This document shows positions 1 through 64,000 of a DNA stretch of 64,000 bases, piece after piece. The translations under genes and the position numbers were made by a program. Location: positions 3,596,001 to 3,660,000 of the forward strand of contig NC_013922.1 in NCBI RefSeq assembly GCF_000025625.1. The letters are read 5' to 3'. Source of the DNA: Natrialba magadii ATCC 43099 (GTDB lineage: Archaea; Halobacteriota; Halobacteria; Halobacteriales; Natrialbaceae). Below the pieces are notes generated by a model. That model had not been told where the DNA came from and did no database searches. It saw nothing but the letters and a program-made list of their open reading frames with translations. Each line of letters starts with the position of its first letter. Position 1 is the stretch's first letter.

Positions 1-24
1 AGACGGTTGGTAAAACCGCTGGTG

Positions 25-339
25 ATGGATACGTGCGTGTTGGGTGTGCTAACCGTCGCGCTCGTGTATGGTCTCACTCGTTCGGGACTCCTCATCGTCG
101 GACTGGCTGGCCTTGGTATCATCTGTATAGCGGTCGGTGGCGGGACTGCTGGACAGGTCACTTCGGGTCAGTCTGGATACGGTGAGTATGGCGAGGTAGG
201 AACGCCGGTCGATGATACGGGAATCTGGTCGGGAGTTTCCCCTGACGCTCCGTTCCAGGTACGACTCTTTTTTTACGGGGTTGGACTCGTTCTCTGGAGT
301 CTCATCGTTCTTCGACTGTTTTCGTCGAACCTGCAGTGA
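25..339 (+). CDS. Small membrane protein, unknown function
   Basis: The ATG at 25 gives a 104-residue protein; a TTG at 7 would add six residues. A hydrophobic segment lies at roughly residues 5-37, a Gly/Tyr-rich hydrophilic loop follows, and a second hydrophobic segment (about 80-98) ends close to the C-terminus, so two membrane spans joined by an extracytoplasmic or cytoplasmic loop are likely. I do not recognise a family beyond haloarchaeal hypothetical membrane proteins. The upstream context is cut off by the window edge, so the start and any operon partner cannot be judged. Confidence 0.6.
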   Translation: MDTCVLGVLTVALVYGLTRSGLLIVGLAGLGIICIAVGGGTAGQVTSGQSGYGEYGEVGTPVDDTGIWSGVSPDAPFQVRLFFYGVGLVLWSLIVLRLFSSNLQ

Positions 340-556
340 TCCCACGCCCACGCTGGAACGACTCCCCGCCCACCGTTCAATTCGCGCTCTGTATCGAATA
401 CGCGACTCGTGGCAGACAGCAAGTGGACCGACGGCTCTACTGGTAACCACTCTCACCAGCACTTCCGCTGAGCGTGTCAGACTGTTTGCTCTCTAATACG
501 ATTTCCCGGATTGTGGCTTCAGAACGCCTTTGTCGCCGAAGTAACCCGTTTTCGAC

Positions 557-1735
557 TCAGGGCTCGACGAGTTCAGACTGTCGCGCCGCTTCTTCCGCTC
601 GCTCGAACAAGTCGTCCGGTTCGTACTCGAGTAGCGGCTCGAGTCGGGCGTTGGTTTCGGCGCGGTCGGGGGCGACGCGGTTACAGCCGGCGTTGATCGT
701 CGACTGGGTGAACGTGTCGATCTCGCGGGCTTTGGCGACGATGTCGGCTTTGTCCCAGGTGAGCAGCGGGCGGTGGATCGGCAGTCGGGTCACGCGGCTG
801 GTGACGCCGAGGTTCTGGAGTGTCTGGCTCGATTTCTGTCCGACCGCTTCGCCAGTGACGATGCCGTGGGCGTCGACGCGGCTTGCGAGGTGTTCCGCCG
901 TGCGGTAGAAGAAACGGCGTAGCGAGAGCATCCGGCCCTGTTCCATCGTCTCGACGAGCAGGTCGACGGTCTCACCGCCGGGAACTGTGTAGACCTGCAT
1001 GTCGAAGTTGGGTGCGTAGCGCGAGAGCGTTCGGACGGTTTCCATCGCGCGGACCTCGTGGTCGATGCCGCCGTAGGCACCGAGATCGACGTACACCGGC
1101 ACGATTGGGCTGCCGCGTCGCATCATTTCGTAGGCTGCGACGGGGGAATCGATCCCGCCGCTGATCAGCGCGATGACCGGCTCCTGGGCACCGAGTGGAA
1201 GTCCGCCCGGTCCCGGCACTTTCTCGAGGTAGATGAACGCGAAGTCTTCCCGAACCTCGACGCCGAAGGTGAGGTCCGGGTCGTCGAGGTCGACTTCGGG
1301 CTCGAACTCGTCTTCGACGGCGTCCCAGATGGCGGTGCCGCCCTCCCGGGCGAGGTCCTCGCTCGTGTAGGGGAGGGTCTTGTCGGCGCGGCGGGCGTCG
1401 ACCGCAAAGCTGCCGCCGTCGTAGCACGCCTCGGCGGCCTCGGTGAGCGCGGCGCAGATTTCTCCCTTCGCGGTGTCGACGGTTCGGACGGCGCTTGCGG
1501 AGACGACGCCGAAGGCGTCCGCAGCGGTCGCCGTGGCGGCCTCGACGTGTTCTTCGTCGGTGTGAATCAGGGGTCGGTTCCACCGACGTTCGACCTCGCC
1601 GGGGATCGAGCGGTCCGCGAGGAGGGCAGTAAGATTCTCCGCGAGACAGTCCTCCATGTACCGCTTGACTGTGTTACTCTTGGTGTTGACGTCCCCGTGG
1701 CGGATGAGGACGGTATCGGCTCCCGGCAGGTGCAT
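557..1735 (-). CDS. thiI: tRNA sulfurtransferase ThiI (archaeal type)
   Basis: 392 residues. The enzyme adenylates and thiolates U8 of tRNA to 4-thiouridine, and in some organisms also supplies sulfur for thiamine. An N-terminal ferredoxin-like/THUMP region occupies about residues 1-165; the PP-loop ATP-binding motif SGGIDSP is at 192-198. There is no C-terminal rhodanese domain, as is usual in archaea, where sulfide or other donors are thought to be used. The start at 1735 (MHLPGADTVLIRHGDV) matches the family N-terminus; a further 22 codons upstream are open but look unrelated. The gene is monocistronic, with mat downstream on the same strand after about 165 nt. Confidence 0.93.
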   Translation of the reverse strand: MHLPGADTVLIRHGDVNTKSNTVKRYMEDCLAENLTALLADRSIPGEVERRWNRPLIHTDEEHVEAATATAADAFGVVSASAVRTVDTAKGEICAALTEAAEACYDGGSFAVDARRADKTLPYTSEDLAREGGTAIWDAVEDEFEPEVDLDDPDLTFGVEVREDFAFIYLEKVPGPGGLPLGAQEPVIALISGGIDSPVAAYEMMRRGSPIVPVYVDLGAYGGIDHEVRAMETVRTLSRYAPNFDMQVYTVPGGETVDLLVETMEQGRMLSLRRFFYRTAEHLASRVDAHGIVTGEAVGQKSSQTLQNLGVTSRVTRLPIHRPLLTWDKADIVAKAREIDTFTQSTINAGCNRVAPDRAETNARLEPLLEYEPDDLFERAEEAARQSELVEP

Positions 1736-1901
1736 GGACAGCGCTATGAAGGCGCGCCATAAGGGGGTTACGAGCGACGATCGGTGACCGGGTCGGCGCA
1801 CTCACCTCGACAGTGAGTCGGCTTTCTACCGCCGCTAACTGCTGAGCAGAAGGAGAGAAACTGCGAAACGCAACCGAAAGCGAATCGAATCGAGCGCCGA
1901 G

Positions 1902-3107
1902 TTAGAACGTCGTCAGTTCGCCGTCGATAACCTTTCGCGTAATGTCTGTGACGTTCGCGAGTTCGTCGTCGACGATCGCTTCGATCTCGTCCTGAACGTC
2001 TGCGAGTTCGACGTCGTCAGCCGTGACGACGTGGATGTCGGCGACGTGTGGCTCGTCGATCGGACGGCCGATCTGGGAGAGTAGGCGCACACGCATGTCG
2101 CGGATGCCGTCGACTTCGGCGACGACTTCCTCGGCGATCTGCGTCGAAAGCAGGTTGTAGATCTTGCCAATGTGGTTGACCGGGTTCTTGCCACTCGTCG
2201 CCTCCATCGACATGGAGCGATTCGGCGTAATGAGTCCGTTCGCGCGGTTGCCGCGGCCGACGGAGCCGTCGTCGCCCTGCTCTGCCGAGGTGCCGGTGAC
2301 GGTGAGATAGATCGAGCCCTCCTCGTAGTCGTCGGCCGTGTTGACGTGGACGTTGACCTCCCGGTCAGTGTGCTCGGCCGCGACTTCGGAAACGAACTCG
2401 CGAACCGATTCGACGGCGTCTGCGTACGCATCGAGGTCCGCGATGTGCTCGTCGATCATCGCCGCCGCGACGGTAACATCGATCGTGTCGCCCTCGCGCT
2501 TGCCCATAATCTTCACGTCTGGGCCGACGTATGGGTTCTCGTCTGCGAACTCACCGTTCAGGCGCGCCTCGGCCTCGGAGACGATCTGCTCCGTCTCCGT
2601 CAGTGGTGCGTGACCAACGCCGAAGCTCGTGTCGTTGGCCATTGGGACGCTCACTTCGTCCTCCCCGAAGACGTCCTGCAGGTCACCACTCCCCTCACCG
2701 AGCTTCACGTCGACGACGATATCCTCGCCGTACTCGAGTTGCGGGATGGTCTCCTCGAGGTACTCGCGCGCTGCGCGCAGTGCGATCGTTTCGGTCGGGA
2801 TGGTCTGACCCTCGTAGTGTTTGGTCGCACGACCGACGATCAGCAGATAGATGGGGTCGACGACCTCGCCGCCGCCGAAGGCGGGGGCGGCTTCGCCGGC
2901 GACGAGCTGCGTCTCGTCTGTGTTGAAGTGCAGCACTTCGCCGACACGGTCCAGATACTCGCGTGCGAGTGCGCCGGCAACGCTCTCTGCGACGCCGTCA
3001 CAGATCGAGTCCGGATGTCCGATCCCCTTTCGCTCGACGATTTCGACCTCCTGATCTTCGACTGCCTGTCGGTCGATTGGCTCGACCCGAATGTTCCGCT
3101 CGCTCAT
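1902..3107 (-). CDS. mat: Methionine adenosyltransferase, archaeal type
   Basis: 401 residues, the normal length for the archaeal enzyme, which is very divergent from bacterial MetK. It makes S-adenosylmethionine from methionine and ATP. The signature GIGHPDS is at residues 28-34, followed by the conserved Asp/Asn-rich nucleotide-binding segments, including a stretch around [15 protein letters not shown]-like sequence (gttatagaac, read on the minus strand near 3131-3141) lies about 27-33 nt before the ATG, consistent with a leaderless transcript. Confidence 0.96.
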
Positions 3108-3215
3108 TGCCGGCTCTAAACGGAGCGTGGTTCTATAACTTGCGGAAACAGATCAACGGCGGAAAATACCTGGCAGTTATCCACCGATCGACTGCGTTCG
3201 GCGGGCAATCGGGCG

Positions 3216-3881
3216 TTAGGCGTCAAGCAAGAGCCCGAGATACGAGGTCCGGAGCTGATCGTCAGGGTCGAGGCCGAGGGATTCGAGTACAGTGTACGCG
3301 CCGGCGCGGGCGGACTCGAGTTCGGTCTCGCTCTCGACCTCGGTTTCGACCTCGACGTACTCGCCGACGTCGTCGACGGTGTCGAGAGTAATTGTGAAGT
3401 CTGTCGAGAGAGTGGAGGCTGACTCTGTGGCGTCCGTCTCGGCGAGTTCGACCGTGTAGCGCTCGCGTTCCTTGCGAACCGTCGCGGCTGGCTCGAAGCC
3501 GAGGTTCGACAGAATCGTATCGAACGTTTCACCGTCACCGATGGCAGTTTCTGCCTCTTCGCGGGTCTTCGACTCGTCGTCGACGAGCGGTCCCTTGTAG
3601 GTGACGCGTGTGTCGCCGTCGTGTCCGTCGGCTCTGTTTTGATCCGAATCTGAACGACGTTCCCGCCGAATCCGGAGCGCTTCGTCCGTCTCGGCGAACG
3701 TCCGGTGTGGAGCATCGTAGTACGTGTCGGTCTGGATAACCGTTCCCGCCGGTGTCGCATCGAGTGCTGTGCTGTCGTCTTCGTCTCCGATTCCGTCGTC
3801 GTCCTCAGCATCGGTTCCGTCCTCGAGTAGCAACCGAACACGGTCGAGTTCCGCGGGCACCTTCACTTCGACCTCGTACAT
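3216..3881 (-). CDS. cyaB: CYTH-domain protein (class IV adenylate cyclase / thiamine triphosphatase-like)
   Basis: 221 residues from the ATG at 3881, which starts with MYEVEVKV, the ExExK metal/phosphate-binding strand that opens CYTH proteins. Further alternating Arg/Lys/Glu strands of the triphosphate tunnel follow (the segment with DEALRIRRE, then RVTYKGPL, and EYVEVETEVE near the end). An acidic insert rich in Asp/Glu at about residues 25-45 is a typical halophilic loop. CYTH enzymes act on triphosphorylated substrates; whether this one makes cAMP or hydrolyses a triphosphate cannot be told. A TATA-like gatacttac sits about 27-35 nt upstream. An 18-codon longer start is open but lacks family similarity. 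Confidence 0.85.
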   Translation of the reverse strand: MYEVEVKVPAELDRVRLLLEDGTDAEDDDGIGDEDDSTALDATPAGTVIQTDTYYDAPHRTFAETDEALRIRRERRSDSDQNRADGHDGDTRVTYKGPLVDDESKTREEAETAIGDGETFDTILSNLGFEPAATVRKERERYTVELAETDATESASTLSTDFTITLDTVDDVGEYVEVETEVESETELESARAGAYTVLESLGLDPDDQLRTSYLGLLLDA

Positions 3882-3979
3882 GGCCGTTCGAACGGGTAGC
3901 GGCCGTAAGTATCGGTCGTTCTCGTCGGTAGCCACAGCTACCAGTCGCCGCGTGGACGCGTTCTCGGGCCAAAGCGTCG

Positions 3980-3990
3980 TACTTAAATGT
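3980..3990 (+). promoter_or_regulatory. TATA box of the FKBP isomerase gene
   Basis: tacttaaatgt is centred about 27 nt before the ATG at 4012, the archaeal TATA spacing for a transcript that begins at or next to the start codon. Confidence 0.6.
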
Positions 3991-4011
3991 CGACGGCGGG
4001 ACGTACAACGT

Positions 4012-4983
4012 ATGACCGAGGAACAGGAGGCCGAGCTCGATGAGCAGGCCGATGACGTCGAAGCGGAAGCCGACGAAGACGCAACCGAAGCCGAGGGGCT
4101 TCAGGACGGCGACTTCGTCGAACTCGAGTACACTGCATACACCGCCGACGGTGACCAGCTGGTCGACACGACCGACCCAGAGGTCGCCGAAGAGGAGGGT
4201 GTCGCAGACCAGAACCAGGAGTTCAAACCACGCACGATCGTCCTCGGCGAGAGCCACATCTTCGAGGGTGTCGAGGAAGCCATCGTCGGCTCCGAAACGG
4301 GCGACACCGGCAGCGTAACGATCGACGCCGAGGATGCCTTCGGGGAGTACGACCCCGACAACGTCCAGACGGTCAGCGCCGAGAAGATCGACGAGGACGA
4401 CCGCTACCCCGGTGCGAACGTGCAGGTCGACGGCCAGCAGGGCTACATCAGCACGATCATCGGCGGCCGCGCGCGTGTGGACTTCAACCACCCGCTGGCC
4501 GGCGAGGATGTCGAGTACGAGTTCGAGGTTCTCGACGTCGTCGACGACCGCGAACAGCAGGCTGCCGGCCTCTTCGAGATGTACCTCGGCCTCGAGCCAG
4601 AACTCTGGATCGAGACTGACGACGTCGAGGAGGAAGTCCCAGTCGAGCCTGACGAGGACGCAGATGAGGACGAAGACGCAGAGCCTGAGTTCGAGACTGA
4701 GGTCGTCGAGAAGGAGACGCTCTACCTCGAGGCCACGCCACAGATGACCATGAACCAGCAGTGGATGATGGGCAAGCAGCAGATCGGTCAGGACATCATC
4801 GACCAGATCGGTGTCGACCGCGTCATCGTCCAGGAAGTCATCGACGGCATGGGTGGCATGGGCATGCCCGGCATGATGGGTGGTATGGGCGGCATGGGCG
4901 GTGGCGACATCGAGGAAGCACTCGAGGACGCCGATGTCGACGCCGACGAGATCGTCGACGAACTCGAAGGCGCAGAAGAGTAA
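4012..4983 (+). CDS. FKBP-type peptidyl-prolyl cis-trans isomerase (archaeal long form)
   Basis: 323 residues from the ATG at 4012; a longer frame upstream overlaps the cyaB start and is rejected because a TATA box lies just before 4012. A very acidic N-terminal extension (residues 1-35) precedes the FKBP fold, with the insert-in-flap arrangement of SlyD/archaeal long FKBPs and the conserved DFNHPLAG segment near residue 156. The C-terminal third is a separate archaeal domain, followed by a Met/Gly-rich stretch (GGMGMPGMMGGMGG) and an acidic end. It catalyses proline isomerisation and probably acts as a cytoplasmic chaperone; the Met-rich tail resembles those of chaperonins and may bind hydrophobic or metal ligands. 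Confidence 0.9.
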   Translation: MTEEQEAELDEQADDVEAEADEDATEAEGLQDGDFVELEYTAYTADGDQLVDTTDPEVAEEEGVADQNQEFKPRTIVLGESHIFEGVEEAIVGSETGDTGSVTIDAEDAFGEYDPDNVQTVSAEKIDEDDRYPGANVQVDGQQGYISTIIGGRARVDFNHPLAGEDVEYEFEVLDVVDDREQQAAGLFEMYLGLEPELWIETDDVEEEVPVEPDEDADEDEDAEPEFETEVVEKETLYLEATPQMTMNQQWMMGKQQIGQDIIDQIGVDRVIVQEVIDGMGGMGMPGMMGGMGGMGGGDIEEALEDADVDADEIVDELEGAEE

Positions 4984-5178
4984 CCCTGCGACCAGCGGTT
5001 TCAGTTCTTGCGGTTTCAGACAGTATCAGTCTCGACTGTGGTGGTTCCGCTGAGCCGAACGTCGGGTCTGTGTAGCGCGCAAACAGTGTCACTTGGAGCT
5101 GAAATCGCGGGAGCTGAGACCGATATCAGGACCAAGACCAGAAACAGGAACTAAAAATGGGGCGCGGGAACGGCGAAC

Positions 5179-5802
5179 TCAGGCGATATCTCGACTCGTA
5201 TCGATCGCCACCTCTTCAGTCAACTCGAGTTTGATCGCCTCGGTCGGCTGGCTGCCGCCGCGGAACTTGGGAACGGTGAGGTGGTTCTCGAGTTCGGCAC
5301 CGGAGATTGCGGTCTGGAGATCGAAAACCGCGTCCGCTGCATGGAAGGTTCGAGACCGGTTCGTCGGTTCGTCGCCTTTCAGGCAGTGGAGGACGGCGAT
5401 ACCGTTTTTCTCGAGCATCTGAGTCTTGAGGTCGTTGAGGAACGAGATAAACTCCTCGCGGTCGGTGTGCTCGAGAACGTCCATGGTGTCGATGATCAGG
5501 TTCGCACCATCGGGAAGGGCGTTGATGAGTTTCCGTGTTTCCGTGATCGGGGCATCGCTGCCGACGTGTCGAATTGTCGGGTTGCCGACGTCAGACGGCG
5601 AGTTCTCGACGGCGTGGCGGACAGCATCGGTCGACCGTTCGGTCGAGAGATACAGCGTGCCACGTGCCGCGGTCAGCTCGTACAACAGGAGTTCCGATTG
5701 ACTGGCGGGGGCTGCAGTGTACGCGACGAGACAGCCCGGCGGGAGCCCACCGTCGAGTTTTCGATCCAGCACGTCGATCCCGGTCTCCAGCCGTTCTACC
5801 AT
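5179..5802 (-). CDS. RecA/KaiC-like protein with degenerate Walker A
   Basis: 207 residues resembling haloarchaeal KaiC/RAD55-type proteins often labelled HTR-like. The opening ETGIDVLDRKLDGGLPPG is the KaiC-type entry strand and hairpin. The Walker A loop that should follow reads AYTAAPASQSE, with no Gly-Lys-Ser/Thr, whereas the Walker B strand (NLIIDTMDVL, about 101-110) is kept. It therefore probably lacks classical ATP hydrolysis and may work as a regulator or a partner of another RecA-fold protein. A TATA-like gaattatgc lies 29-38 nt upstream of the start. It stands alone between the FKBP and pyrBI genes. Confidence 0.75.
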   Translation of the reverse strand: MVERLETGIDVLDRKLDGGLPPGCLVAYTAAPASQSELLLYELTAARGTLYLSTERSTDAVRHAVENSPSDVGNPTIRHVGSDAPITETRKLINALPDGANLIIDTMDVLEHTDREEFISFLNDLKTQMLEKNGIAVLHCLKGDEPTNRSRTFHAADAVFDLQTAISGAELENHLTVPKFRGGSQPTEAIKLELTEEVAIDTSRDIA

Positions 5803-5933
5803 ACGGATATCGTGTCTTTCTGTAGTTCGTGCATAATTCTTTGCCTTTGTAGTACTGTCACGCCAGGTGGTGAATCGAGACGGCGACGCGGAATGGTGGG
5901 ATTCAAGAGGAATGCAAGAGCCAACACGAACGA

Positions 5934-6860
5934 ATGCGCCACGATCACCTCATCACGAGCAAACAACTCTCGCGGGCGGACATCGAGACTGTCCTCGATC
6001 GGGCAGCCGAGATCGCCGACGATCCGGATGCCGTCGCCAACCGCCACGCGAACGCCGTGCTCGGCCTGCTCTTTTTCGAACCAAGCACACGGACGAAGAT
6101 GAGCTTCGAAACCGCGATGAAGCGCCTCGGTGGCTCCGTCGTCGACATGGGCTCGGTCGAGTCCTCGAGTGTCAAAAAGGGGGAGACACTCGCGGACACC
6201 GTCCGCGTCATCGAGGGCTACGCCGACTCCCTCGTCCTTCGTCACCCCAAACAGGGAGCCGCCGCGATGGCATGCGAGTTCGTCGACGTCCCACTGCTGA
6301 ACGCCGGCGACGGCGCGGGCCACCACCCAACCCAGACGATGCTCGACCTCTACACGATTCGAGAAAACGCAGGGCTGGACGACCTCACCATCGGCATCAT
6401 GGGCGATCTGAAGTACGGCCGCACCGTCCACTCGCTGTCCTACGCGCTCACCAACTTCGACACACACCAGCACTTCATCAGCCCCGAGAGCCTGCAACTG
6501 CCTCGCGAAGTCGTCTACGACCTCCACCAGCAAGACGACACCCAGATCCGCGAACACGAGGCACTCGAGTCCGTCCTTCCCTCGCTCGACGTGCTCTACG
6601 TCACGCGGATTCAGCGCGAGCGGTTCCCGGACGAGAACGAGTATCAGAAGGTCGCCGGCGAGTACCAGATCGATCTGGAGACACTCGAGGACGCGAGTGA
6701 CGACCTGACGATCATGCACCCGCTGCCGCGGGTCGACGAGATTGCGCCGGAAATCGACGAGACGGAGCACGCGGCGTACTTCGAGCAGGCACACAACGGG
6801 GTGCCGGTGCGGATGGCGCTGCTTGATCTGTTGCTGTCAGGAGGTGAGACCGATGAGTGA
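5934..6860 (+). CDS. pyrB: Aspartate carbamoyltransferase catalytic chain
   Basis: 308 residues, the usual length. It condenses carbamoyl phosphate with aspartate in the second step of pyrimidine synthesis. The carbamoyl-phosphate loop [13 protein letters not shown] is at 47-59, and the [11 protein letters not shown] and PLPRVDEI segments of the family are present. The stop codon overlaps the start of pyrI by 8 nt, so the two chains are translationally coupled and form the regulated holoenzyme. Confidence 0.96.
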
Positions 6861-7344
6861 CGATCACGATCATCACGACGGCAACGCGGACCACGAACTG
6901 CGCGTCAGCAAGATCCAGGACGGGACCGTCATCGACCACGTCCGCGGTGGCCAGGCGCTGAACGTGCTCGCAATTTTGGGCATCGACGGCAGTAAAGGCG
7001 AGGAGGTCTCCGTCGGAATGAACGTTCCCTCGGACCGCCTCGCGCGCAAGGACATTGTCAAGGTCGAGGGCCGCGAACTGAGCCAGGACGAGGTCGACGT
7101 ACTCTCGCTGATCGCACCCGATGCCTCGATCAACATCGTCCGCGACTACGATGTCGTAGAGAAACACCGCGTCGAGCGTCCCGCCGTCGTTGAGGGTGTC
7201 CTCTCCTGTCCGAACGCAGACTGCATCACGACCGACGGCGAGCCGGTCACCTCTCGGTTCGAGGTACTCGATGACGCCGTCCGCTGTTCGTACTGCGAAA
7301 CGATCACGCGCGAGGGTATTGCAGAACTGATCGATACGAACTGA
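6853..7344 (+). CDS. pyrI: Aspartate carbamoyltransferase regulatory chain
   Basis: 163 residues. The allosteric nucleotide-binding domain is N-terminal; the four zinc cysteines of the C-terminal domain are visible at 119, 124, 145 and 148. The start at 6853 is fixed by a strong ribosome-binding site, ggaggtga at 6840-6847, lying inside the end of pyrB. The extreme N-terminus is His/Asp-rich ([10 protein letters not shown]), an unusual decoration absent from bacterial PyrI, which may add metal affinity or simply reflect halophilic acidity. Confidence 0.96.
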
Positions 7345-7526
7345 GTGCCACCAGCGAGAGGTGGTGGGGCAGCAAGGCGGTGATCGGCGACGTGAAGGTG
7401 GAGTCCACTCTGTCACGTTGCCGCCGATTCTCGCTGTGCAAAAGAGGGGCCGAATACGATAGGTGTGCTATATTTTCACGAGGAGAGAACCGTCCAGAAT
7501 AGCTAAGTACGAGCCGATCGATTGTT

Positions 7527-7652
7527 ATGGTGTATATGTCACGCACGATTAAAGTCGTACTCGCCCTGGTCGTCATCGCCGTCCTCTGGAAACTTCTCAG
7601 CACGAGCGGCAGCGACATCGACGACGAGATCGAGTACGACCCCGTCGAGTAA
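7527..7652 (+). CDS. 41-residue single-span membrane protein
   Basis: An ATG at 7527 (alternative ATG at 7536) opens a 41-codon frame. Residues 8-22 (TIKVVLALVVIAVLW) form one membrane span after a basic RT/K start, and the tail is acidic (DIDDEIEYDPVE), so the C-terminus probably faces outside or binds something basic. Codon usage and the acidic tail agree with a real haloarchaeal gene. It lies between pyrI and an unknown gene and could be a small membrane regulator; no function is recognised. Confidence 0.6.
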   Translation: MVYMSRTIKVVLALVVIAVLWKLLSTSGSDIDDEIEYDPVE

Positions 7653-7740
7653 TCGACGCGACGTCACGCATAGTCTCACCAATAGTACACAACCGTTCGA
7701 GCGTCGACACGACTGCGGATCGGATCCCTTCCCTGATTCG

Positions 7741-7825
7741 TTCCGGTCCGTTCCGGTCCGCTCTGTTCCGGTCCGGCCGGTCAACGATCCCTGATCCTCG
7801 ATCCCCGATCCTCAGTCCTCGATCC
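7741..7825. repeat. Short tandem repeats upstream of the gene at 7861
   Basis: Three copies of the decamer ttccggtccg (two adjacent, the third after ctctg) are followed by an approximately 8-nt periodic stretch built from gatccctg / atcctcga / tccccgat-like words. The array ends about 35 nt before the start codon at 7861, next to a possible TATA sequence (gcttacagg, 7830-7838). Confidence 0.7.
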
Positions 7826-7860
7826 GAACGGCTTACAGGCACGGCGTCGTACGCTGCAGT

Positions 7861-8691
7861 ATGTACGGCGTCGTCACTCGCAACGCTGAAGAAGTCCGGT
7901 GGCCGGAGTTCGACCGCGGATTCTACGAAGTCAAGGACGTGACCGGCCGGTCTGCCGACCCGATCGAGGACGGGGTGAACATGGTCTCCTGCTTCGGCGA
8001 CAACGCGGCCGCAGATGCAGACCCGTCGCTCATCCCCGTCGACGATATGGGTCGTCCCGCAACCCGTGATCGAAAATACTTCGACTGGGCCTACATCTGC
8101 CCGTCTCGACAGGACTACCGCGAGGGCCTCCTCGAGATTATCGACGACTGCGTCGCGGCTAACGAGGACGTTCGACTCGACGACGTCGGCTTCCCTCGCG
8201 AAGGATACTGTCGCTGTGGCGTCTGCGAACAGGCCTTCGAGGCCAGCGAGTTCGACGACCGTCAGGCCTGGCGCGCCGACGTGATCACGGACTTCGTCGC
8301 CGAAGCCGCCGAGCGAATCCCCGGCCGCGTCTACCTGACGCTCTACCCGGACCCATACCCCGGCCACCTCTACGAACGTGCCGGGCTGGATCTCGACGCA
8401 CTCGAGGAACACGTCGACGAGTTCGTCATCCCGCTGTACGATATGGCCTACGAGACGACCTACTGGCTCGAGACGATCGCGAAGGGATTCCAGAGTGCAC
8501 TCGAGACGCCCTTCAGCATCGAGCTGTACGCGATCGATATCGAGATCGATAATTTGATTCACGCGCTCGAGGTGGCAGAACACTACGCTGAGGGAGTGTT
8601 CTTCGGGTACGAGGCATCGAACGCGCGAGCGGCGCTGCGCAGGCGACGTGCCGACGAGCGGGAAGGTGTTTCACACGGCGAGCCGCAGTAG
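7861..8691 (+). CDS. Unknown protein, possibly a TIM-barrel glycoside-hydrolase-like fold
   Basis: 276 residues, conserved-looking and without signal peptide or membrane span. The central part has alternating hydrophobic strands and helices with barrel-like catalytic-style motifs (VRLDDVGFPREGYCRCGVCEQ, RVYLTLYPDPYPGHL, FVIPLYDMAYETTYWL), similar in layout to glycoside hydrolase-like TIM barrels. The CRCGVC pair may bind metal. The last 15 residues are a hydrophilic tail. The product is soluble and cytoplasmic; the substrate is unknown and the fold assignment is inference from pattern only. Confidence 0.7.
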   Translation: MYGVVTRNAEEVRWPEFDRGFYEVKDVTGRSADPIEDGVNMVSCFGDNAAADADPSLIPVDDMGRPATRDRKYFDWAYICPSRQDYREGLLEIIDDCVAANEDVRLDDVGFPREGYCRCGVCEQAFEASEFDDRQAWRADVITDFVAEAAERIPGRVYLTLYPDPYPGHLYERAGLDLDALEEHVDEFVIPLYDMAYETTYWLETIAKGFQSALETPFSIELYAIDIEIDNLIHALEVAEHYAEGVFFGYEASNARAALRRRRADEREGVSHGEPQ

Positions 8692-8766
8692 AGTAGCACT
8701 GTTCTAGCACTTTAGCACTATTCTGGTGGCTCTGAGACGGGAAGAACGGAAATAGAGTCGAGTGAC

Positions 8767-9690
8767 CTACCGGGTGTCGTCGCCGACGATGTCGTCATCG
8801 TCGTCGTCATCTAACAGCCCCTCGTCGTCGGTATCGTCGTCCATGAGGTCGCTGTCGTCGTCACCAATCAGGTCATCGTCGTCGTCATCGATGATGCCGT
8901 CGTCGTCCGATCGGCCGCGGCGGTCGTCATCGTCCATGAGGCCATCGTCGCCACGGTCATCGTCCATCAGACCGTCGTCGCCATGGTCGTCGCCGAGCAT
9001 ACTATCATCGTCTCGGTCGTCGTCTCCGATGAGGCTGTCATCATCACGGTCATCGTCCATGATGCCGCTGTCGTCTCCGCGACGGCTATCGTCGTCCATA
9101 ATGCCGTCGTCATCGTCACCGATGAGACTGTCGTCATCCCGGTCATCGTCTCCGATCAGTCCGTCATCGTCGTGGTCGTCGTCACCGATGAGGCTGTCAT
9201 CGTCGTGGTCGTCGTCACCGATGAGGCTGTCATCGTCGTGGTCATCATCGCCGATGAGGCTGTCGTCGTCTCGGTCGTCGTCCATCAACCCGCTATCGTC
9301 AGTCCGGTCGCCTCGACCGGTATCTGTGTCCGTCATTCCGCCCGACTCTGTCTCTCGTCCCGTACTGGTTCCAGCACCAGCACCAGCACCAGCACCAGCA
9401 CCAGCACCAGCACCGGCACCGGCACCAGTACTGGTCCCTGGACCAGTCCCCGACAAATCACTCTGGAGATGAATCGCGTCGTCAGTCATCTCCGCAACTG
9501 CCGTCTCCTGCAACGGATACGCATCGTCGGTCCCGCCCCAGCCGAGTTTCGCCTTAATTGTGTCCGCGATACCCGGATCCGGTTCGACGTGTGCCGTCCC
9601 GTGTTCGACGTCGGCGACGATACCGACCTCGTCACCCGCCGCGTTCACAACCGTCTTTCCGACGTCGTCGTCTGTAAATTGTGGAGACAT
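8767..9690 (-). CDS. PRC-barrel protein with long Asp-rich tandem repeat
   Basis: 307 residues from the ATG at 9690 (MSPQFTDDDVGKTVV), the usual start for haloarchaeal PRC-barrel proteins; 23 open codons upstream look unrelated. The N-terminal ~75 residues are the PRC barrel (VGKTVVNAAGDEVGIVADVE). A Gly-Ala repeat at about 85-110 is encoded by repeated ggtgct/gcaccg hexamers (9370-9440). The remaining ~170 residues are an 11-residue repeat of the type DDDHDDDSLIG, with variants carrying GLMDD, GIMDD or GLIGD. The tail is predicted to be disordered, extremely acidic and perhaps cation binding. PRC barrels often mediate protein interaction in RNA processing, cell division or photosynthesis. 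Confidence 0.82.
   Translation of the reverse strand: MSPQFTDDDVGKTVVNAAGDEVGIVADVEHGTAHVEPDPGIADTIKAKLGWGGTDDAYPLQETAVAEMTDDAIHLQSDLSGTGPGTSTGAGAGAGAGAGAGAGAGAGTSTGRETESGGMTDTDTGRGDRTDDSGLMDDDRDDDSLIGDDDHDDDSLIGDDDHDDDSLIGDDDHDDDGLIGDDDRDDDSLIGDDDDGIMDDDSRRGDDSGIMDDDRDDDSLIGDDDRDDDSMLGDDHGDDGLMDDDRGDDGLMDDDDRRGRSDDDGIIDDDDDDLIGDDDSDLMDDDTDDEGLLDDDDDDDIVGDDTR
8985..9290. repeat. 33-nt tandem repeat inside the PRC-barrel gene
   Basis: Units of 33 nt (11 codons), best conserved at 9174-9270 where the word caccgatgaggctgtcatcg recurs exactly every 33 nt, and more diverged on both sides. The identical core units imply recent unequal crossover or slippage. Confidence 0.85.
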
Positions 9691-9903
9691 TGCACCAACG
9701 AGTATGTCAAACACGACCAAGATGGTGGTGCTTGCGCTGGCTTGCGAGTTTGCCACCAACGCGTGTCTCGGCCGCCCTCACCGCCACTACTTCTGTCATC
9801 ATCCTTGCTCCTCTCGAGTACCGCGCTCATCAAAATATCGTACCGCTGGACAACACCTCGATACAAAACGAGAGGTCGCGTGCACGACCCCAACCGGACG
9901 TGG

Positions 9904-10671
9904 CTACTCGTTGAATGCAGGCTCTCGTCCTTCAAGGAACGCAGCAACACCCTCCTCGTGGGACTCAGTGGCGCGAGCGTGGACCTGCAGCAGATTTTCG
10001 TAATCCAGCGCCTCGTCCCACTGTCGACCCATATTCTCGTGCATCGCCTGCTTCATCATGCCGATCACGTCCGTTGGCCGACGGCCGAGTCGCTCGACCG
10101 TCTCCGTCACCCGTTCGTCGAGTTCGTCGGCCGGCATCGACTCGTTGATCAGATCGAGATCCGCCGCACGCTCTGCGTCGAAGAATTCACCGGTGAACGC
10201 GAGTTTCTTCGCAGCACGAAGGCCGATCAACCGCGGAAGCATGAACGTCCCGCCGGTGTCTGGAATGAGGCCAACGCGAACGAACGCACAGGAGAAGGTC
10301 GCATCCTCGGCCGCATAGGCAATGTCCGAGAGCGCGACGATTGCAAGGCCCGCACCCACTGCGTCGCCGTTCACCTTTGCTACGATTGGCACGGGACACT
10401 CGAGCATCGCCTCGACGACACGGCCGAACGTCTCGGTGACTTCCTCGTAGGCTTGTCGTGGCGGGTCGGGTTCGGCGGCCATCGCTTCAATGTCGCCGCC
10501 GGCACTGAACGCGTCGCCCTCGCCAGTGATGACGATCGCGTGATACTCCTCGGGAGTGGCGTCAGTGATCGTGTCCGCAAGCGTCGACGCGGTCTCGCGG
10601 GTGATCGCGTTGAGCACACCTGGGCGGTCGAACGTGAGTCGCAGAACGCCGTCGTCGCTGTCGATCTCCAT
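9904..10671 (-). CDS. Enoyl-CoA hydratase/isomerase family protein, PaaG-like
   Basis: 255 residues of the crotonase fold, acting on acyl-CoA thioesters in the cytoplasm. The CoA oxyanion segments are visible (FSAGGDIEAMA near 55-65 and NGDAVGAGLAI near 103-113). The two glutamates of classical hydratases are absent: the equivalent segments read AGLAIVALSD and CAFVRVGLIPDTGG. The latter keeps the Asp found in PaaG-type 1,2-epoxyphenylacetyl-CoA isomerases (GLIPDxGG), so isomerase chemistry is more likely than hydration. A TATA-like cattaagag lies 22-30 nt upstream. Confidence 0.88.
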   Translation of the reverse strand: MEIDSDDGVLRLTFDRPGVLNAITRETASTLADTITDATPEEYHAIVITGEGDAFSAGGDIEAMAAEPDPPRQAYEEVTETFGRVVEAMLECPVPIVAKVNGDAVGAGLAIVALSDIAYAAEDATFSCAFVRVGLIPDTGGTFMLPRLIGLRAAKKLAFTGEFFDAERAADLDLINESMPADELDERVTETVERLGRRPTDVIGMMKQAMHENMGRQWDEALDYENLLQVHARATESHEEGVAAFLEGREPAFNE

Positions 10672-10844
10672 AGTGGAGAGACAGAGACCTGACTCTTAAT
10701 GGTGCTGTTCCGCGAAAATCGATGGCGCGTTGACGCGTCGACCCGCTGTCGCGCTGGCGTGCTGGCGCGCTACCAATCCCAGACTACTGGTGAGGGACTC
10801 GAGTACCGGCCGTTGTCACGAGTGCTGTTGAATGTGGCTGGGCG

Positions 10845-11513
10845 TTAGTCCGACGGCATCGGTGCCGTCGCGACTTCGTCTTCGGCGACGTTGAGTTCGG
10901 AGGTGACCAGCGCGCGATAGGCGCGTCGGAGGCGTTCGGACAGTGCCTGGTGAGAGATGTCGAGTTCCTCGGACAGTTCTTGCATCGAGACCTCGCGCGG
11001 AATCTCGAAGTAGCCGTGATCGATTGCGGCGACCAGCGTCTCGTACTGTCGGCTCGTCAGGCCACACTGAGAGTGGCTCTCCGACTCGAGATCGTAGAGG
11101 CGAACGATCGTCGGTGAGACGTCGTTGTCGACGAGTCGGTCGTACAGCGAGCTGACGTGATCGCGCTCGAGGACGCGAACGCTCAGGAGCCAGGTTCCGT
11201 TCGAGGCGGAGGCGCTGAGTACGGTTCCGCCCTCGTCGATGACGGTTTCGAAGACGTCGACCGTCTCCGGGTCGAACTCGATGTCGTACAACCAGCGGCC
11301 GTCATCGCTGTCGATCAGCGAGTACGCATCGACCGCCGACGAGGTTGCGAGCGCGTCGTCGATCATCTCTTGTGACGGTCCCGACAGCCAGAGGCTGTGC
11401 CCGTTCGAGGCGATAACACACTCCATCTCGCACGTGAGTGTGGGGACGGCCTCGAAGAGTTCGCCCAGTCCGGTACCCTCGGCCGAGAATTCGATGTCTG
11501 CGATCGATGTCAT
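10845..11513 (-). CDS. Bat-type (HTH_10) transcriptional regulator
   Basis: 222 residues. The N-terminal ~150 residues are the sensor-like domain common in haloarchaeal Bat/HTH_10 proteins. The C-terminal HTH_10 domain starts at LTSRQYETLVAAIDHGYFEIPR and contains the helix-turn-helix SMQELSEELDISHQALSERL. No PAS or GAF domain is attached. The effector and targets are unknown. It is divergent from the secreted beta-helix gene at 11881, from which it is separated by a 367-nt intergenic region, so control of that neighbour is possible but unproven. Confidence 0.85.
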   Translation of the reverse strand: MTSIADIEFSAEGTGLGELFEAVPTLTCEMECVIASNGHSLWLSGPSQEMIDDALATSSAVDAYSLIDSDDGRWLYDIEFDPETVDVFETVIDEGGTVLSASASNGTWLLSVRVLERDHVSSLYDRLVDNDVSPTIVRLYDLESESHSQCGLTSRQYETLVAAIDHGYFEIPREVSMQELSEELDISHQALSERLRRAYRALVTSELNVAEDEVATAPMPSD

Positions 11514-11880
11514 GGATTCGATTCAATCGTTAAACGGGGACGGCATTAACCGCATTTCCAAAGAGATTAGCAGCGACAGTAGTGACCGTCACTTCGTCTG
11601 GTATATAAACGTGAGTTACAGCCAGTTGGTTCGGAATTGACGTTGAAAACGGTGCCAGAAGGCGAAACAGGACTGTTTCGAGCAGACAACGGTTGTGTGC
11701 TGTACAGCTTGAAAGAACTCGGGCCGTTCTATCTATCGCAAGCGTGTGGCAGCGGTCGGCGGGAACCGCACGCAGGCGTTAGTGTGATCGACTCGCGAGG
11801 AGTGTTCCAGTATGACGATCGGTTGGGTGGAGGGCTTACGCCACCTATACGTAAATCCCCGGGCTGACCGTACGGAGAAC
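11514..11880. promoter_or_regulatory. Divergent intergenic region between regulator and beta-helix gene
   Basis: No convincing gene is present. A weak minus-strand TATA (cgtttaacg, near 11528-11536) could serve the Bat-type regulator, and on the plus strand tatacgtaaat at 11845-11855 sits about 27-35 nt before the GTG at 11881. The 76-codon open frame at 11637 has no family features and unbalanced composition. Confidence 0.5.
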
Positions 11881-13395
11881 GTGACGTCGAAGGATACGCA
11901 CGAACGGAAGTGGAGTCGTCGACAGTATCTCACTGGAACGGTCGCAGGGATGGCCGGGATCGGCGGAGTGCTCTCACTCAGTGAGGCCGGGGCGGCACAA
12001 GACGGTGACCTCGCAGCACAGTACGACACTGTCGTCGATATCGTCGACGCTGGCGCGGACCCGACTGGTAGCGAATCGATCACTCCCGTTCTCCGGGACC
12101 ACGTTGACGATAACACGCTCATCGAGTTCCCAGAGGGACGGTACTACATGGACGAACAACTCCGGTTCACCCGGTTCGAGAACGTCGGGTTTGTGGGAGA
12201 CGGTGCGACGCTCGTCCCGGCAAACTTTCACGAGTTCGAGGGCCCGCAGTATCGTCTGTTCCGTCTCGGGACGAGCGACAGACCTGGTCGCAACCTTCGA
12301 TTCGAGGGCTTCGATATCGATCAGACCGCGTCGGAAACGGGAATCAGGGTCATCAACGCCGAAGTCGAGGATGGGCTCCTTGTCCGCCACGTGACGGTAC
12401 ACGGAGTCCACGATAGCGGCACCTGGGGGCCAGGGCTGTTCAACATCACCGATCCGGAGGGTGAGGGGCTCGTCTACTGTTTCCACGCACCAGACGGTGC
12501 CGTCCACGTTGATGAGACGCCGAACGCGGGCAACATGTGGCGTGGCGCCACCGGATTCGGGATCAATCAGCACCACCGTGGCACGCTCGTCTTCGAGAAC
12601 TGTATTCTGGGTGGGTTCCCGGACAACGGCCTGTACGCCTCGAACGAGACCGGTCGAATCGGCGTTGATGGCGGCCACTACCAGAACAGCGGGACCGCAT
12701 CCATCCGTCTCAGCGGGACCACCGGTGCAATCAGAAACGCGACGATCACCGTCAACGACGACCCGCACGACTCGGCGGGCCAGCACGCAATTCGAATCGA
12801 CCGCGGCGAGGAGTTCCACATCGAGGGCGTCGAGATCGACATTCCCGAACCGAACGGCGATGCGATCAGGGTGATGAATCCCGTCGACGAGACGACCATC
12901 TCGAACACCGAGATCAGTATCGGCGCGCAGCCAAACAACGGTATCCGACTCGACCCCGAAACGGGGCCGGCGATTATCGACGACGTCACCGTCGATATCG
13001 ACGGGAGTGCAAATGCTTTGCGACTCCTCGGCAGCGACGGCGGTGCGGTCGACGTCTCCGGCCTTCGGGTGACGGGTGATGCACCTGGCACGACGCTGCG
13101 GCACGCAATCTTCTGTGAACGGCACTCCTGTGAGTTTACCGGCCTCGATGTCGAACAGCACGGCACGACCCGCCGTCGCGGGATCGAACTTCGTGGCTCC
13201 GACTATCGGCTCGCCGACAGCGAGTTCGAAACGACGGATACGCCGATCGTTCTTAACGGTGCGAGCGACGTTACTGTCGAAAACTGTTACGCAAATCCGG
13301 CGTCGGACGCGTATTCGCTTCGAATCACGGGCGATTCCGGTGGCGTCCAGTTGCCGGCCAACGACTTCCCTGCGGGTGTTCGGGACGACCGGTAA
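11881..13395 (+). CDS. Tat-secreted right-handed beta-helix (pectate lyase-like) protein
   Basis: 504 residues from the GTG at 11881; an ATG 23 codons upstream is possible but would bury the Tat signal and lies upstream of the TATA box. The twin-arginine motif SRRQYLTG (residues 12-19) is followed by a Gly/Ala-rich hydrophobic stretch ending AGAAQD. The mature protein begins with the VVDIVDAGADPTG loading strand typical of pectate-lyase-3/glycan-active beta-helices, then shows many ~22-residue coils with stacked Asn and Ile/Val (for example IRNATITVN, VSGLRVTGD, VTVENCYANP). It is probably an exported polysaccharide-binding or -cleaving enzyme; no catalytic triad is certain. Confidence 0.85.
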   Translation: MTSKDTHERKWSRRQYLTGTVAGMAGIGGVLSLSEAGAAQDGDLAAQYDTVVDIVDAGADPTGSESITPVLRDHVDDNTLIEFPEGRYYMDEQLRFTRFENVGFVGDGATLVPANFHEFEGPQYRLFRLGTSDRPGRNLRFEGFDIDQTASETGIRVINAEVEDGLLVRHVTVHGVHDSGTWGPGLFNITDPEGEGLVYCFHAPDGAVHVDETPNAGNMWRGATGFGINQHHRGTLVFENCILGGFPDNGLYASNETGRIGVDGGHYQNSGTASIRLSGTTGAIRNATITVNDDPHDSAGQHAIRIDRGEEFHIEGVEIDIPEPNGDAIRVMNPVDETTISNTEISIGAQPNNGIRLDPETGPAIIDDVTVDIDGSANALRLLGSDGGAVDVSGLRVTGDAPGTTLRHAIFCERHSCEFTGLDVEQHGTTRRRGIELRGSDYRLADSEFETTDTPIVLNGASDVTVENCYANPASDAYSLRITGDSGGVQLPANDFPAGVRDDR

Positions 13396-13467
13396 GTCGG
13401 CACTGCCTCGTGAGCACTCTCGTATTGGCTCGGATCTGGCAATTCAAACAGTGACTATGGCGAGAAC

Positions 13468-13490
13468 GCGGGCCGGGCGCGATTCTGAAC
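13468..13490. repeat. Partial duplicate of the tRNA-Lys 3' end
   Basis: gcgggccgggcgcgatt at 13468-13484, followed by ctgaac, repeats the 3' end of the tRNA gene (13583-13604) with one extra base. The copy is in direct orientation, 115 nt beyond the tRNA 3' end. The arrangement is that of an attachment-site remnant left by an element that integrated into the tRNA gene. Confidence 0.7.
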
Positions 13491-13583
13491 GACACCCAGA
13501 AATGCTCGCTTCGCTGTGCCTTTCTGGTCTCCTTCAAATCGCGGTCGCCGCTCTGCTCGTCACGAATTGTTCCTCGCAGAAAG

Positions 13584-13657
13584 CGGGCCGGGCGCGATTT
13601 GAACACGCGACCGTCTGATTAAGAGTCAGACGCTCTGCCGGACTGAGCTACCGGCCC
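13584..13657 (-). tRNA. tRNA-Lys (anticodon CUU)
   Basis: The minus strand folds into a complete 74-nt cloverleaf: acceptor GGGCCGG paired with CCGGCCC and discriminator G, D arm with GCTCAGTCCGGCAGAGC, anticodon stem GTCTGA/TCAGAC with loop CTCTTAA (anticodon CTT), and T arm with GTTCAAAT. No intron; CCA is not encoded. An AT-rich stretch (cgtattttacc, minus strand, near 13684-13694) about 30 nt upstream is a plausible TATA box. Confidence 0.96.
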
Positions 13658-13825
13658 TTCACCTTCGACTTTTTGTCGACTGGTAAAATACGTTTCCCTT
13701 GAGTTGCGTTGTGACAGAGAGCGCCACGCTCGATCACGGTCGATCCATCGAGATGGATATACACACTATCACGACGTCACAATCTTCGGGAAGGTTAAGT
13801 GCGGTCGGTCCGACCACACGTTCAC

Positions 13826-15274
13826 ATGAGCACGGGGGTTACGATTTCGTCGATCTCTGACTACGCTATCTTGGGTTGTGGGAGCGTCGGCTACGCCGTC
13901 GCGGAAGAACTCGTCGAACAGGGGAAGGACGTACTGATCGTCGACCGCGACGAAAATCGCGTCGAATCGCTCCGCGATCAGGACCTAGACGCCCGCACAG
14001 CCGACATCAGCGAACCCGAGGTCGCCGACCTCGTCGACGACCGCGACGTCGTCCTCATCCTCGCCTCCGACGTCGAATCGAACAAGCAAGCCGTCGAACA
14101 CATCCGCGCCGACAACGACAACCAGTTCGTCGTCGCCCGAGCAAGCGACCCCGTCTCCGGCGACGAACTCTCTACCCTCGGCGCAGACATCGTCATCAAC
14201 CCCTCCTCCGTCATCGCCGAATCCGCACTCCGCGCACTCGAGTCCGGTGAACTCGAGTACAACGCTGGCAAACTCGCCCAGTTGGTCGAGGAGACGGGAA
14301 CGCGGCTGGCGATCATCACGCAGGACAGCCCGGATCCGGACTCGATTGCGAGCGCGGCGGCGTTGCAGGCGATTGCAGATCATCTCGGCGTCGAGTCGGA
14401 TATCATCTATCTGGGCGACGTGGGCCATCAGGAGAATCGGGCGTTCGTCAATCTGCTCGGCATCGACCTCGTGCAGTGGGACGAAATCGAGGATCGGTCG
14501 GTCTACGACAGTGTCGCGCTGGTCGATCGTGAGACGTCAGCCGAACTCGATCTCTCCGTTGATGCGGTGATCGACCACCGTGAGGCAGACCAGGAGTTCG
14601 AACCCGAGTTCGTCGACATTCGCCCGAATATGTCCTCGACGTCGACGATTATGACGAAGTACATCCAGGAGTTCGATATGAACGTTTCCGAGGAGGTTGC
14701 CACCGCCTTGCTCTACGGCATCCGCGCGGAGACGCTGGATTTCAAACGCGACACTACCCCCGCCGATCTGACGGCCGCAGCGTATCTCTATCCGTTTGCG
14801 AACCACGACACCCTAGAACAGGTCGAGTCGCCGTCGATGTCGCCCGAAACGCTCGACGTGCTCGCGGAGGCGATTGCTAACCGCGACGTGCAGGGGAGTC
14901 ACCTCGTCTCGAACGCAGGGCTCGTCCGCGACCGCGAGGCACTCACGCAGGCGGCGAGTCATCTCCTGAATCTCGAAGGCGTCACGACGACGGCCGTCTT
15001 CGGCATCGCGGACGAAACCATCTTCCTCGCGGGCCGCTCGAAGGACATTCGCATCAACATCGGCAAGGTGTTAGACGACGCCTACGGCGAGATGGGTGAG
15101 ACTGCGGGCCACTCGACACAGGCCAGCGCAGAGATTCCGCTGGGGATCTTCACTGGGATCGAAATCTCCGAGGATACGCGGGATACGCTGCTTGATCTGA
15201 CCGAGGAAGCGGTCAAGCGAACGCTGTTCGATGCGATGGGCGTCGACGGTACCGAAGGGGCGAACGGGAGTTAG
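13826..15274 (+). CDS. TrkA-N / DHH phosphoesterase fusion protein
   Basis: 482 residues from the ATG at 13826; ggttaag at 13794-13800 is a TATA box about 27-32 nt upstream. Residues 13-130 form a Rossmann TrkA-N domain (AILGCGSVGYAV, then VLIVDRDENRVESL) that binds NAD or another nucleotide. Residues ~155-480 are a DHH/DHHA1 phosphoesterase: motif QDSPDPDSIASA near 167, and the family DHH motif here reads IDHREAD (near 250), with Arg replacing the second His. Such proteins are thought to hydrolyse short nucleotides or cyclic dinucleotides with Mn; the Rossmann domain may sense a nucleotide. The convergent gene at 15278 starts 3 nt after its stop. Confidence 0.9.
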   Translation: MSTGVTISSISDYAILGCGSVGYAVAEELVEQGKDVLIVDRDENRVESLRDQDLDARTADISEPEVADLVDDRDVVLILASDVESNKQAVEHIRADNDNQFVVARASDPVSGDELSTLGADIVINPSSVIAESALRALESGELEYNAGKLAQLVEETGTRLAIITQDSPDPDSIASAAALQAIADHLGVESDIIYLGDVGHQENRAFVNLLGIDLVQWDEIEDRSVYDSVALVDRETSAELDLSVDAVIDHREADQEFEPEFVDIRPNMSSTSTIMTKYIQEFDMNVSEEVATALLYGIRAETLDFKRDTTPADLTAAAYLYPFANHDTLEQVESPSMSPETLDVLAEAIANRDVQGSHLVSNAGLVRDREALTQAASHLLNLEGVTTTAVFGIADETIFLAGRSKDIRINIGKVLDDAYGEMGETAGHSTQASAEIPLGIFTGIEISEDTRDTLLDLTEEAVKRTLFDAMGVDGTEGANGS

Positions 15275-15277
15275 CGT

Positions 15278-15577
15278 TCAGGCGACCAGTTCGGTTTCTT
15301 CTTCGTCGGGGTCGCGGACGCGCTCGACGACATCGTTGATCAGGATGACGTCACCGACCGCACGCACCCAGCGGTAGGGTACGATGACGCCCTGCCCGGT
15401 CGCGGACTCCTCGGCGAACAGTTCAGTGTTCAGGTTGCCGAGTGCGAGTCCGGTGACGGTCTGGCCGTCGACGTTCAGTTGCAGGTCCTCGACTTCGCCG
15501 ACGAAGACGCCGCTGTTCGAGTAGACCTCGCGTCCGACGAGAGAGGTGATCTCCTGGTGAGTGTTGTTGCCGTCCAT
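15278..15577 (-). CDS. PRC-barrel protein, possible CdpB-like cell-division partner
   Basis: 99 residues starting at the ATG 15577 (MDGNNTHQEITSLVGREVY); this start is chosen over 15589 because the minus-strand TATA (caattaag, near 15601-15608) is centred about 27 nt upstream. One PRC barrel fills the protein (VYSNSGVFVGEVEDLQLNVD, then VIVPYRWVRAVGDVILI). Small single-domain PRC-barrel proteins of this shape include CdpB1/CdpB2 of Haloferax volcanii, which link SepF/FtsZ division machinery; membership in that group is inference from size and pattern. Confidence 0.85.
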   Translation of the reverse strand: MDGNNTHQEITSLVGREVYSNSGVFVGEVEDLQLNVDGQTVTGLALGNLNTELFAEESATGQGVIVPYRWVRAVGDVILINDVVERVRDPDEEETELVA

Positions 15578-15782
15578 GTCTGGGCACATGCGCGGCGTGC
15601 TCTTAATTGTTGGTCAGACGCGACAGTTGGCTGTAGCGACTAGATACGAGATCGTTCATATCGAGCTATAGAACCACTCACTCGGTATGCTATATCCACG
15701 GCACTGCCGTGTGGGGATCGCTGGAAGAGAGTGAGAGACGAGAAACTTCGGGCCAGCACTGGGATTGTGCCAGTGGCGATGT

Positions 15783-17051
15783 TCACTCTGGTACCATCGA
15801 GAGTGGCTCTGCCGTGTCGGCGAGCGCGGCGATCTGGTCGCGTGCCCACTCACACGCGACGGGATCCTCGTTGACGAGCAATCCACGAGGTTCGGCGTCT
15901 GCATCACAGATGAGGACGATCGTCAACGGCGTTGGTATGGATTTTGAGTCAGTAGCTGTTGGTGTTCTGTCACCATCAGTGTCATTCTTACGGCCACTAC
16001 TACTGCCACTATCACAGCCACTGCCAGGACCACTACTACTGTCAGTATCGCAGCCACTGCCACGACCACAGCTACTGTCACTCTCAGTATCGACATCAGT
16101 ATTGGCCTCGGTATCAGAATCGACCAGAATGAGGCCATACGACGGCGTCTGTGGCGCTTCACGCAAGACGAGGCGGCCAGTCGAAAGCGCACTCGCGGTC
16201 CCCTCCCGGAACGTACAGAGCAACGTCTGGATCGCCGACGCGGGCGCAGTCACCTCGATCGATTGGGCATCACCAACCGCAGTGCAGTAGGCACTCGCCA
16301 GACAGTGCGTCGGTCCCGGTGCCACCACCTGGTGGCTCGTGCCCGTTTGTAACAGCGCCTCGAGTGTACGCTCGAGTACGTCCACTGTCTCTCCCGCCTG
16401 GCTTGGCATCGTCCCTGGTCCCTTCCCTGTCCCAGTTTCGCCCGTGACCTGGCTCTTTGACTCAGACTCAGACTCAGACTCAGACTCGGACTCGGACTTG
16501 GACCCAGACTCAGACCCAGACCCAGACCCAGACCCAGACCCAGACCCAGACCCAGACCCAGACCCAGACCCAGACCCAGACCCAGACCCAGATCCAGACT
16601 CAGACTCGGACCCGGACTCAGACTCGGACCCGGACTCAAACAACTCGAGTACCACCTCATCAGGAAGCCAGTCAACGAGCTGTGCTGGCTCGGTCGAGGT
16701 CGTGATTGGCGTCGCGCCATCGACGACGCGCCAGCTTAGATCTTCGGTTGGCGGGAGCGACGCGAGTAACTCGCTCGTCCGCGTTACCTGATCGAAACGG
16801 GCAGACAGTCGGGTGAACGATCCGAGCGCGAGGTCGCCAGCGACAGTCAACTGGTACTGACAGCACCCGTCGCTGGTCGTCTGGTCGACCAACGCGGCAT
16901 CCTGCAGCTCCGAGAGTCCCCTATCGACCGTCGACCGGGACACCTCGAGTTCGCTCGCGAGTTCGGACGGGCGAGCAGGGGCCGACGAGAGCCGCCGGAG
17001 CAGGGGTTCGCGACGACGAACGACGGCGAACAGCCCGTGGTCACTCACCAT
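15783..17051 (-). CDS. FilR1-type HTH regulator with two low-complexity insertions
   Basis: 422 residues from the ATG at 17051 (MVSDHGLFAVVRRRE), with cattatctc about 27 nt upstream. A winged helix (residues ~15-70, SELASELEVSRSTVDRGLSEL) is followed by the middle domain seen in haloarchaeal FilR1-type regulators. The second domain is interrupted twice: a Ser-Gly/Ser-Glu dipeptide repeat at about 138-197, encoded by 30 hexamers (16459-16638), and a Ser/Asp/Gly/Cys-rich stretch at about 312-360. Without these inserts the protein would be near the family's ~260-290 residues. DNA binding is expected; the ligand is unknown. Confidence 0.8.
   Translation of the reverse strand: MVSDHGLFAVVRRREPLLRRLSSAPARPSELASELEVSRSTVDRGLSELQDAALVDQTTSDGCCQYQLTVAGDLALGSFTRLSARFDQVTRTSELLASLPPTEDLSWRVVDGATPITTSTEPAQLVDWLPDEVVLELFESGSESESGSESESGSGSGSGSGSGSGSGSGSGSGSGSGSGSESGSKSESESESESESESKSQVTGETGTGKGPGTMPSQAGETVDVLERTLEALLQTGTSHQVVAPGPTHCLASAYCTAVGDAQSIEVTAPASAIQTLLCTFREGTASALSTGRLVLREAPQTPSYGLILVDSDTEANTDVDTESDSSCGRGSGCDTDSSSGPGSGCDSGSSSGRKNDTDGDRTPTATDSKSIPTPLTIVLICDADAEPRGLLVNEDPVACEWARDQIAALADTAEPLSMVPE
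16459..16638. repeat. Hexamer tandem repeat (30 units) in regulator gene
   Basis: Uninterrupted run of gactca, gactcg and gaccca hexamers encoding Ser-Glu and Ser-Gly dipeptides on the minus strand. Length is a multiple of three, so copy-number change preserves the frame. Confidence 0.95.
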
Positions 17052-17314
17052 AATCGACAGGTGTGTTCGACACGGAGATAATGGTGGTGTTTGCTGGGAC
17101 GGGAGGGATGAAGGCAGTGTTCTGACGCCGACCACTTATGAATGAGCGACAGATATATGTGTGTGTGACAGAGGGTGAGCAGTACATCGACGAATGAGTG
17201 TATAGGAGTCGACTTTGAATACTCGTGTGCCGGGGTGCCTCTGACAAACCGGCAGTGTTCGGTGGGTAGGCTGCCCGACTACGCACCGACATTTTCGTTT
17301 CGGGCGGCTCCAGA

Positions 17315-18577
17315 TCAGGTCGACATCGACTCGTAGAGATCATCGAGCGCCGCGTGGTCGGAGAGCAGCGTCTTCATCTGGTCGACGGTAGCCGCGTCTC
17401 GAGTCCGACCGCTGCGGACGATGTCTTCGGCGCGTTCGACCGTGGTGAGCGTATCCGTCTGGATCGAAATAATCGGGAGTCCCTTCTCGGCCGCCTGCCC
17501 GATGACCGCACCGGACGGACGGTGGCCGCCGGTCAGGATGAGACAGCGAACGCCGGGGGCCTCGAGTGCTGCCGTCTGAATCTCCGCCCGGTCGCCGCCG
17601 GTGATGACGGCTGCGTCCTTCGTCCGGCGGAAGTAGCGCAGCGCGCTGTCGGCACCCATCGCGCCGACGGCGAAGCGCTCGACGTAGGCGTCAGCGCCGT
17701 CCTCGACGAGCAGTGTGCCGCCGAGTTCGTCCGCGAGCGTTTCGACAGTGACGCCTGAGAGCGACCGCTCGCTCGGAACAATGCCGAAGACAGTCACGCC
17801 ACTGGTTTCGAGGAACGGCACGACATCCGTCTCGAGTTGGTCGTAGGCTGCATCGGTGACGTTGTTGAAGACGACGCCGACGAGTCGGTCGCCGAAGGCG
17901 TCGGCAGCGGCCAGCACGTCGTCGATGTCACCGGGGGTTTCGTAGGGGGCGACCAGCAGAACGCTGGCGTCGAGCAGCGCGGCGATGTCTGGGTCGGTAA
18001 GGTCGACAATGCCGCCCACGTCGTAGCGACCGCCACCTTCGACGAACATCCGGTCGCAATCGGCGGCGAGGCCCTCGTAGGCCTCGACGATCCGATTCTG
18101 GAGTTCGCCGGCGTCCTCGCGGCTGCGGATGGCCTGTTCGATGAACGTCGGTGAGTAGACGACGGGTTCTAGGTCGTGCATTTCCGCGTCGAGGTCGAGG
18201 AGTTCGCGGGCGAGCATGGGATCCTCGTCGAGCGTTTTGCCGACGTTGCTCTGCAGACGCGTCCCCTTGGGTTTCATGTAGCCGACCTGCTCGCCGCGGC
18301 TCTGTGCGAGGCGGGCGAGTGCCATGGTGATCGCGGTTTTGCCGGTGCTCTCCTCGAGTGAGGCGACGAGCAGCGTGTCGGCATCCGTTTCGGGTGTGGG
18401 ACCGCTCGTCGACCTGGTTTCAGTGGTCGTGTTGGCGGTCTCGGTGGTGTTGCTGTGGTCGGTAGTGTCAGTGTCAGTGACGGGATCGGTGTCGGTGTCG
18501 GTGTTGGTTGCAGCGTCGGTGTTGGTGTTGGTTGCAGCGTCGGTGTTGGTGTCGGTATCAGTATCAGTATCGGTCAT
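17315..18577 (-). CDS. Pta N-terminal-like / DRTGG-domain protein
   Basis: 420 residues. After a ~70-residue Thr-Asp/Asn repeat tail encoded by hexamers (18430-18577), residues ~70-270 form a P-loop domain like BioD and the N-terminus of phosphotransacetylase (LLVASLEESTGKTAITMAL; MFVEGGGRYDVGGIVDL). The C-terminal ~110 residues are the DRTGG domain (VITGGDRAEIQTAALE, LILTGGHRPSGAVIG). The start overlaps the stop of the ADP-forming acetyl-CoA synthetase by 4 nt (ATGA), implying translational coupling and a role in acetyl-CoA/acetate metabolism, probably regulatory since no Pta catalytic domain is present. Confidence 0.85.
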   Translation of the reverse strand: MTDTDTDTDTNTDAATNTNTDAATNTDTDTDPVTDTDTTDHSNTTETANTTTETRSTSGPTPETDADTLLVASLEESTGKTAITMALARLAQSRGEQVGYMKPKGTRLQSNVGKTLDEDPMLARELLDLDAEMHDLEPVVYSPTFIEQAIRSREDAGELQNRIVEAYEGLAADCDRMFVEGGGRYDVGGIVDLTDPDIAALLDASVLLVAPYETPGDIDDVLAAADAFGDRLVGVVFNNVTDAAYDQLETDVVPFLETSGVTVFGIVPSERSLSGVTVETLADELGGTLLVEDGADAYVERFAVGAMGADSALRYFRRTKDAAVITGGDRAEIQTAALEAPGVRCLILTGGHRPSGAVIGQAAEKGLPIISIQTDTLTTVERAEDIVRSGRTRDAATVDQMKTLLSDHAALDDLYESMST

Positions 18578-20673
18578 GACAGTTCCTCCGTATCGACGGT
18601 CAGTCGCAGATCGATCGCCTGTACCCCTTCAGGTCCCGCAACGAGCGGGTTCACGTCGAGTTCCAGAATCGCCGGGAAGTCGGTGACCAGTTGCGAGAGT
18701 CGCTGGATCGTCTCGACGATCGCGTCCACATCGGCTGGCTCCCGCCCGCGTGCGCCGCGCAACAACGGCGCAGCCCGAATTTCGTCGACCATTTCGCGGG
18801 CCGCGTTCTCGCCGATCGGTGCGACACGAACCGACGTATCCTCCAGAATCTCGACGAAGATGCCGCCGAGCCCGAACAGCAAGAGCGGGCCGAACTGCGG
18901 ATCGCGGTTCACCCCGACGATGGTCTCGGTCGTCCCCTCCAGATCGAGCATCGCCTGTACCTGCACGCCGAGGATGGTCGCGTCGGGCTGGTAGTTGCGC
19001 GCCCGGGCGACCACGTCCTCGTAGGCGTCGTACACCTCGTCGTCGCTCACGCCGATTTTCACACCGCCGATATCCGACTTGTGAGTGATATCCGGGCTCA
19101 CGATCTTCATCACAACGTCGCCCTCGATCGCTTCGGCAACCTCGCGAGCACGAGCCGGGTCGTCGACGATTTCGCCCGGCGGCGTCGGGATGCCGTAGGC
19201 GTCGAGCAACGCCATCGACTCGATCCCGAGTCGGTTGTCGTCCCGGCGCTCGACTCGTTCGAGAATCTCGCGTGCCCGCTCGCGGTCGACGTCGAACGCT
19301 GCGGGCTCGTCACTCGTCCGCTGGCCAACGTCTCGATAGCGCGCGAGCGCGTTGAGTCCGCTGACAGCACGCGCTGGATCGAAGTAGTTCGGAATGCCGA
19401 ACTCGCGGAGCACCGTTTCGGCCGCTCTGGCCCGGTCGCCACCCATCAGACTGGTGACGATCGGTTTTTCGAAGTCCTGGCGCTTTTCGATGACGACCTC
19501 CGCGAGTTTGTCGTACTTGATCACCGCCGTCGGCGCACTGACGACGACCGCCGATCCGACGTTTGGATCAGCGAGGGCGATCTCGAGTGCCCGGCCGAAG
19601 CGGTCGATGTCTGCGTCGCCGATGGCGTCGATCGGATTGTAGACGTTTGCCTCGTCGGGCATCGCCTCCTGCAGTTTGTCGATTGTCTCGTCGGTGAAAT
19701 CAGCCATTCCCAGCGTCGAGTCACCGACCGCGTCGGTCGTGAGTACGCCCGGACCGCCCGCGTTCGTTACGACGGCGACGCCGTCCGACTCTGGCGCGGG
19801 CAGCCCGGACAGCGCTCGCGCGGCGTCGAACAGTTCCTGGACGGAACTCGCACGGATGACACCAGCCTGCTCCAGCCCGGCCTCGTAGGCGCGCTCGCTG
19901 CCCGCGATTGCGCCAGTGTGTGATGAGGCAGCCTGCGCGCCGGCGTCGGTCCGGCCCGACTTGACGAGCACGATTGGCGTCTCCTCGGTGACCTCCCGGG
20001 CCGTCCGGATGAACTCGTCGCCGGCGTCGATATCCTCGAGATAGCCGATGATCACGTCGGTTTCCGGATCCTCTCCCCACTCGCGGACGAAGTCCGTCTC
20101 GTCCAGGATCGTCTTGTTGCCGAGCGAGACCACGTCCTGGAAGCCGATCCCCTGCTCGTTCGCCCAGTCGAGGACCGCTGTGATGAACGCCCCCGACTGA
20201 CTCATGAAGGAGATCGACCCGTCACGGGCGCTCTCCGGGCCGAACGTCGCGTTCATGCTCACCGGTGTCGACATGACGCCCAGGCTGTTCGGGCCGACGA
20301 CGTTGAGGTCGTACTCCGCTGCAATCTCGCGCAACTCTGCTTCTCGTCGTGCCCCCTCGCCGCCGCTCTCGGCGAACCCGGCCGTGATGACGACCACGTG
20401 TTGTGTACCCACCTCGCCGATCTCGCGGATCGTCTCGAGTACGGCCGGCGGCGGCACGACGACGACGGCCAGATCGAGTGGCGGTGCGCTGGCGACGTCT
20501 GGATACGCCTCGAGGCCGAGCACAGTCTCGTGGCTCGGGTTGATCGGAACGACCTCGCCGACGAACTCCTGGTGGAGGTTCTCGAGGATCGCGCGGCCGA
20601 CCGCGCCCTCGCGTTCGGTCGCACCGATCACGCCGACAGTCTCGGGGGCGAACAGCTCGGATAACCGTCCCAT
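18574..20673 (-). CDS. acd: ADP-forming acetate-CoA ligase, fused alpha-beta
   Basis: 699 residues from the ATG at 20673 (MGRLSELFAPETVGVIG), the standard family start. It converts acetyl-CoA, ADP and phosphate to acetate, CoA and ATP. Order: CoA-binding Rossmann domain (VGVIGATEREGAVGRAI), succinyl-CoA-ligase-like domain with the phospho-histidine context SSHTGAIAGSE, and a C-terminal ATP-grasp domain (residues ~470-699, DITHKSDIGGVKIG and LLLFGLGGIFVEIL). In halophiles the two subunits are typically fused like this. It is followed directly by the DRTGG protein. Confidence 0.95.
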   Translation of the reverse strand: MGRLSELFAPETVGVIGATEREGAVGRAILENLHQEFVGEVVPINPSHETVLGLEAYPDVASAPPLDLAVVVVPPPAVLETIREIGEVGTQHVVVITAGFAESGGEGARREAELREIAAEYDLNVVGPNSLGVMSTPVSMNATFGPESARDGSISFMSQSGAFITAVLDWANEQGIGFQDVVSLGNKTILDETDFVREWGEDPETDVIIGYLEDIDAGDEFIRTAREVTEETPIVLVKSGRTDAGAQAASSHTGAIAGSERAYEAGLEQAGVIRASSVQELFDAARALSGLPAPESDGVAVVTNAGGPGVLTTDAVGDSTLGMADFTDETIDKLQEAMPDEANVYNPIDAIGDADIDRFGRALEIALADPNVGSAVVVSAPTAVIKYDKLAEVVIEKRQDFEKPIVTSLMGGDRARAAETVLREFGIPNYFDPARAVSGLNALARYRDVGQRTSDEPAAFDVDRERAREILERVERRDDNRLGIESMALLDAYGIPTPPGEIVDDPARAREVAEAIEGDVVMKIVSPDITHKSDIGGVKIGVSDDEVYDAYEDVVARARNYQPDATILGVQVQAMLDLEGTTETIVGVNRDPQFGPLLLFGLGGIFVEILEDTSVRVAPIGENAAREMVDEIRAAPLLRGARGREPADVDAIVETIQRLSQLVTDFPAILELDVNPLVAGPEGVQAIDLRLTVDTEELS

Positions 20674-20784
20674 CGGTCGAAGTGTCGACGGCAAGGGAGG
20701 TAAAACTGCACCCGGCTTCCCGCGGGGTGGGAGAAGGGTTAGATAAGAGATGAAAGTGGGGGAACAACAGAGTGGGCGCTCGCG

Positions 20785-22002
20785 TCAGTGCATCGAAATT
20801 GCAGCCGTCGACCGGTCTGAGACGACGATCGCGAGCAGGTAGATCCCGATAGCGGCGACGATGATGGAGCCACCGGCCGGGAGGCCCTGGCTAAACGCGA
20901 AGGCGAAGCCAGCCACGATCGAGAGTTCGCCGAACAGGATCGAGAGGTACAGCGTCTCACGGAAGCTCTGTGCAACCTGCGAGGCTGCGGCGACGGGGAT
21001 GACGAGCATCCCGGCGACGAGAATTACGCCGAGGACCTGCATCGCGCCGACGACGACCACGGCGGTCATCACGACGAGCAGAGTGTTGTACCGCGTCACG
21101 TCGAGCTGGGCGACGCGAGCCGCCTGTTCGTCGAACGTGATGAACAGCAGCTGTTTGTACGTGACTGCGACGACGGCGACGACGGCCACGGTGAGCACAG
21201 CCATCAGCCGAGCGCCTCCAGCGGTGACGACACCGAGGCTTCCAAAGAGGAAATTCTCAATTTCGACGGCGATAGCGACGAAGCCACGACCCCAGCTAAT
21301 CAGTAACGTCCCGACTGCGAAGCTCCCCGTGAGCATGATCGCAATCGGAACGTCACCGTACGTGCTCGTATGCTCCGTGAGCCACTGGACGCCGAGTGCG
21401 CCGAGCACGCTCACGACAAGTGCGATGAGCAGCAGTGATCCGTCCCAGCCAGTCAGTCCCGAGAACAGGATGCCAACTGCAATGCCGGCGAACGCGGTGT
21501 GAGCGAGCGTCTCGCCGATGAGTGCCATCTGCCGGTGGACGAGATACGTACCGACCAGCGGCGCGACGATGCCGACCAGGATTCCCGTCGCAATCTGTCG
21601 CCAGACGAACGCATGCTGGAAGAGGTTCGACCCGATCACGTAGTCCAGCCACATACCGGCGATCAGCACCTGCTCGAAGAGCAACTCCGCGGCTGGGCCG
21701 ATTCCCGTTACCGTGTACGCCGACTCGAGTGACGGATGCAGACCCGCGAGCGGATAGTGGCGGAGCCAATCGATGAGCAGAAACCCGATCAGGAGCGCAG
21801 CAACTGCGCCGACGAGCGCGATACCGGTGAGTTCGGCGCGCCGACGGAGAGAGCGTGGCGTATGGCCTCGTCGGCTCTCCTCCTCGCGTGGCGTCGCGTG
21901 TGCTGGCGACGGTGTGTCAGCAGCCGGATTCGTGTTCGTCTTCGACTCCGAATCCGTACCCGACTCCATATCCGACTTAGACGGCGACTCTGTCCCGGTC
22001 AT
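20785..22002 (-). CDS. znuB: Zinc/manganese ABC transporter permease (ABC-3 family)
   Basis: 405 residues. A ~60-residue hydrophilic Ser/Thr/Asp/Glu-rich N-terminal extension precedes the membrane domain. About eight to nine hydrophobic spans follow, with the ABC-3 family coupling segment (ETLAHTAFAGIAVGILF) and the pattern VALSDRSTA near the end (VVSDRSTAAISMH). The start overlaps the stop of the ATPase gene by 1 nt, so znuA, znuC and znuB form one operon read on the minus strand. Confidence 0.9.
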   Translation of the reverse strand: MTGTESPSKSDMESGTDSESKTNTNPAADTPSPAHATPREEESRRGHTPRSLRRRAELTGIALVGAVAALLIGFLLIDWLRHYPLAGLHPSLESAYTVTGIGPAAELLFEQVLIAGMWLDYVIGSNLFQHAFVWRQIATGILVGIVAPLVGTYLVHRQMALIGETLAHTAFAGIAVGILFSGLTGWDGSLLLIALVVSVLGALGVQWLTEHTSTYGDVPIAIMLTGSFAVGTLLISWGRGFVAIAVEIENFLFGSLGVVTAGGARLMAVLTVAVVAVVAVTYKQLLFITFDEQAARVAQLDVTRYNTLLVVMTAVVVVGAMQVLGVILVAGMLVIPVAAASQVAQSFRETLYLSILFGELSIVAGFAFAFSQGLPAGGSIIVAAIGIYLLAIVVSDRSTAAISMH

Positions 22003-22814
22003 CAGTGGTGGTGGTGCACGACAGTTCCCGTCGCGCCGTAGGCTTCACTCAGCGCATCGCTCTCGACGAACGACTCCGTGTCGCCGTGATGATACAGCTC
22101 TGTATTGATACAGGCGATACGATCCGCGCGGTCCGTGACGACACCGATATCGTGCTCGATCAAGATGATCGCGATGCCGTCGTCGTTCAGCGACTCGAGT
22201 AGCTGGTAGAACGCGTCCCGAGATTCGGCGTCGACGCCGACGGTCGGTTCGTCGAGCGCGAGCAGGTCCGCCTCCGAGGCGAGCGCGCGTGCAATGTAGG
22301 CCCGCTGGCGCTGGCCGCCGGAGAGTTCGTTGACCCGCTGTTCTGCGAGGTCCGTGATGCCGACCGTCTCGAGTGCCTCTTCGGCGATGGCCTCGTCGTC
22401 GGCGGAGAGGCGGGAGTGGCCGGCGTGGGCGAATCGGCCCATACGGACGCACTCGCGGACGGTGACGGGCATCGTGCCGCCGCGGCTGGTCGCCTGCTGG
22501 GAGACGTAGCCGATGCGGTTGCCCTGGTCGAAGTCGTCGACAGGCTGGCCGAACAGTTCGACCGAGCCCTCATCCGGGGAGAGCAGGCCGAGCATGAGAT
22601 GAAGGAGTGTGGTCTTCCCCGACCCGTTCGGGCCGATAAGTCCGAGAAAGTCCCCCTGATCGACGGTCAGACTCACGTCCGAGACGGCGGGCTGTTCGCC
22701 ATAGGAAAACGATACGTCCTGGCAGTCGACGACCGAACTCACTGTAGTCTCACTTCCTGTTGGGCGGTCCGTGCGTTTAGTTCTTCCAGTTCGCGATTGC
22801 GGCTCCGGGTGCAA
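22002..22814 (-). CDS. znuC: Zinc/manganese ABC transporter ATP-binding protein
   Basis: 270 residues. Walker A GPNGSGKTTLL (about 63-73), signature LSGGQRQRAYIARAL, and Walker B LLALDEPTVG are complete, followed by the H-loop LIEHDIGVV. The protein ends with HHHH, and a GTVVHHHH tail of this kind may bind the metal cargo or sense its level. It energises uptake through ZnuB of the metal delivered by the adjacent ZnuA. The first ~28 residues are a variable extension; a start nearer VVDCQDVSFSYG cannot be excluded. Confidence 0.93.
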   Translation of the reverse strand: MHPEPQSRTGRTKRTDRPTGSETTVSSVVDCQDVSFSYGEQPAVSDVSLTVDQGDFLGLIGPNGSGKTTLLHLMLGLLSPDEGSVELFGQPVDDFDQGNRIGYVSQQATSRGGTMPVTVRECVRMGRFAHAGHSRLSADDEAIAEEALETVGITDLAEQRVNELSGGQRQRAYIARALASEADLLALDEPTVGVDAESRDAFYQLLESLNDDGIAIILIEHDIGVVTDRADRIACINTELYHHGDTESFVESDALSEAYGATGTVVHHHH

Positions 22815-22884
22815 GTATGCAGTTCTGATTGGCTGAGTGCGGACAGAGCGACAGCCGGGAGGGATTGATTCGTGGCCACTGCGA

Positions 22885-24273
22885 TCACTCCGCCTCGAGT
22901 GCCTTCCGAAGCGCGGGCAGGTTCAGTTCCTCCATCTGTTCGATCCAGCCCCAGTCCTGCTCGTTCCACTCGTCGGTCGTCCCCTCAGCAGGGCTGATCG
23001 CCTCGGCCTCGGTCGCCTGGCTGTTCTCGAGGAGGTGATCGACCTCCCGAGGCACGTCACCGTTGGTGGCGTCGAACGGATCGTAGAGGATCGTCTCGAT
23101 ACCCCGTTCGTCGATCAGGTCGATCGTATCCGCCAGATCACCGGTCGTAACCTCTGCGTCGGGCGAGATCGTCGTCGGCGTGTGGATCTCGAAGCCGTAT
23201 CGCGTTTCGAGGTACTGGAACGAGTCGTGGCCGGCGAGGACGGCGATCTCTTTCGTCGCCTCGTCTGAGAGGGTCTCGAACTGCTCGTCAACTGCATCGA
23301 GACGGTCGATGTAGTCTGCCGCGTTCTCCTCGTACAACGATGCGTTGTCCGGATCTATCTCCGCGAGGCCGTCCGCGATCGTCTCGACCATCTGCTGGGC
23401 GATCACCGGATCAGTCCAGACGTGCGGGTCATAGAACTCCGGCACGGAGTCGTCCTCGACCGACGGCTCGTCGACGACGTCGGCGGTCATGTTGTCCGCG
23501 CTCGTATCCCAGATCACCTCACCGTCTGCGACGAGTTCGAAGACGACGCGCGTACGGCCGGTCTCGAGGCCGTGGAAGACAATATGATCGCCCTGTGACT
23601 CGATCTCGACGACGTCGTCCGCCGCGCCCTCAGTCACTCGAGCGTCGATCCGGAACGGTTCGTCCTCGCCGAGCGGGAGGACACGATCTTCGTCGTCCGT
23701 GAAGACACCGTCGACTGTGGCGTAGTCGTCGACCGGGACTTCGGGAAGGTTTCCGTGCCAATGGTCTCCGTGCCAGTAGGCGACCTCGGCGTCCGTTCGC
23801 CGGTTGTAGACGTCGAACTCCGCGACCGTGACATCGCTCGGATCGTACTCGGCGTCGGTGTCGGGCTCCCGATCACCGTCCTCGCTTCGGGCCGGAATGA
23901 GACTGGACTCGAGTCCCTCCATTGCATCGATCAGCCTCACGTCGCTGCCATCGGCTTCGATATCCGCAGCGACGTTTTGCGCCCACGAGAACTCGGCGGT
24001 GTCGAGATAGATGAAGACGTTCGAACTGACGATGTCGCGACGGAGATCCGCAGGTGGTTCCCAGCCGTGGCCCATCTCGCCGGTCTGGATTGGATTCTCG
24101 ATCTCGAGTGCGTCCCCGCTGATATGCTGTGCCCAGTCCCAGAGCGCGAAGAACGCGGCGTAGCCGCCTTCGGACTCTGAGCCACCATCTGGTTCGCTCA
24201 GACAGCCGGCCCCAGCGGCGAGAGCGGCGGCCCCCGCCCCGGCCGTGAGCACCGAACGACGTGACAGCTTCAT
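22885..24273 (-). CDS. znuA: Zinc ABC transporter binding lipoprotein with inserted HGDHWHG domain
   Basis: 462 residues, far longer than the ~300 of usual ZnuA. A Tat-type signal (SRRSVLTAG) ends in the lipobox GAGC (Cys24). Cluster-A9 binding-protein sequence occupies ~35-125 and ~280-462 (DPHVWTDP at 282-289, a metal His; LAGHDSFQYL; ILYDPFDA). Between them, residues ~150-270 are an inserted beta-rich domain containing WHGDHWHG (167-174) and ESQGDHIVFHGLETG (225-239), matching the neighbouring lipoprotein at 24602-25315. The insertion replaces the His-rich loop of other ZnuA proteins and should be an additional zinc site. The protein is anchored on the outer face of the membrane. Confidence 0.92.
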   Translation of the reverse strand: MKLSRRSVLTAGAGAAALAAGAGCLSEPDGGSESEGGYAAFFALWDWAQHISGDALEIENPIQTGEMGHGWEPPADLRRDIVSSNVFIYLDTAEFSWAQNVAADIEADGSDVRLIDAMEGLESSLIPARSEDGDREPDTDAEYDPSDVTVAEFDVYNRRTDAEVAYWHGDHWHGNLPEVPVDDYATVDGVFTDDEDRVLPLGEDEPFRIDARVTEGAADDVVEIESQGDHIVFHGLETGRTRVVFELVADGEVIWDTSADNMTADVVDEPSVEDDSVPEFYDPHVWTDPVIAQQMVETIADGLAEIDPDNASLYEENAADYIDRLDAVDEQFETLSDEATKEIAVLAGHDSFQYLETRYGFEIHTPTTISPDAEVTTGDLADTIDLIDERGIETILYDPFDATNGDVPREVDHLLENSQATEAEAISPAEGTTDEWNEQDWGWIEQMEELNLPALRKALEAE

Positions 24274-24458
24274 AGCTATGAGTACGGTCGGTCGAATAAA
24301 AGGATTGTTATGGGACCTCGTTATTTTAATAACACGCCGGCATCTGATCGGGGGTGGTTAGTAACGACGGTGCGGGAGAGACACCGTCGGTGCAGGCTGG
24401 TGGAGCAAAACAGAAGCGCAGCGGGTTTCGGGCGATGACTTCAGCGGCCGTCAGCAGT
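24274..24458. promoter_or_regulatory. znuA promoter region with palindrome
   Basis: Minus-strand TATA ccttttattcg (24294-24304) lies about 27 nt before the znuA start. Just upstream, gttattttaataac (24320-24333) is a perfect inverted repeat of GTTATT with a 2-nt centre, placed where an activator or repressor of the operon could bind. The remainder to 24458 holds no gene. Confidence 0.5.
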
Positions 24459-24542
24459 TATAGTAGCCACTGCAAGTCAATACACACCTGATCGCCAGCC
24501 TGCTCGGCGATCAGTGTGTGAATAGTTGCAGTTGTTACTATA
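24459..24542. repeat. 84-nt palindromic element, copy 1
   Basis: Begins tatagtagccactgcaagt and ends gttgcagttgttactata; 29-nt imperfect terminal arms enclose an inner perfect 9-bp stem, ctgatcgcc/ggcgatcag. The same 84-nt length recurs at 30550-30633. It codes for nothing and lies between znuA and the His-rich lipoprotein gene. It looks like a miniature transposable element or a structured repeat. Confidence 0.9.
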
Positions 24543-24601
24543 GTTTTGCTGCATTCGCGGCCGTCTCGGCGGCCATCGGGAGCGCAGGTCAACGAACCGA
24601 T

Positions 24602-25315
24602 TCAGTGTTCGTGATCGTCGTCGTGGTCGTGGCCGTCGTGGTCGTGGCCGTCGTCGTCGTGGTCGTGGTCATGATCATGGTCATCATCGTCGTGATCATG
24701 GGCATGATCATCATCGTCGTGATCGTGGTCGTCTATATCGTCGACAACCTCGACCTCAAGCGCAGGCGACTCCCAGTCAGCGTGATCGCCGTGCCAGATC
24801 TGGAAGACGATATCGGTGATCCCCGTTTCCTCGCCGGTGATGTGGAGGTGGTCGCCGTGTGACTCGAGGTCGACGATCTCCTGTGCGCCGTCTGCCAGGC
24901 GCGCGTTGAGCGTGTACTCCTCGTCGTCACCGAGGGCGATTTCGTCACCGTGGTCGTCTTCGACGTGTGCTTCGACCGAGAGGTTGTCGTCGTCGGGCAC
25001 GAGCAGCGGGTCACCGTGCCAGTGGTCGCCGTGGACGTACACGGCAACGTCGTCAGTATCGCGGTCGATGACCTCGAACGTCTCGATGTCCATGTGGTCA
25101 TGGTCATGATCATGGTCATCATCGTCGTGATCGTGGTCATGATCATCATCGTCGTGATCGTGGTCGTCATCACCGTTGTGGTCGTGGTCGTCGTCTCCGT
25201 TTCCACCGTCGTCCTCTTCATCGTCGCTCAGGCACCCGGCGAGGCCGAGCACACCGAGCGAACCAGTGGTTGCGAGCAACGAGCGGCGTGTCGTATCACG
25301 TGGATCAGTCGCCAT
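24602..25315 (-). CDS. His/Asp-rich lipoprotein with HGDHWHG domain (putative zinc carrier)
   Basis: 237 residues. Tat-like signal (TRRSLLATTG) ends at lipobox LAGC (Cys28). Two runs of His-Asp dipeptides (about 40-75 and 195-237) flank a ~120-residue domain with VHGDHWHGD (94-102), ESHGDHLHI (151-159) and GEETGITDIVFQIWHGDH, collinear with the domain inserted in ZnuA. It is membrane-anchored on the cell surface and rich in potential Zn ligands, so a zinc buffer or donor to ZnuA is the best guess. It sits upstream of znuA in the same direction, separated by the 84-nt repeat. Not seen as a described family by me. Confidence 0.82.
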   Translation of the reverse strand: MATDPRDTTRRSLLATTGSLGVLGLAGCLSDDEEDDGGNGDDDHDHNGDDDHDHDDDDHDHDHDDDDHDHDHDHMDIETFEVIDRDTDDVAVYVHGDHWHGDPLLVPDDDNLSVEAHVEDDHGDEIALGDDEEYTLNARLADGAQEIVDLESHGDHLHITGEETGITDIVFQIWHGDHADWESPALEVEVVDDIDDHDHDDDDHAHDHDDDDHDHDHDHDDDGHDHDGHDHDDDHEH

Positions 25316-25389
25316 TGTTAGTGTCTACTCACCCAATACCACTGATTAGTAATTAACCCACTGGTTTTGTTAAACGCGGCGTGGAAGTC

Positions 25390-25866
25390 CTAGGTCGCCA
25401 CAGACAACGGCGAGGCGTCCGCATACCGCCGTAACCGATCCGGATCGATCGGAAACACCGCTTCCGGCGTCCCCGCCGCCGCCCAGACCGTCTCGTACTC
25501 GAGTAGCGTCTCGTCGATCACGACGGGAACAGACCGGTCGTGGCAGAACGGCGGGACGCCACCGATGGACCAGCCGAGTTCCTCGCGGATGCGGTCGGCG
25601 TCGGCCATGGAGACGTCGTCAGCGGCCGCGTCGAACGCCTCGGCGAGCGCGGCCTCGCTGACGCGGTTTGCGCCACTGGTGACGGAGACGACAAGCGAGC
25701 CGTCGACGTCGAAAACGAGCGAACTGGCGATCTGTGCTACGTCGCAGCCGACGGCCTCGGCGGCGTCGGTTGCTGTTTTCGTCCCTTCGGGGAACTCCTC
25801 GACGGCTGGATCGAAGTCGAATTCGGTGCGTGCCTGTGCTGTGAAAGACTGTGCGCGTTGATGCAT
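25390..25866 (-). CDS. YbaK/EbsC-type aminoacyl-tRNA deacylase
   Basis: 158 residues. The YbaK fold is recognisable from the opening helix, the segment CDVAQIASSLVFDVDG that carries a family Lys/Ser position, and the substrate-loop GGVPPFCH near 108-115. Family members hydrolyse mischarged Cys- or Ala-tRNA in trans. It ends close to full length (usually ~155). It stands alone, with no neighbour that helps define the tRNA substrate. Confidence 0.9.
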   Translation of the reverse strand: MHQRAQSFTAQARTEFDFDPAVEEFPEGTKTATDAAEAVGCDVAQIASSLVFDVDGSLVVSVTSGANRVSEAALAEAFDAAADDVSMADADRIREELGWSIGGVPPFCHDRSVPVVIDETLLEYETVWAAAGTPEAVFPIDPDRLRRYADASPLSVAT

Positions 25867-25970
25867 CGCTCATTGAAGCGATTTCCGGGAGTTTGCAAAA
25901 ACATTGCCCAGTGTTGACGTCCTACAGTCGTCCAGGTGTGGGCATGCGCTGCGAGGACGAGCAAGCGACG

Positions 25971-26396
25971 TCAGTTCTCGAGTCCGATCTGCATTCGAAC
26001 GCCGTCGAGCCGGTGGTATTCCGGCTGCTGGTTCGGATCGTCGGTTCGGACCACCTCGAACACGTCGAATCGGATTACGAGCCGCCCCGGTGCAATCGTC
26101 GCCCGAAGAATCGGCCCGCAACTCGTCAGGACCACGTAGGGCGGCGCAGCCACAGGCTGTGCCTGGAGCTCGTATCCCGTCGCATCTACCGCTGACGCGA
26201 GGACCGTCGGAAGGGTCTCGAGTACGCCGGCCGACTCGAGTTCGCTCCGGAGGGAGTCGACGAGGGTATCGGGGCTCGTCGTTCGGGCGGTGTCCCAGTC
26301 GCGCGTGACGCGCGTTGCGCAGTCGTCGATAGCCGCGATTGTATCGGCGTGCTCCTCGCGGAGATGGCGTCTGGCGGCCCGGACTGGGTGAGACAC
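25971..26396 (-). CDS. Haloarchaeal hypothetical protein
   Basis: 141 residues, soluble. The N-terminal half is helical and charged (LREEHADTIAAIDDCATRV), the C-terminal half has beta strands (YVVLTSCGPILRATIAPGRLVIRFDVFEVVR). The composition and acidic bias agree with a real gene. I do not recognise the family; a single-domain regulatory or binding role is possible. It precedes the YbaK gene in the direction of transcription by about 105 nt. Confidence 0.7.
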   Translation of the reverse strand: MSHPVRAARRHLREEHADTIAAIDDCATRVTRDWDTARTTSPDTLVDSLRSELESAGVLETLPTVLASAVDATGYELQAQPVAAPPYVVLTSCGPILRATIAPGRLVIRFDVFEVVRTDDPNQQPEYHRLDGVRMQIGLEN

Positions 26397-26477
26397 GGTG
26401 TGATAGGCGTGGTGAAGGAACGTACTAAGCTCTCCCGATTTGGACGGCTACTGCAGAACGGGCGGAACCTGACCGAC

Positions 26478-27614
26478 TCAGTCGCTCCGCCGTTCGACGA
26501 CACCGATTCGGATCGAATCGACGTTCGAGAGCACAGTCTCGAGACGTTGTTTCCACGGCGGTTCGTCGACCGACTCGAGTTCGCGCTGCAGTTCCGAGTT
26601 CTCCGTCTCGAGGTCTCTGGTGAGTGATTCCAGGTGGCTGACCCGGTCTTCCAGCCGGTACCGCCGGGATCGCTGTGCCGCGAGATCGTTTCGAAGCTGT
26701 GCGCGCTCGCGCTCGAGGCGCTCGATGCGATTTCGGAGCCGCTCCCGTTCGCGCTGGGTGTCGTCGACGAACGCCTCGCGATCCGTGGCGGCGATCGACG
26801 TCTGTGAGAGCGACTCTTCGTCAGTGGGCTCGAGTCGACCCGTTCCGACTGCGTTGATCACCGCACCGACGAGCAGGATGAGGCCGCCGAAGTAGAGCCA
26901 CGTCAGGAGCAACAGGACGGCTCCGACGGGACCTGCCGCCTCGGAGTCGCCGGCGAAGGAGACGTAGACATGAAAGAGCGACTGGAGGACAGTCCAGCCG
27001 ATCGCAGCGACGACGACGCCCGGCAGCACCTCGCGGGCGGTAACATCGACATCGGGAAAGTAGTAGAACATCGGCAAGAACGCAATCGACAGGATAACGA
27101 CGAGAATCAGCGGACTCACCAGTCCGAGGAACGGAATATCCGGGAAGAACGCAAGCAGTAGACTTGCCGCACTGGCTGCAATCAACGCACCACCGATCGC
27201 ACCGAGAACGAGACCGGCATCACGCAGTTGCTGGACGAACGAGCCCGTCCCGCCCGCCTCGTAGATTTCGGAGAACGCGGTGTCGAGTCCCCGGAAGATT
27301 TTGAGCGCACCCCAGACGAGAACGACGACGCCAATGAGTGTCGATCCCGCAGTGGCGGGCGATTCTGCGATCGCATCCTCGACCATCATCTGTCCGCTTT
27401 CAGGTAGGAACTCTCCCGTCGACGTCGCAACCTGACTCGCGAACTGTTCATCGCCCAGAATTGTAACGACGAAGAAAATGAGCACGAGTAGCGGAAGTAA
27501 CGAGATAAACGCCTGGTAGGCAATTCCCGCGGCCATAAACGGCACGTTCTTCTCCTGAATCCCTGCGACGACAGTTTTCCCAAATGAGACCGCGTCCCCA
27601 AAGTCGGTTGCCAT
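26478..27614 (-). CDS. YihY/BrkB family inner-membrane protein with C-terminal coiled coil
   Basis: 378 residues from the ATG at 27614 (MATDFGDAVSFGKTVV). Six membrane spans of the YihY/virulence-factor-BrkB family are visible between residues ~20 and 265, with the signature IAYQAFISLLPLLVL near the first span and LLLTWLYFGGLILL near the last. The final ~100 residues are a charged coiled coil (RNRIERLERERAQLRNDLA, then LEDRVSHLESLTRDLE), an extension beyond the bacterial family. Function is unproven in the family as a whole; a role in cell-envelope integrity or transport is suggested. Confidence 0.88.
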   Translation of the reverse strand: MATDFGDAVSFGKTVVAGIQEKNVPFMAAGIAYQAFISLLPLLVLIFFVVTILGDEQFASQVATSTGEFLPESGQMMVEDAIAESPATAGSTLIGVVVLVWGALKIFRGLDTAFSEIYEAGGTGSFVQQLRDAGLVLGAIGGALIAASAASLLLAFFPDIPFLGLVSPLILVVILSIAFLPMFYYFPDVDVTAREVLPGVVVAAIGWTVLQSLFHVYVSFAGDSEAAGPVGAVLLLLTWLYFGGLILLVGAVINAVGTGRLEPTDEESLSQTSIAATDREAFVDDTQRERERLRNRIERLERERAQLRNDLAAQRSRRYRLEDRVSHLESLTRDLETENSELQRELESVDEPPWKQRLETVLSNVDSIRIGVVERRSD

Positions 27615-27686
27615 ACCTCCGGTACAACAGCACCGCAAATAGGTGGTTTGCCTGGGTTCGCACGGCGCGAGCGGCCTGTCTCAGCG

Positions 27687-28730
27687 CTAGTCGCGGTTCG
27701 AACGCTCCGCACGGAACTGCACAACCGTCTCGTGATCCGGCATCGCCGTCATCGCACCGCGCTCGGTCGTCGTTATCGCAGCGACAGCACACGCGAACTC
27801 GAGCGCCGCAGCGATCGAAACGCCATCGCGCAGCGCCGAAATCATGCCTGCCACGAACGCATCACCCGCTCCAGTCGTGTCCACCGTCTCGACCTCTCTT
27901 CCAGCGTTCTCGACCACGAGCGGCCCTGAACCGGACTCCTGCTCTGGGTCGGTCTCCACCCACGGCAACTCCTCGCTCTCCACACCATCTGTGCCCTCTC
28001 CGCTGCTTACAACCGCGACGGCACCCTCACTCCCACGCGTGACGAACACCGTCTGCGGACCCGCAGCCTGCGCGAGTACGTCTTCGCCGAGCGCCGCCGG
28101 CGTCTCCCCCTCGAAGCCGAGCAACTCGAGTTCCCCCGCCGTCGCCTTGCACACGTCAGTCGCCGCGAGCGCCTCCCGACAAACCCGCCTGAACGTTTCT
28201 GGCGACTCCCAAAGTTCCAGCCGCGCGTTCGGATCGAACGACACGGTACAGCCGGCGTCGGCGGCCCGGTTGACCAGGTCAAGCGTCGCCGTCCTAGCGG
28301 GTTCGGTCGCCAGGGTGACGCCGCCGACGTGAACCCACTCGAGTGCCGCGAGCGTCTCGTCGTCGATCCGCCCGGGTTCGAGGCGGGTGTCTGCGGTCCC
28401 ATCGCGGTAGAAGGTGAATTCGCGGTCGCCGGTGTCGTCGTGGGTGACGAACGCGAGGCTCGTCTTCGCGGCTGGATCGAACTCGAAGTAGCGCTCGGGC
28501 AGACCGTGGTCGGCGAGTGTCGCAGCGAGAAAGCGACCGAACGGATCGTCGCCGACGCGGGTCCAGAACAGCGGCGGGGAGTCGAGGTGTGCGAGGCCGA
28601 CGGCGACGTTCGCGGGTGCGCCGCCGGGCCGCCGATCGAACCGATCGACATCGTCGAGCGGGCCGCTCTCTGCCGGCAGAAAGTCGACGAGCGTTTCGCC
28701 AGCAACGAGAACAGAGGGAGCAGTCCGCAT
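27687..28730 (-). CDS. PfkB-family sugar kinase (fructokinase-like)
   Basis: 347 residues from the ATG at 28730 (MRTAPSVLVAGETLVDFLP). It is a ribokinase-fold enzyme phosphorylating a sugar, probably fructose or a keto-deoxy sugar. Signature 1 RRPGGAPANVAVGLAHL is at ~36-52; signature 2 with the catalytic Asp DTTGAGDAFVAGMISAL is near 290-306. An acidic insert with a Glu/Ser/Gly run (EESGVE... region around 235-280) is specific to this copy. It is divergent from a lipoprotein gene at 28844. Confidence 0.92.
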   Translation of the reverse strand: MRTAPSVLVAGETLVDFLPAESGPLDDVDRFDRRPGGAPANVAVGLAHLDSPPLFWTRVGDDPFGRFLAATLADHGLPERYFEFDPAAKTSLAFVTHDDTGDREFTFYRDGTADTRLEPGRIDDETLAALEWVHVGGVTLATEPARTATLDLVNRAADAGCTVSFDPNARLELWESPETFRRVCREALAATDVCKATAGELELLGFEGETPAALGEDVLAQAAGPQTVFVTRGSEGAVAVVSSGEGTDGVESEELPWVETDPEQESGSGPLVVENAGREVETVDTTGAGDAFVAGMISALRDGVSIAAALEFACAVAAITTTERGAMTAMPDHETVVQFRAERSNRD

Positions 28731-28843
28731 GTGCGTACTCAGTTCGACGTGCCCTATCGGCGTTCCGGTCCCTGCCGGGTTCAATCCGACCACCGATTGT
28801 CAATCGGATAGTATATTATGCTGTGATTGTAACCTGTGGGAAC

Positions 28844-30049
28844 ATGCGTACTTCGTTCCCGCGACGCCGGTTGCTCGCGACGACCGGTACGATCAGCGCC
28901 CTCGCCATCGGTGCCGGCTGTCTCGACGATTCGGATTCAGAGTCCGATCCCGATTCAGAAGAGCCAGCCGACTCCGAAACGGAGTCGGACGACACCACGA
29001 ACGGCACCGACGACTCGACCAGTAGCGTCTCGGCAGCTACCGATCTGCGCACACAGTTCCAGTGGCTTCCGGCCGCAGTCGACGCGGACAAAGACGTGAC
29101 CATCCACTACGCCGATCTTACTGCAATCCGAGACCACGAGTCCGAACTCAGTGACGACTTGCGCGAGTCGACGCAACTCGAGTTAGCCGACCTCGATATC
29201 GGCAATATCGACCAGTTTGGCGATGCAACGGCGATCGATGCCAGCCTCTCGTTCGGCAGCAGCAGCAACGCAGCGAACGTCGCGTTCGGCGGTTCCTTCG
29301 AGCCGGACGCTGCCGATGCGGAGCCGACGGAGACCGTCGGCGAGTTCAATCTCTTCGAACACGAGAATGGAACTCTCGCTGTCTCCGAAGAGTGGCTCCT
29401 CGCCAGTGATCCCGACGGACTCGGCGTCGAGACACTCCTCGAGGCCGGCCGCGAGGAGACGGAACTGCTGGTCGAGACGGACGAGACAACCGCGACGCTG
29501 GCGGGGGAACTCGAGTCCACCACCATCGCAGTCGGGCGGGTGACGGGAGCCGACGCGGCTACCGGCGAACTGGCGGCAGTCGGTCACGGTGCGACACTCG
29601 ACAGTGAGACCTCGACTGTCACGTTCGTCGGGGTTACTGCCGACGGTGACGATCCCGATTCGCTCCGCGAGGAACTCGAGCGCTCGGGTGGCGGGCTCGA
29701 GGACTTCACGGTCGAAACGACGGAGTCGACTGCGGTGGGGGAGGGGACCGTTCCAACGGACGAGGTCCAGTTGCCCTCGCTTGGGCAGTCGGTCGAGCAG
29801 GAAGTGCAGGCCGGTGTCTCGATCGACGTTGACCACGGGGAACAGATGGCCGAGGTGTTCTTCACCTCGAGTGGAACCGCTGAGTATGTCGAGGTCGAGG
29901 ATGATCTGAACCAGTCCAAGAGACTCGATGAGGTCGGTGACCGTGTAACGCTGACCTACGACGAGGGAGACGAGACGACCATCCGAGTGATTGCTGTTGC
30001 CGGTGACAGGAAGACGGTCGTCATGACAGAGGACATCTCGCCCTCATAG
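28844..30049 (+). CDS. Tat lipoprotein of unknown function
   Basis: 401 residues from the ATG at 28844, which follows gtatattatgc, a TATA box 23-33 nt upstream. Twin-arginine signal PRRRLLATTG ends in lipobox GAGC (Cys22). A Ser/Asp/Glu/Thr-rich linker (~25-60) separates the anchor from an all-soluble globular part containing repeated elements of about 60 residues with strands such as LAADLDIGNIDQF. No family is recognised. The following membrane-protein gene at 30118 is in the same direction 68 nt later and may be co-transcribed. Confidence 0.75.
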   Translation: MRTSFPRRRLLATTGTISALAIGAGCLDDSDSESDPDSEEPADSETESDDTTNGTDDSTSSVSAATDLRTQFQWLPAAVDADKDVTIHYADLTAIRDHESELSDDLRESTQLELADLDIGNIDQFGDATAIDASLSFGSSSNAANVAFGGSFEPDAADAEPTETVGEFNLFEHENGTLAVSEEWLLASDPDGLGVETLLEAGREETELLVETDETTATLAGELESTTIAVGRVTGADAATGELAAVGHGATLDSETSTVTFVGVTADGDDPDSLREELERSGGGLEDFTVETTESTAVGEGTVPTDEVQLPSLGQSVEQEVQAGVSIDVDHGEQMAEVFFTSSGTAEYVEVEDDLNQSKRLDEVGDRVTLTYDEGDETTIRVIAVAGDRKTVVMTEDISPS

Positions 30050-30117
30050 TCGTTTCTTCGTTCATTTCCGCATCCGTCTCGGTGAAACGGAATACAACGA
30101 AGTTGAGTGATTCAGAC

Positions 30118-30525
30118 ATGGACCATTCGAAGCGTCTTGGTATCCGGGCCGCACTCGCAACTGCTTTGCTGGGTGCCACCCTCCCGTGGATCAGAGTCAA
30201 CCCGCACGCTGAGGCACAACTGCTGACCTACATCTCGGGAATGGGCTCCGGCCTCGAGACGTACGGCTTTCTTGTCGTCCCGCTCGTCCTCGTCACGTTC
30301 GCCGGGACGGTACTCGAGTACCCCTGGATCAGTACCGGCCCGTTCCGTGCGGGTGTCGGGGGTGCAATGGTTGCGCTCCCGCTGTGGTTCAGTTGGTGGA
30401 CCGGCTACGGCGTGAGTGGGTCGCTCATTATGGGGAGCGGCGTGTACGTGACGGCCGTCGGCGGCGTCGTGCTTCTCGTGCTGGAACGGCGGGCCCTGAG
30501 TCGGTTTGTACCGGGATCGGGGTAG
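30118..30525 (+). CDS. Four-span membrane protein, unknown function
   Basis: 135 residues from the ATG at 30118 (MDHSKRLGIRAALATALLG); an ATG 12 codons earlier is open but its extra residues are hydrophilic and unlike a signal. About four hydrophobic spans (residues ~8-25, 40-65, 75-95, 105-125) with a short basic end. Resembles small haloarchaeal membrane proteins without assigned role. It ends just before the second copy of the 84-nt palindromic repeat. Confidence 0.7.
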   Translation: MDHSKRLGIRAALATALLGATLPWIRVNPHAEAQLLTYISGMGSGLETYGFLVVPLVLVTFAGTVLEYPWISTGPFRAGVGGAMVALPLWFSWWTGYGVSGSLIMGSGVYVTAVGGVVLLVLERRALSRFVPGSG

Positions 30526-30830
30526 GTGGCCCCAGGCCGGGACTGGGACTATAGTAGCCACTGCAAGTCACTGCACACCTGATCGCACGACTGTTGTGCG
30601 ATCAGTGTGTAACTAGTTGCAGTTGTTACTATAGAACAGGTATTGCTACGACGTTGACCAGTACTCGAGTACCGCGAACGATTCGCGTGCTCGGAACAGA
30701 AGTGACGAGAACGGTGTGGCCGAAAACAGTGAGCGTGTGGGGGGAGACGAGAGAGACCGGCGGCAGCGACGCGGACAGCGAAGACGGCGCGGACGGGCGC
30801 GAACAGGCGCGGACGGCACAGACTGCGCGA
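30526..30830. other. Intergenic region holding repeat copy 2
   Basis: The first part is the palindromic repeat at 30550-30633. The remaining ~200 nt have no supported gene; an open frame on the plus strand here is antisense to the aldehyde dehydrogenase and has no family features. The segment at 30750-30830 is purine-rich (gcggacg/gacggc words). Confidence 0.5.
30550..30633. repeat. 84-nt palindromic element, copy 2
   Basis: Same ends and length as copy 1 (24459-24542). The inner stem is ctgatcgcac/gtgcgatcag (10 bp), so the C-G pair at position 9 of copy 1 has become A-T while pairing is kept. No target-site duplication is obvious on either side. Confidence 0.9.
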
Positions 30831-32300
30831 TTAGAGGATAATACTCTTTGTGCGCAGCATCTCGTGAATCGAGGCGTCGAGCCCTTCGCGACCGGTACCC
30901 GAGTTCTTGTTACCGCCGAAGGGAATGTCACCGAGGCCGTGGGATGGCGCGCCATTGATGCGAACCGCACCTGCGTCGACGAGGTCGGCGAGGCGCATCG
31001 CGCGGTCGTAGTCAGCGGTGAAGACGGCGGCGTCGAGCGCCAGGTCGGAACCGTTAGCGAGGTCGACAGCCTCGTCTTCGTCCGCGAAGGTCGTGACGGC
31101 GGCGACGGGGCCAAATTGTTCTTCGTCGACGATACGGGCATCGTGGGGAACGTTCGCCAGCAACGTCGGTTCGAAGAACTGGTCGGCGAGTTCGTCCGGC
31201 ACGCCCTCGGGGGCACGGCGTGCTCCGCCGCGGACGAGATCAGCGCCCGTCTCGACGGCGTCGTCGACGAGTTCCTGGACCCACTCGGCCTGGGACTCAC
31301 TGATGAGCGGGCCGAAGGCAGTGTCCTCGTCGAAGAGGTCGCCCGCGGCCCAGGAATCCATCGTCCGGTCGATCCGTTCGACCAGGTCGTCGTGGACTGA
31401 TTCGTGTGCGAGTACGCGCGAGACGGCGGAGCAGCGCTGGCCGGCGTACTTCAGCGAGCCTTTGACGCAGTTGCCTGCGACATCGTCGAGGTCCGCGTCG
31501 TCGAAGACGATTGCGGGCGCGTTGCCGCCCAGTTCCATGTGGAGATTGGCCATACCACTTTCGCGGGCGATATGCTTGCCAGCCCCCGAGGAACCAGTCA
31601 TCGCGATGGCGTTGATCCGATCGTCACCGGACAGCAGATCACCAATCTCGCTGACGTTACCCGGGAGGAAGTGGAACGCACCGTCCGGAATACCGTCGAC
31701 CTCACTGATGACGTCGGCGAGGATCGCGGCCGAAATCGGCGTCTTGCTTGCCGGCTTGAGCAGGACGCTGTTCCCGGCGGCAAGCGCAGGAGCTACCTGC
31801 AGCGCCGTCGTCGCGAGTGGGTAGTTGTACGGCGTGACACACAGCACTGCGCCGATTGGCTCGTGCTTGACGATTGCCTGCCAGCCCTCGTGGCTCGCAG
31901 TCGAGCCCTCGCGGAACTCGCCCTTGCTGACGATATTTCGTGCCTCCTCGGCCGCGCGGTCGAATCGCTTTGCTGCCTGCTCGACCTCACCGCGCGCCGA
32001 AGAAATCGGCTTGCCCGCTTCGCGGACGATCACTTCGGTGAGTTCTTCCTCGCGTTCGCGAAGCCCGACCGCAATCTGTTCACACCACTCGGCACGCTCG
32101 ACGACCGACGTCTGACGCAGTTCCGGCTTGATTTCGTGGGCCGACTCGAGTGCAGTCCGTACCTCCGCTGGACCGGCGGCGACGACCTGGGCGAAGGTCC
32201 CGCCGTCGGCGAGGTCCGAGACAGACAGGGCGTCGTCGGTCTCGAGCCACTCGCCGTCGACGTAGATTCGCTCCCGTCGGTGTGCAGCTCTCGTTGCCAT
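30831..32300 (-). CDS. NAD(P)-dependent aldehyde dehydrogenase
   Basis: 489 residues from the ATG at 32300 (MATRAAHRRERIYVDGEW). Complete ALDH: nucleotide loop MTGSSGAGKHIA, catalytic Glu in MELGGNAPAIV, and the nucleophile Cys in YAGQRCSAVSRV. The C-terminal segment RINGAPSHGLGDIPFGGNKNSG is typical of the GapN/lactaldehyde-type branch, but the substrate cannot be decided from sequence alone. A minus-strand TATA (taaagattt, near 32327-32337) lies ~27-37 nt upstream. It is divergent from dpsA with a ~200-nt shared control region. Confidence 0.92.
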   Translation of the reverse strand: MATRAAHRRERIYVDGEWLETDDALSVSDLADGGTFAQVVAAGPAEVRTALESAHEIKPELRQTSVVERAEWCEQIAVGLREREEELTEVIVREAGKPISSARGEVEQAAKRFDRAAEEARNIVSKGEFREGSTASHEGWQAIVKHEPIGAVLCVTPYNYPLATTALQVAPALAAGNSVLLKPASKTPISAAILADVISEVDGIPDGAFHFLPGNVSEIGDLLSGDDRINAIAMTGSSGAGKHIARESGMANLHMELGGNAPAIVFDDADLDDVAGNCVKGSLKYAGQRCSAVSRVLAHESVHDDLVERIDRTMDSWAAGDLFDEDTAFGPLISESQAEWVQELVDDAVETGADLVRGGARRAPEGVPDELADQFFEPTLLANVPHDARIVDEEQFGPVAAVTTFADEDEAVDLANGSDLALDAAVFTADYDRAMRLADLVDAGAVRINGAPSHGLGDIPFGGNKNSGTGREGLDASIHEMLRTKSIIL

Positions 32301-32465
32301 AGGAATGCCTTGGAAGGCCACACTGAAAATCTTTACTCAGTCTCGAAAAAACAGTGCGGGTTCACCCTCGGGTCGGATAGGGGCCCTGGCAGGCAAAGGA
32401 AATATTAAGCTCTGAGATCAAACTATCTTTCCCAATATACAAAGAATTGTTTTGCCTTGGGGAAA

Positions 32466-32475
32466 CCTTTAAGGA
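32466..32475 (+). promoter_or_regulatory. TATA box of dpsA
   Basis: cctttaagga is centred 27-32 nt before the ATG at 32501, indicating a leaderless transcript. Confidence 0.65.
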
Positions 32476-32500
32476 GGATGCCGGTGTAGCATCAGACGAG

Positions 32501-33046
32501 ATGAGTACCCAGAAGACCGTCCGTCAGTCGGCAGACACCGTCGAGGAGAACGAACTCCGTCTCGAGCAGGAGAAGGCCGAACAGATCGTCGACGCACTGA
32601 ACACCGAACTCGCGAACTCGTACGTACTGTATCACCAGCTCAAAAAGCACCACTGGGTCGTCGAGGGTGCCGAATTCCTCCCGCTGCACGAGTTCTTGGA
32701 AGAGGCCTACGAGCACGTCGAGGAAGGTGCCGACGTCATCGCTGAGCGCGCTCAGGCGCTCGGTGGCGTTCCCGTCTCCGGGCCAACGAACCAGGAGCGA
32801 CGCGCGACTGTCGAGTTCGAGGGTGAGGACGTCTACGACGTCCGAACGATGTTCCAGAACGACCTCGAGATGTACGGTGACATCATCGAGTCGATGCGCG
32901 ACAGCATCGAACTCGCCGAGAACCTCGGCGACTACGCGACCGTCGAAATCCTCCGCGAGATTCTCGTCACGCTGGAGGATGACGCCCACCACTTCGAGCA
33001 CTACCTCGAAGACGACACGCTGGTGCTCGAAGAGGCGACGAAGTAA
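32501..33046 (+). CDS. dpsA: DNA-protecting ferritin-like protein DpsA
   Basis: 181 residues from the ATG at 32501 (MSTQKTVRQSADTVEENE), the usual haloarchaeal DpsA length. Four-helix Dps fold: the ferroxidase-forming helix NSYVLYHQLKKHHWVVEG with the characteristic HHW, followed by FLPLHEFLEEAYEHVEEGADVIAERAQALGG-type helices given here by key words LHEFLEEAYEHVEEG. Dps dodecamers oxidise and store iron and protect DNA from peroxide. Nearby at 33662-33701 are DtxR/IdeR-like palindromes that suggest this neighbourhood is iron-related. Confidence 0.94.
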   Translation: MSTQKTVRQSADTVEENELRLEQEKAEQIVDALNTELANSYVLYHQLKKHHWVVEGAEFLPLHEFLEEAYEHVEEGADVIAERAQALGGVPVSGPTNQERRATVEFEGEDVYDVRTMFQNDLEMYGDIIESMRDSIELAENLGDYATVEILREILVTLEDDAHHFEHYLEDDTLVLEEATK

Positions 33047-33127
33047 GCAGGCGACCGCGTCGACGAAGGCGGACTTGTTTTTGCGGTAGCGAACACATCA
33101 TTTTTCACGCCACATACGACCGGCCCA

Positions 33128-33363
33128 CAGCGTGTCGTGCTGTGTCTCGCCAACCTCGAATCACAACTCGCCGCTCACGGGAGAGAACTCGATGCCGTCC
33201 TGCAACTCACGATTTACTTACCGACATGGCTGCGTACGACGAGATCAACGCGGTCTACGAGCAACACTTCCAGGAGAGCGATCCAGCGCAGACGACCGTC
33301 GGCGTCTGTGAACTTCTCGGCGGTGCATCGGTAACGCTCGATGCCGTCACTGCACTCGAGTAG
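33128..33363 (+). pseudogene. Frameshifted, N-truncated ridA (RidA/YjgF family) remnant
   Basis: In one frame 33128-33220 reads QRVVLCLANLESQLAAHGR, then LDAVLQLTIYL, which is the RidA segment before the conserved TDM. In the next frame from 33221-33226 the protein continues DMAAYDEINAVYEQHF and then ends with a RidA-like GASVTLDAVTALE before the stop at 33363. One base is missing around 33220-33222 (tta-cc-gac-atg). The first ~50 codons of RidA, including the substrate Arg-region start, are absent. It is a decayed gene for an imine/enamine deaminase. Confidence 0.85.
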
Positions 33364-33484
33364 CACTCGAACCAGAAGCCACTGGGTCAAGAGACGTCAC
33401 TGCTAAAATGCTGAAATCGAGACCGACACCCAGTGGAAACTCACATCAGCAGAATCGGGCACCGAACTCGAGATGAAACTTGAA

Positions 33485-33652
33485 TTAGGGGTCGAGATCG
33501 ACGGTCAGATCGGTCGCGATCCAGCCATCAGTGTTGTCTCGTTCGGTGAACACGATCTTTCCGGGGCGCGTTTCGTGACAGGAGACGATTGCAGTTGGCT
33601 GCTCGGGTTCCGCGTCGGCATCGGTATCCACGTTACGGGCGGGCACGTCCAT
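33485..33652 (-). CDS. 55-residue haloarchaeal protein (DUF7331-like), probably iron regulated
   Basis: Not listed as a long frame because it has 55 codons. The ATG at 33652 opens MDVPARNVDTDADAEPEQPT and continues with SCHETRPGKIVFTERDNTDG then WIATDLTVDLDP. The KIVFTERDNTDGWIATDLTVDL core is the signature of a small conserved haloarchaeal family (I recall it as DUF7331; the number is from memory). No membrane span. A minus-strand TATA (aaccttttt, near 33677-33686) sits ~27 nt before the start and is flanked by two DtxR/IdeR-like boxes, so transcription is likely repressed by iron or manganese. Confidence 0.85.
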   Translation of the reverse strand: MDVPARNVDTDADAEPEQPTAIVSCHETRPGKIVFTERDNTDGWIATDLTVDLDP

Positions 33653-33661
33653 CACGAGAAG

Positions 33662-33701
33662 TTAGGTGAGCCTAATTCTAAAAAGGTTTTGGTCAGCCTA
33701 A
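33662..33701. promoter_or_regulatory. Two DtxR/IdeR-like operators flanking a TATA box
   Basis: Box 1 ttaggtgagcctaa (33662-33675) is a perfect TTAGG/CCTAA inverted repeat with 4-nt spacer, matching the core of the bacterial IdeR/DtxR box. Box 2 tttggtcagcctaa (33688-33701) has one mismatch in a half-site. Centres are 26 nt apart and the minus-strand TATA of the 55-residue gene lies between them, so binding would block the start of transcription. Haloarchaea have DtxR-family metal regulators (Idr1/Idr2, SirR type). Confidence 0.75.
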
Positions 33702-33815
33702 ACCTTGGCGGGTTGAATAGTCATTCGAGCCTGAACGCGGCGAGACAGAGTAACGCACTGCCAGGGATGCACTGGCAGAGGTAGTATCAAACGGCCGGCC
33801 GGCGAACGATGTCAC

Positions 33816-34355
33816 ATGGAGTTCGACGTCATCCAGGGTGACATCGCCGCACAGTCCGCAGACGTACTCGTCAACGCCGCCGGCACCAGCCTCGAGATGG
33901 GGTCCGGCGTCGCCGGCGCACTCCGCCGACGCGCCGGTGACGAACTCAACGACGAGGCGGTGGAGAAGGGACCCATCGACCTCGGCGAGGTGGCAGTCAC
34001 GGATGCCTACGACTTAGACGCCGAGTACGTCATCCACGCCGCCGCGATGCCCCACTACGGAGACGGCGAGGCCACCGAAGAGAGCATCCGCGACGCGACA
34101 CGGAACACACTCGAGTGCGCGGACGAACTCGAGTGTGAGTCGCTCGTCTTGCCGGCCCTCGGTTGCGGTGTCGCAGGGTTCGAACTGGAAACAGGAGCGT
34201 CGATTATCGGCGCGGAGTTGGGGACGTACGAACCAGAAACACTCAGCGACGTTCGATTCATCGCGTACAGCAACGAGGAGTACGAGACGCTTCGGGCGGC
34301 GACGGGGAAGGCGGAGCAGTCAGAGATGAACGAAGAGCGTGAAGCAGATCGATAA
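33816..34355 (+). CDS. Macro-domain protein
   Basis: 179 residues starting MEFDVIQGDIAAQSADVLVNAAGT, the macro-domain entry strand with the ADP-ribose Asp and the NAAG loop. GSGVAGALRRRAGDE and ALGCGVAGFELE form the phosphate loops. Macro domains bind ADP-ribose or hydrolyse its esters (for example O-acetyl-ADP-ribose or mono-ADP-ribosylated proteins). The last ~25 residues are hydrophilic. A TATA-like tagtatcaaacg lies about 27-36 nt upstream. Confidence 0.92.
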   Translation: MEFDVIQGDIAAQSADVLVNAAGTSLEMGSGVAGALRRRAGDELNDEAVEKGPIDLGEVAVTDAYDLDAEYVIHAAAMPHYGDGEATEESIRDATRNTLECADELECESLVLPALGCGVAGFELETGASIIGAELGTYEPETLSDVRFIAYSNEEYETLRAATGKAEQSEMNEEREADR

Positions 34356-34381
34356 AACCGCGAACAAGAAGCCGAACAGCG

Positions 34382-35383
34382 TCAGGACAGCGACAAGCCG
34401 CGAACCTCGACCGACTCGCCCGCTTCGACGCGGCCGATGAGTTGGCCGTCCGTCTCCGCGACGAGTGCCTCGGCTCGCTCCTCGGGGAGCGCGACGACGA
34501 ACCCGGTTCCCATGTTGAACGTCCGGTGCATCTCCTCGTCAGTCACGTTGCCCTCCGCCTGTACGAACTCGAAAATCGGCTGTGCCGGGAGCGGGTCGTC
34601 GACCACGTACTTCCGGTCACCCATCCGCAGGAGATTCGTCCAGCCCCCGCCGGTCACGTGGGCCGCGGCGTGGACGCTGTGCTCGTGCATGGACTCGAGT
34701 AGGTCAGTGTAGATGCGGGTCGGGCGCAGGAGTTCCTCGCCGATGGTTCGGTCGGTGTCGTGTGGGAATGGATCGTCGTAGTCGTGGTTTCGGGTGACGG
34801 CTTCGCGAGCGAGCGTGAGCCCGTTGGAGTGGATGCCGTTGGAGGCGAAGCCGACGAGCATGTCCCCGACCTGTGCGTCGCCGTCGAAGACGTCGTCCTT
34901 GTCGGCCAGACCGACGCAGGTCCCCGCGAGGTCGAAGCCCTCGACGACGTCGGGCATGACGGCGGTTTCGCCGCCGAGCATGGTGAGGTCGGCCTGTTCG
35001 AGGCCGACGGCAAGTCCCTCGCCGATTTCGTTAGTGAGCGTTTCGTCGGGGTCGTCGATCGCGAGGTAGTCAACAAAGCCGACGGGGGTGACGCCGGCGG
35101 CGACGAGGTCGTTGACGTTCATCGCGATGCAGTCGATACCGATCGAGGAGGCGTCGTCGACGGCTTCAGCGACGAGGAGTTTCGTGCCGACGCCGTCGGT
35201 GGCGAGCGCGAGGTAGCGGTCGCCGATGTCGAGGAGGCCGGCGTACTCGGTCGTGAGGTCGCTGCCGAAGGCCTCGAGGAGCGCGGCGGTTGCGTCCTCG
35301 CTGGCCTCGATGTCGACACCGGTGTCGGCGTAGGTGAGTTGGTCCGAATCGTCACTGTTCCCGTCGTCCGCAGGCGCTGTCAT
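34382..35383 (-). CDS. purM: Phosphoribosylformylglycinamidine cyclo-ligase
   Basis: 333 residues from the ATG at 35383 (MTAPADDGNSDDSDQLTYADTGVDI). Fifth step of purine synthesis, making AIR from FGAM with ATP. PurM signatures: YADTGVDI, VGTKLLVAE with the ATP-binding region, VGFASNGIHSNGL, and the catalytic HVTGGGWTNLLRM. An upstream 41-codon in-frame extension is Arg/Ser-rich and rejected as a start. The operon context is not purine related; the neighbouring M50 protease gene lies about 85 nt upstream in the direction of transcription. Confidence 0.95.
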   Translation of the reverse strand: MTAPADDGNSDDSDQLTYADTGVDIEASEDATAALLEAFGSDLTTEYAGLLDIGDRYLALATDGVGTKLLVAEAVDDASSIGIDCIAMNVNDLVAAGVTPVGFVDYLAIDDPDETLTNEIGEGLAVGLEQADLTMLGGETAVMPDVVEGFDLAGTCVGLADKDDVFDGDAQVGDMLVGFASNGIHSNGLTLAREAVTRNHDYDDPFPHDTDRTIGEELLRPTRIYTDLLESMHEHSVHAAAHVTGGGWTNLLRMGDRKYVVDDPLPAQPIFEFVQAEGNVTDEEMHRTFNMGTGFVVALPEERAEALVAETDGQLIGRVEAGESVEVRGLSLS

Positions 35384-35468
35384 GTGGGAACGACCGCGCG
35401 GGGTGAGCAAAAGGTCACCGGTCCGTCGAGAGCGACGGCGCGAATCGACGTTGGTCGCCGATGGGCGA

Positions 35469-36098
35469 TCAGAACAGCCCGACGAACAACACGACATAGC
35501 CCGCAAGCAGGACGCTCGGCACGAAGACGAGCGCGAAGACCCCCTTGTGCCAGTCGTAGACCGACTTGCCGTCGAGCGGTCCGAACGGGATCATGTTGAA
35601 CGCGGCCAGGAAGAGGTTGATCCAGACGCCCATCTGGCCGATTACGCCGAGAATCCCGGGAAAGAGCATCAGCGGGAGGAACATGAGCGCGAGCAGGTGA
35701 TTGGTGATCGGTCCAGCCAGCGCGATCATCGCGTTCTCCCGGTCGGTGATGCGACCGCGGTGGTAGACCGCTCCCGGCGCGGCGAAAATAAAGCCGATCA
35801 GGGCGCTCATAATCGCCAGGAAGAGCATCTGGTAATCCGCGCGGAACTCTGCGAGCTGGCCGTACTCGATCGCGACCACCTTGTGCGCCAGTTCGTGCAA
35901 CAGGAAGGCAACGCCGACGGTGACGAAACACAGCCCGACCATCAGCGCGAAGTAGCCGACCGAGAGATCGAACCGGTGAATCGGCGCGAATAACAGTGCG
36001 AAGGCGACGCTCAGCGTCACCCAGGCAATCGCGAGGTCGAACAGCTCCTTGTCGCTAAAGGACAGGGAAGGTTCGGGATGGTGGGTTCGGACGCTCAC
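35469..36098 (-). CDS. Site-2-type membrane metalloprotease (M50 family)
   Basis: 209 residues with about six spans. HELAHK in the second span (residues ~69-74) carries the HExxH zinc ligands and Glu; the second ligand Asp is expected near GPLDGKSVYDW close to the C-terminus. This is the short archaeal M50 form without PDZ domain, cutting substrates inside the membrane. Its start overlaps the end of the TraB-family gene by 4 nt (ATGA), so the two are translationally coupled and may act together in membrane proteolytic signalling. Confidence 0.9.
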   Translation of the reverse strand: MSVRTHHPEPSLSFSDKELFDLAIAWVTLSVAFALLFAPIHRFDLSVGYFALMVGLCFVTVGVAFLLHELAHKVVAIEYGQLAEFRADYQMLFLAIMSALIGFIFAAPGAVYHRGRITDRENAMIALAGPITNHLLALMFLPLMLFPGILGVIGQMGVWINLFLAAFNMIPFGPLDGKSVYDWHKGVFALVFVPSVLLAGYVVLFVGLF

Positions 36099-37900
36099 GA
36101 GAGGGCCTCCAGGATCAGCTCGAGACTGTTTTCGGCACCCTGGAACAGCTCACCCATCAACGCGTCGACGCCACCGAACTCGGGGCCTGCAAGCCACGGC
36201 AAGACGATCAGTGGGAACAACACAGTCGCGATCAGGCTCCCGATGTTCGTCAGCGCGACGATCATGATGAGTCGGAACAGCGGCACATTGAACATGTCCT
36301 CGAGTGCGTCGCTGATCGGGCGCTCGGTGTCGCCGGCGATTTCGTTCAACGTCTGGATGTCGCGGACGTTGACCGGGCGGTGTCTGAGTTCGACGTAGCC
36401 GGCGAACCAGCCGGGTGCGAGCAGCGGGTTGATGCTCGTCAGCCAGGCGACCGCGCCGCCGACGCCGGCGCTGGTCCAGCGTGCGCCGGCGAGTCGCGCC
36501 AGCGTAAACGCGAAGATGCCGTTAAAGAGGAACCAGGCGGCGAACAGCTGAAGCAGGAAGGTGTTCTGGACGCCAGCCATGATCAGCAGGAAGAAGAAAC
36601 CGAAGAAGCCGAGCATGATCAGGTAGCCGAACACCTTCAGTGGCGAGAAGCGACGGCTCGAGGCGGTTCCCGTCAGCGACTCCATCTGAGGAAGCTCCGA
36701 GGGGTTCTCGAGATACCGTTCGATGCCGGCTTTGTGGCCGGCACCGACGACGGCCACGACATCGTAGCCGTGTGAGCGGAGTTCGTGGAGGTTGTGGGCG
36801 ATATAGGCGTCGCGTTCGTCGATCAGCGCGTTTGCACCGCGCGGGCTGAAACGGCGGAATTCCTCCATCATCGCGGCGACGACGTCGCCGTCGGTCATCT
36901 CCTCGATATCCACCTCGTCGATGTCCTCGACGTCACCGCCCAGTGAGTCGAGAATGAGTCCGAGGAGTGCACCGATGGCGACGCCGACACCAAGTCCAGC
37001 CAGCATGCCAACGCCGCCGCGAATCGAGTAGACGCCGGCGTTTTCGAACGTCGCTGCAGAGGCGGGTCCGACGAACGTCTCGGTCGCGACGAGTGCGAGT
37101 GCGCCGACGATCCCGACGCCGATTCCGACGAGGACGCTAGCCGAAAAGCCGTTTAGCAGGTCGCCACCGTAGCGGTCTGCGGCCTGAATGGATGGAATGA
37201 ACAGCAGTCCGATGAACGCGCCGGCGGCGGCTCCGAGTCCGACAGCGCCGACGTATTGGAGCGTCGCGGTCTGGCTGACGCCGAGCAAGAAGAGGTCACC
37301 GAACCCGAGGAAGGGGGCAAGAAATGCAGCAAAGACGAACCCAAGCAAGAGACCGGCGACGGCACCGAAGGTGAGGCCGATCGTTCGGGGGTCGGTGATT
37401 CCGAGGGCAAGCCCGCCGACCATCTTGAGCTTTTCCGAAAACGAGAGGCGACTCCAGAAGCGCTGAATCGTTATCTGAATGTCGCGGTCGACCAGCGAGA
37501 CGCCGCTGTCGTTTCGTTCGGCGGCCTCGATCGCGGCGCGCATGTCGGCACCGGGTTCGATATCGAACTGGTCGCCGAGTCGCGACTGGACGTACGAGAG
37601 CATCCAGTAGGCGAGAAACTGAAAGACGGTGTTACCGGAGAGAAGGTCCTTCGCTTCGATGTCGTCGGGCGTTCCGCCCTGCATCTGGCGGTATCGGCCT
37701 TCGTCGAGTTCGACGGCAACCACGTCGGGCTCTTCCCGATCGACGGTTTCGTGGACGTCGTCGACGCTCGCCTGGGAGACGTGAGCCGTCCCGAGAACGT
37801 GAACAGAGCCGTCTGCATCCCCGTCAGGATCCGGGTCTGCAGCCGTCTCCGTGACGGGATCGGGGGGCTCCGGCACGTCGGCGTCGCCTGCATCACTCAT
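36095..37900 (-). CDS. TraB/PrgY/GumN-family membrane protein
   Basis: 601 residues from the ATG at 37900 (MSDAGDADVPEPPDPV). An acidic leader of ~30 residues precedes the TraB domain, with HVLGTAHVS at ~33-41 and VVAVELDEGRY at ~59-69; further conserved Glu/His-rich segments (IERYLENP, VVGAGHKAGIERYL) follow at ~385-400. About eight membrane spans are spread over the second half and middle. TraB proteins resemble tiki-type metalloproteases and limit peptide signals in bacteria; here the coupled M50 protease suggests a proteolysis pair. Confidence 0.92.
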   Translation of the reverse strand: MSDAGDADVPEPPDPVTETAADPDPDGDADGSVHVLGTAHVSQASVDDVHETVDREEPDVVAVELDEGRYRQMQGGTPDDIEAKDLLSGNTVFQFLAYWMLSYVQSRLGDQFDIEPGADMRAAIEAAERNDSGVSLVDRDIQITIQRFWSRLSFSEKLKMVGGLALGITDPRTIGLTFGAVAGLLLGFVFAAFLAPFLGFGDLFLLGVSQTATLQYVGAVGLGAAAGAFIGLLFIPSIQAADRYGGDLLNGFSASVLVGIGVGIVGALALVATETFVGPASAATFENAGVYSIRGGVGMLAGLGVGVAIGALLGLILDSLGGDVEDIDEVDIEEMTDGDVVAAMMEEFRRFSPRGANALIDERDAYIAHNLHELRSHGYDVVAVVGAGHKAGIERYLENPSELPQMESLTGTASSRRFSPLKVFGYLIMLGFFGFFFLLIMAGVQNTFLLQLFAAWFLFNGIFAFTLARLAGARWTSAGVGGAVAWLTSINPLLAPGWFAGYVELRHRPVNVRDIQTLNEIAGDTERPISDALEDMFNVPLFRLIMIVALTNIGSLIATVLFPLIVLPWLAGPEFGGVDALMGELFQGAENSLELILEALS

Positions 37901-38088
37901 TACCGGGTGTAACTCGGCCGCGACTTTTACCAGTATCGAACTGCGCGGTGGTAGCGAGTCACAGCGAGTGACCGTCAACAGCATCGACCATACAGGAACA
38001 GTGTGGCAGATACCAACGTGACTGAAAGCACCACACACAGGCACCGATGACGGCAAGACTGATTGCTCTCGTACGGAAAGAACGGGCA

Positions 38089-38529
38089 ATGACCGACCTT
38101 ATGGAAACCCTTATCGAGAACCGAGAGATGGTCCAGCCGAACCACGCCAACATGCTCGAGTCCGCCCACGGTGGTAACGTCATGAAATGGATGGACGAGG
38201 TCGGCGCGATGTCGGCGATGCGCTTTTCTGGGGAGACCTGCGTCACGGCCCGCGTCAACCAGATGAACTTCGAACGCCCGATCTCTGTCGGCGATACGGC
38301 TTACATCACGGCCTACGTCTACGATGCTGGCGAATCCAGCGTCCGCGTTCGACTCGTCACCGAGCGCGAGGACCTCCGAACGCGCGAACGCGAGAAGACG
38401 ACCGAATCCTACTTCGTCTACGTCGCAATCGACGAGAACAACGACCCGACGAGCGTTCCCGAACTCACCGTCAGCACCGACGAGGGTGACCGACTCCGGA
38501 AAAAGGCACTCGACGGCGAACGCGACTGA
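38089..38529 (+). CDS. Acyl-CoA thioesterase, hotdog fold (YciA/BFIT type)
   Basis: 146 residues from the ATG at 38089; another ATG at 38101 is also possible. The hotdog thioesterase signature MVQPNHANMLESAHGGNVMKWMDEVGA is present in pieces: PNHAN, then GGNVMKWMDE with the catalytic Asp, and later RVNQMNFERPISVGD. It hydrolyses long- or medium-chain acyl-CoA in the cytoplasm. Its start faces the TraB gene (divergent) about 190 nt away. A short downstream gap separates it from the convergent S66 peptidase gene. Confidence 0.93.
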   Translation: MTDLMETLIENREMVQPNHANMLESAHGGNVMKWMDEVGAMSAMRFSGETCVTARVNQMNFERPISVGDTAYITAYVYDAGESSVRVRLVTEREDLRTREREKTTESYFVYVAIDENNDPTSVPELTVSTDEGDRLRKKALDGERD

Positions 38530-38545
38530 GACGAGACGCTACTTC

Positions 38546-39628
38546 CTACTCGAACCGAATCGTCTCTTCCTGCGGATCGATCTCGACCCAGCCACCGATT
38601 GGAATCGGTGTCGTCGGCCACGTATGGCCAAAGTCGACGTTGGTAACGACCGGTGCATCCGGGTTGTACCGCGCGAACACGTCCTCGATCACCTGTCGCT
38701 GTTGGCTGCGATAGGCCTCGCGTTCGTCGGCCGGCCGATCCTCGAGATGCGTCCGTGCTGGCGGCCGCCCGACGAGCGCGCCGGCGAAGCGCTCGAGTAC
38801 CCCGCGCTCACCGAGCGCCCGAAGGACACCCGCAACCCAGTCGGCGTCCGGCAGTTCCTCGGACGTCTCGAGTACGAGCACGGTGCCATCGAGGGCGGCC
38901 TCGTCCGGGAGGTACTGGTCGACGATGAACTGCTGGTCGAGGATTTCGAGACAGCCACCCCAGAGGCGTCCCGAAACGGGGTCGTCGCCGCCGGCCCACT
39001 GCCAGCCGGGGTTCGGTTCGGTTCCGCGGGGCTCCTCGAGTTGCTCCGGCGTCGCCCAATCCCCGGTTTCGTCCGTGAATTCCGCGGCAGGACGCAGCTC
39101 TCCAAGTGAGTCCGCAAAGAACGCTCGGTCGGTGTACTCGATCGTGTGCTCGAACAGGTGCCCGTCCATCGCGAGTTCGGTCATCACACACGGGCCGTAG
39201 TAGGAGGCGATGCCGAGGTTCCACAGGTAGAGTGCGAGATTCGTGTTGTCGCTGTAGCCGTAGAACCGGGTCGGGTTCTCCCGGAGGACGTCCGGATCGA
39301 GGTGTTTCAGCACCCGGATCTGATCGTTGCCGCCGATGACCGTGATAATCCCCGCAATATCCGGATCTTCGAACGCGTCCATCACGTCCCGAGCCCGCTC
39401 TTCGGGGTTCTCGAGTAGATACTCGGCGTCGCGCGTCGCCGTCGGATACTCGACTGGTTCGAGGTCGAACACCTCACGCAGGCGCTCGAGTCCAAGGTCG
39501 TAGACCTCACCGAAGTCGGTGCGCCGATTCGACGCCGGTGCCATAACTGCGATCCGATCGCCGCGCTCGAGTGGTGGCGGTGTGACGAACGTATCTGGCC
39601 ACCCGTTCTGTTCCGTCTCCGAGTCCAT
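38546..39628 (-). CDS. S66-family peptidase (LD-carboxypeptidase/MccF-like)
   Basis: 360 residues. Catalytic Ser in YGYSDNTNLALYLW (about 143-156), Glu in GGCLEIL (~235), and His in VDFGHTWPTTPIPIGG (~335-350) form the S66 Ser-His-Glu triad. Bacterial relatives cut L,D-peptides of murein or, as MccF, the microcin C acyl-adenylate bond. Haloarchaea have no murein, so a detoxification or peptide-recycling role is more likely. A minus-strand TATA (ttttacaac, near 39650-39659) is 22-31 nt upstream. Confidence 0.92.
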   Translation of the reverse strand: MDSETEQNGWPDTFVTPPPLERGDRIAVMAPASNRRTDFGEVYDLGLERLREVFDLEPVEYPTATRDAEYLLENPEERARDVMDAFEDPDIAGIITVIGGNDQIRVLKHLDPDVLRENPTRFYGYSDNTNLALYLWNLGIASYYGPCVMTELAMDGHLFEHTIEYTDRAFFADSLGELRPAAEFTDETGDWATPEQLEEPRGTEPNPGWQWAGGDDPVSGRLWGGCLEILDQQFIVDQYLPDEAALDGTVLVLETSEELPDADWVAGVLRALGERGVLERFAGALVGRPPARTHLEDRPADEREAYRSQQRQVIEDVFARYNPDAPVVTNVDFGHTWPTTPIPIGGWVEIDPQEETIRFE

Positions 39629-39715
39629 ACCACGTGACTGACCAGTTGGTTGTAAAACTCTTTCCCAGGTGTGAGACAGTTGGTCATCCAGACTGTTTGC
39701 CAGTCATCCTCTGAC

Positions 39716-39837
39716 CTGTCTCGTCCCGTCTCGTCCCGTCTCGTCCCGTCTCGTCCTGTCTCGTCCTGTCTCGTCCTGTCTCGTCCTGTCTCGTCCCGTC
39801 TCGTCCTGTCTCGTCCCGTCTCGCTCCGTCTCGTTTC
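39716..39837. repeat. Decamer tandem repeat, about 12 units
   Basis: tcgtcccgtc / tcgtcctgtc alternate with only C/T changes at two positions, between the S66 peptidase start (39628, minus) and the HAD phosphatase stop (39900). The period 10 is not a multiple of three, consistent with the non-coding location. Confidence 0.95.
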
Positions 39838-39899
39838 GCCCAGTTCTCGCCACGCAGCGACACCAGCAGTCTCAGAACAGCAACCTCACAATAGCGAAC

Positions 39900-40685
39900 T
39901 CAGAGCAACGACTCAACATCTCCGAGCGACTCGAGTACGTGGTCTGGCGCGAGGTCACCCGTCGCGTTCTCGACATCGGACCGGTCCGTAATCCCCGTCA
40001 GCACTGCGGCGGTCGTCATGCCAGCCCGATTCCCGAGCGCGATGTCCGTATCGAGCCGATCGCCGACGACGAGCGTTCGCCTGGGATCGCTCTCGAGTCG
40101 CTCGAGTGCAGTCTCCGCAGCGATCGCGGAGGGCTTGCCGAGAATCGCATCGGGTTCACGGCCCGCGACGGCCTCCATCGCGGCCAGAATCGAGCCCGAA
40201 CCGGGCATCGAACCGCCGTCGACGGGAATCGTTACATCGGGGTCGGTGCCGTAGAACGGCGTCCCGTTCTCGAGTGCCCGCAGCGATTCCCACAGCGTTC
40301 CGAAGGAGAACGACGTGTCGAACGAACCGAGGACGACCTCGGCGTCGTCGGGGTCCGTCGTTACGGTCACCCCCGCCGCTGTGAGGATGGACTCGAGTGC
40401 ATCCGAGCCAACGAGGTACACCACCTCGTCGGGATGGGTGTCGGCGAGGTAGGAGGCAGAGAGGGTTGCGGACGTGAGAATGTTGGTCGGATCGACGTCG
40501 ATGCCGTGCGGTTCGAGGCGGTCGCCGTAGTGGTCGGTGCCGGTCGTGGGGTTGTTCGAGACGAGCAGTCGATCACAGCCGGCGCGCTCGAGGGCGTGAA
40601 TGCCCTGGTCTGCACCGGGGATGAGGGCCCCACCGCGGACGATCGTGCCGTCGACGTCGAGAATCGCGGCCTCGTAGTCAGTCAT
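39900..40685 (-). CDS. NagD/4-nitrophenylphosphatase-type HAD hydrolase (HAD-IIA)
   Basis: 261 residues. Motif I LDVDGTIVRGG (8-18), motif II SNNPT (44-48), Lys in GKPSAIA (~178), motif IV VVGDRLDTDIALG (~200). The C2-type cap is between motifs II and III. HAD-IIA enzymes dephosphorylate sugar, nucleotide or glycolate phosphates; the exact substrate is unknown. The acidic residue content is strong. It is in tandem with the S66 gene but separated by the decamer repeat. Confidence 0.92.
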   Translation of the reverse strand: MTDYEAAILDVDGTIVRGGALIPGADQGIHALERAGCDRLLVSNNPTTGTDHYGDRLEPHGIDVDPTNILTSATLSASYLADTHPDEVVYLVGSDALESILTAAGVTVTTDPDDAEVVLGSFDTSFSFGTLWESLRALENGTPFYGTDPDVTIPVDGGSMPGSGSILAAMEAVAGREPDAILGKPSAIAAETALERLESDPRRTLVVGDRLDTDIALGNRAGMTTAAVLTGITDRSDVENATGDLAPDHVLESLGDVESLL

Positions 40686-40778
40686 TGACCGGAAAGAGGG
40701 GCGAAGCGTGGTTCAGTGTTTGGATCGGTGAGTCGTATCGTGGCCGCAAGGCGCGGGTGACCACCTGACACAGGCCGG

Positions 40779-41189
40779 CTACGAGCGCTCGAGCGAGAGT
40801 TCGGAGGTTTCGACGTCCGACTTTTCGGCGCGTTCGTTGGCGTCGATCAGCTGGTCGAGTTGACGTTCGAACTCTGCCTCAGTGAGGTCGCCGGCGGCGT
40901 AGCGTTGCTGGAGTGTCGTCACCGGATCTGTTTCGGCCTCGTCTGCTGCAGTCGCTGTTGCTGTATCGCGTTCGGCGGCCTCCTGCTCGCGTTTGCGCTC
41001 TTTTTCTTTGGAGCGCTCCATGAGGTACCAGACGAGCACCACGCTAAGCACGAGCAGTGCCGTGATGGCGAGCGCGTACAGCGGCCCGGCGAACAGCAGT
41101 GCGGCGATGATGATGATGTCGGCCAGCACGAACTTGATCGCGAAGATCTCGGTGAGGCTGTAATCCCGTCCCCCGTCGTCGCTGCCCAT
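40779..41189 (-). CDS. SHOCT-domain membrane protein
   Basis: 136 residues. Two hydrophobic spans at ~17-52, then a charged coiled-coil-like stretch (ERSKEKERKREQEAAER), and a C-terminal SHOCT domain of about 30 residues (DPVTTLQQRYAAGDLTEAEFERQLDQL). SHOCT domains occur at the ends of many archaeal membrane proteins and are thought to aid assembly. The gene is between the HAD and an unknown gene and has no clear operon partner. Confidence 0.88.
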   Translation of the reverse strand: MGSDDGGRDYSLTEIFAIKFVLADIIIIAALLFAGPLYALAITALLVLSVVLVWYLMERSKEKERKREQEAAERDTATATAADEAETDPVTTLQQRYAAGDLTEAEFERQLDQLIDANERAEKSDVETSELSLERS

Positions 41190-41388
41190 ATTCGTGTGTC
41201 CGTGTCGGCCGGAATAACTGTACGGGTACGACTGCGCTGAGTCGGAACGACGCTGTGCCGATCGACAATCCCACTGCGATGCGCCGGAACCCTACTGCAA
41301 CACATCGAACAGCCACCGTGTACGTCGTCACCGAACAGTACGCAGGACGACCGATGGTATTTACCTGCCAGCGGCCCGAGCATCTCCC

Positions 41389-41859
41389 ATGACACTCGAG
41401 GTCGACACGCCAGCACCGCCGACACTCGACTTCGTCGATCCGAACGAGTACGAGGATGCAACGATCAGCGCGAGTGGCACAGAAGAGATCGACTATCGCC
41501 GGGAAGAGCTACAGGAGTTCCTCGAAACCGGCGCGTGGGAGGAAGCCTTCGACGAGTGGCGGGCCGACACTGATCTCGACGAGCGTGAGTTCAGTATCGC
41601 TCGCGACCTCGATCTCTTCGCTGACTTTGACTTCTTCTGGGACGACTTCGCAGACCGCGTTGGGTATCACGCACCCGGAATCTCGGAGGACTGGCAGGAG
41701 CGCGAGTACCACCCCGAACTCGACACGTGGGGGACGGTCTCGGCGATCAACGCCGAACTGACGGAGTTTGGCCAGGTCGTCTCGGTCATTCTAAAAGAGG
41801 AGTACATCGACTGGGAAGCGGAGTACGAACCGCCGGAGGATCTGCCGGATTTCGACTAA
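41389..41859 (+). CDS. Haloarchaeal conserved hypothetical, very acidic
   Basis: 156 residues with ~30% Asp/Glu and aromatic-rich segments (SIARDLDLFADFDFFWDDFADRV, shown by the key words DFFWDDFADRVGYHAPG). No membrane span or signal. The start follows a tatttacctg-like TATA (41357-41366) ~24-32 nt upstream. It resembles single-copy haloarchaeal genes of unknown role. Convergent with a small zinc-finger gene. Confidence 0.75.
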   Translation: MTLEVDTPAPPTLDFVDPNEYEDATISASGTEEIDYRREELQEFLETGAWEEAFDEWRADTDLDEREFSIARDLDLFADFDFFWDDFADRVGYHAPGISEDWQEREYHPELDTWGTVSAINAELTEFGQVVSVILKEEYIDWEAEYEPPEDLPDFD

Positions 41860-41885
41860 AAGTAGAGGAGTCGGCACAAACTGAC

Positions 41886-42065
41886 TTAGCCTGCCCACTC
41901 ACCTGCCACGTCGTCGCTGATATTCTCGCGCCAGAACTCGAACTCCGCTTCGCAGGTCGCGCTCTCGTGGATGTGGTCGACGAACCCAGCGCCAGGAGAG
42001 GCGAGTTCGTCGCCGCAGAACGGACACGCAATGGGATCGGTCCAATCGGCCGTGGTCACTGCCAT
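41886..42065 (-). CDS. Small zinc-finger protein (DUF7501-like)
   Basis: 59 residues from the ATG at 42065 (MAVTTADWTDPIACPFCG). Likely zinc ligands: CPFC (14-17), with a His/Cys pair in GFVDHIHESATCE; the remainder is acidic and ends EWAG. It matches a small haloarchaeal family I recall as DUF7501. Upstream on the minus strand are two TATA-like AT-rich elements within ttatatgaaagttcattata (42074-42093), consistent with a leaderless start. Confidence 0.85.
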   Translation of the reverse strand: MAVTTADWTDPIACPFCGDELASPGAGFVDHIHESATCEAEFEFWRENISDDVAGEWAG

Positions 42066-42232
42066 GTGTGTCACCAAATATAATGAACTTTCATATAAAA
42101 CCTGCCTGCTAGGGCACCAAACTGGTCGCAAGAATACTAGTCCCTTATACGGATTTCTCAAACTCGGTCCCGCTCGCTGCCGCGACCGGTGCATTCTCGT
42201 CACCAGCCGAACCTACAGCGAGTACACACTGT

Positions 42233-43462
42233 ATGTCGGTCACGAAGCGGGTCCAGCAGTTCGCACACTTCGACGTGCTTCTGGTGACCGCCGGGATCTG
42301 GTTTCTGGCGAAGTTCCTTCGCTATGTCTTTCCACCTCTCTTTGGCTCGTTTCAGGAAACCTACGCGGTCTCGAACGCCGCCCTCGGCGCTGCGTTCACC
42401 GGCTTCATGCTCGTCTACGCCGCGATGCAGTTCCCCTCCGGCATGCTCGCCGACCGCCTCGGCTCGGTCACCGTTATCATAGCGGGCGTCACCATCGCCG
42501 CCGTCGCCGCGTTCGCACTCGTCGTCGACTCGCCCTTTGCGATACTCGTGGTTGCCATGCTCGTCATGGGCGCGGGGACCGGCGCGCACAAGACCGTCGC
42601 AGTCCGGCTGCTTGCTCACGCCTATCCTGCACGAACAGGGCGGGCACTCGGTATTCTCGACACCTTCGGGACCTTCGGCGGCGTCGTCGCCCCCTGGGCC
42701 GTCGTGCTCGCGGCGGGAATCCCGTTCGCACTCGGTGCGAGCTGGCGCGTGATCTTCCTCGCCGCCGGTGTCGTCGGCCTCGCACTCGCTGTCCTGTTCT
42801 GGGTTCGCGTGCCACAACGAGTCCCAACCGAGACGGAGGGCGACGGAACTAGCGGCGTCGAAGTAAACGAACTCCGCCGGTACGCCGCACTCTTTCGTGA
42901 CTGGCGATTTTCGGCGTTCGCGCTTCTGACTGTCCTGTTCGCGTTCACCTACAACGGACTCGTCGCGTTCGCGCCGCTGTACCTCACCGACGAGGCTGGG
43001 CTCACGGCGGCGACCGCCAGCGTGCTCTACAGCGGACTCTTCCTCGCGAGTCTGGTTCAACTGGTCACCGGCGACCTGAGCGACCGGGTCGGTCGACTCC
43101 CCATCATCACCGCGACGCTCGGCCTCGCAGCCCTCTCGCTCGGTGCGTTCGTCGCGCTGACCGATGTCGCTGGCCCGGTCGTGCTCGGCATCGCCCTCAT
43201 CGCGGCCGGCATCGGCTCCCACGGCTTCCGTCCCGTCAGGGGCGCATACCTCATGTCCGCGATCCCCAACGACCTGGCCGCCGGCGGGCTCGGCGTCGTT
43301 CGAACGCTCCTGATGGGTGCGGGGGCAATCGCACCCGCGATCATCGGCGCGATGTCCGAAACCGTCGGCTTCCGTCCCGCGTTCTGGCTGCTCACCGCCG
43401 CCGTGTTCGGTGCAACGCTCCTCGCAACCATCCTCTGGGTTACCGACGAAGACGGAGCGTGA
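42233..43462 (+). CDS. MFS transporter
   Basis: 409 residues with 12 predicted spans. The A-motif between spans 2 and 3 is GMLADRLGSVTVI, and the matching loop between spans 8 and 9 is GDLSDRVGRLPII. RPVRGAYLMSAIPND near span 10 resembles the sugar/drug efflux branch. The substrate is unknown. Divergent from the small zinc-finger gene across 167 nt. Confidence 0.92.
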   Translation: MSVTKRVQQFAHFDVLLVTAGIWFLAKFLRYVFPPLFGSFQETYAVSNAALGAAFTGFMLVYAAMQFPSGMLADRLGSVTVIIAGVTIAAVAAFALVVDSPFAILVVAMLVMGAGTGAHKTVAVRLLAHAYPARTGRALGILDTFGTFGGVVAPWAVVLAAGIPFALGASWRVIFLAAGVVGLALAVLFWVRVPQRVPTETEGDGTSGVEVNELRRYAALFRDWRFSAFALLTVLFAFTYNGLVAFAPLYLTDEAGLTAATASVLYSGLFLASLVQLVTGDLSDRVGRLPIITATLGLAALSLGAFVALTDVAGPVVLGIALIAAGIGSHGFRPVRGAYLMSAIPNDLAAGGLGVVRTLLMGAGAIAPAIIGAMSETVGFRPAFWLLTAAVFGATLLATILWVTDEDGA

Positions 43463-43524
43463 TCGCCATCACCATATCGTGGCAAGAGGTAACACACATA
43501 CACACACCGATTCGTAGGCCAGCC

Positions 43525-43656
43525 ATGGAACTCGCCGAACCACTCGAGTACGTGTGCGTCCAGTGTCGTCGTCACGAGGCGGTCGACGACGCGCTTGTGA
43601 GTACCTGCCGGCAGTGCGGGGACGAGATGCGAAACGTCGACTTAGTGACCGACTGA
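43525..43656 (+). CDS. 43-residue zinc-ribbon protein (rubrerythrin-like domain)
   Basis: The ATG at 43525 opens MELAEPLEYVCVQCRRHEAV and ends with CRQCGDEMRNVDLVTD. Two CxxC knuckles (11-14 and about 30-33) make a rubredoxin-type zinc ribbon, like the small haloarchaeal family I recall as DUF7129. It follows the MFS gene by 62 nt and may be co-transcribed with it. Too short for standard gene callers. Confidence 0.85.
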   Translation: MELAEPLEYVCVQCRRHEAVDDALVSTCRQCGDEMRNVDLVTD

Positions 43657-43835
43657 TCCCGCGTGGCGGCGGTACTCGTCGGATTGTATGCGGACGGGAA
43701 GCGATTGCTGTCACGGCCGCCAGTGGACAGCCTTCGGTAGCCGACATCGATACCCAGCGATCAAAACCGATACGAGGGACAGCCAATGGCATCGCCGGCC
43801 ACAGCTTTTTGCGCGCAATCGTTGGACACCCTCGC

Positions 43836-44225
43836 ATGTCGCTGTACTCGCTGGCCGACCTCGACTCGATCGAGCCGCGAGAGATCGAAAGCATCGCGCC
43901 GACACTGCTCCCGATCGGACCCGCACTCGAGTCCGAACAGTTGCGTCCGAGCGTCTGGCACTACGAGCGCGGCGAGGAGAACACGTACCACCGCCAGGAC
44001 CAACAGGAGGAGTTCTACCTCGTTCTCGAGGGCACCGTCGACGTGACCGTCGAGCGCGACGACGAACGCGACGTCGTCACGCTCACGAGACACGAGTGTA
44101 TGGTCGTACCACCGGAATCCTGGCGACAGATCGAGGCGGTCGAGGAGAGTCGCGTGCTCGTCGTCGGCGCGCCGAACGTCGCGGACGACGCCGTGCTGAA
44201 GGATGCGTCAGAGCAGCGGAGTTGA
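43836..44225 (+). CDS. Cupin-domain protein
   Basis: 129 residues from the ATG at 43836 (MSLYSLADLDSIEPREIESI). Cupin motif 1 ENTYHRQDQQEEFYLVLEGTVDV (key words YHRQDQQEEFYLVLEG) and motif 2 CMVVPPESWRQIEA form the beta-barrel metal site. First-motif His and the Glu/Gln pair could bind Mn, Fe or Zn. The substrate is unknown. It is convergent with the giant actin-like gene: the two stop codons are 48 nt apart. Confidence 0.9.
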   Translation: MSLYSLADLDSIEPREIESIAPTLLPIGPALESEQLRPSVWHYERGEENTYHRQDQQEEFYLVLEGTVDVTVERDDERDVVTLTRHECMVVPPESWRQIEAVEESRVLVVGAPNVADDAVLKDASEQRS

Positions 44226-44273
44226 GCGGCGTTGAGCGGCGTTGTTGCGCTGTTGCGTTGATCCGTCTGTGTG

Positions 44274-47200
44274 TTAGCGGGTGAGCGCCACCGCCGCGCC
44301 AACCAGCACGAGGCCGAGTACCGCGATCACCGCGCCGATCGTTCCTGCGCCGGCAACTGAGAGGGCGACGGTCGCACCCGCGACGATGCCGGCACCGCCA
44401 CCGCCGGCGAGCAACGGACCAAGAAGAGTGGCCGACGAGCGGCCCGTTTCTTCATCTTGCCCGCCAGTCTCAGTCGTTTCGTCAGCTGTTTTCAGCTCTT
44501 CAGTTACGTCGGCAACCTCGTCTACCTCACGCTGCAGTTCCGACCGCAGCGACTCCAACTCGTCCGCCGTCACCAGCGGCTCCAGTTCTTCCTGGGTCAC
44601 CCCACTCCCACCCTGCTCGCCCTCGAGTTCCGCAACCCGCTCCGCCAGCTGTTCGTGGTCGGGCTCGAGTACAGTCTGCTCAGACGCAACGGAAGTCACG
44701 CGCTCGTCGAGTTCGTCGAGGCGCTGGTCAAGGTTCGCAACTGCCTCGGACTCCGCGAGGTTGTCGATCCGCTCCGAAAGCGAGTCGACCTCCGCAGCCA
44801 GCGACGAGACAGTTTCGTCGTCCGGCACGTCTTCGGAGTCCGGCACATCTTCGAGGGCATCGGAGAGGGACTCGAGTTCGGTGTCGAGCCTGTCTACCTC
44901 GTCCGAGACGCTCGCTGTGTCGTCGGCGAGCGCCTCGATTTCTGCTGCCTGTTCGTTGATCGTCGCTGCCTGCTCGTCGATGGTTGCCGCCTGCTCGTCG
45001 ACGGTCGCCGTCTGCTCGTCGATCGTCGACTCCTGTGCAGTGAGGCGCGTCTCGAGTTCGGCCGTGGTGTCGTCGACTGCAGTGACATCGGATTCGACGC
45101 TTGTGAGCGTGTCCTCGAGTTCGTCTACGTCAGCACTCGTCGTCTCAGCAGTTTCCTCGACATCCGCAGTGTGGCTCTCGACGGCGGTAACGTCGGCAGC
45201 GACGGCATCCAGTCGGTCGCCAGCGTCACCGATCTGGTCGTCGAGCGCGTCGATGCTGGCACGCAGGTCGTCACTCTCGTTCTCGAGTGTCGCCTCGGTT
45301 TCGTCGAGTTGCTCCTCGAGCGACGTTTCTGTTTCAGCGAGCTGTTCTTCCAGTCCCGTTTCTGCCTCCTCGAGTTGTGTTTCGAGATCAGACTCTACAG
45401 AGCCGATCTGCGTTTCGAGCTCCGCTTCCGTTGACTGGAGCTGCGTTTCGAACTCCGATTCCGCCGACTCAATCCGCGAGCCGAGGTTCGACTCCGTTTC
45501 ATCGAGCCGGCTCTCGAGTGCATCGACGTCCTCGGCCTGCGTCGACACGGCTGCCTCCGTTTCGTCGAGTCGTGACGCGAGTGCCTCCTCGGTCGACTCG
45601 AGTGCATCCTCGATCGAGTTGACTGTCTCGGCGATCTCCGCAGCGTGTGCATCGAGATCAGCTTCCACGTCCGCGACGGCTGACTCGGCAGATCCGACGC
45701 GCTCGCTGACCGACTCGAGTTCGTCGTCGATCGTCTCGTCGACGGCATCGACGCGGGACTCGAGTGCGTCCACTTCGGCCGTCGTCGCGGACTCGTCTGC
45801 CAGGTCGGCGACGGTGTCCTCGAGATCCGCAAGTGTTTCCCGGTCGGTCTCGAGTTCGGCCACCGTCTCGTCGAGGTCGGATGCGAGGTCCTCGAGCGTC
45901 GTCCCGAGCTCCGACATCTCGTCGTCGACCTCGTCGAATCGGGCGGTCGTGTGTGTCGAGTGTTCCTCGAGTCGGCCTGCAAGTCCGTCGAGTCGAGTGG
46001 CTTGCGTCTCGAGTTGGGGTTCGAGTTCGTCGACTCGTGCGTCGGTCTCCGCAACAGTGGTCATCGCGTCCGCGCGGGCCGAAACCGTCTCCGAAAGGTC
46101 GGCAAGCCTGGCTTCGGCCTGCTCGAGTTCCTGTGCTACGCTCGCGAGGTCGTCCGTCCGAGCGGTCTCCTCGCGGACCGTGTCGAGGGCGGACTCGAGT
46201 GCGTCGAGGTCGTCGGCGAGCGCCTGAATTTCCTCGTCGCGGTTGGCGAGGCGGTCGAACAGGTGGTCGATGGCGTCGTTCGCACGGTCGTCCGTGGTTG
46301 GCTGTATCTGTGCGTCGAGGTCGGCGGCGATGGCTGCGGCACTGTCACCGCCATCGTTGCCACTCGGACTGCTGGCGTCGCCGGTCGCTGGCTTCGATGC
46401 CGTCGCCGAACCACCGTCGAGGTCGCCGTCGAACGAAAGCGTGTCCACGTCTTCGCTGCCCGTGCCTGACACAGTGGTTCCCCAGACGATCTCGTCGTAA
46501 GCATCGACATCGTCTTCGGAAGCAGCGAGCGCGCCTCTCGCGGCGCTCGCTTCCGGATCCGCTGCGAGTCGAACACCCCGAATCGAGATGGGGAGTCCCG
46601 CCGAATCGAATCGGCCGCCAAGGAGGTACTCGAGTCCCTCGACTGCGCCCGAACCAGCGACGGCGATCGGGACGGCGACGCCGCGCTGGAGGTCGGCGGC
46701 CGCGGCCTGGTCGCCGAGGGCGTCGGCCAGTTCGGCGACGAGGTCGTCGTACGCTGCAGCGAGGGCGCGTTCGATCGGTCCCGTTGCGGCATCGGGGTCG
46801 AGTTCGAAGTCTGCGAGAACGTTTCGGACCTGTGTGTGCTCGTGGCCGGTCTCGCCGGCCGCCTGGGCGACGATCCAGTCGGTGCCGCGGGTGATGGAAA
46901 ACGCAAGAACCGGGACGCCGTAGTAGGCGAGCGCAACGCTCGTGGTCTGTGCGCCGAGGCAGATTCCGACGCCGGTGTAGTTGTCGCCGGCGAACTGATC
47001 GTAAATGACGGCGAAGCCCTGGCTGACTGGTGTTGGGGATTGCGAGTCGCCATCGTCGGTTTTTCCGGCAGCCGTCAACTCGTCGAGCACCGAGGCAACC
47101 GTCTCGCGATGTGCGCCAGTCGGCGCGTCGGCGTCGACCACCGTCCCAGGCGTCGTGTAGGAGAGCGCCGTCGGCGAAACGTCGTCAGGGAGGACGAGGT

Positions 47201-47567
47201 CGACGAGCGCCGAAAACACTGCCTCGTCGTATTCTGCGGCGTCGAAGACGCCCTGCTGAAACGGCGTCTCGTGTTCGGAGACAGTCACGTCGTCACCGAC
47301 CTCCGCTGCGATGGTCGTCGCTTCTGGACCGACGAGCAGCATCTCATCGTCAGTCTCGACGAGCGCGACCGCATCGGTGTCGGCCGCAGTGATCGCGTCC
47401 TCGAGTGCATCGTTCGTTGCACTCGCTTCGTTCTCAGTGTCTGTCTCCGTCTCCCCTGCTGTCGACACCGAGACAACCCGCGTCGGTGTCGAACGAAGCG
47501 CGACCTCCCCCGAGCGGTCGCTCGCGAGCCGAATCGCATTCGCCCCAATATCGAGACCGTATGCCAT
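44274..47567 (-). CDS. Actin-fold protein with ~580-residue coiled coil and C-terminal membrane anchor
   Basis: 1097 residues from the ATG at 47567 (MAYGLDIGANAIRL). Residues 1-350 read as an actin/MreB/FtsA ATPase: phosphate-1 GLDIGANAIRLA (4-15), phosphate-2 VGICLGAQTTSVALAYYG (200-217), adenosine motif AVAGSGAVEGLEYLLGG (302-318), and the closing ADPEASAARGALAASED (336-352). In phosphate-2 the usual Asp before the Gly is missing (ICLGAQTT). After an acidic linker, ~430-1010 is an almost unbroken heptad coiled coil (ELETQIGSVESDLETQLEE; TIDEQAATINEQAAEIEAL), and ~1047-1097 holds two hydrophobic spans ending ALTR. It is probably a membrane-tethered filament or scaffold, related in fold to salactin/volactin but far larger. 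Confidence 0.88.
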   Translation of the reverse strand: MAYGLDIGANAIRLASDRSGEVALRSTPTRVVSVSTAGETETDTENEASATNDALEDAITAADTDAVALVETDDEMLLVGPEATTIAAEVGDDVTVSEHETPFQQGVFDAAEYDEAVFSALVDLVLPDDVSPTALSYTTPGTVVDADAPTGAHRETVASVLDELTAAGKTDDGDSQSPTPVSQGFAVIYDQFAGDNYTGVGICLGAQTTSVALAYYGVPVLAFSITRGTDWIVAQAAGETGHEHTQVRNVLADFELDPDAATGPIERALAAAYDDLVAELADALGDQAAAADLQRGVAVPIAVAGSGAVEGLEYLLGGRFDSAGLPISIRGVRLAADPEASAARGALAASEDDVDAYDEIVWGTTVSGTGSEDVDTLSFDGDLDGGSATASKPATGDASSPSGNDGGDSAAAIAADLDAQIQPTTDDRANDAIDHLFDRLANRDEEIQALADDLDALESALDTVREETARTDDLASVAQELEQAEARLADLSETVSARADAMTTVAETDARVDELEPQLETQATRLDGLAGRLEEHSTHTTARFDEVDDEMSELGTTLEDLASDLDETVAELETDRETLADLEDTVADLADESATTAEVDALESRVDAVDETIDDELESVSERVGSAESAVADVEADLDAHAAEIAETVNSIEDALESTEEALASRLDETEAAVSTQAEDVDALESRLDETESNLGSRIESAESEFETQLQSTEAELETQIGSVESDLETQLEEAETGLEEQLAETETSLEEQLDETEATLENESDDLRASIDALDDQIGDAGDRLDAVAADVTAVESHTADVEETAETTSADVDELEDTLTSVESDVTAVDDTTAELETRLTAQESTIDEQTATVDEQAATIDEQAATINEQAAEIEALADDTASVSDEVDRLDTELESLSDALEDVPDSEDVPDDETVSSLAAEVDSLSERIDNLAESEAVANLDQRLDELDERVTSVASEQTVLEPDHEQLAERVAELEGEQGGSGVTQEELEPLVTADELESLRSELQREVDEVADVTEELKTADETTETGGQDEETGRSSATLLGPLLAGGGGAGIVAGATVALSVAGAGTIGAVIAVLGLVLVGAAVALTR

Positions 47568-47594
47568 GCCGAGGAGAACCGAGAGCCACCCCTT

Positions 47595-47615
47595 GGTACT
47601 TCGCCCGTGAGTACC
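47595..47615. promoter_or_regulatory. Inverted repeat upstream of the actin-like gene
   Basis: ggtact-(9 nt)-agtacc at 47595-47615 is nested inside a wider ccacccc/ggggtgg pair (47586-47592 and 47632-47638). It lies 28-71 nt before the start codon, so it could be an operator or a hairpin in the mRNA leader. The likely minus-strand TATA (gtaattttcac, near 47620-47630) falls between the arms. Confidence 0.45.
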
Positions 47616-47651
47616 AGATGTGAAAATTACCGGGGTGGAGGCTGTGCTGCT

Positions 47652-47915
47652 GTGCCGGTGTGCCGCTGTGACGGTGTACCGGTGTGCCGATGCACCAATG
47701 TGCCGCTGTGACGGTGTACCGGTGTGCCGATGCACCAATGTGCCGCTGTGTCGGTGTACCGGTGTGCCGATGCACCAATGTGCCGCTGTGTCGGTGTGAC
47801 GGTGTGCCGGTGTGCCGCTGTGTCGGTGTACCGGTGTGACGGTGTGCCGGTGTGACGGTGTGCCGGTGTGCCGCTGTACCGGTGTGCCGATGCACCAATG
47901 TGCCGATGTGCCGGT
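47652..47915. repeat. Octamer satellite, 33 units with 40-nt higher-order repeat
   Basis: 33 consecutive octamers of the type gtgccggt, gtgccgct, gtgacggt, gtaccggt, gtgccgat and gcaccaat. Five of them form a 40-nt higher-order unit that repeats at 47660, 47700 and 47740. The array fills the space between the MOSC gene stop (47927) and the actin-like promoter. It is open in several frames and was rejected as coding. Confidence 0.95.
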
Positions 47916-47926
47916 GATCTCCCTGC

Positions 47927-48871
47927 CTACTGTGCGAGTTCGTACGCCTCGCCGACCGAAACTGCCGCTCCCGCCTCGAGCGTCTCGCCCCACGACGACT
48001 TGGGGACCTTCGTATTCACCATCAGGCGGAAGTAGTGGTCGAACCATGCCTCACTGGCCCACTCCGGAAGCGTCCGTTCACGTTGCTCGACGAACGTCTC
48101 TTGAAAGCCGTCGGTCTCCTCACCAGTGTCCGGATCGCGCGTCGGCACGACACAGCGCTGACACGGATTGATCCCCGACAGCGCTATTGTGCCGATGTCG
48201 AACGCGACGGCGTGGCCCGGCCGCTCGTAGAGACGGTCCTCCCAGAACGCGGGCGCATCGCTGAGCACGAGATTCGGACGAAGCCGCCGACACATCTCGA
48301 CCGCGTCGATCTCGGGGTACCAGTCGGCGACGGACTCGAGTGTCGCCTGTGAGATGACGGTCGGCCCGGAGGCGTCGGTGTCGTCCGGGAAGCCGCCAGC
48401 GTCGTTGCGCACGAGTTCGACGGGGTAGCCGAAGTACTCGGAGAGCCACTCAGAGAGGTGCTCGCGGTCGAGTTCGAGGTGGAAGGTCTGACCGTCGGTG
48501 GTCGAGTCGGTTTCAGACTGGTCGGATTGGAGTGAGCCAGACCCGTTGTGCTGGGCTGAGCCGGTATCGCTGAGCGTCACGGTTTCGCGTTCGAGATCGT
48601 AGGTTGCGCGTAACTGGTAAATCGCGGGTTCTCGTTTGCCGTTGACGTAGCTGCCGACTGTTTCTGGCGTCCCGTGTGGCCGACCTGTGGCGTTCGTACT
48701 GGCTGTGTCAGCCCCGTCGGCCCCATCACTCGACGACGCAGCCGTTCCTTCGACGATCGCGTACCGACGATCCCAGGAGAGACCACCGTTCCGTTCGATC
48801 GCCGCCGTCTGTACCGCCGTCGCGTCGAGAGATTTGATCGGGTGAACGAGGATACGATCCAGCGAGACCAT
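47927..48871 (-). CDS. MOSC-domain protein (YcbX-like)
   Basis: 314 residues. MOSC N-terminal beta barrel (MVSLDRILVHPIKSLDA) followed by the MOSC domain with the conserved cysteine in INPCQRCVVPTRDPDTGE (key words NPCQRC). MOSC proteins bind a molybdenum cofactor and transfer sulfur or reduce N-hydroxylated compounds. A Ser/Asp insert around residues 45-70 and 95-125 is low-complexity. A minus-strand TATA (cataagcac, near 48893-48902) is ~26-34 nt upstream. Confidence 0.9.
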   Translation of the reverse strand: MVSLDRILVHPIKSLDATAVQTAAIERNGGLSWDRRYAIVEGTAASSSDGADGADTASTNATGRPHGTPETVGSYVNGKREPAIYQLRATYDLERETVTLSDTGSAQHNGSGSLQSDQSETDSTTDGQTFHLELDREHLSEWLSEYFGYPVELVRNDAGGFPDDTDASGPTVISQATLESVADWYPEIDAVEMCRRLRPNLVLSDAPAFWEDRLYERPGHAVAFDIGTIALSGINPCQRCVVPTRDPDTGEETDGFQETFVEQRERTLPEWASEAWFDHYFRLMVNTKVPKSSWGETLEAGAAVSVGEAYELAQ

Positions 48872-49121
48872 CGATATTTCCGACGTGGTGCTGGTGCTTA
48901 TGTGTGCTTATTCGACACATGACACGAGTACGAACAACGGCGAGTGTTGCCCTTCGAGTTAGAATTATTTCTGATGTGAGTACCCATCACGACATATGTG
49001 ATTTCAGATATATTCGTGACGGAGAAAGATATCGTTACGAATTGGGAGTAGAGACGTATGAACTGCCAAACATGAGGTTCGGGTTGGGGATGTCATGACA
49101 CACACAGAGCAAAATCCTCCA

Positions 49122-49130
49122 GGTTTATAC
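49122..49130 (+). promoter_or_regulatory. TATA box of pckA
   Basis: ggtttatac precedes the ATG at 49156 by ~26-34 nt. The ~270-nt region between the MOSC start and pckA is unusually AT-rich (for example ttagaattatttctgatg near 48959-48976), as often seen around regulated promoters, and contains no supported gene. Confidence 0.55.
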
Positions 49131-49155
49131 ATCAGGATGATGGTGGGTTATGTAT

Positions 49156-50667
49156 ATGTCCGAAACCGGGACGGAGCCCCGTCCGCTGGTCCGACAGCTT
49201 CCCGACCCAGTGACAGCGTCGAACGTTCGGCACAACCCCTCACTCGAGGAACTTCGCGAACTCGCGGCCCACGAGGAGACCACGACTGAGTTCGGATCTC
49301 CCTCCTACGTTAGCGAGTACCGCTCGCGGAGTTCGGACCGGACGAAGAACAACATCGATGACGAGTTCGACGCAGACGACCACGCGCTCGTCGACGAGGC
49401 AATCGACCTCGCGGGCGAGCGCGAACTGCTCTGTGTCGACCGGCTGATGGGCCGTCATCCGGAAGCGACGTTCTGCTGCCGGCTGTTCGTCCCCGTCGAA
49501 CACGCCCGCATCGCACTCGCCTGGGCGAACCTGTTCGAGCCGTCCGACGGTCGCGAGCCGGACCTCTACACGGTTCAGCTTCCCGACTACGACGAGACGG
49601 CGATTCGCATCCTGCCTGAGGAGGGCTTCACCGCCGCCCTCGGCAGCGACTACACCGGCGAGGCCAAGAAGTCGTTCCTCCGGCTGTTCATGTTCCGCAC
49701 CAAGCAACAGGGCGGTCTCGGCCTCCACGCGGGCAGCAAGCGCGTCCGCGTCGAAGACGAGGACGGCGACCTGAACACCGTCGGCCAGGTGTTCATGGGC
49801 CTCTCCGCGACTGGCAAGTCCACGCTGACCTCCCACGGCTGCTGGCTTGAGGAGCCCGAAGACGCCTCGATGCGCCAGGACGACGTCTGTGCGCTCCTGC
49901 CGGACGGCTCCGTCGCCGGCAGCGAGGGGAAGGGGCTGTACATCAAGACCATCGGTCTCGACGAGGAAGAACAGCCCGGCCTCTACCACGCCGCAACCGA
50001 TGAGACGGCCATCCTCGAAAACGTCGACGTCGCCGAGGACGGCACCGTCGACTTCGACTCCGACCGCTACACCGCCAACTCGCGCGCGATCATCCGCCGG
50101 GACGAACTCGAGAGCGCCGACGACGAGATCGACCTGAACGAGATCGACCAGGTATTCTTCATCACGCGCAACCCGCTGATGCCGCCGGTTGCAAAGCTTC
50201 GCGACGAGCAAGCTGCCGCCGCGTTTATGCTCGGCGAATCGATCGAGACCAGCGCGGGCGATCCCTCGCGCGCTGGCGAGTCGATCCGCGTCGTCGGGAC
50301 GAACCCGTTCATCGTCGGCTCCGAGGGCGAGGAAGGCAACATCTTCTACGACCTGATGGGTGCACTCGACGTCGACTGTTACGTCATCAACACCGGCTAT
50401 CTCGGCGAAAAATCGAAGGATATCGGTGTGACGGAGTCCGTGACGATCCTCACCGAAGCCGCTCGTGGGACGATCGAGTGGACCGACGACGACCAGACCG
50501 GACTGACGATTCCCGAGTCGATCCCTGAACTCGACATCGAGGAGTATTACGTTCCGGACCACGTCGAGGACTACGACGAAGCCGTCGCGGAGCTTCGCGC
50601 AGAACGACGGGAGTATCTGGAACAGTTCGAGGATCTCCGCGAGGAAATCATCGACGCCGTCTACTGA
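49156..50667 (+). CDS. pckA: Phosphoenolpyruvate carboxykinase (ATP)
   Basis: 503 residues from the ATG at 49156 (MSETGTEPRPL); an ATG two codons earlier (49150) is possible, but the TATA spacing favours 49156. It converts oxaloacetate plus ATP to PEP for gluconeogenesis. The P-loop GLSATGKST is at about 216-224, with the following DDVCAL and FFITRNPLMPP segments typical of the ATP enzyme. Conserved length and no insertions. The 5' region is AT-rich, consistent with strong metabolic control. Confidence 0.95.
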   Translation: MSETGTEPRPLVRQLPDPVTASNVRHNPSLEELRELAAHEETTTEFGSPSYVSEYRSRSSDRTKNNIDDEFDADDHALVDEAIDLAGERELLCVDRLMGRHPEATFCCRLFVPVEHARIALAWANLFEPSDGREPDLYTVQLPDYDETAIRILPEEGFTAALGSDYTGEAKKSFLRLFMFRTKQQGGLGLHAGSKRVRVEDEDGDLNTVGQVFMGLSATGKSTLTSHGCWLEEPEDASMRQDDVCALLPDGSVAGSEGKGLYIKTIGLDEEEQPGLYHAATDETAILENVDVAEDGTVDFDSDRYTANSRAIIRRDELESADDEIDLNEIDQVFFITRNPLMPPVAKLRDEQAAAAFMLGESIETSAGDPSRAGESIRVVGTNPFIVGSEGEEGNIFYDLMGALDVDCYVINTGYLGEKSKDIGVTESVTILTEAARGTIEWTDDDQTGLTIPESIPELDIEEYYVPDHVEDYDEAVAELRAERREYLEQFEDLREEIIDAVY

Positions 50668-51108
50668 GACGGTCCGTTGTCGTTCGGTACCGGTGATCGC
50701 TCCGACGGTGATCGCTCCGACGGGGACGGCGATCAGCGGTAACACGCTAGAATAATCCGTCTGAACCGGCGACTGACGCTGTCACACGTTTTCGTCGCTG
50801 CTTTCGTGCCGTTCCCGCGCTCTTCACGCACTGTTCTCACGCGATTGCGATTCTCGCGCTCCTCTCGCTGCTGTCTTCAAGACTGAATATTCAAGACCGA
50901 AGACCGAACGCTCGGGTGAACGACTACAGTTGTTCACACTGAGCACTCGTCGCTACAGATTCATCACCCAGACCGCAGCGATAGTCCTCCCTACCGTCAC
51001 GAAAAATGAAACTTGCACGAATTAATCAGTCACTATCGGACGAATGTCAGTGGCAGAGCTTGCCGGACACGAGTACTGTTATATGCGTCCAGTTCTCACC
51101 AGTGAGCA
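50668..51108. other. Intergenic region between pckA and the HEWD gene
   Basis: No supported gene. Contains a 15-nt direct repeat (ggtgatcgctccgac at 50692-50706 and 50707-50721) and the promoter of the next gene: tgttatatgc at 51077-51086 is ~23-32 nt before the ATG at 51109. Confidence 0.5.
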
Positions 51109-51297
51109 ATGAGCGCACAGTTGCGAAAACCAACCGCGCGAGTATGCGAATCGTGCGGGCGTGCTGAGCACTGGGACGACGACCTCGAAGCCTGGCAGAT
51201 TGCACGCACAGATGGCACAAAACAGGTCGGTAGCCCACACTGCCTCCACGAGTGGGACATCAACGGAAACTTCAACCCGGTTGCGATGGACGACTAA
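51109..51297 (+). CDS. HEWD-family small zinc-finger protein
   Basis: 62 residues. CESCGRAEHWDDD (13-25) and HCLHEWDING (44-53) give a two-Cys knuckle plus a Cys/His pair and the HEWD motif that names this haloarchaeal family. It probably binds one zinc and acts as a small adaptor or nucleic-acid-associated protein; function unknown. Leaderless, with a TATA box at 51077-51086. Confidence 0.88.
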   Translation: MSAQLRKPTARVCESCGRAEHWDDDLEAWQIARTDGTKQVGSPHCLHEWDINGNFNPVAMDD

Positions 51298-51356
51298 CGC
51301 CAGCACGACGCGCGTTTTTATTCGGTCTGACTGGCCTACAGCTCCGCATCTCGTAC

Positions 51357-51470
51357 TCCGTGCCTCGTTCCCCGTTTCCTTCGCCCCGTAACTCGTATCC
51401 TGGATCTGGTACCCCGTATCCCGTATCCTGTCCCCCGTATCCCGTACGCTCTTTGCTGCTCCGTCGGTTA
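51357..51470. repeat. Short-period repeat before cutA
   Basis: ccccgtatcc / cccgtatcctg / tcccccgtatcccgta words give a rough 7-10 nt period. The stretch ends ~14 nt before the cutA start at 51484 and is another 5'-flank repeat of this window. Confidence 0.7.
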
Positions 51471-51483
51471 TCATCCGACACCA

Positions 51484-51786
51484 ATGCCAACCGTCTACAT
51501 CACCGCCCCACCAGACGCAGCCGACTCGCTCGCCGAAACCCTCGTCGACAAGCGACTCGCCGCCTGCGTCAACCGGCTCTCGACCACCTCGACGTACCGC
51601 TGGGACGGCGAGATTCACCACGATGATGAGGCCGTCCTGCTCGCGAAGACGACCGACGACGCCTACGACGACCTCGTCGACTGCGTCAAGCGGGAACACC
51701 CCTACGATGTCCCCTGTATCGAACGGTTCGACGAAGCCGACGTACTCGAGTCCTTCGCGGAGTGGCGTGCGGAGAGCGTCGAGTAG
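51484..51786 (+). CDS. cutA: Divalent cation tolerance protein CutA
   Basis: 100 residues, the normal length. TVYITAPPDAADSLAETLVDKRLAACV is the family opening, given here by the key words YITAPPDAADS and RLAACV; the later segment RWDGEIHHDDEAVLLAKT carries the trimer interface and the usual Cys/His region. CutA trimers bind copper and other divalent metals; the true role is not settled. Confidence 0.93.
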   Translation: MPTVYITAPPDAADSLAETLVDKRLAACVNRLSTTSTYRWDGEIHHDDEAVLLAKTTDDAYDDLVDCVKREHPYDVPCIERFDEADVLESFAEWRAESVE

Positions 51787-51911
51787 TGGCTGCTCGAGCA
51801 CGGTAGCACGGCGACGACAGCTGACCCCGCCCGCCACAGTACGTCAGTGCGTCACAGACGCCACTACGCGAAAAAGCAACCCTTAAAACTCGCGCACGGG
51901 TTGTGACGGGT

Positions 51912-52385
51912 ATGGCTGGAACCATCGAAGTGCTCGTTCCGGGTGGCCAGGCCAACCCTGGCCCACCGCTCGGTCCCGAGCTCGGACCGACCCCCGTCGA
52001 CGTGCAGGCGGTCGTACAGCAGATCAACGATCAGACGGAAGCCTTCGACGGCACGGAAGTGCCCGTCACCGTCGACTACGACGACGACGGCTCGTTCGAG
52101 ATCGACGTCGGTGTCCCACCGACGGCGGCACTCGTCAAGGACGAGGCTGGCTTCGAGACCGGCAGCGGCGAGCCCCAGGAGGACTTCGTCGCTGACCTCT
52201 CGGTCGAACAGGTCAAGACCATTGCAGAGCAGAAACACCCTGACCTGCTCGCCTACGATACGAAGAACGCCGCGAAGGAAGTCGTCGGCACCTGCGCCTC
52301 GATGGGCGTTACCATCGAAGGTGACGATGCCCGCGAGTTCAAGGCGAAGGTCGACGACGGCGAGTACGACGACGTACTCGCGTAA
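51912..52385 (+). CDS. rpl11: Ribosomal protein L11
   Basis: 157 residues from the ATG at 51912, ~22-31 nt after the TATA ccttaaaact. N-terminal domain (MAGTIEVLVPGGQANPGPPL) and C-terminal RNA-binding domain (VEQVKTIAEQKHPDLL, VVGTCASMGVTIEG) are complete. In most haloarchaea rpl11 is next to rpl1; here a ~6-kb opposite-strand gene cluster separates them. Leaderless, while the L1 operon downstream is leadered. Confidence 0.97.
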   Translation: MAGTIEVLVPGGQANPGPPLGPELGPTPVDVQAVVQQINDQTEAFDGTEVPVTVDYDDDGSFEIDVGVPPTAALVKDEAGFETGSGEPQEDFVADLSVEQVKTIAEQKHPDLLAYDTKNAAKEVVGTCASMGVTIEGDDAREFKAKVDDGEYDDVLA

Positions 52386-52615
52386 GCGTAAGCGGAAGCG
52401 GAAGCGTACTCGTCGACTCGACTTCACTACGTTTATCGGCGTTTTCTGCGACTGCATTTGCAATCGCAACCACGACCACAACCGCAACCGCAGCCGCACG
52501 CGCCGACGTACGACCAACTGACCGTCACGAACGGTCCACCAGTTCTGTCGGACCATCCGATCCGTCACACTTTCACCCCCACCGAGCGCCGCCAGCGGTT
52601 GTAGCGCTCAACTCG

Positions 52616-53731
52616 TTACGACTGGCCACTCACCGTCGGCCCACAACGAGCGAGCACGTCCAGATTGTGCGCGACGAATCCAAACATCCCGGACTCGAGT
52701 GCCGTTCGTCGTTGATCGTGCCACTGTTCCTGTTCGGCGGTCGAAAACGGTGTCATCACAGCGGGGACAGCCGTGAGGGCGTCGTCGATCGTGTGCAGAA
52801 TGTGTTCGAGGACGAGTTGTTCGGATGCTGGGTAGTGGGTAGTGTGGCTTCCGGGGCTTCCGGGGCTGCCGGCCTCGTCGGCCCCACTGTGATCGCCACA
52901 TGCTGGGCGGACGACCCAGTTTGACCCACCGGTAGCGAGCGTCTCCCAGTCCCGGCGGCGCAGTGTCGTCAGTAGTTCGCGACCCGCGCGGCTGCTGCCG
53001 CCGTCCCGAATCTCGTCCATGTGGTGGTGATAGCAGCGCTCTATGTCGCGGTCGAGCGGATCTGTTGGGACGAAGCCAGTCCCGCCATCGAAAGTAATCG
53101 GCGCGTAGAGCACTCCGCCCGGTTCGAGTAGCGTCTCGATGGACTCGAGTGCAGCCGGCACGTCGATGAGATCCAGAAAGGCAGCTGCGATGACGGCGTC
53201 GGCCTGTGCCTCGATTTCGAACGCGTCGGCGGTGGTGAAGGTGATGGTGAGAGTGGTGGGGGTGGTGGTGGCGCTGGCGCTGGCAGTGGCGCTAGTGGTC
53301 GCAGTAGCCGGAACGGCGTCGGTGTACTCGAGTGGCCCCGGCGTCTCGTCTCGCTCACGACAATTGCCCCCAGTGAATTCACCAGTTGAGTCACGCGTTG
53401 CCACGAGCGTAGCGGACTCGGCGGCCCGATCGTCACGCCAGCGGACAGTGTACCCCGCGTTCTCGAGTTCGTCGGGAACGAGGTCGCGTGCGCGAGTAAT
53501 GCTCTCCGCGTCGCGGTCGACGAGCCGATAGCTGACGCGTTCGGGAAGACAACCCCACGTCGCGAGTCTGACGAGCATCGTCCCAACGCCGGCACCGAGT
53601 TCGACGACGCTGACCGGGCCGTTGCGGGCTGTGAGCGCGGCCACGAACTGGTCGAGCACGCGCCGATTCAGTGCACGGTCGTCGACAGTTCGCTTTGCTT
53701 CCAGATAGGCTTGCATAGACGGACCGGTCAC
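52616..53731 (-). CDS. SAM-dependent methyltransferase with low-complexity inserts
   Basis: 371 residues. SAM motif I VVELGAGVGTMLVRL (42-56) and following acidic strand (YRLVDRDAESITRAR) are standard class I methyltransferase signatures. Two inserts interrupt the Rossmann-like sequence: a Thr/Ala/Ser run at ~145-165, encoded by hexamers, and a Gly/Ser/His-rich stretch near 285-300. It overlaps the glycosyltransferase stop by 4 nt (53728-53731) and is the last gene of the pterin-type cluster. A methyl group transfer onto a glycan, lipid or pterin is possible. Confidence 0.87.
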   Translation of the reverse strand: MTGPSMQAYLEAKRTVDDRALNRRVLDQFVAALTARNGPVSVVELGAGVGTMLVRLATWGCLPERVSYRLVDRDAESITRARDLVPDELENAGYTVRWRDDRAAESATLVATRDSTGEFTGGNCRERDETPGPLEYTDAVPATATTSATASASATTTPTTLTITFTTADAFEIEAQADAVIAAAFLDLIDVPAALESIETLLEPGGVLYAPITFDGGTGFVPTDPLDRDIERCYHHHMDEIRDGGSSRAGRELLTTLRRRDWETLATGGSNWVVRPACGDHSGADEAGSPGSPGSHTTHYPASEQLVLEHILHTIDDALTAVPAVMTPFSTAEQEQWHDQRRTALESGMFGFVAHNLDVLARCGPTVSGQS

Positions 53732-54837
53732 GGCTGCTCACCACCCGCAGATGGGGACGACTCGTCGCCGTCCGGGTCCGAAATCTCGAGGAGAAACGCT
53801 CGCAGTTTCTCGAACGTTGTCTCCCACGATGGATGCGCGTCGGCTGTCCGGAGCGCAGCCGTCGCGAGCGATGCCAGCCGCTCGCGGTCGTGTGCGAGGT
53901 CAGAGACGATGGTTGCGATCCGCTCGGTGTCCTCCGGATCGACGACGAACCCGTTGGTGCCATCACTGACGAACTCGCTCGCACCCCCAACACTGCTCGC
54001 GATCGGGACGACACCAGCCTCCATCGCTTCCAGATACACCATCCCGAAGCTCTCGTAGCGGGATGGAACCACGAGCACGTGCGAGCACGCGAGGATGGAC
54101 TCGAGTACGTCGTCCGTGACAGGGCCGGAGAACGAGACGCGGTCGGCGAGCCCTGTTGTGGTTCGTTGGTCACGGATTTGACGGGTGTAGTCGGGTTTGG
54201 CCGCATCGTCGCCGACAATAGTCAGCGTCCAGTCGACTGTGCGGTCGATGTGCGAGAGGGCGTCGAGAAGTGTCTCGACGTTCTTGCGCGGAATGACGTT
54301 CCCGACGAAGACGAGTCGAAGCGATCCCGTTCTGGCTCGCTGGACGACATCGTCGGGTGACGGTGGCGGTGTCGGTTGCCGGCCGGCCGGCGGCGCGACG
54401 TGCGTCGGGAGGTCGGTGGTGACGATAGTAGACACCTGCTCGCGCGTGAACTCGCTGGTGCAGACCGCTGCGTCGACCGACTCGAGATAGCGTCGGTCGC
54501 GTTTGCGCTCGTGGTCGTGATCGCGTTTGCGCTCGTGGTTGCGCTCGTGCTTCTGGTCGGCGGAACTCCTGAAGGCAGGGTGTTTGAGAAGGTGCACCAG
54601 CGCGACGATCGCCCCGGGTTTCTCGAGTGCGGCGTTGCGATCGACGAGCGTCGGAGAGCAGAGTTCGTCCTGCAAGAGCACGTCGAATGGCTGATTCAGA
54701 GTTGGCTCCCCATCGGAGAGCGAGCAGACAGTGACGTCGTCGCCACGGGACTCGAGAGAGGAGACGAGTTTGCGATCGTACCGGTAGCCGCCAGAACACT
54801 GGTCGAGGTCGCCGGGAACGACGAGGCCAATGTTCAT
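53728..54837 (-). CDS. GT4-family glycosyltransferase
   Basis: 369 residues. The GT-B C-terminal signature PSRYESFGMVYLEAMEAGVVPIA contains the retaining-GT4 E-x7-E pair; a nucleotide-sugar loop (VFVGNVIPRKNVETLL) precedes it at ~180-195. A basic-acidic repeat insert (NHERKRDHDHERKRDRR, key words) of the type HER-KRD interrupts the N-terminal domain near residue 95 and is slippage-prone. Cytoplasmic. It is three nt before the PTPS gene and its end overlaps the methyltransferase start, so the three are coupled. Confidence 0.9.
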   Translation of the reverse strand: MNIGLVVPGDLDQCSGGYRYDRKLVSSLESRGDDVTVCSLSDGEPTLNQPFDVLLQDELCSPTLVDRNAALEKPGAIVALVHLLKHPAFRSSADQKHERNHERKRDHDHERKRDRRYLESVDAAVCTSEFTREQVSTIVTTDLPTHVAPPAGRQPTPPPSPDDVVQRARTGSLRLVFVGNVIPRKNVETLLDALSHIDRTVDWTLTIVGDDAAKPDYTRQIRDQRTTTGLADRVSFSGPVTDDVLESILACSHVLVVPSRYESFGMVYLEAMEAGVVPIASSVGGASEFVSDGTNGFVVDPEDTERIATIVSDLAHDRERLASLATAALRTADAHPSWETTFEKLRAFLLEISDPDGDESSPSAGGEQP

Positions 54838-54840
54838 CGG

Positions 54841-55221
54841 TCAGAGCGTCCGCTCGTGTGCAACACGTGCCACGTCATCTTCCTGAATCTCGACTCTGAG
54901 TTCGGTAACTGGGTCCGGAAGCGAGAGGGACTCGAGTAGTCGGTCACCGAAGACACGGGCGAATCGTTCGACGCTTGGGTTTGCGCCCTCGAACGCGGGG
55001 AGATCGTTGAGTACCCGGTCGCTGTAGAACGCAGCGGTGCGGTCCATCGCGGCGACGAGGTCGTCGATGTCGACGAGGTACTCGTGTGCGTCGAGTTCGG
55101 AACCCCGAAGCGTTGCCTCGATGGTGAAGTTGTGAGAGTGCAGTTCGCCCTCCGGACCGGGGTCCGGCACCGTCAGAGCGTGCTGGGCGATCACCGACCG
55201 GGAGACCGAGACGGCGTACAT
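54841..55221 (-). CDS. 6-pyruvoyltetrahydropterin/6-carboxytetrahydropterin synthase homologue
   Basis: 126 residues from the ATG at 55221 (MYAVSVSRSVIAQHALTVPD). The fold's three zinc histidines are seen: AQHAL (His14) and the HSH of GELHSHNFTIEAT (about His29 and His31). The Cys that acts as base in QueD and eukaryotic PTPS before the H-x-H is not present; the loop is shortened to PGPEGEL. Terminal VEIQEDDVARVAHE keeps the Glu that holds the pterin ring. A dihydroneopterin-triphosphate-like substrate is likely, but the reaction may differ. Confidence 0.88.
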   Translation of the reverse strand: MYAVSVSRSVIAQHALTVPDPGPEGELHSHNFTIEATLRGSELDAHEYLVDIDDLVAAMDRTAAFYSDRVLNDLPAFEGANPSVERFARVFGDRLLESLSLPDPVTELRVEIQEDDVARVAHERTL

Positions 55222-55379
55222 GCGAGAGCCTATCACGAACGGTGATAAATTTCCTCGCCCGAGTTGCACGCGACTGGACGCAGTAGGAGCAGTGAGCAGT
55301 GGAACTGGAGAAACGGGATGGTGGCAGGGGTAGTGTGAGTCGGGCTGGAGTAGGTGTAGAGGTGGTCGTAGGAGTCGGG

Positions 55380-56417
55380 CTACTCGTAGGTAAACAACAC
55401 CTGCACAACACCGTCGGCACGCTCCTCGAGTAACTCGTAGGCTGTGCCCGCGTCCTCGAGTGGGAACTCGTGCGTAAACAGCCGCTCGAGGTCGAGTCGG
55501 CGGAGCCAGGACCAGGTGAGTTCGTGACGGCGCTCGCGCGACCAGCGCCCGGAGAGGCGAGGGTCGATGGTGCTCACCTGGGTGCTTCGGATGTCGATCC
55601 GGTCGCGGTGAAATCGACCGCCGAGATTCGCCGTGGCCGGTTTGTCCCCGTACCAGGAACCGACGAGAAGGCGGCCGTCGAACCCCGTTACGGCGAGCGC
55701 GTCGTCGAGCGCGTTGGGGTTCCCGGAGAGTTCGTAGGAGAGGTCCGCACGCGGGGATTCATCCCCGGTGCCGGCAACGGTAGCGGCGTCCGCGAACGCC
55801 TCCTCGACCGCACATGCCGTCGGATCGAACGTGTGATCCGCACCGAAGGCGTCGGCGTGCTGACGGCGGTCACCGTCGGGATCGAACGTCACCAGCGTCT
55901 CGATCGGTGTCCGGGCGAGCAACGCCGTCGTCAACAGCCCGACGACACCCTGCCCAAAGACGGCAACGTGCTCGCCGACCAACGGCTCGCCGTCGAGCAG
56001 GAAGGTGACGGCCGTCTCGAGATTAGCGAAGAGGGCAGCCTCGCGCGGGGTAACCTCCTCCGGAACCGGGAGCAGGTCGTCCGGCGTCGCGAGAAAGTGG
56101 CTCTCGTGGGCGTTGTACGCGAAGACCGCCCGCCCGAGCCAGTCGTCGTCAACCTCGCTCCCGACCGCGTCCACCTCACCGACCGCCGCGTAGCCGTAGG
56201 TGAGCGGGAAAGAGAGGTCGCCCTCGAGTGCATCGAGTTCGCTATCGGCGGGGAGGTCGGCGGGTGCCTCGCCGCGGTAGATCAGGCCTTCGGTGCCGGC
56301 GCTGACGGCCGAGACACGCGTTCGAACGCGTACGTCTGTCGGACCGGGGTCTGGGATCGGCCGAGAGCAAACCTCCACGGTCCGCGGGCCGGTGAACGAG
56401 AGGGTGCGGGCGGTCAC
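55380..56417 (-). CDS. MDR-family dehydrogenase, no catalytic zinc
   Basis: 345 residues. GroES-like N-terminal domain (RVRTRVSAVSAGTEGLIYRGEAP; key words AVSAGTEG) and Rossmann domain VAVFGQGVVGLLTTALLA (~144-161). The SAGTE start of the second strand is that of the zinc-independent branch seen in BchC-like and other biosynthetic dehydrogenases, and the catalytic Cys is absent. It likely reduces or oxidises a pathway intermediate. The stop lies 158 nt from the PTPS start, in the same direction. Confidence 0.9.
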   Translation of the reverse strand: MTARTLSFTGPRTVEVCSRPIPDPGPTDVRVRTRVSAVSAGTEGLIYRGEAPADLPADSELDALEGDLSFPLTYGYAAVGEVDAVGSEVDDDWLGRAVFAYNAHESHFLATPDDLLPVPEEVTPREAALFANLETAVTFLLDGEPLVGEHVAVFGQGVVGLLTTALLARTPIETLVTFDPDGDRRQHADAFGADHTFDPTACAVEEAFADAATVAGTGDESPRADLSYELSGNPNALDDALAVTGFDGRLLVGSWYGDKPATANLGGRFHRDRIDIRSTQVSTIDPRLSGRWSRERRHELTWSWLRRLDLERLFTHEFPLEDAGTAYELLEERADGVVQVLFTYE

Positions 56418-56578
56418 ACTGTACGGGGGTTCTACGGGACCCCACTTGGGAGTTTGTACGGAAGGAGGTGCCTACCATGGGTCAGGTCGCACGTCAGTGA
56501 CGTGGGGATGGGGCGGAGATGGGGATAAAAATAGAGATAGAGATGGAAATGGTGTGTCTGTACTCGAGTACGGACCTA

Positions 56579-57403
56579 CTACGTTGACTCGAGACGACCG
56601 GAGGCGACGAGCCAGTCACGGGCGAAATTCGCGAGAAACGGCACCGCGACGAGGAGCGCGAACGGACGAGAGAGCGCGGGGTCGACGAGCGGTACGAGTG
56701 CGACGAAAATCGCAACCATCGCGAGCGCTCCCAGTACGCGCCGACGGAGACTCGGCGACAACTCGGCGGTAGGGAGTCCGCGACGGTCGCGCCACCAGAG
56801 GCTGGCGACGAAGACGTACCGCGCGACCGCGACCGCGAGAAAGACAAGCGGGAGCACCCCGGTGAGCACACCGACGGTTGTGCCGACGAGGACGACGAGG
56901 CCGTCCATCTCGAGATCGAGGCGTGCGCCGAGGTCGGTGACGCTGTCAGTCCGTCTGGCGAGCCAGCCGTCGACGGCGTCGAGGAGGGCTGCGACGGCGA
57001 ATAGAACCGCCGGTGCCCACCTGAGGCTGGCGCTGGCGTCGGCACCGGTGACTGTCGCCGAGGCGGGAAACTCGAATCCGCCCGTAGCCGCGGCTGCGAG
57101 TCCCGCGAATCCACCGAGTCCGGCGACTGCTGCACCGCGTGCCACGGTCACCCACGTCGCGGATGTAAACGGCGGCGCTGTCACCGCAGCGTGCCGGTCA
57201 ACGACATAATAGATTATTGTGGATGTGAGCGAGAAGACGAGGAACGCCCCCGCGAGAAACGCAACCGGAACAAATCCCGACCACAGTGGCACGAACGCGA
57301 TGACGAGCAGGCTGCTCAGTGCGCCAAGTCCGAGCGTCGCGCGACCCCACTGGGTGTATGGGCGGAGTGGACTCGAGTACTCCGGGCGATGATCGTCAGT
57401 CAC
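56579..57403 (-). CDS. CDP-alcohol phosphatidyltransferase
   Basis: 274 residues with about six spans. The full signature DGxxAR-x8-G-x3-D-x3-D is present as DAVDGWLARRTDSVTDLG with ARLDLEMDG following (about residues 126-150). It transfers a phospholipid group from CDP-archaeol to an alcohol such as serine, glycerol-P, inositol or, as speculation, a pathway product of this cluster. Its start overlaps the stop of the 118-residue membrane gene by 8 nt. Confidence 0.93.
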   Translation of the reverse strand: MTDDHRPEYSSPLRPYTQWGRATLGLGALSSLLVIAFVPLWSGFVPVAFLAGAFLVFSLTSTIIYYVVDRHAAVTAPPFTSATWVTVARGAAVAGLGGFAGLAAAATGGFEFPASATVTGADASASLRWAPAVLFAVAALLDAVDGWLARRTDSVTDLGARLDLEMDGLVVLVGTTVGVLTGVLPLVFLAVAVARYVFVASLWWRDRRGLPTAELSPSLRRRVLGALAMVAIFVALVPLVDPALSRPFALLVAVPFLANFARDWLVASGRLEST

Positions 57404-57752
57404 GGCGAGCGAGGAGGATGAGAAGGAGTGCGATCAACAGGGTCTGTGCGATTTTGTCGACGGTTTCGGCTGCTGAGAGATCGGCGAGTGCAGTGGGTTC
57501 GTTGACGATGTACCAGAGGACGATCTGTCCGGCGGTGAACGGAATTCCCAGGAGGTAGACGAGTCGTCGCCGATAGTTCCGGATGACGAGCGCGATACCG
57601 AGGAGAAAACCGGCGGTCGCGGCGAGGAACGCGACGCCCATCCAGTGTGGGAGAAACGAAACGCCAAGGATGAGGTGGACGAGCGCGCTGACGGCTGCGA
57701 GGGCGATAGCTAGCCAGTGGACTGGCGAGAGGGAACTGGCAGAGCGAGCCAC
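57396..57752 (-). CDS. Four-span membrane protein in the pterin-type cluster
   Basis: 118 residues with about four hydrophobic spans (HWLAIALAAVSALVHLILG, HWMGVAFLAATAGFLLG, and two more). No family recognised. It overlaps the CDP-alcohol gene by 8 nt, so it is probably the first gene of the operon reading from 57752. It may help anchor or export the product. Confidence 0.85.
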   Translation of the reverse strand: MARSASSLSPVHWLAIALAAVSALVHLILGVSFLPHWMGVAFLAATAGFLLGIALVIRNYRRRLVYLLGIPFTAGQIVLWYIVNEPTALADLSAAETVDKIAQTLLIALLLILLARRD

Positions 57753-57888
57753 GATATGGGCACCTCAACGAGTGGGTAAAAACAGCTTTCGCCGAACTGG
57801 GGTGTGGGGTATGGGGTGTGAAATGTGAAGTGTGCGCGTGTGGTGTATGTGATCCTGGCAGGAGAGACGAGAGAAACCAGTACACCTC

Positions 57889-58494
57889 TCAAATCTTGTT
57901 CGCAGGCGGAACCGTGCGCTCGTCCGGCGCTGTCGTGGAGCCAGCGTGCAACAGCACGCGGACGAACGCGCCAATCCCGAGCGACGCAGCCAGTGAGACG
58001 ACCAGTACGGTGAGTGGGAGCGAAACCCCCACGAGGCCACAGAGAAGGCTGCCTGCCAGGATTCCAGAGCCGAGCCCGTCACGACCGAGTCGTGCTGCGA
58101 GCGCGCGTCCGACGGCGACGAATCCGAGCGCGACGAGTGGGAAGAGAACCGTTGTGCCGATCATAACGAGCGGCAGACCGAAGAACGTCCCGACGCCGCG
58201 TCCGATCAGCACGTAGCCCGTGCTCGTCAACCCGCTGACGATCAAGAGCCCCGGGAACCCGATACAGATCGAAATGATCGGGCTCCGCCGTGCGGTCGTC
58301 ACCGTGCGTGAGCCGTGACCCTGAAGCAACCCAAGGACGACGAGGCCGAGCAGTAACGTCACCCCGAACTGCACGCCGACGCGTCCGAGCGGTTCGAGTG
58401 CGTGGTAGGCTTCGAGCGCCCCGCTCGCGGCGAGGCTCTCGAGTACCTCGTACCCGGTGGCGCCGTTTCCAGTATATAATTCTGCTGGCCGCAT
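57889..58494 (-). CDS. Membrane protein, unknown function
   Basis: 201 residues with about five spans and a short acidic C-terminus (TTAPDERTVPPANKI). It lies at the upstream edge of the same-direction cluster, 137 nt before the 118-residue gene, and is divergent from rpl1. A GT-rich 57753-57888 stretch separates it from the next gene. I do not recognise a family. Confidence 0.8.
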   Translation of the reverse strand: MRPAELYTGNGATGYEVLESLAASGALEAYHALEPLGRVGVQFGVTLLLGLVVLGLLQGHGSRTVTTARRSPIISICIGFPGLLIVSGLTSTGYVLIGRGVGTFFGLPLVMIGTTVLFPLVALGFVAVGRALAARLGRDGLGSGILAGSLLCGLVGVSLPLTVLVVSLAASLGIGAFVRVLLHAGSTTAPDERTVPPANKI

Positions 58495-58570
58495 AGCGCA
58501 ATAGACGCGAGGATGGACACATAGTGTTTCTGATTAGTCACGGAATTCGAACGGAAGACTGTGCATCCGC

Positions 58571-58618
58571 GTGGCCGTGTAACGGTGTGGCCGTGTGATC
58601 GTGTGACTGTGTCACCCG
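58571..58618. repeat. Six octamers of the GTGNNNGT type upstream of rpl1
   Basis: gtggccgt, gtaacggt, gtggccgt, gtgatcgt, gtgactgt, gtcacccg follow each other without gaps, the same octamer class as the array at 47652-47915, here between divergent genes. Confidence 0.8.
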
Positions 58619-58650
58619 TCATCGCGCTTCGAGACGCTCCTGCAGGTAGT

Positions 58651-58751
58651 TCGACGGGTTTAAGTTCGGCATGGCACTTCTCTTAACAGAGACAGGCGTA
58701 GCCTGTTTCACTGACCCGTAGGAGCACTCCTGCGTACTACGGAGGTGAACG
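58651..58751 (+). promoter_or_regulatory. rpl1 promoter and structured leader with ribosome-binding site
   Basis: TATA gggtttaagtt (58656-58666) suggests transcription from about 58690. The leader then holds a hairpin acaggc-gta-gcctgt (58692-58706), a second paired stretch gtaggag-ca-ctcctgc (58718-58733) and a strong ribosome-binding site ggaggtg (58741-58747) 4 nt before the ATG at 58752. In Halobacterium the L1-L10-L12 mRNA has a similar leader that contains an L1 binding site for autoregulation, so the stem-loop region is the likely site here. Confidence 0.65.
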
Positions 58752-59384
58752 ATGGCAGATTCGGATATCGAAACCGCAGTGGCTCGCGCACTCGAGGACG
58801 CACCCGATCGGAACTTCACCGAGACGGTCGACCTTGCGATTAACTTGCGCGACCTTGACCTGAACGAACCGTCGAATCGTGTTGACGAGTCCGTCGTCCT
58901 CCCGTCCGGCACCGGACAGGAGACGCGCATCGTCGTCATTGCCGAAGGAGAGACTGGAGTCCGCGCCGAAGAGGCAGCGGATGAGGTCCTTTCGGTTGAC
59001 GATGTCGCAGATCTGGACGATGACGACGCCAAAGATATGGCGGACGAGACGGACTTCTTCATCGCCGAAGAGGCGATGATGCAAGATATCGCCCGGCACC
59101 TGGGTACCATTCTCGGTCCCCGCGGGAAAATGCCGGACCCGCTCGCGCCCGACGACGACGTCGTCGAGACCGTCAACAGACTCAAGAATACCGTGCAGCT
59201 TCGCTCCGGCGACCGACGAACGTTCCACACGCTCGTCGGCTCCGAAGAGATGGACGCCGAAGATGTCGCCGACAACATCGACGTCATCCTGCGACGCCTG
59301 CACGCTGACCTCGAGAAGGGCCCCCAGAACATCGACGCCGTCTTCGTAAAGACGACGATGGGCCCATCCGTGGAGGTGGCCTAA
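58752..59384 (+). CDS. rpl1: Ribosomal protein L1
   Basis: 210 residues. [20 protein letters not shown] opens the archaeal L1; [24 protein letters not shown] (key words RGKMPDP) is the conserved central loop. It binds 23S rRNA in the L1 stalk and, by analogy with Halobacterium, its own mRNA leader. First gene of the rpl1-rpl10-rpl12 operon; separated from rpl11 by the opposite-strand cluster. Confidence 0.97.
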
Positions 59385-59385
59385 G

Positions 59386-60423
59386 ATGAGCGCACAGGCA
59401 GACCGCAAGACCGAGAACCTTCCACAGTGGAAGCAAGAGGAAGTCGACGAGCTCAAAGCACTCATCGAGAGCTACGAGAGCGTCGGCATCGTCGGCATCG
59501 CCGGCATTCCCTCGAAGCAGCTGCAGGACATGCGGCGTGACCTGCACGGCACCGCCGAACTGCGTGTCAGCCGCAACACACTGCAGGTTCGTGCGCTCGA
59601 GTCCGCTGGCCTCGACGATCTCGTCGAAGAGATCGAAGGCCAGGTCGGCCTGATCGGCACGAACGACAACCCGTTCGCACTCTACAAGGAGCTCGAGGCC
59701 TCGAAGACGCCCGCCCCGATCAACGAGGGCGAGGTCGCCCCGAACGACATCGTCATCCCCGAGGGTGACACTGGTGTCGATCCAGGGCCGTTCGTCGGCG
59801 AACTCCAGAGTATCGGCGCGAACGCACGCATCGAGGACGGTTCGATCCAGGTTATGGAGGACTCGACGGTCCTTTCGGCCGGCGAAGAAGTCTCTGCGGA
59901 CCTGGCGAACGTGCTCAACGAACTCGGCATCGAGCCCAAGGAAGTCGGGCTCGACCTTCGCGCAGTCGTCGCCGAGGGTGTGCTCTTCGACCCAGAGGAC
60001 CTCGATATCGACATCGAGGCCTACGAGAGCGACGTGCAGACGGCCGCCGCTCGCGCTCGGAACCTCTCGCTCAACGCACCGTTCCCGACCGCGACGACGG
60101 CACCGACGCTCATCGCCAAGGCCACGGGCGAGGCCAAGAGCCTCGGCCTGCAGGCCGCCATCGAGGACGAAGAACTCATGCCCGACCTCGTCTCCAAGGC
60201 CGACGCACAGCTGCGTGCGCTCGCGGCTCAGATCGACGACGAGGAAGCCCTGCCCGAGGAACTGCAGGGTGTCGAGGCGCCCGCTGCTGAGGCGGCCGCC
60301 GACGAGGGCGAAGACGAATCGGAAGCCGACCAGGACACAGAGTCCGACGCTGACGACGACACCGACGACGATGACGAAGACGACGGTGACGGCGCAGAAG
60401 GACTCGGCGCAATGTTCGGCTAA
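59386..60423 (+). CDS. rpl10: Ribosomal protein L10 (P0)
   Basis: 345 residues, starting 1 nt after the rpl1 stop, with the ribosome-binding site ggaggtgg at 59371-59378 inside rpl1. RNA-binding domain ([21 protein letters not shown]; key words [15 protein letters not shown]) followed by the L12-binding helices and a C-terminal acidic tail ending EGLGAMFG, shared with L12. Stalk base protein that carries L12 dimers for translation-factor GTPases. Confidence 0.97.
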
Positions 60424-60447
60424 CTAACACTACTGGAGGATACAACA

Positions 60448-60789
60448 ATGGAATACGTTTACGCTGCACTCATCCTGAACGAATCGGACGAAGAGATCAA
60501 CGAAGACAACCTCACCGACGTGCTCGACGCCGCTGGCGTCGACGTCGAGGAGTCCCGTGTCAAGGCGCTCGTCGCCGCACTCGAGGACGTCGACATCGAC
60601 GAGGCCGTCTCCGAGGCCGCAGCCGTCCCAGCCGCCGGAGCCGCCGCAGGCGGCGCTGCCGCAGCTGACGAGGCTGCTGACGACGGTGGCGACGAGGAAG
60701 AGACCAGCGACGTTCCGGACACGACGGACGAGGACGACGACGAGGACGACGAGGCAGACGGCGAAGGCCTCGGCGAACTCTTCGGCTAA
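60448..60789 (+). CDS. rpl12: Ribosomal protein L12 (P1/P2)
   Basis: 113 residues. N-terminal dimerisation domain ([20 protein letters not shown]), Ala-rich hinge ([15 protein letters not shown]) and acidic tail EGLGELFG that contacts elongation factors. A ribosome-binding site (ggagga at 60432-60437) lies 10 nt before the ATG. Last gene of the ribosomal operon. Confidence 0.97.
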
Positions 60790-60917
60790 GTCCCGAGTCG
60801 CTTCGCAACTCGCACTCGCGGACACACGCGACTGCGACCACGACGACACAGCCAATTTTGCTTTCTTCGGCGCTCACCACCGACAGTTACTTCTCCGTTC
60901 TCCATGCCTTTCCGTTC

Positions 60918-61622
60918 ATGACAACTGCAGTGTACTTCGATCTCGACGGAACGCTCTGTACGTACGACGAACCCTTCGAGGCGATGTTTCAACGAACTGT
61001 CTCCCCCTACGGCACGCCGACTAACGGGGCGTACGACGCCTACGTCGAGCACCTGTTGGACGCGGTCGATCGCTGCGAACCCAACCCGTATCGCCGCGCG
61101 TTCGAAACGATCGTGACAGAACACAATTTCGAGGTCGATGCGACGCCAGCCACACTCGCCGCCGACTACTGCGACCGCGAGGTCGACGCGACAATCACGA
61201 CGGCCGGCGCGACGGAGGTACTCGAGTCCGTCGCCGCCACGAACCCGACTGGCATCATCACTAACGGCGACGGCGAACAGCAGCGTGCGAAACTCGAGTG
61301 CCACGGACTCGACGGACGGGTCGACGAGGTGCTCGTCTCGAACGAAGTGGGGGTTCGAAAGCCCGACCGGGAGCTGTTCGCGACCGCGAAAGATCGCTTG
61401 CCGGCGGACGACTACGTCTACGTCGGCGACAGCTACGAGGAGGACATCGTCGGGGCTCGCGACGCCGGCTTTCAGACGGTGTACGTCACCGGTGCTGGCG
61501 GATCTGCTGTCGAAGAGCCTGCTGCTGCGGACGCCGTCGTCGAGGGGGTCGGCAAGTTACGTGACCCCGGTTCGGTTCCGGGCTCGCTTCCAGGGGTACT
61601 CGAGGATGTGTTCGTATCGTAG
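60918..61622 (+). CDS. HAD-superfamily phosphatase (subfamily IA)
   Basis: 234 residues from the ATG at 60918 (MTTAVYFDLDGTLCTYDEPF). Motif I DLDGT (8-12), motif II ITNGDG (~111), Lys in RKPDRELF (~149), motif IV VYVGDSYEEDIVGARDAG (~169-186). Small helical cap typical of phosphoglycolate or 5'-nucleotide phosphatases; substrate unknown. It follows rpl12 by 128 nt. Confidence 0.92.
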   Translation: MTTAVYFDLDGTLCTYDEPFEAMFQRTVSPYGTPTNGAYDAYVEHLLDAVDRCEPNPYRRAFETIVTEHNFEVDATPATLAADYCDREVDATITTAGATEVLESVAATNPTGIITNGDGEQQRAKLECHGLDGRVDEVLVSNEVGVRKPDRELFATAKDRLPADDYVYVGDSYEEDIVGARDAGFQTVYVTGAGGSAVEEPAAADAVVEGVGKLRDPGSVPGSLPGVLEDVFVS

Positions 61623-61765
61623 CCGGATCGTGATTGGATCGTGATCGAAGCGTAGTGGGTACCGGTGGACGCGAGAGCCTTGCCGGACCTCGTCGCCAGA
61701 GCCGACGAGTACGAGTCCACCCCACGGGCGCGAGTTTAAATCCGAAGCCGCGGCCAGAGGGAGCG

Positions 61766-63007
61766 ATGGCCGTCGCCCCGGTCGAGTTCGTCACCGATCC
61801 AGCACTGACGCTCCAACTGCTGGCCTGGACACTAGCTGGTGCGTCGCTGGGGAGTCTGAGTGGGCTCGTGCCCGGTCTCCACGCGAACAACTTCGCGCTC
61901 TTGCTCGCCGGCATCGCGGCGTCGGTTCCGGGTCCGCCGCTGTTTGTCGGCTGTGCGATGCTCGCCGCGGGTGTCGTCCACACCTTTCTCAACGCCGTAC
62001 CGGCGATGGCACTCGGCGTTCCCGACGCAGAGATGGCAGTAACCGCGCTACCGGGCCACCGGCTGGTACTCGATGGCCGGGGCTACGAGGCGATCCGACT
62101 CTCGGCGCTGGGCAGCATCCTCGCCGTGCTCGTCGCGATCCCACTGGCAATCCCCGTAACCCGCGCCGTGACGGCGTTCTACCCGACGATTCGGGCACAC
62201 CTGCCGCTCGTGTTGGCGATGGTCGTCGTTGCACTCGTCGCCTCCGAGTACACGTGGCGCGCCCGATTTGGTGGGGTGCTCTCCTTCACACTCGCGGCCG
62301 CGCTCGGTGTGCTGACGCTCGACCTCTCGCCGGACGCACCACTCGAGGCCGGCGGGATGCTCGCGCCGCTGTTCGCCGGCCTGTTCGGCGCGCCCGTGTT
62401 GATCGACGCGGTTTTCGGGTCGGGAATCCCGCCACAGCGCGATGGGACAATCGAACTCCCGCGCTGGCTCGTCGGTGCAACGGCACTCGCCGGCGCGCTT
62501 GCGGGCGCGGTCGTCGGCTATATTCCTGGCATTTCGGCCGCGATTGCAGCCGTCGCGGTGCTCGTGCTGGTTCCGGGAAACGCCGGCGACCGCGGCTACA
62601 TCGTCGCGACGAGCGGGGTCGATACGGCGAATACGATTTTCGCGCTGTTCGCGCTCGTCGCGATCGGCCAACCCAGAACCGGCGTGATGGTCGCCTTCGA
62701 GAACGTGAACGCGCCGCTCGAACTTCCGATCCTGCTCGGTGCCGTGCTCCTCGCGGGCGTCTGCGGCTTCGTCCTCGTGATCGTTGTCGGCGAGCGCTAC
62801 CTCGAACTGGTCGGCCGCATGGCGTACTGGAAGATTTCGACCGCCGTCCTGGGACTGTTACTCGTCCTCTCGTACCTGTTCACCGGCCCGCTCGGTATCG
62901 TCGTCTTCGTCGTCGCTGCCGCAATCGGCATGGTGCCGGTCCGCCTGCGGGCACGGCGAGTCCACCTGATGGGCGTGCTGATCGGTCCCCTAATTCTCAG
63001 TGGGTGA
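61766..63007 (+). CDS. TctA-like tripartite tricarboxylate transporter permease
   Basis: 413 residues from the ATG at 61766, with TATA gagtttaaatcc (61731-61742) ~24-35 nt upstream. About 11-12 spans. The archaeal TctA/DUF112 signature GASLGSLSGLVPGLHANNFAL (key words LSGLVPGLHANN) and its inverted counterpart GAVVGYIPGISAAIAAV are present. In archaea the family usually lacks the TctC binding protein and TctB; neither is nearby, so the substrate is unknown. Confidence 0.9.
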   Translation: MAVAPVEFVTDPALTLQLLAWTLAGASLGSLSGLVPGLHANNFALLLAGIAASVPGPPLFVGCAMLAAGVVHTFLNAVPAMALGVPDAEMAVTALPGHRLVLDGRGYEAIRLSALGSILAVLVAIPLAIPVTRAVTAFYPTIRAHLPLVLAMVVVALVASEYTWRARFGGVLSFTLAAALGVLTLDLSPDAPLEAGGMLAPLFAGLFGAPVLIDAVFGSGIPPQRDGTIELPRWLVGATALAGALAGAVVGYIPGISAAIAAVAVLVLVPGNAGDRGYIVATSGVDTANTIFALFALVAIGQPRTGVMVAFENVNAPLELPILLGAVLLAGVCGFVLVIVVGERYLELVGRMAYWKISTAVLGLLLVLSYLFTGPLGIVVFVVAAAIGMVPVRLRARRVHLMGVLIGPLILSG

Positions 63008-63122
63008 CGCAGCGTGGTGAGGAACCGACACCACAGCGTGGGCCACGAATACGATTCGTAACCGGTGTTGAAGAACAGACATAAATCAGTTAATTTAATC
63101 ATCCAACGTCAGAGTGTGCACT

Positions 63123-63315
63123 ATGCTCAACATTCACCTCTGTCTCGTCGGCATACACATCTCTCTGGTCGGCAGCGTTCTGCTCATCGAATCCGGATAG
63201 CTGGGCACAGTCCTGGCCCGATCTCCTGGCTGATGCTCATCGGTGGATTGGTTCTTACACTCTTTTCAGTCCTCAACCAGTTGTTCCCCGTCCCAACTGG
63301 TAGCGACACGTAGCT
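63123..63315 (+). pseudogene. Decayed small membrane-protein gene (candidate)
   Basis: ttaatttaa at 63090-63098 is a well-placed TATA box for the ATG at 63123. The frame from 63123 (MLNIHLCLVGIHISLVGSVL) stops at TAG after 25 codons, but the next frame continues GPISWLMLIGGLVLTLFSVL and ends PVPTGSDT at 63315. One in-frame stop at 63198 plus a one-base deletion near 63215-63225 would explain the interruption; repaired, the product would be about 62 residues with two spans. Confidence 0.4.
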
Positions 63316-63346
63316 ACTCGTCGCAGTTGGGCAGGTCGCGCAGTGC

Positions 63347-64000
63347 TCAGGTATCACTCGAGTACGCGCGCTGCGCTGCCGTCACAACGGACTCCACCCG
63401 ACTCGAGTCGACCGGGTTCGTGGTTGCACCATCCTCCTTGAGTGCCGTCCCGACGATAGCGCCGTCAGCACCGGCAGCGAAGCAGTTTCCGACCGTGTCT
63501 GCGGTGACGCCGCTGCCGACGAACACCGGTGCCTGAATCTCGTGAGCGGAACGCTCAGCGGCGACGCGCTCGACGTCCTCGAGTGCAGTCTCGTTCCCTG
63601 TCCCACTCCCGGAGACGATCACGCCGTCCGCCTTCCCGCGCTCGACTGTCTCGAGTGCGGCCTGCTCGATGGCCGTCTCGCCGACTGGCGTGGCGTGCTT
63701 GACGTGCACGTCCGCGAGAATCGCCACGTCGGGTGCGATCCGCTCTCGGAGACGGACCGTCTCGTAGGCCCGGCCCTCGAGTACCCCCTGATCAGTCGCG
63801 GCCGTGCCCACGTGGACGTTGGTGCGGATGAAATCGGCGTCGACAGCGGCCGCGATCGAGAGCGCTGCCTCGGCGTCGTTTCTGAGGACGTTGATCCCGA
63901 TCGGCACGTCGACGGCGTCTGCGACGGTGCTGGCGATGGCGGTCATATCGGCGACGACGTGGGCGGGGACGGTCTCGGGGTAGAACGGCGCGTCGCCGAA
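63347..64000 (-). CDS. BtpA/SgcQ-family protein, 5' end beyond the window
   Basis: The frame is open to the window edge (64000), so the true N-terminus is missing; the visible part is 217 residues. Before the internal Met at 63946 the sequence reads FGDAPFYPETVPAHVVAD, then MTAIASTVADAVDVPIGINV: the DAPF segment and following barrel strand of BtpA/SgcQ TIM-barrel proteins. Later strands IVSGSGTGN and APVFVGSGVTADTVG are typical. Family members affect photosystem I stability or act in sugar metabolism; the archaeal role is unknown. Confidence 0.85.
   Translation of the reverse strand, partial: FGDAPFYPETVPAHVVADMTAIASTVADAVDVPIGINVLRNDAEAALSIAAAVDADFIRTNVHVGTAATDQGVLEGRAYETVRLRERIAPDVAILADVHVKHATPVGETAIEQAALETVERGKADGVIVSGSGTGNETALEDVERVAAERSAHEIQAPVFVGSGVTADTVGNCFAAGADGAIVGTALKEDGATTNPVDSSRVESVVTAAQRAYSSDT

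Follow-up and report, generated by a model that had tools for sequence, protein, structure and literature searches.

Among the proteins described from haloarchaea, the nearest to the one reported here is volactin (VolA, HVO_2015; Pfam family PF25216), an actin-type protein of ~340 amino acids with neither a coiled coil nor a membrane span. For Haloferax, no actin homologue other than volactin is described as having been identified (PMC7617734); there the protein is dynamic in vivo, its filaments meet the membrane at their tips, and a part for volactin-binding factors has been suggested (Schiller and colleagues, PMC10869688). Salactin, also a haloarchaeal actin-fold protein, belongs to a separate Pfam family (PF25229) and forms pole-associated filaments in cells; neither a coiled coil nor a membrane span has been described in it (PMC10746226). 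Crenactin is an archaeal actin that works with the coiled-coil, SMC-like protein arcadin-4 (cited in PMC10869688).

The gene considered here lies in a window of 64,000 nucleotides (positions 3,596,001 to 3,660,000 of contig NC_013922.1) from the genome of Natrialba magadii ATCC 43099, which comprises 4,443,643 bases in four contigs and whose close relatives by sequence are Natrialba hulunbeirensis, N. chahannaoensis and Natrialba sp. SSL1. It specifies a long paralogue of volactin (hereafter the long form; 1097 residues and a stop codon), and the same genome carries a canonical volactin of 341 residues that is 35% identical to it. The head of the long form matches volactin over its full length, but the long form adds a 700-residue extension, and a head-stalk-hairpin architecture for the protein is near certain (Table 1). 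Crenactin and arcadin-4 are two separate proteins, whereas the long form has head and coil in one. FtsA is a membrane-bound, actin-fold link of a polymer to the membrane, its partner polymer being a tubulin homologue; it has a short amphipathic tail where the long form has a 600-residue stalk and a hairpin.

Table 1. Features of the long volactin gene and its upstream region (window positions; residues are those of the 1097-residue protein)
Feature	Position	Strand	Basis or remark
Long volactin paralogue, 1097 aa	44274..47567	-	ORF, Pfam, homologue layout, dN/dS
Actin-fold head (Volactin PF25216), residues 1-355	46503..47567	-	Pfam, AlphaFold2, Foldseek
Phosphate-1 loop, residues 4-15 (GLDIGANAIRLA)	47523..47558	-	Motif alignment
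Phosphate-2 region, residues 199-213 (GVGICLGAQTTSVAL)	46929..46973	-	Degenerate across long forms
Adenosine motif region, residues 299-318 (VPIAVAGSGAVEGLEYLLGG)	46614..46673	-	Canonical VTGGTSSPSG not kept
Flexible linker, acidic, Gly/Ser/Asp-rich, residues 356-424	46296..46502	-	Least constrained
Coiled-coil stalk, residues 425-1033	44469..46295	-	Heptad analysis and full-length model
Gly-rich hydrophobic hairpin (putative membrane anchor), residues 1050-1097	44277..44420	-	Hydropathy, conservation
Conserved element TTTTCANNTYTGGTAYT...CAAANNNCCAAGAGG	47590..47626	-	Starts 59 bp before ATG
Minisatellite, 40-bp unit, 16/8-bp sub-units	47641..47916	.	Between MOSC stop and promoter element

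The reading frame found mechanically at the locus has 1257 residues and extends upstream through the minisatellite; we chose the ATG at 47567 as the start because it matches the starts in relatives. The GC content at the three codon positions (0.75/0.46/0.74) and the dN/dS ratios of 0.14-0.34 (head, 0.14-0.17; coil, 0.24-0.34; hairpin, 0.16) indicate a selected protein and no chance ORF. The linker has a dN/dS of about 0.5 and canonical volactin one of about 0.05. In the 13 genomes that have both forms, the median identity is 47% for the long-form head versus 95% for canonical volactin; despite this fast divergence, head, coil and hairpin of the long form are under purifying selection.

Residues 1-348 match the Pfam profile Volactin PF25216 with an E-value of 6e-93 and a score of 312 bits against a cut-off of 35, in support of the kinship with haloarchaeal actins such as volactin that an earlier note on this DNA had claimed. 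An AlphaFold2 model of residues 1-370, built from 32 sequences, reached a pLDDT of 86.2 and a pTM of 0.86. Its best Foldseek match in the PDB is MreB (E 8.3e-11, probability 1.00); MamK also matches (E 7.5e-10, TMq 0.61), eukaryotic actin, FtsA and PilM are ranked lower, and EutJ is among the structural matches. MreB and MamK, the nearest solved folds, are only 12-15% identical to the head and have no coiled-coil stalk or C-terminal hairpin. Because a family-profile sequence search of solved structures returned nothing meaningful, the fold of the head rests on prediction and Foldseek, from which we are confident that it is of the actin/MreB type. The same note had proposed an actin/MreB/FtsA-type fold and a structure prediction for the N-terminal region; that prediction gave an actin-type fold and not one outside the ASKHA class. 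Elsewhere in the genome, a match to MreB_Mbl in a frame of 660 residues was taken as a DnaK-like protein, and a Pfam profile search found no match to salactin PF25229 anywhere. Salactin is absent from every Natrialbaceae genome searched, including those without the long form.

The stalk was expected to be a nearly continuous coiled coil of ~580 residues, and its heptad periodicity bears this out: the mean heptad contrast over residues 425-1033 is 3.62 (1.81 +/- 0.13 in shuffled sequences), the global top period is 3.50, and the strongest period falls within 3.4-3.67 in 27 of 41 sub-windows, where the shuffles gave a mean of 3.2 and a maximum of 9 such sub-windows. Helices are placed at 427-592, 596-804 and 811-906 and, with breaks, at 917-1030 by a full-length AlphaFold2 model of low confidence (pLDDT 48, 4 sequences), which we used for helix extent only. 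There are internal repeats of ~11 residues around 700-760 and of 7 residues around 845-875. The coil also resembles models of SMC, Rad50, arcadin-4 and apolipoprotein, but in composition only and with scores below the family cut-offs; the sole models above a cut-off, DUF1664 (47.1 versus 34.6 bits) and LA_3659 (38.4 versus 36 bits), are themselves coiled-coil families. The two C-terminal spans that had likewise been claimed appear as two hydropathy peaks in the last 48 residues, at about 1051-1071 (weak, KD 1.57) and 1072-1097 (KD 2.79), and are conserved in the family; a GGGxAGvvaG motif of the hairpin is present in 32 of 41 long forms.

What had been presented as one unusual protein turns out to belong to a widespread paralogue family, found in 88 of 125 Natrialbaceae genomes and lacking in 37. 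Its hosts include members of Natrialba, Natronorubrum, Natrinema, Haloterrigena, Halopiger, Halovivax, Natronococcus, Natribaculum, Halobiforma and Halorubellus, and since most relatives in the family carry the same gene, we regard the long form as a real kind of cytoskeletal protein. All 40 homologous family loci that were fetched have the head-stalk-hairpin layout, with total lengths of 575-1263 residues. The stalk varies between genomes from 205 to 892 residues, as one would expect of a spacer and not of a catalytic region. Canonical volactin is also present in each of the 88 long-form genomes of the family. Beyond the Natrialbaceae, six genomes from three other families of the order encode long forms of 775-878 residues with the same layout, again together with canonical volactin in all six; an order-wide search with these distant long forms (382 genomes) added neither further members nor further families, and every genome in which the family and order searches detected a long form also has a canonical ~340-residue volactin. 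These distant genes share no synteny with the long-form genes of the Natrialbaceae, and the heads of four out of four tested match Volactin.

In an unrooted tree with long branches, the canonical volactins, the family long forms and the distant long forms each occupy one side of a branch, and the long forms are separated from the canonical volactins with support values of 100 (long) and 99 (canonical). The tree is compatible with a single origin of the C-terminal extension. The long volactin does not fall inside the canonical clade, that of the orthologues of HVO_2015, which is represented in this genome by a separate gene. Among open-licence papers on volactin, salactin and archaeal actins with coiled coils, the architecture is not described. 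The earlier impression of novelty stands to that extent, for no published protein of such architecture was found; Pfam already recognises the head domain, and it is the architecture and the paralogue family that are apparently undescribed.

The nucleotide pocket was examined by comparing motif columns between 41 canonical volactins and 41 long forms. The phosphate-1 Asp (D6) is kept in 40 of the 41 long forms. In the phosphate-2 (P2) motif of canonical volactin, SFGAGMTN, the glycines are invariant in all 41 copies, whereas the long forms retain the first Gly in 21 cases and the second in 2. The adenosine motif VTGGTSSP, invariant in the 41 canonical copies, is represented in the long forms by a shorter VAGxGAV. 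Fold glycines are kept in the long forms, unlike those of P2 and the adenosine motif. The absence of an Asp from P2 had been read as a possible sign of slow or lost hydrolysis, but by itself it is not informative: the position is Ser in 41 of 41 canonical volactins, and the volactin of Haloferax is dynamic in vivo (PMC10869688). Better evidence for an altered site comes from the eroded P2 glycines and adenosine GGT, which are confined to the long form, and to judge by these motifs its nucleotide site is probably weakened or altered. Canonical volactin is, by comparison, almost invariant, with both sets of glycines intact.

Upstream of the gene, TTTTCANNTYTGGTAYT followed by CAAANNNCCAAGAGG starts 58-59 bp before the ATG in 35 of 41 long-form genes; of the six genes without it, five branch off first in the long-form tree. 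A genome-wide scan of 12 genomes from 10 genera located a single copy of the pattern in each of the 12, just before the long-form gene; the reversed pattern, used as a control for this uniqueness, has zero occurrences. The element looks like a gene-specific cis-element. A coding function was rejected, since several species have indels or stop codons in frame there, and Rfam gave only sub-threshold chance matches for the region upstream of the long-form gene. An inverted repeat within the element (TGGTACT-N9-AGTACCA) is restricted to the genus itself. The neighbouring minisatellite, with sub-units TGTGCCGGTGTGCCGG, is not conserved and is nearly absent in sister species. Further tandem arrays in the window lie at 8926-9310 (33-bp unit), 16459-16635 (the hexamer GACCCA, 29.5 copies) and 39718-39834 (10-bp unit, 11.7 copies). 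The neighbours of long-form loci represent housekeeping synteny (PEPCK, MOSC, MFS, HAD and ribosomal genes), among which a neighbourhood analysis found no functional partner. MOSC adjoins the gene in about half of the loci.

A role for the long volactin as scaffold or tether is plausible. As an explanation of the whole, we favour a membrane-anchored tether derived from a diverged volactin paralogue, to which we would assign a probability of roughly 0.4. The C-terminal helical hairpin would be inserted in the cytoplasmic membrane so that both of its ends face the cell interior, and the coiled coil of roughly 570-600 residues, probably dimeric, would measure about 85 nm if straight. Together with the flexible linker, this stalk would hold the actin-fold head out in the cytoplasm. 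With its weakened nucleotide pocket, and a predicted loss of ATPase activity, the head might act as a volactin subunit that is inactive or of low dynamics and would bind canonical volactin filaments at the end or the side and fix, nucleate or cap them at the membrane. We offer more tentatively the possibility that a pseudo-actin derived from a filament subunit, anchored in the membrane and provided with its own promoter element, holds or caps volactin filaments tens of nanometres off the membrane.

The tether is favoured by the volactin-family head, by the constant layout and by the constant presence of canonical volactin in genomes with the long form. It is also favoured by the erosion of the P2 and adenosine motifs where the phosphate-1 Asp is kept, by purifying selection on head, coil and hairpin, by the variable stalk length and by the tip contacts of volactin in Haloferax. 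Against it stand the 37 of 125 family genomes that do without the long form and the lack of a functional hint from neighbouring genes; moreover, fast divergence of the head is not obviously expected for the partner of a nearly invariant filament. The long form cannot be a general anchor, because the volactin of Haloferax is tip-anchored with volactin as the only identified homologue. It is nonetheless a concrete candidate in Natrialbaceae for attaching archaeal actin filaments to the membrane and, if it has this role, a filament-forming actin would have yielded a catalytically weakened accessory, similar in kind to the eukaryotic actin-related proteins.

The same fast divergence (47% versus 95%) would suit a self-contained partner that is free of the conserved filament. 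The heads might then polymerise among themselves with little nucleotide turnover, the coils forming a brush or bundle and the whole an autonomous, static scaffold at the membrane. The fold is close to those of MreB and MamK, both of them membrane- or scaffold-associated filaments, and there is one long-form copy per genome. We consider this rather unlikely, since the eroded P2 and adenosine motifs speak against ordinary actin-type assembly and a stalk of 85 nm would be strange in a filament that lies close against the membrane.

Coiled coil makes up over half of the protein, and PilM, EutJ and FtsA occur among its structural matches. It could accordingly be imagined as an anchored, intermediate-filament-like protein in which the head is only regulatory or an adaptor (cf. 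PilM, EutJ) and has no connection with actin filaments; the weak compositional matches to SMC, Rad50 and arcadin-4, far below cut-offs, point in the same direction. We think this unlikely, because the head is specifically of the volactin family, is not closer to PilM or EutJ, and occurs in none of the searched genomes that lack volactin.

Another explanation is that the Natrialbaceae lost the pole-anchored salactin and that the long volactin took over its role. Of 382 genomes of the order, 153 carry PF25229, none of them from the Natrialbaceae, and it is absent from all five long-form genomes of the families numbered f7 and f10; however, genome G002, of family f3, carries both salactin and the long form, and the Natrialbaceae without the long form lack salactin as well. 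As few as two or three losses could account for the pattern, and salactin is dynamic and is not described as having a membrane span. A substitution of this kind seems quite improbable. It is scarcely credible that the gene is an artefact or in decay, formed when an actin remnant was joined by chance to low-complexity sequence, for in spite of its low-complexity acidic repeats, fast divergence and upstream minisatellite, this is refuted by conservation: the same layout in >80 genomes, purifying selection in every domain and a gene-specific promoter element.

Two observations concern the canonical gene itself. Volactin is regarded as essential in Haloferax. At positions 2001-11950 of contig C54 in genome G333 (locus L202), an insertion of ~9 kb interrupts the canonical volactin gene. 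Within the insertion lies a gene that, from inspection by eye, looks like a tyrosine recombinase, and because both junctions of the insertion carry GATGAAACTCATC, volactin may itself be the attachment site. A second locus, L203 in genome G162, has two full canonical volactin copies and a third that is broken near residue 112.

Follow-up and report, generated by a model that had tools for sequence, protein, structure and literature searches.

Six minus-strand genes in the window (the whole 64,000-nucleotide stretch of Natrialba magadii DNA that was analysed) are best read as the haloarchaeal version of a cassette that has spread horizontally among archaea and bacteria, and this cassette seems, on balance, to make a sugar-bearing, methylated and usually phospholipid-anchored pterin or pyrimidine from a GTP-derived ring. 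The observations behind this reading are linkage, co-occurrence, homology across the two domains, and the retention or loss of active-site motifs. ORF calls placed the six genes at 52616-57752 with unchanged coordinates and confirmed the tight same-strand packing described in the first-pass annotation, with overlaps of 4 nt (methyltransferase and glycosyltransferase) and 8 nt (CDP-alcohol phosphotransferase and DUF7475) and a gap of 3 nt between the glycosyltransferase and PTPS genes (Table 1). The two remaining intergenic gaps are about 160 nt each, and a single transcript is putative. For the PTPS ORF, an alternative GTG start upstream at 55269 is possible. Pfam assignments were obtained for the PTPS (9e-20), Glycos_transf_1 (2.9e-34), ADH_zinc_N (9.9e-9), CDP-OH_P_transf (2.8e-12) and DUF7475 (5.5e-9) domains; support for the methyltransferase was weaker, with one of five methyltransferase models above its cut-off. 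The upstream gene for a 201-aa membrane protein is conserved in some 10 loci, most of them at the L11-L1 site, and is a doubtful pathway member.

Table 1. Cassette genes and the adjoining upstream gene in the window
Feature	Position	Strand	Evidence
Methyltransferase, class I SAM-dependent, cassette-specific subfamily	52616..53731	-	ORF, HMM, distribution
Glycosyltransferase, GT4 family	53728..54837	-	Pfam; invariant EX7E Glu pair
PTPS-fold protein, predicted sister to bacterial PTPS-IV	54841..55221	-	ATG start; Pfam, tree, fold, motifs
MDR-family NAD(P)-type dehydrogenase	55380..56417	-	Pfam; usual catalytic zinc ligands missing
CDP-alcohol phosphotransferase	56579..57403	-	Pfam; DxxDGxxAR...GxxxDxxxD intact
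DUF7475, predicted four-helix membrane protein	57396..57752	-	Pfam; distribution like CDP-alcohol phosphotransferase
201-aa membrane protein	57889..58494	-	Upstream of the six genes, same direction

The expectation that these genes would be conserved together across haloarchaea was borne out. A profile search identified the PTPS homologue in 114 of 194 haloarchaeal genomes and the MDR dehydrogenase in 112, every one of them PTPS-bearing, with no genome carrying the MDR gene only (Fisher p 4.5e-53). In a 97-genome subset, the methyltransferase, CDP-alcohol phosphotransferase and glycosyltransferase were present in 58, 55 and 46 of the 59 PTPS-bearing genomes, respectively, and in 0 of the 38 PTPS-less genomes. 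The cassette glycosyltransferase was missing at E<=1e-35 from 13 of the 59, some of whose loci have another GT4 gene nearby. The full set of parts is kept even where it is split across loci or contigs (e.g. in G065). Linkage was counted by HMM scan, since ORF calling had failed to pick up PTPS in 3 of 81 loci; 80 neighbourhoods were taken from 116 PTPS places, many of the remaining places belonging to genera already sampled. One set of 80 loci contained MDR in 71, methyltransferase in 63, glycosyltransferase in 62, CDP-alcohol phosphotransferase in 51, DUF7475 in 50 and ArfA (GTP cyclohydrolase III) in 26; the corresponding counts in the other set of 80, which has species in common with it, were 67, 56, 65, 38, 34 and 28. 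Three genomes (G004, G033 and G091) lack the CDP-alcohol enzyme and DUF7475 while the remaining cassette is present, and a lipid anchor would therefore be non-essential there.

The dehydrogenase-PTPS-glycosyltransferase-methyltransferase order was also identified on actinobacterial and proteobacterial plasmids. Among the 14 loci examined, from 20 bacterial plasmid records, an MDR gene adjoins PTPS-IV in 11, and 9 of these 11 also have RibA (GTP cyclohydrolase II) and/or the RibD reductase. In three Streptomyces loci (L218, L219 and L224), PTPS occurs but the cassette does not. A PTPS relative without MDR is found in L216 and L217. Haloarchaeal HMMs recognised the bacterial proteins at 210-232 bits for MDR and 60-94 bits for the methyltransferase. 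A cytochrome b gene adjoins the cassette in four bacterial loci, one of them confirmed as b561 type. As co-occurrence is strict and gene order is kept in both archaea and bacteria, a chance neighbourhood was ruled out.

Judged by its sequence, the PTPS-fold protein is sister to the PTPS-IV group typified by Streptomyces SCO6650, whose structure (PDB 3d7j) is also the closest solved one (sequence 1.4e-16; fold TM 0.90). In a tree from a short search and with long branches, 35 rows (17 haloarchaeal, 13 bacterial and 5 from other archaea) were separated from the Cys-bearing PTPS proteins with an SH-aLRT of 94. PMC5445326 gives FGPAQ as the signature of PTPS-IV and RibA and RibD as its neighbours. 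FGPAQ or FGSAQ was found in all 13 bacterial rows and an intermediate FGPET in three loci (L213-L215), whereas the window protein reads PGPEG; the neighbourhood comprises RibA and RibD_C in bacteria, RibA in L211 and L212, ArfA in haloarchaea, and none of these in the window. The two groups have clade, fold and the lack of the catalytic Cys in common, but the window protein retains all three Zn-type His (PGPEGxxHSH), while the third position is lost in bacteria (HGA). Glu replaces the catalytic Cys in the window protein (ExxxHSH); the Cys is missing from 78/78 called members, 74 of which read ExxxH[SAD]H, and Glu113, an invariant residue regarded as the pterin anchor, is retained. The Glu lies at -4, not at -3 as in the ExxHGH motif of PTPS-III. 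A pyruvoyl- or carboxytetrahydropterin synthase of known type is not supported, given the missing Cys.

The methyltransferase has a conserved N-terminal YLxAKRxVDDRAL / WLxLRExxD motif, and its profile found only generic class I matches in the PDB. In the GT4 protein, E262 and E270 of the EX7E motif are invariant in 20/20 alignment rows; a stricter regular expression with fixed neighbours fits only 21/53 and 0/8. The catalytic Cys and GHE ligands that mark zinc-dependent alcohol dehydrogenases do not characterise the MDR, which reads SxGTE with YGY in 66/68 haloarchaeal and 10/10 bacterial proteins, the GHE string occurring in 3 and 0, respectively. The CDP-alcohol phosphotransferase shares the full catalytic motif with PgsA, PssA and CPT1 (DxxDGxxAR-G-D-D in 50/50 haloarchaeal and 6/6 bacterial proteins), but the window enzyme scores below every equivalog cut-off (best pgsA, 34.9 vs 109.1 bits) and its distribution follows that of the PTPS gene. 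A fold search for a cytochrome-like relative of DUF7475 gave no PDB match at E<=0.001.

ArfA is linked in about one third of haloarchaeal loci, with none linked to the cassette in the Natrialba magadii window. On the ArfA tree, this linkage needs at least four changes of state, and 11 copies form a divergent group, all cassette-linked. In seven genomes with two copies, one ArfA and the PTPS gene are at most about 2.5 kb apart, and in three others (G008, G009 and G015) ArfA lies about 112-115 nt upstream of the glycosyltransferase orthologue, away from PTPS. Several Haloferax species carry the genes in the order arfA-MDR-PTPS-GT. The co-occurrence with GTP cyclohydrolases that had been suggested for checking was found for ArfA in haloarchaea and for the unrelated RibA in bacteria as well as two other archaea (L211 and L212, in place of ArfA), but not for GTP cyclohydrolase I. 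RibD was not seen by HMM scan in either set of 80 haloarchaeal loci, and a creatininase-family gene was present in only 2/80 and 1/80. As RibA and RibD are neighbours in bacteria and ArfA in haloarchaea, the pathway most likely starts from a GTP-derived pyrimidine of the riboflavin type, and its entry is probably GTP via the same first step as in vitamin B2 synthesis.

From these data we infer each chemical step, the step order and the product. ArfA or RibA would supply a GTP-derived 2-amino-4-oxopyrimidine, with an ArfB-like deformylase of the creatininase family taking part in some loci and a reductase of the RibD type in bacteria. The PTPS fold, lacking the Cys, may then bind the 2-amino-4-oxopyrimidine ring and rearrange or cyclise it, the zinc-less MDR dehydrogenase would provide a redox step, and the GT4 enzyme and the methyltransferase would add a sugar and a methyl group. 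Where present, the CDP-alcohol enzyme would couple the product to a phospholipid, using CDP-archaeol in archaea and CDP-diacylglycerol in bacteria; enzymes of this family may also form soluble products. The sugar, methyl and lipid-headgroup steps suggested by the first-pass annotation, placed on a GTP-derived ring, are the best-fitting reading. A more speculative suggestion, and rather unlikely as it stands, is that the product is a redox cofactor anchored in the membrane: a pterin- or flavin-like ring, glycosylated and methylated, that is made from GTP, is tied to phospholipid and may pass electrons to membrane proteins such as the neighbouring bacterial cytochrome b. The pterin and deazaflavin cofactors known so far are soluble or protein-bound.

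It is conceivable, with a similarly low likelihood, that the cassette encodes a soluble tetrahydropterin glycoside pathway of the biopterin-glycoside or halopterin type, with PTPS acting on the side chain, a sepiapterin-reductase-like MDR, a GT4 sugar transfer and a methyltransferase, and with the CDP-alcohol enzyme on a side branch. The activities follow one another as do PTPS, sepiapterin reductase and pterin glucosyltransferase, and both sets contain a PTPS fold, an oxidoreductase and a GT4 enzyme. The cassette occurs in Haloarcula marismortui, the organism with a described sulfated pterin, and the CDP-alcohol enzyme is missing from some genomes. However, it is present in most PTPS-bearing genomes, the catalytic Cys and GTP cyclohydrolase I are missing, the linked cyclohydrolases are of types II and III, which yield pyrimidines rather than dihydroneopterin, and the methyltransferase and CDP-alcohol enzyme are additional. 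Although the glycosyltransferase profile matches solved tetrahydrobiopterin glucosyltransferases (1.6e-18 and 3.5e-16), MshA, PimB and sucrose-phosphate synthase score better. A pathway for polar lipids or cell-surface glycans, with a PTPS fold that has lost its pterin link and acts on a sugar, is improbable: GT4, the CDP-alcohol enzyme, a GFO/IDH-aldo-keto reductase fusion (15/80 and 18/80 loci in the two sets) and the LPG_synthase_TM and sulfatase-annotated proteins of Rhizobiaceae loci agree with it, while the retained Glu113 does not, nor does the linkage that arose repeatedly and independently with GTP cyclohydrolases of two unrelated kinds.

A branch or regulatory role in riboflavin or F420 synthesis has little probability. 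It draws on the ArfA, RibA and RibD linkage, on one Streptomyces locus in which a PPOX-class F420-dependent oxidoreductase is encoded about 6 kb away from PTPS, and on PMC5041015, where PTPS-IV is listed as 'F420, unpublished'. ArfA, sometimes with the creatininase, is shared with the archaeal ArfA, ArfB and ArfC pathway, and the RibD_C reductase occurs in bacterial loci. However, the cofD marker and ArfA were identified in 193 and 189 of the 194 haloarchaeal genomes, respectively, whereas PTPS is confined to 114, and therefore neither pathway needs PTPS; a core role in either was ruled out by this distribution, and among the cassette genes examined none was noted as a deaminase, lumazine synthase or riboflavin synthase. 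The database annotation as QueD, for archaeosine or queuosine precursors, is the least credible, with hardly any probability left to it. T-fold, three His and the anchor Glu are common to the PTPS/QueD family, but the QueD hallmark CxxxHGH with the catalytic Cys was found in 0/78 members, no Que genes are nearby, and the window protein scores 39 bits against the TIGR03367 cut-off of 89. The genome also encodes a distinct QueD with the CxxxHGH motif, and the gene after it specifies a 280-aa protein reading as QueE; the distinct QueD and the missing Cys ruled the annotation out.

The open-access literature searched gave no description of the complete cassette or of what it makes, which is not proof of absence; there the sole match for halopterin was a synthetic compound, and no link between the cassette and phosphohalopterin or sulfohalopterin was found. 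A PTPS-IV structure has been available since 2008, and the proteins are routinely annotated as 6-carboxytetrahydropterin synthase. Placing PTPS-IV and its haloarchaeal sisters in a gene set that is strict, spans two domains and probably has its entry at GTP makes this old puzzle testable by genetics in Haloferax, and many 6-carboxytetrahydropterin synthase annotations in databases would need correction. If the product is indeed lipid-linked, it would represent a new class of membrane pteridine.

The six genes of the cassette (encoding a methyltransferase, a GT4 glycosyltransferase, a PTPS homologue, an MDR dehydrogenase, a CDP-alcohol phosphotransferase and a DUF7475 protein) all lie on the minus strand, and their open reading frames, with overlaps of 4 and 8 nt and a gap of 3 nt, agree with the first-pass annotation. 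Pfam clearly backs every assignment except that of the methyltransferase, for which its backing is weak; this protein belongs to a recognisable subfamily whose N-terminal motif is kept in 57/62 archaeal and 10/10 bacterial sequences. In this genome of 4.44 Mb the cassette has the ribosomal protein gene rpl11 on one side and the genes for L1, L10 and L12 on the other. This site is not general, as the cassette is found elsewhere in other families.

Ribosomal protein genes flanking the cassette
Feature	Window coordinates	Direction
rpl11	51484-52385	opposite to cassette
rpl1-rpl10-rpl12	58752-60789	opposite to cassette

The cassette genes are one functional unit. The PTPS homologue was identified by homology search in 114 of 194 Halobacteria, and an MDR orthologue (E<=1e-40) in 112, every one of them PTPS-bearing; only G071 and G076 have the former without the latter. 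In a subset of 97 genomes (59 PTPS-positive, 38 PTPS-negative), the methyltransferase was present in 58/59 versus 0/38, the CDP-alcohol enzyme in 55/59 versus 0/38, the glycosyltransferase in 46/59 versus 0/38 and DUF7475 in 55/59 versus 4/38, its four PTPS-negative genomes giving weak matches; the sampled genomes are interrelated, and Fisher p-values thus overstate independence. The same four PTPS-positive genomes are devoid of both the CDP-alcohol enzyme and DUF7475. The phylogenetic profile therefore bears out the earlier expectation that these genes are conserved together. Presence of the cassette is patchy, within genera too, and in several genomes (e.g. G065, G053, G074) its parts are scattered yet complete. 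Two copies occur in G037 (C1, at roughly 178-185 kb and at 1.68 Mb), the PTPS gene of the first being apparently split into two frames, and in Haloarcula marismortui NC_006395.1 a frameshifted, unannotated PTPS-like gene (9000-9400 in locus L199) accompanies an otherwise complete cassette.

Neighbourhoods within 7.5 kb of the PTPS gene were counted in two haloarchaeal sets of 80 loci that have species in common and include some cut by contig ends. The MDR gene was found in 71 and 67 loci of sets 1 and 2, respectively, the methyltransferase in 63 and 56, the glycosyltransferase in 62 and 65, the CDP-alcohol enzyme in 51 and 38, DUF7475 in 50 and 34, and a GFO/IDH-aldo-keto reductase fusion in 15 and 18. 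A different GT4 protein adjoins cassettes without the usual one (L053, L064, L068, L069, L075, L084, L085, L111), as if the sugar varies. Upstream of the MDR gene in L067, L074, L109, L199 and other haloarchaeal loci lies a 294-aa protein (c18) with no Pfam match, in which a resemblance to the alkaline phosphatase/sulfatase superfamily is seen by eye.

The PTPS homologue, whose closest relatives among named genomes are in Natrialba species (86-90% identity), is not a known PTPS. Three conserved histidines are the zinc ligands of PTPS enzymes, and H13, H27 and H29 are invariant in the 34-row family alignment, where Glu113, taken as the pterin anchor, is also retained. The family keeps these histidines but has Glu at the position of the catalytic Cys, whereas QueD has CxxxHGH; an ordinary QueD with this motif is encoded elsewhere in the host genome, followed by a probable QueE of 280 aa. 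The motif ExxxH[SAD]H occurs in 74 of 78 called family members, three others having Asn for the second His (all outside the alignment) and one Asp for Glu. As the catalytic Cys is absent in 78/78, a reading as any known type of pyruvoyl- or carboxytetrahydropterin synthase is not supported. The closest fold to the predicted structure (pLDDT 97.5) is that of 3d7j, the Streptomyces coelicolor PTPS-IV protein SCO6650 (E 1.7e-12, TM 0.90), followed by QueD, and sequence search too places SCO6650 nearest among solved structures; its structure paper reportedly describes neither zinc nor triad. In a 65-row tree, based on a short search and with some long branches, a branch (SH-aLRT 94) has on its one side the haloarchaeal sequences, the bacterial ones with FGPAQ and five from other archaea, and the remaining 28 rows, all Cys-bearing, are separate (92). 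PTPS-IV has been recognised by its FGPAQ signature, with PF00925 and PF01872 domains encoded nearby (PMC5445326). The window protein lacks FGPAQ and is therefore a sister of PTPS-IV rather than a member.

Among the partner enzymes, the MDR dehydrogenase is devoid of the usual zinc ligands, its motifs SxGTE and YGY being present in 66/68 haloarchaeal and 10/10 bacterial sequences; the CDP-alcohol motif is complete in 50/50 and 6/6, and both EX7E glutamates of the glycosyltransferase are kept in 20/20 aligned rows. Its acceptor is not readable from the profile, because MshA, PimB and sucrose-phosphate synthase outscore tetrahydrobiopterin glucosyltransferase.

A plasmid search with SCO6650 returned 23 records, 20 of them bacterial, and all six bacterial records matched by the window MDR (1e-30) were among these. 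In the 14 bacterial neighbourhoods examined, the MDR gene directly adjoins the PTPS gene in 11, usually followed by GT4 and methyltransferase genes; the CDP-alcohol enzyme occurs in six, RibA (GTP cyclohydrolase II) in five, a RibD-family protein in eight (the RibD_C domain alone in the two checked), cytochrome b in four and creatininase in one, and in three Streptomyces loci the PTPS gene lies outside any such cassette. An MdoH-type membrane glucosyltransferase adjoins the cassette in L195 and L220, and Rhizobiaceae cassettes include a protein annotated as a sulfatase.

The suggested co-occurrence with GTP cyclohydrolases was also recovered. In haloarchaea the linked enzyme is ArfA (GTP cyclohydrolase III; PF05165, 1e-84), found near the PTPS gene in 26/80 and 28/80 loci of sets 1 and 2, where simple arithmetic gives about 0.3/80 by chance; in L211 and L212, from archaea outside Halobacteria, RibA takes its place. 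ArfA lies upstream of the MDR gene in some lineages and downstream of the methyltransferase gene in others, and in G008, G009 and G015 it precedes the glycosyltransferase orthologue by 112-115 nt, away from PTPS. The label 'linked' changes at least four times on the ArfA tree, and a divergent group of 11 rows, all linked, looks like a dedicated second ArfA. Two ArfA genes occur in 24/194 genomes, with PTPS in 20 of these versus 94 of the 170 others (p 0.013), and in seven one copy lies within about 2.5 kb of PTPS. The window genome has a single ArfA, outside the window; ArfA was not found in five haloarchaeal genomes (G043, G078, G088, G139, G144). ArfA catalyses the initial step of riboflavin synthesis in archaea, and Haloferax volcanii deleted for it is a riboflavin auxotroph (PMC8305020).

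For the role of the cassette, PTPS-IV has been listed as 'F420, unpublished' and PTPS-V as unclear (PMC5041015). A core role in F420 is unlikely, because cofD is present in 193/194 haloarchaeal genomes and PTPS in 114/194. No account of the full cassette, its ArfA linkage or its haloarchaeal distribution was found in the open-access papers searched, which do not include the 2012 COG0720 paper.

ArfA and RibA are unrelated yet yield the same kind of product, and their recurrence in one gene set points most strongly to the starting compound. As far as their families are known, both turn GTP into FAPy-phosphate or the deformylated product. The gene associations are observed, and the steps that follow are a proposal. 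From GTP, ArfA or RibA would provide the entry compound, which may be deformylated by a creatininase-family protein (the gene for one is present in Streptomyces L193, Haloarcula L199 and L212) and, in bacteria, reduced by RibD_C. The PTPS-like protein would then carry out a rearrangement or ring closure, followed by a redox step by the MDR enzyme, glycosylation, methylation and, finally, the joining to a CDP-lipid through a phosphodiester. As a pterin ring is another possible substrate for reduction by RibD_C, the product of the cassette could be either a bicyclic pterin or a ribityl pyrimidine.
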